Below are positions 1 to 20,234 of a stretch of DNA of 20,234 nucleotides, one piece after another. The translations under genes were made by a program, and so were the position numbers. The stretch comes from a virus, in the IMG/VR virus record IMGVR_UViG_3300007345_000400, positions 1 through 20,234 of that record; one strand, written 5' to 3'. Position 1 is the stretch's first letter. Each line of letters opens with the position of its first letter. The notes beneath the pieces are model-generated. The model made no database searches. It worked only from the letters and a program-made list of their open reading frames with translations, and was not told the DNA's origin.

Positions 1-43
1 ATCTAGCTTTACACCGCCTACTGACGCACTACCCAAGTTTTAA
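1..43 (+). CDS. 3' end of an upstream gene (partial)
   Basis: A reading frame entering from the left edge encodes SSFTPPTDALPKF and stops with TAA at 41-43, two bases before the ribosome binding site of the next gene. The fragment is too short to identify. The packing of this block and its position before a tail-assembly-like gene suggest the end of a tail or fibre gene. One other frame is also open here, so the frame choice rests only on the fit of its stop to the next gene. Confidence 0.35.
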   Translation, partial: SSFTPPTDALPKF

Positions 44-55
44 AAGGAGACAAAT

Positions 56-559
56 ATGTTATTTGTTGAAGTGGCTACTGGAACGCCAAAAACAAAAATC
101 CAGCTAAGACAAGAAAACAAGCATATGTCTCTGCCTGAAGCGTGGACTGATGCAACGCTGGAATCCTTGGGTGTAGCACGGGTAACTGCGGTTGCAAAGC
201 CTGACGTTGGCGAATGGCAAGTGGCTGTCAAAGATGGCGTAGAGCAAGTAGGCGGTGTATGGCAGGAGAAGTGGGTAACTCAAGAGATGTTTACCGAATA
301 CACTGAGACTGACGAGGACGGTGTAGAAACCACTGTAACCGTACAGGATCAGATAGACGCCAAGACTGCCGCTGACAATGCCGCTCTAGAAGCCACAGAA
401 CGAGCTACACGGGACGATCTGTTAAAAGCTACAGACCACTACGGTTTATCAGATGTGACCATGAGCGCAGAGATGACCGCTTACCGACAGGCGTTGAGAG
501 ACGTACCCCAGCAGGCAGACTTTCCTGCGACGATTACCTGGCCCACCAAACCCGAGTAA
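56..559 (+). CDS. Phage tail assembly chaperone-like / fibre-associated protein
   Basis: This 167-residue protein starts at an ATG preceded by AGGAGA six bases upstream. Its C-terminal half holds a helix beginning ATRDDLLKATD and ends in TAYRQALRDVPQQADFP...WPTKP. That RQALRD-(I/V)PQQ...FP...WP pattern is typical of small proteins encoded beside tail fibres in many phages, annotated as tail assembly chaperone or DUF4376-like. The N-terminal half (residues 1-95) is acidic, beta-rich and probably interacts with a fibre. By family resemblance it would help fold or assemble the distal tail or cap a fibre. The assignment comes from motif recall, so the family is fairly sure and the exact role is inferred. 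An internal ATG at 124 is a possible alternative start with no better ribosome binding site. Confidence 0.6.
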   Translation: MLFVEVATGTPKTKIQLRQENKHMSLPEAWTDATLESLGVARVTAVAKPDVGEWQVAVKDGVEQVGGVWQEKWVTQEMFTEYTETDEDGVETTVTVQDQIDAKTAADNAALEATERATRDDLLKATDHYGLSDVTMSAEMTAYRQALRDVPQQADFPATITWPTKPE

Positions 560-564
560 AAAAT

Positions 565-3156
565 ATGCCTACTACTACGATGTCCTCTATGACGGAGGAG
601 GAGCGCAAGCGCCTGAAGAAAATGCAGCCGGATCAAATGGTGCCGCAAACTGGCGGTGCTAGGCCGTTGATACCGCAAACTGGCGGGCCGCGTCCTATGG
701 GCCCTCCAGACAAAGGCCCTGGCCCGGTGGGTAGCGGCACGATCACAGATCCTAAAGCGCCAACGCCAACCGTCATTTCAGACCCCGGCCCGATGGGTAG
801 CGGCACGATCAACGAGGGCAGTAGAGGGTTGCTGCAAGCTCGTCAGGACTACTCTGACGACATCAACGCTTTGTTCCAGCAATACGTTGGGAGAGATGCC
901 GCTCAGTCTGGTTTAGATTATTGGCAGCAAGTTCTTAATGACGGCGCAACCCTAGACGATCTGCGTTTTAACCTCGCGGGAAGTGATGAAGCGTATGGGG
1001 TAGCGAACCAGCGGGTACAGGATGCGTTTCAAGGATTGCTCGGCAGAGAAGCCCGTCAGGCCGGCTTGGATTATTGGCGCGGGGATTTGCTCAGCGGCAA
1101 AACCGTTGATGATCTGAATTACAACATCCGCCAGTCACCAGAATTTGGTAATCGGGTCACATCCGAAGTAGGGATAGCGTTTTCTCAATTCTTGGAGAGA
1201 TCGCCTAGTGCTGAAGAAATTAGCTCCTTAGTCTCCGCCGCCAGGGCAGGACAGCCGCTCGAGGAGATTTTGGCGAATATCCAGAACTCGCCAGAAGCCC
1301 AGGCTATTGCTCAGAGAAAGTTGGCGGAGCAAGCCCTTGCTGCGGCTAAGGCAAACCAGATTGCGCCTACGCAACAATCTGAGGTGGAAACGGGTAGCCA
1401 AACATCCGCATCGCAAGCAGCCGAAGAGGTTGCCACCTATGACCCGGCCTTGGCCGCAGAGTCTGGAACAGCGGAGGCCAATGAAGCAGAGGTTACTGCG
1501 CGCCAGGTTACGCCACAGCAGACGGTTCAATACCAGCTAAACCAGATCCTTAACAGCAATTCGCCGTTACTACAGAGTGCCAGAACCCGGGGTCTGCAGT
1601 ACGCAAACCAACGTGGACTGCTTAATTCATCTATTGCCGCCCAGGCTAGCGAGCAGGCGGTAATTGATGCGGCTACCAGAATTGCGGAACAGGATGCGGC
1701 CACTTATGCCGGCGCTGACGCTCAGAGCGTAGATGCGGCAAATAGAGCCGCATTGCAGGATGCCTCGCTGGGCACAAATGTAAGTATGTTTAATGTCGGT
1801 GAGGGCAATGTAACTAACCGATTTAATGCTGACTCGATCAACCAGGCGGGGGCGTTTAATGCCGATGCGGCTAATACCGCAATTCAGGCTTTCTTAACTC
1901 GAGAAGCGCAGCGCTTACTGCAAGATGACCAGCAGCTCTTTACTGCTGAGCAGAATGAGGCTGACCGCACCTTGCGGAAGTATCTGCAGGAGCAGGAGTT
2001 TGACTTCACTAGCAGTGAAAACGCGCTGGATCGAGAGTTGCAATCTGTCTTGCAGGAAAATCAATTCGCCTTTACCCGCGGTGAAAGCGCGCTGGATCGT
2101 GATCTGCAGACATCATTGCAGCAAAGTCAGTTTGATTTTACTGGCACTCAAAATCAGCTTGACCGGGATCTCGCCTCGCAAGAGGCGGCTCTGGATCGAG
2201 CCCTGCAAACTGCTCTACAGGAAAGTAATTTTGAATTTACTGGCGATCAAAACGCGCTTGATAGAGCGCTTAAACAGGCACTGCAAAACGAGCAATTAAC
2301 CTGGACTGGGGATCAAAACCAGCTAGATCGTGCTCTGCAAACGTCTCTGCAGAATTCACAGCTTGCGTCTAACGAGGCCATTGCCGCAGCGAAGATTGCC
2401 GCAGAGCAGGCACTACAAGAAACTCAGCTTGCGTTTTCCGGTACCCAGGCTCAGCTCGACAGAGATTTCCAGATGGCGTTTCAAAATAACGCCCAGAGCT
2501 TCCAGGCGACTCAGCTTGCGACTCAGCACGCCTTTGCCTCTATGGAGGCGGAAAAGCAGAGAGGTTTTGAGTCTTATTTGCAGACCAGCCAGAATGATTG
2601 GGCGGCACAGCAAAATGCGCTTGATCGTGAGTTTAAGAAATACCAGGTCAACGCTCAGTCGGCGTCTACGATCATGTACTCGGCCATGGACGGGATTGCC
2701 GCAATTTATGCAGATCCCAACCTAACTGTTTATCAAAAGGAGCAGGCCACAGCGAACTTGATGACGGTGACTCTGCAAATGCCAGGCCTAATGCAGAACA
2801 TTACAGATCGCATGGAAGGCACTACATCAGGTGGCACGGACACCAACACGGACGGTGGAAATACTACTGACGGTGGCGGTGGAGATGGCACGGATGGTGG
2901 AGATGGTGGCGGAGATGGTGGCGGAGATGGTGGAGATGACGGGGGTGGCCCAGATCCAAATACCAATACGAGCTATACCACTACTGATGTTATTCGCCGT
3001 GCTCCGCCCAGAGCAGTAGATGAAGCTGGGTTCACCGAGCAAACTACTCAAGACGGAACTGCAACTGGCCTCTATCTCTCGCCCAATGGTCAGCGTTATG
3101 TATGGGATCCCCAAAGCGAACAGTTTGTACCCGTGCCTTCAGGCCCTTTGCCGTAG
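565..3156 (+). CDS. Large fibrous virion protein with DUF4214-like repeats and hendecad helix
   Basis: This 863-residue protein follows the previous stop after five bases. Residues 1-90 are low-complexity and Pro/Gly-rich (PQTGG, MGSGTI repeats). Residues 96-144, 149-193 and about 200-247 are three DUF4214-like units with the pattern F-x-x-x-x-GR-x-x-x-x-x-GLDYW. DUF4214 is common in phage fibres and surface proteins. Residues 457-698 form an unbroken 11-residue periodic, Gln/Asp-rich helix built of 22-residue units such as FTGDQNALDRALKQALQ. A short folded part and a Gly/Asp-rich linker (about 752-802) lead to a C-terminal piece with LYLSPNGQRYVWDP. It is probably a tail-fibre, tail-needle or internal structural protein. 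The position just before the ejection-protein genes fits either, and no enzyme motif is seen. Confidence 0.7.
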   Translation: MPTTTMSSMTEEERKRLKKMQPDQMVPQTGGARPLIPQTGGPRPMGPPDKGPGPVGSGTITDPKAPTPTVISDPGPMGSGTINEGSRGLLQARQDYSDDINALFQQYVGRDAAQSGLDYWQQVLNDGATLDDLRFNLAGSDEAYGVANQRVQDAFQGLLGREARQAGLDYWRGDLLSGKTVDDLNYNIRQSPEFGNRVTSEVGIAFSQFLERSPSAEEISSLVSAARAGQPLEEILANIQNSPEAQAIAQRKLAEQALAAAKANQIAPTQQSEVETGSQTSASQAAEEVATYDPALAAESGTAEANEAEVTARQVTPQQTVQYQLNQILNSNSPLLQSARTRGLQYANQRGLLNSSIAAQASEQAVIDAATRIAEQDAATYAGADAQSVDAANRAALQDASLGTNVSMFNVGEGNVTNRFNADSINQAGAFNADAANTAIQAFLTREAQRLLQDDQQLFTAEQNEADRTLRKYLQEQEFDFTSSENALDRELQSVLQENQFAFTRGESALDRDLQTSLQQSQFDFTGTQNQLDRDLASQEAALDRALQTALQESNFEFTGDQNALDRALKQALQNEQLTWTGDQNQLDRALQTSLQNSQLASNEAIAAAKIAAEQALQETQLAFSGTQAQLDRDFQMAFQNNAQSFQATQLATQHAFASMEAEKQRGFESYLQTSQNDWAAQQNALDREFKKYQVNAQSASTIMYSAMDGIAAIYADPNLTVYQKEQATANLMTVTLQMPGLMQNITDRMEGTTSGGTDTNTDGGNTTDGGGGDGTDGGDGGGDGGGDGGDDGGGPDPNTNTSYTTTDVIRRAPPRAVDEAGFTEQTTQDGTATGLYLSPNGQRYVWDPQSEQFVPVPSGPLP
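1933..2658 (+). repeat. Protein-level 22-residue (2 x 11) tandem repeat
   Basis: Codons 457-698 of the fibrous protein can be cut without gaps into 22-residue units, consensus FxFTGxQNxLDRxLQxxLQxxQ. Two stretches deviate, each by one extra 11-residue half-unit: at 523-555 and at 666-676. The whole block is 242 residues, exactly 22 elevens. An 11-residue period is the signature of a hendecad, nearly straight coiled coil. The DNA copies have diverged, so this is an old repeat maintained at the protein level. Confidence 0.85.
2884..2945 (+). repeat. Gly/Asp-coding minisatellite
   Basis: Purine-rich tract built from GATGGTGGCGGA (12 bp, perfect at 2902-2913 and 2914-2925) and shorter GATGGTGGA variants. 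It encodes the DGGGDGG linker of the fibrous protein. It is likely length-variable by replication slippage, and the polypeptide would be a flexible, acidic, possibly Ca-binding linker. Confidence 0.8.
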
Positions 3157-3163
3157 ACCATAA

Positions 3164-3604
3164 GTGATTAGAGAGGCGACGCTGGCGGATGTGCCAGCTA
3201 TTGTTGATTTAGCAGTAGAGTCAGTAAGCCAAAACCCCCTCCCAGTCAGAATTTGCAGAGACTCTATGGCAGAGACAGCCACTGAGGCGATCTCTGGCAA
3301 CCGCCATTTTGTCTGGGTATCAGAGATAGACGGTGAGGTGGTCGCCGCCGTGGGGGCAATGGCGGAGCGGTCATTCTGGTATGAGCGCCAGCAGTGCAGC
3401 GTGATGCTGTACTACACCAGAGTACCCGGCGAGGGAGTCAAGCTCCTACGTCAATTCGGCAAGTGGGTGAAATCTCGCCCGGTCATCAAAGTTGCCGTAA
3501 TCGAGTTAGAGCCAGAGTCCGATCCCAGGCTATTGAAGTTTCTTAGCCGGATCGGCTTTTCCCGTATTTCTATGAATTGCACCTATGTGCGAGGTCAGAC
3601 ATGA
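3164..3604 (+). CDS. GNAT-family N-acetyltransferase-like phage protein
   Basis: This 146-residue protein has the normal GNAT length. It opens with IREATLADVPAIVDLA, the usual first strand and helix of the fold. A VSEIDGEVVAAVGA hairpin follows, then R86-V-P-G-E-G91, which fits the RxxGxG acetyl-CoA loop, and a C-terminal FLSRIGF motif typical of the last strands. GNAT-like proteins of this size recur between structural genes in podoviruses. Their substrate is unknown, and modification of a virion or host protein is only inferred. The start is GTG at 3164, seven bases after the preceding stop, with no good ribosome binding site, so expression is probably coupled to the upstream gene. The stop overlaps the next start (ATGA). 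Confidence 0.75.
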   Translation: MIREATLADVPAIVDLAVESVSQNPLPVRICRDSMAETATEAISGNRHFVWVSEIDGEVVAAVGAMAERSFWYERQQCSVMLYYTRVPGEGVKLLRQFGKWVKSRPVIKVAVIELEPESDPRLLKFLSRIGFSRISMNCTYVRGQT

Positions 3605-4479
3605 GTAAGGTTGTAAAGAAGGTCGGCAAGGTCATCAAGAAGGTCGTGAAGGGCGTTGTAAAAGGCGTCAAGAAGGTCTGGAAGGCGGTCAAGCAAAGCA
3701 AATTCCTGAAAGTCGCTGCGATTGCGGCCGCTGTGTATTTTGGAGGTGCTGCCCTTTTGGGCGGCATCGGAGGGGCGACGAGTGGCGCTGGATTTATGGC
3801 CGGCGCGAAAGCCGGGGTAGCATCTGCGTGGAGCGGAGTCACTGGCGCTGGCGCTGCTCTGGCATCTGGAAACATAACCGGGGCGGGAAGCTCGCTGGCC
3901 GGTGGATTTACTGGCGCGTATGGCGCTGGAGCGGGCACGGTTGCGGCAAATCTTGCGCCGATCACTACGGCTACCCCGGTATACACAGCCCCTAGTGCGG
4001 GCGTCACAACAGCAACGGGCACGGGAGCGGGTGCAGCGGCCCCGGTCACTACCGGGAATTACTTAACAGGAGCCTCTACAACGGCTCCCTCGGGCTTTAG
4101 CTCATTGGGTAATGCGGTAGGTGCGGGTCAGGCTACTGGCCTTAATGCGGCCGCTCCTGGCGCTGTAGGCGGTGTTGGCGGTGCCACGACTGCAGCCACT
4201 CTTGCTCCTGCCGCAAACCCCGGGTTACTGGGTCGTGTTGCTGGTGGCATTGGCAAAGGCTGGAACGCGCTAGGCCCTGCTGGTCAATTCGGCGCAGTGA
4301 TGATTGGTGGCCAAATGCTCCAAGGTTACGCCGCCGCAAAAGCGCAGGAAGATGCGGAGGCAGAAGCACTAGCCAGGTATCAGGCAAATATAGGCGGGGT
4401 GATTAGGGCCCCGGTCTATAACCCAGAGACAGGGCGGTACGAGGTGCCGGCGCTTTATCGATCAGGAGGGAGAGGCTAA
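3601..4479 (+). CDS. Lys-rich, Gly/Ala-rich putative internal (ejection) protein
   Basis: This is a 292-residue protein. I chose the ATG at 3601, which overlaps the acetyltransferase stop as ATGA and has GAGG about eight bases upstream, over an in-frame ATG at 3577. Residues 1-35 are a strongly basic amphipathic helix with KK/KVV every 3-4 residues (KVIKKVVKGVVKGVKKVWK). It runs into a hydrophobic segment at about 36-58 (AAIAAAVYFGGAALLGGIGG). Residues 60-230 are Gly/Ala/Thr-rich, and 230-292 are helical, ending in an ARYQANIGG... tail. A cationic amphipathic helix plus a membrane segment fits a protein that inserts into a host membrane during DNA ejection, in the position of T7 gp14. No homology can be claimed, and the role is inferred from position and composition. 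Confidence 0.65.
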   Translation: MSKVVKKVGKVIKKVVKGVVKGVKKVWKAVKQSKFLKVAAIAAAVYFGGAALLGGIGGATSGAGFMAGAKAGVASAWSGVTGAGAALASGNITGAGSSLAGGFTGAYGAGAGTVAANLAPITTATPVYTAPSAGVTTATGTGAGAAAPVTTGNYLTGASTTAPSGFSSLGNAVGAGQATGLNAAAPGAVGGVGGATTAATLAPAANPGLLGRVAGGIGKGWNALGPAGQFGAVMIGGQMLQGYAAAKAQEDAEAEALARYQANIGGVIRAPVYNPETGRYEVPALYRSGGRG

Positions 4480-5015
4480 TGGCTGGACTACTACAAAATG
4501 AAGCGGCCCCTATGCAGGCAGAGGGCGGAGCTCCTGCCCTTGACGATCCCGCACTGGAGTCAGCAATCAATTACATGGGCAAGAAACTGTACTCAGAAGA
4601 TTTGTCTGAAGAGATTGCAAGAGTCATTTCCGGTTCTGAAAGAGCTCAGCCCAGGCTAATGGCTATGGCGGCTCTGAAGCTGGCCGAGGCATCAGACACT
4701 GAAACAGATGGTGACATCAAGGAAGAGAATCTTTCGATCCTGGGAATGATGGCGCTGAATGAGGTGTTCACGATTGCAGAGGCAACAGGCGTCCAGGTAT
4801 CGGGTGCCGATGTTTCATCCGCATTTAAAGAGATGGTGATTATGTTTGCCCAAGAGCAGGGATTGTCACCGGAGGAAGTAGCCAGCTTGAAAGAGGCAAT
4901 GGTTCAGGTGGATGACGCGGAGCTTGCAAGCGAAGCCGAAGCGCTGCCGGATGATTATGGTGATTCACTGCCGGATGAAGATGTCCCGGTAGGCGACAGA
5001 GAGATGGGAGCCTGA
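4479..5015 (+). CDS. Acidic helical phage protein, putative virion component
   Basis: This 178-residue protein has its ATG inside the previous stop (TAATG). A strong AGGAGGG site lies eight bases upstream at 4464-4470, the best ribosome binding site in this block. It is predominantly helical and rich in Glu/Asp, Met and Ala. The central part (residues about 25-145) holds several helices including LGMMALNEVFTIAEATG and FKEMVIMFAQEQGLSPEEV. The tail (150-178) is acidic and probably disordered. There is no signal peptide, membrane segment or catalytic motif. Its place between two putative internal virion proteins suggests a structural or scaffolding partner for the ejection complex. I do not recognise the family. 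Confidence 0.65.
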   Translation: MAGLLQNEAAPMQAEGGAPALDDPALESAINYMGKKLYSEDLSEEIARVISGSERAQPRLMAMAALKLAEASDTETDGDIKEENLSILGMMALNEVFTIAEATGVQVSGADVSSAFKEMVIMFAQEQGLSPEEVASLKEAMVQVDDAELASEAEALPDDYGDSLPDEDVPVGDREMGA

Positions 5016-5016
5016 T

Positions 5017-5793
5017 ATGGCCAGTAGAGGATTGCTTGGTGCGCTTGGTGGCTTGGGCGCGGGGATATCGCAGTTCGCCAACACGATGTTTAACGTCGAG
5101 ATTGAGAAGGATCGCGAGGCCCGGTTGCAGGCTATTGCTGACAAGAATTACGCGCGCGCCAGAAAGGATCAGCTTGCTGACATTGCATCTCAGCGTGAGT
5201 TCCAGACAGGCTTGCTAGAAAAAGAGCAGAATTTTCAGCGAGAGACTGCCAACACCAAGTTTGGTCAGCAAGTGGCGTTGCAGTCGCTAAGCGAGGCTCA
5301 GCAGCGGAGATTGATCGAATACGGCCAACAGTTCCCGCAGTCTGCATTAGGCAAGCTGATCCAAGAGCGCGATCGTTTTGAGCCAGGATCAGATCAATAC
5401 AATCTGTATCAGCAGCAGATCAACCAGTCTCAGCTTATTCAGAACACTAACCCGTATACGGGCGCTATGAGCATTGGCATCCCGCAGTTCGATGACAGCG
5501 GAAAGTTGATTGGTGTCGAGGAGGTTGCGACTTTCGGGGGCATGGGCGATCTATCTGGATCGTCAGCAGGACGGACGCCACCGCAGGCCCCTGATGCTCC
5601 TGAGATAGATCAAGCAGAGCTTCAAGAACAGATCGATGCGATAGAAGCCATGCCGGAAGATGAAAACGGAATGATTGATCTCGGTCGCGGGCCTATCAAC
5701 AAAGCGCAGTTATTGCAGAAGCTAAGAGGCGGCTTGGCTGTTTCTGCCCCGCCGGGGTCTACCTCGCGATTCGCTATCGATCGACTCGGCTAA
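5017..5793 (+). CDS. Gln-rich coiled-coil phage protein, putative ejection-complex component
   Basis: This 258-residue protein starts one base after the previous stop (TGATATG), with GGGAG about eight bases upstream. Residues 1-22 are a glycine-rich hydrophobic segment (LLGALGGLGAGISQFA). Residues 27-105 are a long charged, Gln-rich helix whose pattern (QREFQTGLLEKEQNFQRE) resembles the helix of the 863-residue fibrous protein. Residues 105-190 are mixed, and a Pro/Asp-rich linker leads to a short C-terminal helix. It precedes the giant gene, the position of T7 gp15-like internal proteins. The function is inferred from order only. Confidence 0.65.
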   Translation: MASRGLLGALGGLGAGISQFANTMFNVEIEKDREARLQAIADKNYARARKDQLADIASQREFQTGLLEKEQNFQRETANTKFGQQVALQSLSEAQQRRLIEYGQQFPQSALGKLIQERDRFEPGSDQYNLYQQQINQSQLIQNTNPYTGAMSIGIPQFDDSGKLIGVEEVATFGGMGDLSGSSAGRTPPQAPDAPEIDQAELQEQIDAIEAMPEDENGMIDLGRGPINKAQLLQKLRGGLAVSAPPGSTSRFAIDRLG

Positions 5794-5851
5794 TACCCGG
5801 CACTAATCCCAGTCAAAAACCTTTTTACCTTCTGTAGAGGGATGGATTCGT

Positions 5852-8800
5852 ATGGCCTCAAAACCTCAATTTGGCGCTGATTTTTTAGATTTCGCTTATG
5901 GCACACCCAGACAGCCTAGCGCCGGGGGATTTAGTAATCAGTTTCTGGATTTCGCTTACGGGCCTCAGCAGGAGGAGGAGCGAGGGTTTTTTGTAAATGC
6001 GCTAGTGAGCGCTGGCGAGCGCGGTAGCGAAATAGCCAGTAACTTTGTGCAGGGGCTAGGCACGATTGCAAAAGCCGGCGAGAACTTCTTGGCGGATACA
6101 ACAGGCATCAACCCGTACATCAAGTTTGGCGAAGATGGCATTTCGTTTGATCTGTACGCCAAGCCAGAAGAGACGGGAAACCTCCTGGGCACATTGGGCG
6201 AGTCGATCGAGCAAGACTTTGGTGCTACAGCAAACCGCCGATTCACCTGGGAAAACTTTAAGGGTGCTGATGGTGAGGTTTCGATTGATGACTTCTTCAA
6301 TTTTAAGGAGTTGGCTGGCTACATCCTAGAGTCTGGGATTCATTCTGCGCCGGATATGGGTGCGGCTATCCTGGCTTTTCCTGCGTATATTTTTTCTTTG
6401 GTTCAAGAGCTTGGTGAAGAGCGAGCTCGGAATAAGGGCTTCACAGAAACCAGCATAAGAGAGCTTGCTGAAGCTGCTCCAGCCGCAATAGCCACCGCTG
6501 CACTGGAGCGCCTGGGTGCGAGAGGAATTTTAGATACTGCCGGGCAGGGCTTCGGCAAGGGTCTACTGAAAGGCGCAACCAAAGAAGCAGGCACTGAATT
6601 CCTGCAAGAGCAAGCCCAGTACGCTGGTGAGGTGGTTGGGACGCCGGTTGGTTTTGACCTAAGCACCAGTCTGGACAGAGGTATCGCTGGCGCGGTGGCT
6701 GGTGGCGGTATTGGCGCGGCTGGTGGCGCAGTATCCGGGACGTTGCGATCAGCTCCGTATGATCCGTTCGCCGGCAAGGAGCCCGGCCAGGTTCTTCAAG
6801 AGCTGCAAGATCGCGTTGCCGCATTGAACGCCAGAGTAGAGGAGGGCCTTACTCCGGGTTACTCCCTCGAAGAGCAGAGAGCCGCGATTGAGGCGGATGC
6901 TCGTCAAGCCAGTATTGCCTTCCCAGACTTCACGTTTGACCTGGGTGCTATTCTCGACCCCATCTCAGTCGCCGCTAGAGCAGGCCAGGCTGAAGCTAGA
7001 GCTCAGGGTGGGGATGGGTTAGACCAGGCTACTAACGCGGCCGCACGGGCCTCTCAAGCCGCCTCACAGGCCCGCACGATAGAGACACCCACCACTCAAG
7101 CTGTCATTGAGACAGACTCCCCTCAGATCGCTGACACTTTCGAGCAGCAAGTCCAGGAAACCGAAGCCCGCCGGCAAGAGCAAATGGCTGCGCTTACTCC
7201 CGGTGTGGATTTGATTGCAGCCCTCCGGGCCAGTCTCAACAAGGCCATCATTACCGCAAGACGCGAGCAGAGAGCCCTGGGCGATAGCGACCAACAGCAA
7301 ACCCAAGAGCTCGAGGATGACATCTCCCGCTTGCAGTTTGGTCTGACCAGGCTTCAAGAAGCTCAGCGGTATGCTTCAGAGGACAACTCTGCTGCCATCC
7401 CCGCGATTCTCAATCAAGTAAGAGACATCGCAGCGCGTCCGATTTTGTCCCCAGAGTTTGGTCGCCGTCAGTCGTTTGACTATGTAAACGTACTTGAAGG
7501 CGAGCTGATGCCGCGCATGGACGAAACCATCGAGCTGTATCGGCAGACCGGGGTAATGCCCAGGACAGAGCGGCCCGCCTTGCGAGCTCCGGCAGACTTT
7601 GAAGTGGATCCTGCCGGCGAGACGAGAAGGCCGCGCTCCACTACTCAGCAAGCTGATATTCCAGACATACGAGCTCGGGATAATCTGATTGAAGATCAGA
7701 ACATTATCTATGGAGATCAGCCGGCACCTGAACCAGCTCCTCGGCCAACGATGGATTTCGCTGTTGATCGAGAAGGCAATGTTGCTGGGACACCTAATGA
7801 GGTAGCGGCACGGCGAGGCGTTCCCACGACTCCGATGCTAGAGGTGGATGTCGAGGATCGACCCAGTACGCAGATTCTCCGCAAAGCTAGCGGTGAGCCT
7901 TATCCGACCAGGCAATCTGCATCCGCTGCACTGACTCGCGTGAAGCGCGAAAACCTGGATTACAACTGGGATGTTATCGAGGACGGTGCTGGATTTGCTC
8001 TTCAAGGTAGATTGCCAGAAGGCTTGCCGCCGAGAGAGGTGGATATCCAGTCTATCCGGGAGACTATGCGCCCTGGCGCTGGCGTGATCGATGAGCAGGG
8101 TCGCGGTCTGAGCAGGGAAGAGCAGGCATTGCGAGCGGCCCAAGACGCAGAGGCTGAGATCCCGGCTAGAGATAATGTGGTTCAGATCCCGGTTGATTAC
8201 CGTCCGGCAGACGCGCCCAGAGGCGAGGCAGAGATCGAAGCAGAGATTGCGGCAATCGACAAGGAACTGCGGGCTATCAATCGCGGCACTACCCGCGGGG
8301 GCTATAACGCAGATACTGACCTATTCAGCGCAATTAAAATGATGGGCGGGATTAAGACGTCAGATGCCCGTAGCGAAGATTTCAGTGTGAGCGGGCAAGG
8401 CGTTCCGAGCGGGCTGTTCAAGGCGAACGGAAAGACGTTCGATGAGCTTACAGAGCTCATGCAAGAAGCAGGCTACCTGGTAAGAAGCGGTGATTCCTAT
8501 GACGCCCAGGTTGGAGATGCAAACCGCACTATCGACATTATCCGTGATGCCATTTTTCAATGGCAAGAAAACAAGGATTTAACTTTCCTCGAGGCCGGCC
8601 AGCCAGGAAGAAAGTCGCAAGAGCGTGATGGGTTGCGTAACCGGCGTGATGCCCTAATGGAAGAGCTGCGGTCTGCGGAGACGTTTGATGACTCTCCAAT
8701 ACCGGATATAAGTCCACCGGACACACAAGCTGAGATCGACACTGAGACGGAGCCACAAGGCTCCGTTTCTCGTTCTGGGCCCGATATTTCGCAAATTGCT

Positions 8801-11800
8801 GGCGATGTTGTTGAGAGCAACCGAGCTGAGAGAAGAGCGAGATTGGACGCCGCAGTAGCCCGGGCGAACGAATTAGCGCCACCGGATGATCCTAATAAAT
8901 ACGACTTTAATTACCGGCCCATGCGAGCCCAGGATCTGAAGTACCTGGCAGGCGGAAGCTACACGGTTGACGAAGCGCAACGGATCACCGAGGAAGGCAC
9001 TCGTACTCCTACGCCCGCTTACAGCCGAGTCATACGCACAGCTCGAACAGAGAATCCAGAGGCTATTGGGATTATAGAGTCGCTACCTGACGCATCGATT
9101 GCACGGTACTTCGATGACGCTGAGCCCCAGTTTGAGGTGTTCACAGGCTACTACGGAGACGATAACAAGAACTTCAGCCAGAAGGTGCATGAGCGAAGAG
9201 CGCTGACGGCTCTCATCACTCGCCACCGTGAGCGCACAGGGCAGATGCAGGCCCAAAGCAACTTCATGGATGAGGGGCGAGACACCCTCACCACATACAC
9301 GGAAGAAGAGCTGCGTGAGCGCGCAGAGACAGATACAGGCGCGGCGGAGCAGAGAGCTCAGATCGATCGGGAGCGGGAACTGTTTGACCTGGATCCCGGC
9401 GAAGGCTCGATCTCCGGCGCGGCAGATCCAACGCAGACCGACAGAACCCAAGGCTCGCTATTTTCTGTCGGTGCAGAGGAAAGGCGCGCTCGGGCAACAG
9501 ACGAGCTCCGTAATGTGCGGGACAGGATGCGAGAGCGCCGTGAAAGATTTATGGCGAGGAGCGATCGTACCGCAGAAGGTATGCGTCAATTTGAAGCCAG
9601 CGAACGTCGCCTGGCTGAAGCGTTTGAATCCTCTCCCCGGCGTGAGCTAAGAGACATCCGAGATAGGATGCGGGCTGGTCGCGATCAGTATATGGAGAGA
9701 AGTGACCGCACCGCAGACCGGATGCGTGATTTCCAATCCAGTGAGCGCGAGCTGGCTGACACATTTGGCATAGATTCTCCTCCAAGAGAGCTGGTTTCTG
9801 AGCAGCAGATCAATGCGACGATCGACCGCATTGTTGGTGACAACCAGGCGGCTCGAAACAACATCATCGTGGTTCGTCGGTTCGATGATCTGCCGCAGAA
9901 CGTGCAGGACGATGCCAGGAACCAGGGCCTCAACAATGTTGCCGCCGCAGTCAATCAGGGCAAGGTATACATAGTCCGTAACCGGATGGTTGATGAGGCT
10001 CATGTGGAGCGAGCCATCCTGCACGAAGCCACGCACGTTGGCGCTGCCAAGATGTATGCGGATGAGGGCGTCGAAAAGGCGCTCAACCGTATGTTTGTGG
10101 CGATGGGCGGCAAAAAAGGTTTCAACAAGATCGTTGCCGACCTGGGCCTCGAGGACAGGATCGCTCCCTACCGGGACGGCCTTGAGCAGAGCAACTACTC
10201 AGGCGAGGTGCGTAACCGCATCCTAGTCGAAGAAGTCCTGGCAAATGTGGGCGAGCAGGGATCCAAGACCTTCAAGCTCAGAGTCCAGGAGGCGATCGGT
10301 GCTATCCGTGAATGGCTCCGCAGAAACGGCTTTGCCACGCTTGCCGACCTGGGCGTGACCGATATTGTCTATGCCGCTAAGCAGGCGCGCACGGCGTTCT
10401 CTGAGGCTCTGGGTGCGGCAACGGACACCGACTCGCGCTTCTCAGATATGCAGGAGGGGCGCAGAGCACCGCGAGATGAATTCAATTTCTACTCCGGCAT
10501 TGAAGAGATCCTGCTGACCCAGGGCGACAAGATATTCAAGGCGTCCAAGAGAAACCCGGACGCATTAGTGCGCGGCGATCAAATCCTGTCCTTCTTGAAG
10601 TCACAGGGCATGAAGCCTGATGAGGCGCGGTTCTCCAGGATCGAGCAGTTCTTGGAGCCAGAGACGCGCTATAGCCGTCAGCAGATCCTCGACTATATGG
10701 AGATGAAGGGCCGACCCCGGTACACGGAATACCAGGCAGTCGCTGAGTATGATCTGGATGAAGATAGCCTGCTCAATCTCGGAACGGTAACAAACGAAAA
10801 ACTGTTTTCTGTGAGAGTGATCGTTGACGAAGATTTGATTAACAACTACGTCGATGAGGCCATGAGTGGTGACGAGGATTATCTGATTGAGACTGCCGCA
10901 CAAAATTTAATACAGAAATTTGGCAGCGACTCTGAGGACGGGCAGGCGTTAGACGCATTGCTGAACGTGCCCACCGAAATAGATGGCGAGCCGGTGTCAT
11001 ACATGGCGCAGTCTGAGGCTCGTGGTCAGCTAATCAGCGAGCTGTCGCCAGATTTAACTGAAAAGCTGAGAGCCGAAGTCGAGAGCCTGGCGCGGATGCA
11101 GGAGGCTCAAAGCCCATACCAGGTTTACTCGATTTCTGAGGACGTCAAGCAGGCAGTCAAAGAGGCCGGCCAGCAAACCGAAGATGATATGGCCTCATTG
11201 GCGTCTATCAAAATCTCAGGCAACGAAGATTACGGCTGGACAATTACCGCAAGCGCCATGCGCGGCCAGTACTCTGACCGGGAATTTACAGAAGTTCTTA
11301 ACGTCAATGAATCAGAGCTGAGTGAGGCTTTTATGCGCGCTCGCGACTTCATATATGGCGACGAGCTGATGATGGAGGCACGAGAAAAAGGCAGCGCTAA
11401 ATTCCGTGAGTATTTTGATGATGACCTGGACGGTGAAACAAACTGGTCTGAGTACCGAGAGTTCACCCTCGAGATAGAAAACAACGCCTGGGGCCAGTAC
11501 GCGGGCAGTCATTTTGACGTCAACACTGTCTATGACGTTATCACCACGGATCGTTCCTTCGACCGCCCGGCAGCGCATGAGGATTCTCTCCGCATCAATA
11601 CGCTGATGTTGGATGGCCCCGGCACTACAAACGAATACCTCGAGGGCAAAGCGCTGTTCGTAGAAGAGGCTCAGTCAGATTGGAGCTCTGCGGTTCGGAA
11701 ACAGGGATTAGATATATCCCGCTTAGATCCTGACTTCGATGAGCGGGTAGCTGGGTTCCAGGAAGATTTGGAGTCTGCCAATTTAGACCGCCAGATCATC

Positions 11801-14800
11801 AACAATGAGCTCGAGCAAATTAGGATTCGGATTGCCTCGTTCGATGATTACAAGAACGGTGAACGCACAGATTTCGGGCTCCTGGGCACAACACCCAGGC
11901 AGACTGTCATGGAGGAAAATGGCTACGCATCTGACAGGGCTGTGTCGATGGATGCCTATCAGTTGGCGCTTTTGATTTCTGAGCTAGACCCCATCCTGAC
12001 GCAACGCGGCAAATCAGCTTTGTATAGGCTGACTCAGACATCCATTAAAAACCAGGAAGGCCGGCAAACAAAAACTCTGGATCGACTTATCAGAGATGAT
12101 GAGCACGGTGGCCTGCCTCGCGTAAGAAAAATGATCCGTGAAAAACTCCGCACGATGTTTGAGGACGGCAACTCAATCAACTTTGCGCCAGGCATATCCG
12201 GGCCAGAAAACCTTAACCGCCGGATGGACATTTTCGAGAAATACGACTTGCCTATTGGCAATTCGCTGTCAATTCTGCGCTATGGCCCACTCAAGCAGAG
12301 AGTGCTTGGTTATACGCCGGAGCAGGCTTCCGCATCGTTTAACTCTGCGAATCCTACACGGCCACCTAGCAACCCAGAGCGCGCTGCTTACACGCCCCGC
12401 CAGGATGAGTTAGCTAACGCGCTCTTTGAATATGGTCGGCTGCTTGATGAGGCGACTGAAAACGAAAAGCGAGTTGAGGACGCGCAAGAGCGAGTTGATT
12501 CGACTGCAAATCGCATGACTTCAGAGCGCATCGCGGCTAGACCTCCGCTGCCTGGAGATAAGTACATCCGACTGGCGGCGCAAAGGGCCTTCGCAACTGC
12601 GGCTGAAGAGGCCAAAGATTACCTGGTGGTTACCAGCTCAAACCGTCCAGGATTGCGGTGGGGTAGAGACTACACGGCAATCTATGACCAGAAGTGGCGC
12701 AAAGAGCTCGAGAAGGTTGCCGGCGCTAAAGCCGTTCCAGTGACGATACGCGGCAAGGTTGCGGATAAAGAGCTGGCAGTCATAGATCAAGCTATGGCCG
12801 CTCTGCAAATAAAGAAGGTAGAGAAAGCAGCCTACATGGAGGAGGACGGCTTTGAAGCCCGCATGGGCGGCATCAATGAATGGAGAGTCGACGTCGAGTA
12901 CCCCAACATCGAGCTTGGACTCAATGCCGATAAGCTGCCTCGGAATGGTGTGCAGGACGGCATACCGACCAGAATGAGCGGCTCAATTCGTGTATTAGGC
13001 ACTCGCGGAGTCGAGAACAGGCAGGATGCGATCAAGCAGGCCAAAATCGAGCTCCGCAACAGGCTTATGAATGAAATGGCCGTGGCCGGATGGGCTGTGC
13101 CGATCACTGAGCAGGCAGTCGAGAAACAGCGATCTGAAGGTATCTCCCTGTTCTTGAATGAGCCTAGCCAGTTCCAGAAAGAGAACGAGCGCATCCGCGA
13201 GAAGGATGTCACCCTGGTAGAGAGGGTGAAGAGAAAAGCCAGGCGTGAGCTCGCCCCTGGCGGTCTGCTGCCTAAAGCCGTATTCGACGAGAAGATCACC
13301 CGCGACAATCAACTAGCGTCCGTCGAATTCGATACGGTTTATTACGTCAAGCAGCTCGAGAAGGCAGTCAAGAGCACGATGGGCGGAAGCCTCGAGTCGC
13401 TGCCGGCGGATCAGCAAGCCAGGCTGAATGAGTCCCTGGCGGGCAGGCTGGATGACTCACTGCCGCAGCCGGTCAAAGAAGCCATCATCGGCATGAGAGA
13501 GAGCATTGATGGGCTGTCTAAGCAGTACATCAAGATTCTCGACCGCCAGGCAGGGGAGCTCCTAGCGACGTTCTCAGGGCCCCAGAGAGAGCTCCTGGAC
13601 GCCTATATGAGAGCGTCTGAGGTAGACAATAAGCGCGAAGCTAATGCCATTCTCGACCAGGCAAAAGCGCAGTTCCAAGAGTCTGCTGCGGCAGAGGGAA
13701 TGAGCACTGATTTGCGCCAGCCAATCAACGATATTCAGAAAGCAATATCTCAGCTCAGTCTGCTTAACGTCATTCGCTCCAACACCGGCAAGTATGTAAA
13801 CCGATCGTACCGGGCGTTCGATGACGCTAACTGGTTCGAGAATGTGCCGGATAACGTGCTGAATGACGCCAGGAGATATCTGAGCAGTCGGATGGAAGAG
13901 TCCGGCATGGATTCTGATCGCATTGCTGAGCGCGTTGAAGTGGTGCTGAATGACATTCTCAAGGAGGGCACTGCCTACGGATCGATGGAGTCCTTCATCA
14001 AGGAGTCCAAGCTGGGTGCTAAAGACTTGTCGATCTTGCAGAAGCGGAAAGACATAGCGCCTGAGATTCGTGCGCTCCTGGGTGAGTACCAGGATCCCCG
14101 GGTCAACTACGCCAAGACCACAACCAAGATGGCGCGGCTGATTCATAACACCCGGTTCTTGGATAAGGTGAAAGAGATCGGGATGGGTAACTTCTTATTC
14201 ACGGAAGATAACCGGCCACCCAATACCACCAGGATCGCAGTAGAAGGCAACAAGTCCCTAGAGCCGCTGAACGGCTTGTATGCACCTCGAGATGTAGCCC
14301 AGGCATTTTCCGATGTCGGCAAGGTGCGAGACTTCATTGGGATGCCGGAGGCGATCATTCGTCTGAACGGTGGCATTAAGTTCGGCAAGACCGTCCTGGC
14401 ACCGACCACGCAGTTCAGAAACTTCATGTCTGCTGCCTTCTTCGCTATGGCGAACGGTCACTGGGATCTGACAAAGACGCAGAAATCGCTCTCGGTTATG
14501 CGCGAATACTTCACCCGTGATGGTAACGCCGGGAAGCTCGCGTATCTAAGAAGGCTGAAAGAGCTCGGCGTGGTTTATGACACACCCTTTGCCGGCGAGA
14601 TGATGCGTCTGCTGGAAGAAACCAAGTTGTTCGATGGTGAGCGCGCAGAGATGGGTGCAGTCCAGGGCACAGTCAAAGACCTGGCAACGGTCGCGCAGCG
14701 GATGTACCAGTTCGGTGATGACTTCTGGAAGATCGTCGGCTACGAGAACGAAAAGGCGAACCTCTTGGGCACGGGCATGAGCGAAGCGGAGGCTGAAGTC

Positions 14801-15988
14801 GAGGCCGCAAACCGCATCCGCAATACCTATCCGACATATTCCCTGGTCGGTAATTTCGTGAACGCGCTGCGGAGATTCCCGCTCGCCGGCACGTTTGTTT
14901 CCTTCCCGGCTGAAATCATCCGCACTCAGTACAACATGATGAAGATCGCCGCGCAGGATATGCAGACTCCAGGCCGCAGGGCCCTGGGTGTCAAGCGGTT
15001 GACCGGGATGAGTATGGCTGCGGCTATGCCTTATGCCATTCAGTCCATCACTAAAGAGATGTTTGATGTCTCTGATGATGAGGAGGAGGCGATCCGTCTC
15101 ATGTCTCCGTACTGGATGGAAAACTCCAACTTCCTATTTATGGGACGAAACGACAAAGGGCAGCTCGAGTACCTGGACGTTTCTTTTATGGATCCGTACA
15201 ACTACTTCAAGCGTCCGATCAACGCGGTTCTGCGTGACCAGCCCTGGGAAGAAGAGTTTATTTCTGCGGCGAAGGACATGGTTCGACCATTTTTCGGATC
15301 GGACATTCTTGCCACAGCATTGTTTGAGGTGGCCAAAAACGAGAAGGCAACTGGTGGGGCAATCTACAACGATAGCGACACTGCCGCACAGCAAGCTGCG
15401 GATATGGCTGCTCATGTTTCTAAGGCAGTGGAACCAGGGATCATTGGTAACGCCCGGAGAATCTATAAGGCTGTAGAGGCCCCGGTCACTCCATACGGGA
15501 AGGTCTACACCCTCGAGGACGAGGCGGCTGCTTTCTTTGGATTCCGCACCACCACATTCGATCCCAAGACTGCGTTGCGATTCCGCTCGATAGATATCAA
15601 GGAGCGCCGCAATGAAGCCAGCGCGCAACTTAAAGCTGTGCTGAGGGATCCAAACCTAGCTGGAGAAGAAGGTATACGGGAGGCTGTTGAACGCTCCCTG
15701 GCGATGCGACAAAGGACATTCGACGAGGCGCTGCGGCTGATTTCCGCATCCAGGTCTGCAGGGCTTAGCGACTTGCAGATTATGGAAACGCTCAAAGCTG
15801 CCAATTTTGGGAAGCTCGACATGGGTTACCTCATGCAAGGCCAGGTTCCACCGATGATGCTAAGCGCTGCATCTGTCAGGAATGAGTACCTGGGCGCTCT
15901 CAGGGTTCTTGGCCCGGAGAAAGCGCAACAAATCCTCGAGAGGTATGGAATCGCCTCTAACATTCTTTCCGAACAATTCGAGCAGTAA
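5852..15988 (+). CDS. Giant polyvalent virion protein (zincin metallopeptidase, split VEEAQSDW module, LPD38-like C-terminus)
   Basis: This 3378-residue protein is read from ATG 5852, with AGAGG 12 bases upstream. Order of parts: duplicated FLDFAYG (11-17, 31-37); a hydrophobic stretch (about 153-188) and a Gly-rich segment (about 275-300); linkers; a small GEPYPTRQSA... unit (about 678-715); a helical FSAIKMMGGI...FDELTELMQEAGYL unit (about 826-870); a tandem 47-residue repeat (1218-1312); a zincin-like domain with H1391-E-A-T-H1395 and downstream E1460/E1461; a GMKPDEA...QQILDYM unit (about 1546-1630); a YRE...HFD...VEEAQSDW unit (about 1870-1945), continued only after about 285 residues at PLPGDKYIRLAAQRAF (about 2230); a helical NRSYRAFDD...EYQDPRVNYAKT region (about 2580-2770); and an LPD38-like C-terminal region. 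Such proteins belong to the polyvalent class of phages and conjugative elements and are thought to enter the cell with the DNA. It takes the place of the T7 gp16 ejection protein. No lysozyme or transglycosylase motif was seen. Confidence 0.8.
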   Translation: MASKPQFGADFLDFAYGTPRQPSAGGFSNQFLDFAYGPQQEEERGFFVNALVSAGERGSEIASNFVQGLGTIAKAGENFLADTTGINPYIKFGEDGISFDLYAKPEETGNLLGTLGESIEQDFGATANRRFTWENFKGADGEVSIDDFFNFKELAGYILESGIHSAPDMGAAILAFPAYIFSLVQELGEERARNKGFTETSIRELAEAAPAAIATAALERLGARGILDTAGQGFGKGLLKGATKEAGTEFLQEQAQYAGEVVGTPVGFDLSTSLDRGIAGAVAGGGIGAAGGAVSGTLRSAPYDPFAGKEPGQVLQELQDRVAALNARVEEGLTPGYSLEEQRAAIEADARQASIAFPDFTFDLGAILDPISVAARAGQAEARAQGGDGLDQATNAAARASQAASQARTIETPTTQAVIETDSPQIADTFEQQVQETEARRQEQMAALTPGVDLIAALRASLNKAIITARREQRALGDSDQQQTQELEDDISRLQFGLTRLQEAQRYASEDNSAAIPAILNQVRDIAARPILSPEFGRRQSFDYVNVLEGELMPRMDETIELYRQTGVMPRTERPALRAPADFEVDPAGETRRPRSTTQQADIPDIRARDNLIEDQNIIYGDQPAPEPAPRPTMDFAVDREGNVAGTPNEVAARRGVPTTPMLEVDVEDRPSTQILRKASGEPYPTRQSASAALTRVKRENLDYNWDVIEDGAGFALQGRLPEGLPPREVDIQSIRETMRPGAGVIDEQGRGLSREEQALRAAQDAEAEIPARDNVVQIPVDYRPADAPRGEAEIEAEIAAIDKELRAINRGTTRGGYNADTDLFSAIKMMGGIKTSDARSEDFSVSGQGVPSGLFKANGKTFDELTELMQEAGYLVRSGDSYDAQVGDANRTIDIIRDAIFQWQENKDLTFLEAGQPGRKSQERDGLRNRRDALMEELRSAETFDDSPIPDISPPDTQAEIDTETEPQGSVSRSGPDISQIAGDVVESNRAERRARLDAAVARANELAPPDDPNKYDFNYRPMRAQDLKYLAGGSYTVDEAQRITEEGTRTPTPAYSRVIRTARTENPEAIGIIESLPDASIARYFDDAEPQFEVFTGYYGDDNKNFSQKVHERRALTALITRHRERTGQMQAQSNFMDEGRDTLTTYTEEELRERAETDTGAAEQRAQIDRERELFDLDPGEGSISGAADPTQTDRTQGSLFSVGAEERRARATDELRNVRDRMRERRERFMARSDRTAEGMRQFEASERRLAEAFESSPRRELRDIRDRMRAGRDQYMERSDRTADRMRDFQSSERELADTFGIDSPPRELVSEQQINATIDRIVGDNQAARNNIIVVRRFDDLPQNVQDDARNQGLNNVAAAVNQGKVYIVRNRMVDEAHVERAILHEATHVGAAKMYADEGVEKALNRMFVAMGGKKGFNKIVADLGLEDRIAPYRDGLEQSNYSGEVRNRILVEEVLANVGEQGSKTFKLRVQEAIGAIREWLRRNGFATLADLGVTDIVYAAKQARTAFSEALGAATDTDSRFSDMQEGRRAPRDEFNFYSGIEEILLTQGDKIFKASKRNPDALVRGDQILSFLKSQGMKPDEARFSRIEQFLEPETRYSRQQILDYMEMKGRPRYTEYQAVAEYDLDEDSLLNLGTVTNEKLFSVRVIVDEDLINNYVDEAMSGDEDYLIETAAQNLIQKFGSDSEDGQALDALLNVPTEIDGEPVSYMAQSEARGQLISELSPDLTEKLRAEVESLARMQEAQSPYQVYSISEDVKQAVKEAGQQTEDDMASLASIKISGNEDYGWTITASAMRGQYSDREFTEVLNVNESELSEAFMRARDFIYGDELMMEAREKGSAKFREYFDDDLDGETNWSEYREFTLEIENNAWGQYAGSHFDVNTVYDVITTDRSFDRPAAHEDSLRINTLMLDGPGTTNEYLEGKALFVEEAQSDWSSAVRKQGLDISRLDPDFDERVAGFQEDLESANLDRQIINNELEQIRIRIASFDDYKNGERTDFGLLGTTPRQTVMEENGYASDRAVSMDAYQLALLISELDPILTQRGKSALYRLTQTSIKNQEGRQTKTLDRLIRDDEHGGLPRVRKMIREKLRTMFEDGNSINFAPGISGPENLNRRMDIFEKYDLPIGNSLSILRYGPLKQRVLGYTPEQASASFNSANPTRPPSNPERAAYTPRQDELANALFEYGRLLDEATENEKRVEDAQERVDSTANRMTSERIAARPPLPGDKYIRLAAQRAFATAAEEAKDYLVVTSSNRPGLRWGRDYTAIYDQKWRKELEKVAGAKAVPVTIRGKVADKELAVIDQAMAALQIKKVEKAAYMEEDGFEARMGGINEWRVDVEYPNIELGLNADKLPRNGVQDGIPTRMSGSIRVLGTRGVENRQDAIKQAKIELRNRLMNEMAVAGWAVPITEQAVEKQRSEGISLFLNEPSQFQKENERIREKDVTLVERVKRKARRELAPGGLLPKAVFDEKITRDNQLASVEFDTVYYVKQLEKAVKSTMGGSLESLPADQQARLNESLAGRLDDSLPQPVKEAIIGMRESIDGLSKQYIKILDRQAGELLATFSGPQRELLDAYMRASEVDNKREANAILDQAKAQFQESAAAEGMSTDLRQPINDIQKAISQLSLLNVIRSNTGKYVNRSYRAFDDANWFENVPDNVLNDARRYLSSRMEESGMDSDRIAERVEVVLNDILKEGTAYGSMESFIKESKLGAKDLSILQKRKDIAPEIRALLGEYQDPRVNYAKTTTKMARLIHNTRFLDKVKEIGMGNFLFTEDNRPPNTTRIAVEGNKSLEPLNGLYAPRDVAQAFSDVGKVRDFIGMPEAIIRLNGGIKFGKTVLAPTTQFRNFMSAAFFAMANGHWDLTKTQKSLSVMREYFTRDGNAGKLAYLRRLKELGVVYDTPFAGEMMRLLEETKLFDGERAEMGAVQGTVKDLATVAQRMYQFGDDFWKIVGYENEKANLLGTGMSEAEAEVEAANRIRNTYPTYSLVGNFVNALRRFPLAGTFVSFPAEIIRTQYNMMKIAAQDMQTPGRRALGVKRLTGMSMAAAMPYAIQSITKEMFDVSDDEEEAIRLMSPYWMENSNFLFMGRNDKGQLEYLDVSFMDPYNYFKRPINAVLRDQPWEEEFISAAKDMVRPFFGSDILATALFEVAKNEKATGGAIYNDSDTAAQQAADMAAHVSKAVEPGIIGNARRIYKAVEAPVTPYGKVYTLEDEAAAFFGFRTTTFDPKTALRFRSIDIKERRNEASAQLKAVLRDPNLAGEEGIREAVERSLAMRQRTFDEALRLISASRSAGLSDLQIMETLKAANFGKLDMGYLMQGQVPPMMLSAASVRNEYLGALRVLGPEKAQQILERYGIASNILSEQFEQ
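9503..9787 (+). repeat. Tandem 47-codon duplication inside the giant gene
   Basis: Residues 1218-1264 and 1265-1312 of the giant protein align without gaps over their first 41 positions, with 25 identities. Shared landmarks are ELRxxRDRMR, SDRTA, MRxF and SERxLA. The DNA copies differ at many third positions, so the duplication is not recent. Both copies are highly charged helices and lie directly in front of the metallopeptidase domain. Confidence 0.8.
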
Positions 15989-15990
15989 TC

Positions 15991-16458
15991 ATGGATCCTT
16001 TATCTATGCTCGCGATGGCTGGCACCGTCGTTAAGGGCATTGAAGGATTGGTTGCCAGGGGGGCTGAGATCGAGAAGGTGGCAGTCAAGCTGGGCCAGTG
16101 GTACACGCTGGCTTCTGACATAGCCCAGGCAGAGGAGGAGGCAGAAAACCCGCCATTGTTTAAGCAGTTATTTGGCGGGGAATCAGTAGAACAGGAGGCG
16201 CTAAACGCCACAATCGCTCGCCAAAAACTGAAAGAGCATGAGGCTTCTATCAGATCGATGATCTGCATGGTCTATGGCACTGAGGTTTACCGCGAGATGA
16301 TGGCGATGCGGCGGGAGATCAAGGAGCGCCGGGAGCGGACACTATACAAACAACGAAAGCGCCGGCAGCTCCTGCTCGACTGCATTGCAGTGTTCCTGGG
16401 TATTTGCGTTAGCGGCTTTGTCATTTACTCCGTTTACTCGCTGATAACTTCGGTTTGA
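15991..16458 (+). CDS. Phage protein with C-terminal membrane anchor
   Basis: This 155-residue protein starts two bases after the giant gene's stop. It has no clear ribosome binding site, so it is probably translated by coupling. Residues 1-45 are helical (MLAMAGTVVKGIEGLVARG), 46-70 hold an acidic AEEEAENPP...GGESVEQEAL segment, and 80-126 are strongly basic (RREIKERRERTLYKQRKRR). A single membrane helix occupies about 128-150 (LLLDCIAVFLGICVSGFVI). The positive-inside rule places the N-terminus in the cytoplasm. The pattern ending in SVEQEAL and a basic pre-membrane helix matches, from memory, a family of unknown function common in marine phages. Its role, possibly membrane-linked assembly or lysis, is not established. 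Confidence 0.65.
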   Translation: MDPLSMLAMAGTVVKGIEGLVARGAEIEKVAVKLGQWYTLASDIAQAEEEAENPPLFKQLFGGESVEQEALNATIARQKLKEHEASIRSMICMVYGTEVYREMMAMRREIKERRERTLYKQRKRRQLLLDCIAVFLGICVSGFVIYSVYSLITSV

Positions 16459-16931
16459 ATATCAGACTTTCTCTGGCCGAGATGCAGATCGCGGCCCAGG
16501 TTGGCATACAGCGACAAATACAAAACCTGAAAAACGGAGCTGTCCCGGCGTATGGCGCTGGAAACAAAAATGATTGGCAGCTCCATATCGAAGGTGCCCT
16601 GGGGGAGATGGCGTTAGCCAAGCACCTGGGTATCTACTGGGACGGGAAAGGCACGATGCGGGCCCCGGACGTTGGCGATGTTGATGTCCGAACCAGGAGC
16701 AAGCACACATACGATTTGATTGTTCACGACCGTGATGATGACGGTCGCTTTATTTATCTGCTGACCGGCGGCAACGGGGAATACCGTTTCCACGGAGGCA
16801 TTTACGCTCGAGACGCTAAGCATGAACGGTACTGGAAAGATCCAGCAGGCGGCAGGCCAGCCTACTTCGTCCCGCAATCCCACTTACAGAATCCATCAAC
16901 CCAACGAGGTAATCGATATGACGTTCATTAA
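16455..16931 (+). CDS. Conserved phage protein, possible PD-(D/E)xK-type fold
   Basis: This 158-residue protein starts at TTG 16455, overlapping the preceding stop as TTGA. The next start, ATG 16482, would remove NIRLSLAE, which looks like a conserved beginning. Visible motifs are HIEGALGEMALAKHLGI (residues 44-60), PDVGDVDVRTRSK (71-83), a buried strand HTYDLIVHDRDDDGRFIYLL and a C-terminal RPAYFVP. A helix with a conserved GE followed by PDxGDxDVR is what a restriction-endonuclease-like core would show, with E51, D72/D75 and D77-x-R79 as candidates. The expected ExK lysine is replaced by Arg, so enzymatic activity is uncertain. The family is common in phages and uncharacterised. Confidence 0.6.
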   Translation: MNIRLSLAEMQIAAQVGIQRQIQNLKNGAVPAYGAGNKNDWQLHIEGALGEMALAKHLGIYWDGKGTMRAPDVGDVDVRTRSKHTYDLIVHDRDDDGRFIYLLTGGNGEYRFHGGIYARDAKHERYWKDPAGGRPAYFVPQSHLQNPSTQRGNRYDVH

Positions 16932-17058
16932 ATCCATCGGAAAGGAGTGCAAATCTAGGATGCTGCACCTTACAGAAGCAGAAGCCGGCTTGTTCTTCAT
17001 CGGCGCAGTTCTGTTCAATGTAATTCTGATCGCCCTCCTGGCCTTCGCAGCAGGCTGA
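16918..17058 (+). CDS. 46-residue single-span membrane protein
   Basis: The start chosen is ATG 16918, with CGAGG seven to eleven bases upstream. A longer frame from 16822 would mostly overlap the previous gene. The first 20 residues are basic and amphipathic (FIKSIGKECKSRMLHLTEA). Residues about 24-46 are a hydrophobic helix (GLFFIGAVLFNVILIALLAF). It overlaps the preceding gene by 14 bases and the following one as TGATG, so it sits in a coupled series. A small phage membrane protein could be holin-like or regulatory. Nothing in the sequence decides this, and there is no endolysin next to it. Confidence 0.6.
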   Translation: MTFIKSIGKECKSRMLHLTEAEAGLFFIGAVLFNVILIALLAFAAG

Positions 17059-17219
17059 TGCGGCACTGCTATATCTGCAACAAGGCGGGCGTACCGATCG
17101 AGGACGCCCTCTGTGGTGAGTGCAGAGCCACCAGAAAAAAGTGGTCGTTCGTTAGTTGGGCGACCAAAATATTTGGTTGCTCAATGGTTGGGCGACCAAA
17201 TTACGGTGTCAGGAAGTGA
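17058..17219 (+). CDS. 53-residue zinc-ribbon protein
   Basis: An ATG overlapping the previous stop (TGATG) opens a 53-codon frame ending at TGA 17217-17219. The protein begins MRHCYICNKAG and has two CxxC knuckles, C4/C7 and C19/C22, 11 residues apart, followed by a basic RKKW segment. Two CxxC pairs with this spacing predict a compact zinc ribbon that could bind nucleic acid or a protein partner. The C-terminal 24 residues are encoded by an array of palindromic 13-mers, so that part may be shaped by DNA-level constraints. It is the last rightward gene before attP. Family unknown. Confidence 0.6.
   Translation: MRHCYICNKAGVPIEDALCGECRATRKKWSFVSWATKIFGCSMVGRPNYGVRK
17140..17200. repeat. Four-site palindromic array with 16-bp period
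   Basis: TTGGGCGACCAAA occurs identically at 17156-17168 and 17188-17200. Between them, at 17172-17184, TTTGGTTGCTCAA is its inverted form with two mismatches. A degraded inverted copy (TGGTCG core) sits at 17140-17152. All four start exactly 16 bp apart with alternating orientation, as expected for cooperative binding of a dimeric DNA-binding protein such as an excisionase or repressor. The two identical copies are 32 bp apart and read in different frames of the zinc-ribbon gene, so their conservation is not explained by the protein. Confidence 0.7.
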
Positions 17220-17234
17220 CCCCAATGCTGACAC
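17206..17234 (+). terminator. Stem-loop at the end of the rightward block (weak terminator candidate)
   Basis: GTGTCAG at 17206-17212 pairs perfectly with CTGACAC at 17228-17234 around a 15-base loop, and the stop of the last rightward gene lies in the loop. The position suits a transcript end, but no T-run follows directly. The next T-run is about 20 bases downstream, inside the CCCGCCTTTT repeats. Confidence 0.3.
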
Positions 17235-17249
17235 TGCTGTAAGACCTTG

Positions 17250-17272
17250 CCCGCCTTTTTTGCCCGCCTTTT
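17250..17272. repeat. Left pair of CCCGCCTTTT repeats (candidate integrase arm sites)
   Basis: Two perfect direct copies at 17250-17259 and 17263-17272, spaced 13 bp. They are matched by a second pair in the same orientation on the other side of the core. Paired short direct repeats flanking a core are typical arm-type sites for the N-terminal domain of lambda-type integrases. The binding role is inferred. Confidence 0.6.
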
Positions 17273-17274
17273 AT

Positions 17275-17341
17275 ATCCTCGTACAGCTCTAACGAGCCTG
17301 TAATCGCCCTCCCGGGCCGCAGTTATAGGCTATACGAGGAT
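17275..17341. repeat. Imperfect long inverted repeat left of the core
   Basis: ATCCTCGTA (17275-17283) is the exact reverse complement of TACGAGGAT (17333-17341). Inside it, AGCCTGTAA and TTATAGGCT form a second near-complementary pair with one mismatch, around a CCCGGG-containing loop. The two stems are offset by an 11-base bulge on the left against one base on the right. It could be a folded transcript end or a protein-binding dyad; the sequence does not decide. Confidence 0.5.
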
Positions 17342-17358
17342 CTACGAAACTTTCCAAT

Positions 17359-17386
17359 ACGGGTTCGAGACCCGTCAGCCACCCCA
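17359..17386 (+). other. attP: attP core: 3' end of tRNA-His
   Basis: The bases read as the T-arm and 3' acceptor strand of a tRNA: stem ACGGG, loop TTCGAGA, stem CCCGT, acceptor strand CAGCCAC, discriminator C, then CCA at 17384-17386. C73 before CCA is specific to tRNA-His, and the acceptor strand differs from that of E. coli tRNA-His (TAGCCAC) by one base. Nothing upstream folds as the rest of a tRNA, so this is not a functional gene. It is the fragment that restores the host tRNA 3' end after integration. Crossover lies in or just 5' of this segment. Confidence 0.85.
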
Positions 17387-17395
17387 TTTTTATCC

Positions 17396-17417
17396 ATCGT
17401 AATCAATAAGTTACGAT
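17396..17417. promoter_or_regulatory. IHF-type site within a 7-bp inverted repeat
   Basis: AATCAATAAGTTA at 17401-17413 matches the IHF consensus WATCAANNNNTTR at every defined position. It begins 15 bases right of the tRNA CCA. The site is framed by ATCGTAA (17396-17402) and TTACGAT (17411-17417), a perfect 7-bp inverted repeat. IHF bends attP so that one integrase contacts core and arm sites. The placement between core and the right arm repeats fits that use. Confidence 0.6.
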
Positions 17418-17433
17418 CGGCCTCTTTATTTTA

Positions 17434-17454
17434 CCCGCCTTTTACCCGCCTTTT
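17434..17454. repeat. Right pair of CCCGCCTTTT repeats (candidate integrase arm sites)
   Basis: Two perfect copies at 17434-17443 and 17445-17454, each preceded by A and so forming an 11-bp tandem. They have the same sequence and orientation as the left pair at 17250-17272. The two pairs bracket the tRNA-His core asymmetrically, about 110 bp to the left and about 70 bp to the right, as P and P' arms commonly do. Confidence 0.6.
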
Positions 17455-17469
17455 GCCACATTTCTGCGT

Positions 17470-17501
17470 GTCTGCCGGCAGCTTCTAGGGGTCTGCCGGC
17501 A
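17470..17501. repeat. Two TGCCGGCA palindromes 21 bp apart
   Basis: GTCTGCCGGCA is repeated at 17470-17480 and 17491-17501. Each contains the perfect 8-bp palindrome TGCCGGCA, extending to 10 bp (CTGCCGGCAG) in the first copy. Centres are 21 bp apart, two helical turns, so both sites face the same side of DNA. A dimeric regulator or recombination factor is a plausible ligand. Confidence 0.6.
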
Positions 17502-17661
17502 CATACTAGGTCTGGGGTAGTCCAGCGGTTTTCGTCGAAATCGCACCACCCATACTATTAGTGTGCAAAACTTAGGCGCAAAAACGCAATAACACAAATT
17601 AAAACAGTGGCTTACAGCGTTTTTTGGGGTTGTAAATTTTGGTCACGGGTTATTTTGAGCT

Positions 17662-17698
17662 CCGGGATTTCCGGGATTTCCGGAGGTTTCGGAGGTTT
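17662..17698. repeat. 9-bp tandem repeat block
   Basis: Four near-tandem 9-mers: CCGGGATTT twice (17662-17670, 17671-17679), then CCGGAGGTTT and CGGAGGTTT (17680-17698). The regular period creates a spurious open frame rich in Phe-Arg. It is probably a set of protein-binding sites or slippage-generated sequence within attP. Confidence 0.6.
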
Positions 17699-17756
17699 AT
17701 TGACTTACGAAAAACGACGATAAGGACGTTAAGCCCTATCAGGGGTGATGTGTGCT

Positions 17757-17854
17757 ACCGCAGGAGTGCCCCAGGGAAAACCGCAGGAGTAGCCAGAAAC
17801 CTAGCAACCACGCGGGTTACAGCGCGACAAAACCGCAGTAGTAACCGCAGGAGT
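17757..17854. repeat. Four ACCGCAGGAGT-type direct repeats beside int
   Basis: Copies at 17757-17767, 17780-17790 and 17844-17854 are identical. The one at 17832-17842 differs by a single base (ACCGCAGTAGT). All have the same orientation, with start-to-start spacing of 23, 52 and 12 bp. They fill the gap between the attP core region and the int stop codon. They are a second family of candidate recombination-protein sites, distinct from CCCGCCTTTT. Confidence 0.65.
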
Positions 17855-17885
17855 GAATGAGGGACAAACGCACTATTTACCCAGG

Positions 17886-18914
17886 CTAGATGCTGTTGAG
17901 TAGGTTGACCTGATCTCGATCCTTCACACCTGAGATCCAGTCGGCGTAGGTGTTGAGAAACATCTCTGTGGTGTGACCGAGCTGCTTGGCCGCAAATGCG
18001 GGCTCGACCCCGGCCATGAGCATTTCAGATGCCCTGGTGTGCCGGCAGATGTAGGGGCGGCGGTAGGTCATCCGGCACTTCTTGAGCGTGGCAGTCCAGT
18101 CGGCCAGATATTTTTTCGTCTCCCGGCGTTGGTTGCCGTTCTGATCGAGGAAGATCGCACCCCCGGCAAATCGTCTAGGGTGGTTGGAGAGCAGGGTGAC
18201 CATTTCCTGATTGATAAACACTTGTCGCACTTTGTGGATCTTGGTGTCGGTGATCTCCCTGCGAACCATCGCGCGCTCGACCAGGATCGTATCCCCGGAT
18301 ATGTCCTCCCATCTCAGCGCCAGAATCTCCCCGGTTCTCATGCCTGTCTCGAACGCCAGTTTGTAAAACAGCCAGGAGTCACCCTCTAGCCTGCCTAAAA
18401 TTTTCGCCTTTTCTGAGGGCGTGAAACGCTGGATCGCGGGCTTCTGGTGGCGCTTGATGCTGACGGCATCCACCGGGTTCGATGAAATCAGCTCTTCCTC
18501 GAGGCCCAGCTTGAACACCAGGCGGAGAGGGATCAGAGCGTTCTTCTTGGTTTTCTGGGATACGTTGTGTGACGCCAGGATCTCTCTGATATGAGATGGC
18601 CGGATCGTATACACCGGCTTGGTGGCCAGTGTCGGCATCCAGTATTGGTTAAGGATCTGCTTGTAGCTGTACCCGGTCGAAGGCTTTACGTCAGTCTGAT
18701 CGAGGAACGCCTGAGCGAGATTGCCGAAGGGCAGGGTGGAGTCGTACCGGCGCTCTCCGTGGGTGAGCTGCCTTACCCATTCCTCCCGGGCGGCGATCGC
18801 TTTTCGTAGGCCAGCGTCAGAGTTGGCGTAGCGAAAGCTCTTGTAGTGCCGCTGCCCATGTATTGTGACCTGGCACTCCCACGCTCCTCGTCGCCATCGT
18901 AAGCCTTTAGCCAT
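17886..18914 (-). CDS. int: Tyrosine-family phage integrase
   Basis: This 342-residue protein catalyses site-specific recombination between attP and the host tRNA-His gene. The N-terminal arm-binding domain (about 1-55) opens MAKGLRWRRGAWECQVTIHG. The core-binding helical domain spans about 60-150 and the catalytic domain about 165-342. Catalytic residues visible: R193 (ETGMRTGEILALRW), K228 (HKVRQVFI), R291 in YICRHTRAS, H314 (LGHTTEMF) and the nucleophile Y323 (NTYADW). Position 288, usually His in HxxR, is Tyr, a substitution seen in other active phage integrases. The start at 18914 has AGGAG a few bases upstream and lies 142 bases inside the excisionase frame. The gene points at attP, as is usual for phages integrating in tRNA genes. 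Confidence 0.95.
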   Translation of the reverse strand: MAKGLRWRRGAWECQVTIHGQRHYKSFRYANSDAGLRKAIAAREEWVRQLTHGERRYDSTLPFGNLAQAFLDQTDVKPSTGYSYKQILNQYWMPTLATKPVYTIRPSHIREILASHNVSQKTKKNALIPLRLVFKLGLEEELISSNPVDAVSIKRHQKPAIQRFTPSEKAKILGRLEGDSWLFYKLAFETGMRTGEILALRWEDISGDTILVERAMVRREITDTKIHKVRQVFINQEMVTLLSNHPRRFAGGAIFLDQNGNQRRETKKYLADWTATLKKCRMTYRRPYICRHTRASEMLMAGVEPAFAAKQLGHTTEMFLNTYADWISGVKDRDQVNLLNSI

Positions 18915-19063
18915 GCAGTCAGCTCCTCTTGGTCAACGATCGTGGTTCTGCCCACAACATAGTAGTGCCTGCCTTTCGTCAGCTTGCGCTTCCAGTTTTT
19001 AAACGTAGTGCGCGGAATCCCAGTATCTTCACACCACTTGTCCAGTGCGATCAAGTTAGCCAT
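18773..19063 (-). CDS. Excisionase-like winged-HTH protein
   Basis: This 96-residue protein starts at ATG 19063, with AGGA about five bases upstream. A longer frame from 19165 would overlap the zinc-ribbon gene and is less likely. Residues 3-53 form a winged-helix unit: LDKWCEDTGIPRTTFKNWKR, then GRHYYVVGRTTIVDQEELTAWL, as in MerR-like or Cox/Xis excisionases that recognise attP and bias integrase toward excision. The adjacent int supports this. The DNA-binding unit ends where int begins. The last 45 residues are encoded in the overlap with int and look unstructured, so they may be incidental. It could also repress transcription, as P2 Cox does. Confidence 0.7.
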   Translation of the reverse strand: MANLIALDKWCEDTGIPRTTFKNWKRKLTKGRHYYVVGRTTIVDQEELTAWLKAYDGDEERGSARSQYMGSGTTRAFATPTLTLAYEKRSPPGRNG

Positions 19064-19232
19064 CGTCCTGTACCTTTTTCTCTCTGCCGATCGCGGGATC
19101 CCAGTTGCGGCAAAAACTGCAATACCAGCCGATCCTGACGCCTTCCGGCTTATCGCTGCGGGCATACGAAATCACTTCGACTGCAACCTTCCCGCATGAA
19201 GGACAGTCTTTGGTTTGCATATTGTCACTCAT
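19056..19232 (-). CDS. 58-residue zinc-ribbon protein
   Basis: The start chosen is ATG 19232, which overlaps the previous stop by 8 bases. ATG 19220 (residue 5) is an alternative. Two knuckles, C10-P-S-C13 and C38-S-F-C41, flank a strand-rich stretch (VAVEVISYARSD...GVRIGWY), the pattern of a zinc ribbon. Phages often encode such small proteins in early operons, and targets are generally unknown. It ends 8 bases inside the excisionase start, which suggests coupled translation. Confidence 0.65.
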   Translation of the reverse strand: MSDNMQTKDCPSCGKVAVEVISYARSDKPEGVRIGWYCSFCRNWDPAIGREKKVQDDG

Positions 19233-19416
19233 TGATTTTTTCAAAGGTTGTGGGCAAGCCAAAGCCCTCAGTCTCGAGGGCAATGGCTGCTTGGATTAAA
19301 TCGACGGGATCCACCTTGATAAATTCCGGCGGAGACTCATCCTCCGCGGCATGAACCATGTGGTGCTCGATCAAAACGTTGGCCCAACGTATGACATCCG
19401 CCCGGGTTTTAATCAC
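19225..19416 (-). CDS. Hypothetical 63-residue early protein
   Basis: It starts with GTG at 19416, eight bases inside the end of the DUF3310 gene, with GAGG about seven bases upstream. The protein is a small acidic helical one (ADVIRWANVLIEHHMV; VDPVDLIQAAIALETEGFG) with no membrane segment or cysteine cluster. I do not recognise it. Tight overlap on both sides supports a real gene in the early operon. Confidence 0.55.
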   Translation of the reverse strand: MIKTRADVIRWANVLIEHHMVHAAEDESPPEFIKVDPVDLIQAAIALETEGFGLPTTFEKINE

Positions 19417-19732
19417 TGGACGCCTCTACGGTGACGGCCCTGGAAAGATGCCAGTGCGCCTTTTCAATATCCTGCCAGCCGTTTTTCTTGTGGGCCCGGA
19501 GCAGATACTGAACGGCGGTCAGGATGTGAAAGCCCTCTGTTCCGTTGTAATGCGGGCCCATCTCTTCGAGGATATGAACCACCTCAGTACCAGCGATGTG
19601 GTAGTGAGGCGGGTTATTCACCATGTCCGGGTCGCCATCGAGCTCCTGGTGCGCTTTCTCGATCGCTCTGTCTAGCTTGCGGCGGTTGTCATCCATGCGC
19701 TTAGCAATGCTGATGTCGGCTATGTGCTCCAT
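19409..19732 (-). CDS. DUF3310 family protein
   Basis: This 107-residue protein has AGGAGG about six bases before its ATG and begins nine bases after ssb ends. Residues 35-100 carry the DUF3310 signature: MVNNPPHYHIAG, then a helix with AVQYLLRAHKKNGWQDIEKA and WHL. The family is widespread in phage early regions, and a related segment occurs in T7 gp1.7, a nucleotide kinase. The biochemical role of stand-alone members is not settled. The N-terminal 34 residues are a charged helix particular to this protein. Its place next to ssb supports a link to nucleotide supply or replication. Confidence 0.8.
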   Translation of the reverse strand: MEHIADISIAKRMDDNRRKLDRAIEKAHQELDGDPDMVNNPPHYHIAGTEVVHILEEMGPHYNGTEGFHILTAVQYLLRAHKKNGWQDIEKAHWHLSRAVTVEASSD

Positions 19733-19741
19733 GATTGCCTC

Positions 19742-20125
19742 CTAGAACGGGATATCTTCGTCTGCGAACGCTGAGCCCTGGCTGGGTTCTGAGTCGCTAG
19801 AGCTGGAGCCCTTGGAATCAAGGAACTGAAAGTTTTTAACCTTGATGTCTGTGAAGTAACCGCCCTGGTCAGACTTACGCTTGTCGATTGATCCCTCGAC
19901 GTAGAGCTTTGATCCTTTCTTGGCGTACTCGGCAACGATGTCGGCCTGCTGATTCCAAAAAACTAAGTCGTGCCAGGTTGTTTTCTCTTGGCGCTCACCG
20001 TTTTTATCCTTCCAGCGCTCTGTCGTTGCGAGGCTGACGTTGGCTACCCGGGCTCCACTGGGGAGCTCTTTCACCTCTGGGTCGCTGCCCAGGTTGCCTA
20101 TCAGAATTGCAGTATTAACGGTCAT
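19742..20125 (-). CDS. ssb: Single-stranded DNA-binding protein
   Basis: This 127-residue protein binds ssDNA during phage replication and recombination. Residues 1-104 are an SSB OB-fold: VNTAILIGNLGSDPEVK, then VANVSLATTERWKDKNGE, TTWHDLVFWNQQADIVAEYAKKGSKLYVEGSI and GGYFTDIKVKNFQFLD. A Ser-rich linker (105-118) precedes the acidic tip DEDIPF (122-127), the conserved bacterial SSB tail that recruits replication and repair enzymes. AGGAG precedes the ATG, which overlaps the upstream stop. It is shorter than the roughly 178 residues of E. coli SSB because of the short linker, as is usual in phages. Confidence 0.95.
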   Translation of the reverse strand: MTVNTAILIGNLGSDPEVKELPSGARVANVSLATTERWKDKNGERQEKTTWHDLVFWNQQADIVAEYAKKGSKLYVEGSIDKRKSDQGGYFTDIKVKNFQFLDSKGSSSSDSEPSQGSAFADEDIPF

Positions 20126-20234
20126 TTCATTCTCCTTACTTGAACACTGTCCTCGCCATGAACCCGGTACTTTTCCAGATCGATGTGCGGGGCTTCGGTT
20201 TTAAATGCTTTTTCCCAACAGATAGAGCTGCGGC
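20122..20234 (-). CDS. 3' part of an early gene (truncated by the window edge)
   Basis: One reverse frame stays open from the window edge to a TGA at 20122-20124, overlapping the ssb start by four bases (ATGA). It encodes a charged segment including EKAFKTEAPHIDLEKYRVHG and ends SVQVRRMK. The overlap matches the style of this operon. A second frame, ending TAA at 20136-20138, is also open, so the choice is moderate. Not identified. Confidence 0.5.
   Translation of the reverse strand, partial: RSSICWEKAFKTEAPHIDLEKYRVHGEDSVQVRRMK

Follow-up and report, generated by a model that had tools for sequence, protein, structure and literature searches.

REP and BIME elements are imperfect palindromes of 20-40 bp that occur in pairs of opposite orientation, form larger folds and lie mostly downstream of genes, occasionally inside them (PMC3733652); the sib element of phage lambda is located distal to int, beside the P arm of attP (PMC2951348, PMC5300877). 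An array of four 13-mers of alternating orientation, found at positions 17140-17200 of an IMG/VR virus record (20,234 bases were analysed, hereafter the window), is closest to the former in form and to lambda sib/tI in place. It shares imperfect palindromes, opposed pairs and a plausible RNA role with REP/BIME but differs from them by copy number, with at most three copies per phage contig and none in 140 genomes of the host family Halieaceae, and inspection of the flanks at its foot (AAAAAAG / AAATTACG, TTTTT / AAAATAAT etc.) found no unpaired GTAG or CGTC tag of the REP/BIME kind; the copy number, the missing tag and the absence from the 140 family genomes rule out a host-derived REP element. 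Like lambda sib/tI, it is a hairpin that adjoins attP at its P arm, distal to int; by comparison with them, its stable strand is that of the late genes and not that of int, its units are in tandem and it lies farther from int.

Two further classes share some traits with the array. Lambda Xis sites and RDF arrays are likewise repeated short sites near attP, whereas the array consists of inverted pairs with a separation of 32 bp, lies beyond the arm-type sites and is absent from one relative (L026) despite a close Xis. Intrinsic terminators also have a G+C-containing stem at an operon end; this identity was rejected as no U-tract follows the + strand stem (the tails read AAAUUACGG, AAAAUAAUC, AAAAUCC and AAAACUG) and the array is not among the predicted terminator sites. 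A literature search found no paper on this element, blastn against a phage collection returned no match and an Rfam search with the array gave no covariance-model match up to E 1. The array is a conserved cis element, apparently not described before, where the late genes meet attP in a group of uncultured marine phages; these phages are temperate and probably have Halieaceae/Luminiphilus as hosts.

Geometry of the array and its gene setting

The earlier note had described exact 16-bp spacing and alternating orientation. Both hold for the starts of the 13-mers, with exactly 16 bp between neighbours; the recognition cores (GGTYGYYC / GGGCGACC) are instead spaced at 15/17/15 bp with a period of 32 bp, because the A-B and C-D pairs each form one 27-nt inverted repeat. 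This 27-nt unit, present twice, is the true repeat. Elsewhere in the window, TTGGGCGACCAAA has no copy with fewer than three mismatches. The sites and the structures that they form are as follows:

Start 17140, minus orientation: site A, degenerate, its weak fit limited to GGTCG..C
Start 17156: site B, TTGGGCGACCAAA
Start 17172, minus orientation: site C, two mismatches
Start 17188: site D, identical to B (TTGGGCGACCAAA)
17141..17167, + strand: hairpin unit 1 (sites A and B), GTGGTCGTTCGTTAGTTGGGCGACCAA, 10 pairs including G-U in + RNA, 41.4 bits
17173..17199, + strand: hairpin unit 2 (sites C and D), TTGGTTGCTCAATGGTTGGGCGACCAA, 11 pairs including G-U in + RNA, 43.4 bits
17142..17198, + strand: alternative long nested hairpin (A pairs with D, B with C), the minimum free energy form

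To the left of the array lie late genes on the + strand, including an ORF of 3,378 codons (5852-15988, a single reading frame among the structural genes). To its right, attP is followed by three genes on the - strand, namely int, one for an excisionase-like protein, and ssb:

17058..17219, + strand: g53, an ORF of 53 aa with a conserved CxxC...CxxC N-terminal half and a non-conserved C-terminal tail read from the array
17204..17237, + strand: second hairpin, CGGTGTCAG...CTGACACTG (GTGTCAG ... CTGACAC), lying after the array and before the arm repeats; L043-L046 conserve both it and the array
17245..17273, + strand: left (P) arm-type repeats, 2 x (T)GCCCGCCTTTT
17330..17349, + strand: pair of 10-bp direct repeats on the left side of the core, CTATACGAGG / ATCTACGAAA, candidate Xis-type sites identified by eye
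17360..17386, + strand: attP core, equal to the 3' end of a tRNA-His gene, with the same core at the tRNA-His attL of L108/L115
17401..17413, + strand: IHF-like site in the P' arm, AATCAATAAGTTA
17429..17455, + strand: right (P') arm-type repeats, 2 x TTTTACCCGCCTTTT
17660..17694, + strand: terminator-like hairpin with T-rich tail between attP and int, the second strongest G+C-adjusted fold of the window
17850-17833, - strand: terminator-like sites
17886..18914, - strand: tyrosine integrase
18773..19063, - strand: excisionase-like protein, starting at MANLIALDKWC

The sequence at 17401..17413 fits the IHF consensus WATCAANNNNTTR. Luminiphilus/Halieaceae genomes have matching attL remnants at tRNA-Asp or tRNA-His, in which int stands on the P' side; this sets the orientation of attP and places the array on the P-arm side. 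The hairpin at 17660-17694 is built of CCGGGATTT repeats whose number differs among relatives. The arm-type repeats keep a 2+2 layout with wholly different sequence between phages (the window, L044, L009, L031 and L026), and in other phages the same array stands beside arm repeats of quite different sequence.

Distribution among relatives and relation to g53

The clade was collected by searches with a 158-aa protein, the integrase, g53 and Xis, and the array recurs in eight distinct IMG/VR relatives, each time beside a lambda-type attP and in a single orientation. Two units are present in the window and its near-identical contigs, L043/L042, L009/L008, L031 and L027, one unit in L044, L045 and L046, and a single decayed unit in L047; L026 has no array. 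In every carrier, the array follows the late genes at their 3' end with its orientation fixed; it directly abuts the left arm repeats in L009, L031, L027 and L047 and is no more than about 45 bp away from them in the other carriers. The repeats, their conservation and this constancy of orientation and position are direct observations. Strict and loose DNA pattern scans of all IMG/VR gave true matches restricted to this phage clade; the other matches were dismissed as chance, as they fall in coding DNA and have no matching flanks (L032/L204 and L198/L206 excepted). Two weak model matches on the coding strand of more distant phages, one just after ssb in L032 and one just before a gene start in L198, may or may not be homologous to the array; their place between genes or directly ahead of a start codon would suit an RNA role.

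Such a distribution could also be that of a non-functional or selfish palindromic repeat, spread by recombination among related phages and tolerated at the edge of attP. The copy number of zero to three, one-unit forms that resemble a collapse between repeats, a position that differs relative to genes, other mobile-looking palindromes adjoining the array and a third copy in L027, to the right of attP and antisense to the 3' region of int, would all suit an element of this kind. However, the B/D arm is nearly invariant though the arm-type sites and the integrases (about 70% identity) have diverged, pairing is preserved despite change, the orientation does not vary, the 140 host-family genomes have no copy and the copies of the clade occur only at the attP edge; we therefore regard the selfish repeat as quite improbable. 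Upstream of the array, L027 (reverse complement) and L047 carry, in opposite orientations, a segment of roughly 110 bp with inverted ends GCCAAACTGTCCAAACC ... GGTTTGGCAAGTTTTG, which looks like an invertible or mobile element.

The array of the window lies within g53, and the earlier note rightly pointed out that the two identical 13-mers fall in different codon frames, B and D being 32 bp apart within the ORF 17058-17219. The conserved part of g53 is limited to the half that contains CYxCNKxGVPIxxALCxxCR. Its tail is derived from the array in five phages and is different in L009, L026, L027, L047, L005 and L048; in the one-unit phages, g53 after the repeat is read in another frame because the unit measures 32 bp, and in L009 and L027 the array begins after the end of g53, outside the ORF. 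The location inside the last gene before attP, as first described, is thus correct as to the proximity of attP and applies as to the gene in one subgroup only. With a tail free to vary, a frame that shifts with unit number and, in L009 and L027, an array beyond the ORF, the overlap is incidental and specific to that subgroup, the array and not the peptide being what is conserved. This independence from g53 is directly established, and it illustrates that an ORF may contain an array conserved at the nucleic-acid level although the tail encoded there is not conserved. The comparison of relatives proposed in the earlier note does reveal a changing tail, together with a unit number of one or two; relatives that keep the peptide without the repeats, which it had taken as a refutation, keep the N-terminal half of g53 only, and this leaves the repeats unaffected.

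Folding and strand pattern of pairing

Folded as + strand RNA, the array reaches -35.2 kcal/mol (z -5.5, matched by 0 of 200 shuffles), and as - strand RNA -18.1 kcal/mol (z -2.1). When 69-nt stretches of the whole 20-kb window were ranked on both strands in steps of 3 bases, the array took the first G+C-adjusted rank of 13,444 (z -5.7), and its hairpin persists when 200-400 nt of context are folded with it. Each 27-nt unit is predicted to form a stem of 10-12 bp with a loop of 3-5 nt in + RNA, and the two units together could form one interrupted duplex of roughly 24 bp. The fold z-score, the G+C-adjusted rank and the recurrence in eight distinct relatives confirm that the array is real and well beyond chance.

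Across 14 distinct units, standard pairs occupy 89.9% of cells on the + strand and 78.0% on the - strand. The right arm GGGCGACC (the B/D half-site) hardly varies, and the left arm (A/C) changes almost only from C to T facing G, which yields G-U pairs in + RNA; a double change from CG to UA occurs once, in L047. U-G is the most frequent pair at two columns (9/14 and 8/14 units), so that the DNA palindrome is broken where an RNA stem stays intact. For the units listed, the + strand is more stable than the - strand in all except the two L009 units, where the strands tie. This strand bias is an observation in its own right, and a pattern of G-U-compatible change can help to tell an RNA stem from a DNA operator. 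Since the independent changes are few and related (about four columns of the G-U type versus one or two of the opposite type) and a covariation test over the array units did not exceed shuffles, the departures from the palindrome favour a hairpin in + strand late mRNA over an operator or Xis array only modestly.

That alternative would make the array a DNA operator or accessory array at the attP edge, where a dimeric protein (a phage regulator, Xis or a host architectural protein) binds inverted pairs with B/D as strong and A/C as weak half-sites. The nearly invariant B/D and variable A/C half-sites would suit it, as would the adjoining left arm repeats, the L027 copies on both sides of attP and the fact that translation of g53 would leave a DNA function undisturbed. 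Against it, the A/C variation is almost confined to C-to-T opposite G, L026 lacks the array although its Int is 70% identical and its Xis 59% identical (an Xis/RDF array being expected wherever its cognate Xis acts), further operator-like copies are missing elsewhere in the phage contigs and the other direct repeats beside the core fit an Xis role better. Co-occurrence with Xis, which pattern matches first suggested as a sign of Xis binding, was abandoned once tblastn found a close Xis in L026 as well as in L047. We consider a protein-binding array of this type unlikely. The earlier reading as an operator or recombination-factor array is accordingly not favoured over an RNA hairpin, given the G-U bias on the late strand, the Int and Xis of L026 without an array and the other attP repeats that already fit the arm- and Xis-type roles; its argument that DNA binding, and not protein sequence, preserves the sites survives as a nucleic-acid constraint, borne out by the variable tail, the frame shift and L009/L027, while the same G-U bias speaks modestly against DNA binding.

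The late transcript and the attP junction

The array may be an RNA hairpin element specific to the clade and located in the 3' portion of the late (structural-gene) transcript, after the last late gene and before attP, a reading that we hold at slightly under an even chance, the modest weight of the few, related changes and of the covariation test being the reason for this reserve. Late transcription would run through the array, and late RNA could cover it because the terminator-like + strand hairpin at 17660-17694 comes only downstream of attP. The stem would then act post-transcriptionally, as a barrier to 3' exonucleases or as a processing site for a double-strand RNase, so as to trim and stabilise late mRNA before read-on through attP towards the convergent int. 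Against this RNA hairpin stand the ribosomes on g53, which would cross the stem in the window and in L043-L046, the lack of an array in L026, the third copy of L027 on the far side of attP and the missing U-tract after the + strand stem.

The minus strand offers a different RNA element, in which the array would belong to the int transcript as a lambda tI/sib-like terminator or RNase III site past attP, limiting int until integration separates the array from int. Its geometry is that of lambda (distal to int, beside the P arm of attP), six to seven T come after the - strand stem in the window group and the two strands fold nearly equally in L009. However, A-C mismatches break the - strand stem in most units, L009, L031, L027 and L047 have no T-run after it, and about 690 bp separate the array from the int stop, - strand terminator-like sites being already present at 17850-17833; an int-strand element is very improbable. 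Lambda sib itself was rejected on the weaker - strand of all but the L009 units (a tie) and on the pairing figures of the two strands.

Returning to the late-mRNA hairpin, one elaboration has only the slenderest chance, namely that late transcription, in crossing towards attP on phage DNA that is unintegrated or has been excised, reads the array as a phage-specific RNA element, through which a dedicated phage protein or RNase links late expression to the state of attP; this would mirror lambda retroregulation, with the late transcript in place of the int transcript as its target.

Near locus position 4001 of L106, L108 and L115, Halieaceae and other marine MAGs carry C-terminal int fragments (residues about 289-342) together with a P' arm. 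These fragments are located at tRNA-Asp or tRNA-His and are broken almost alike near TGTGCCGGCA, a similarity that may be biased by a search pattern needing residues 291-298.
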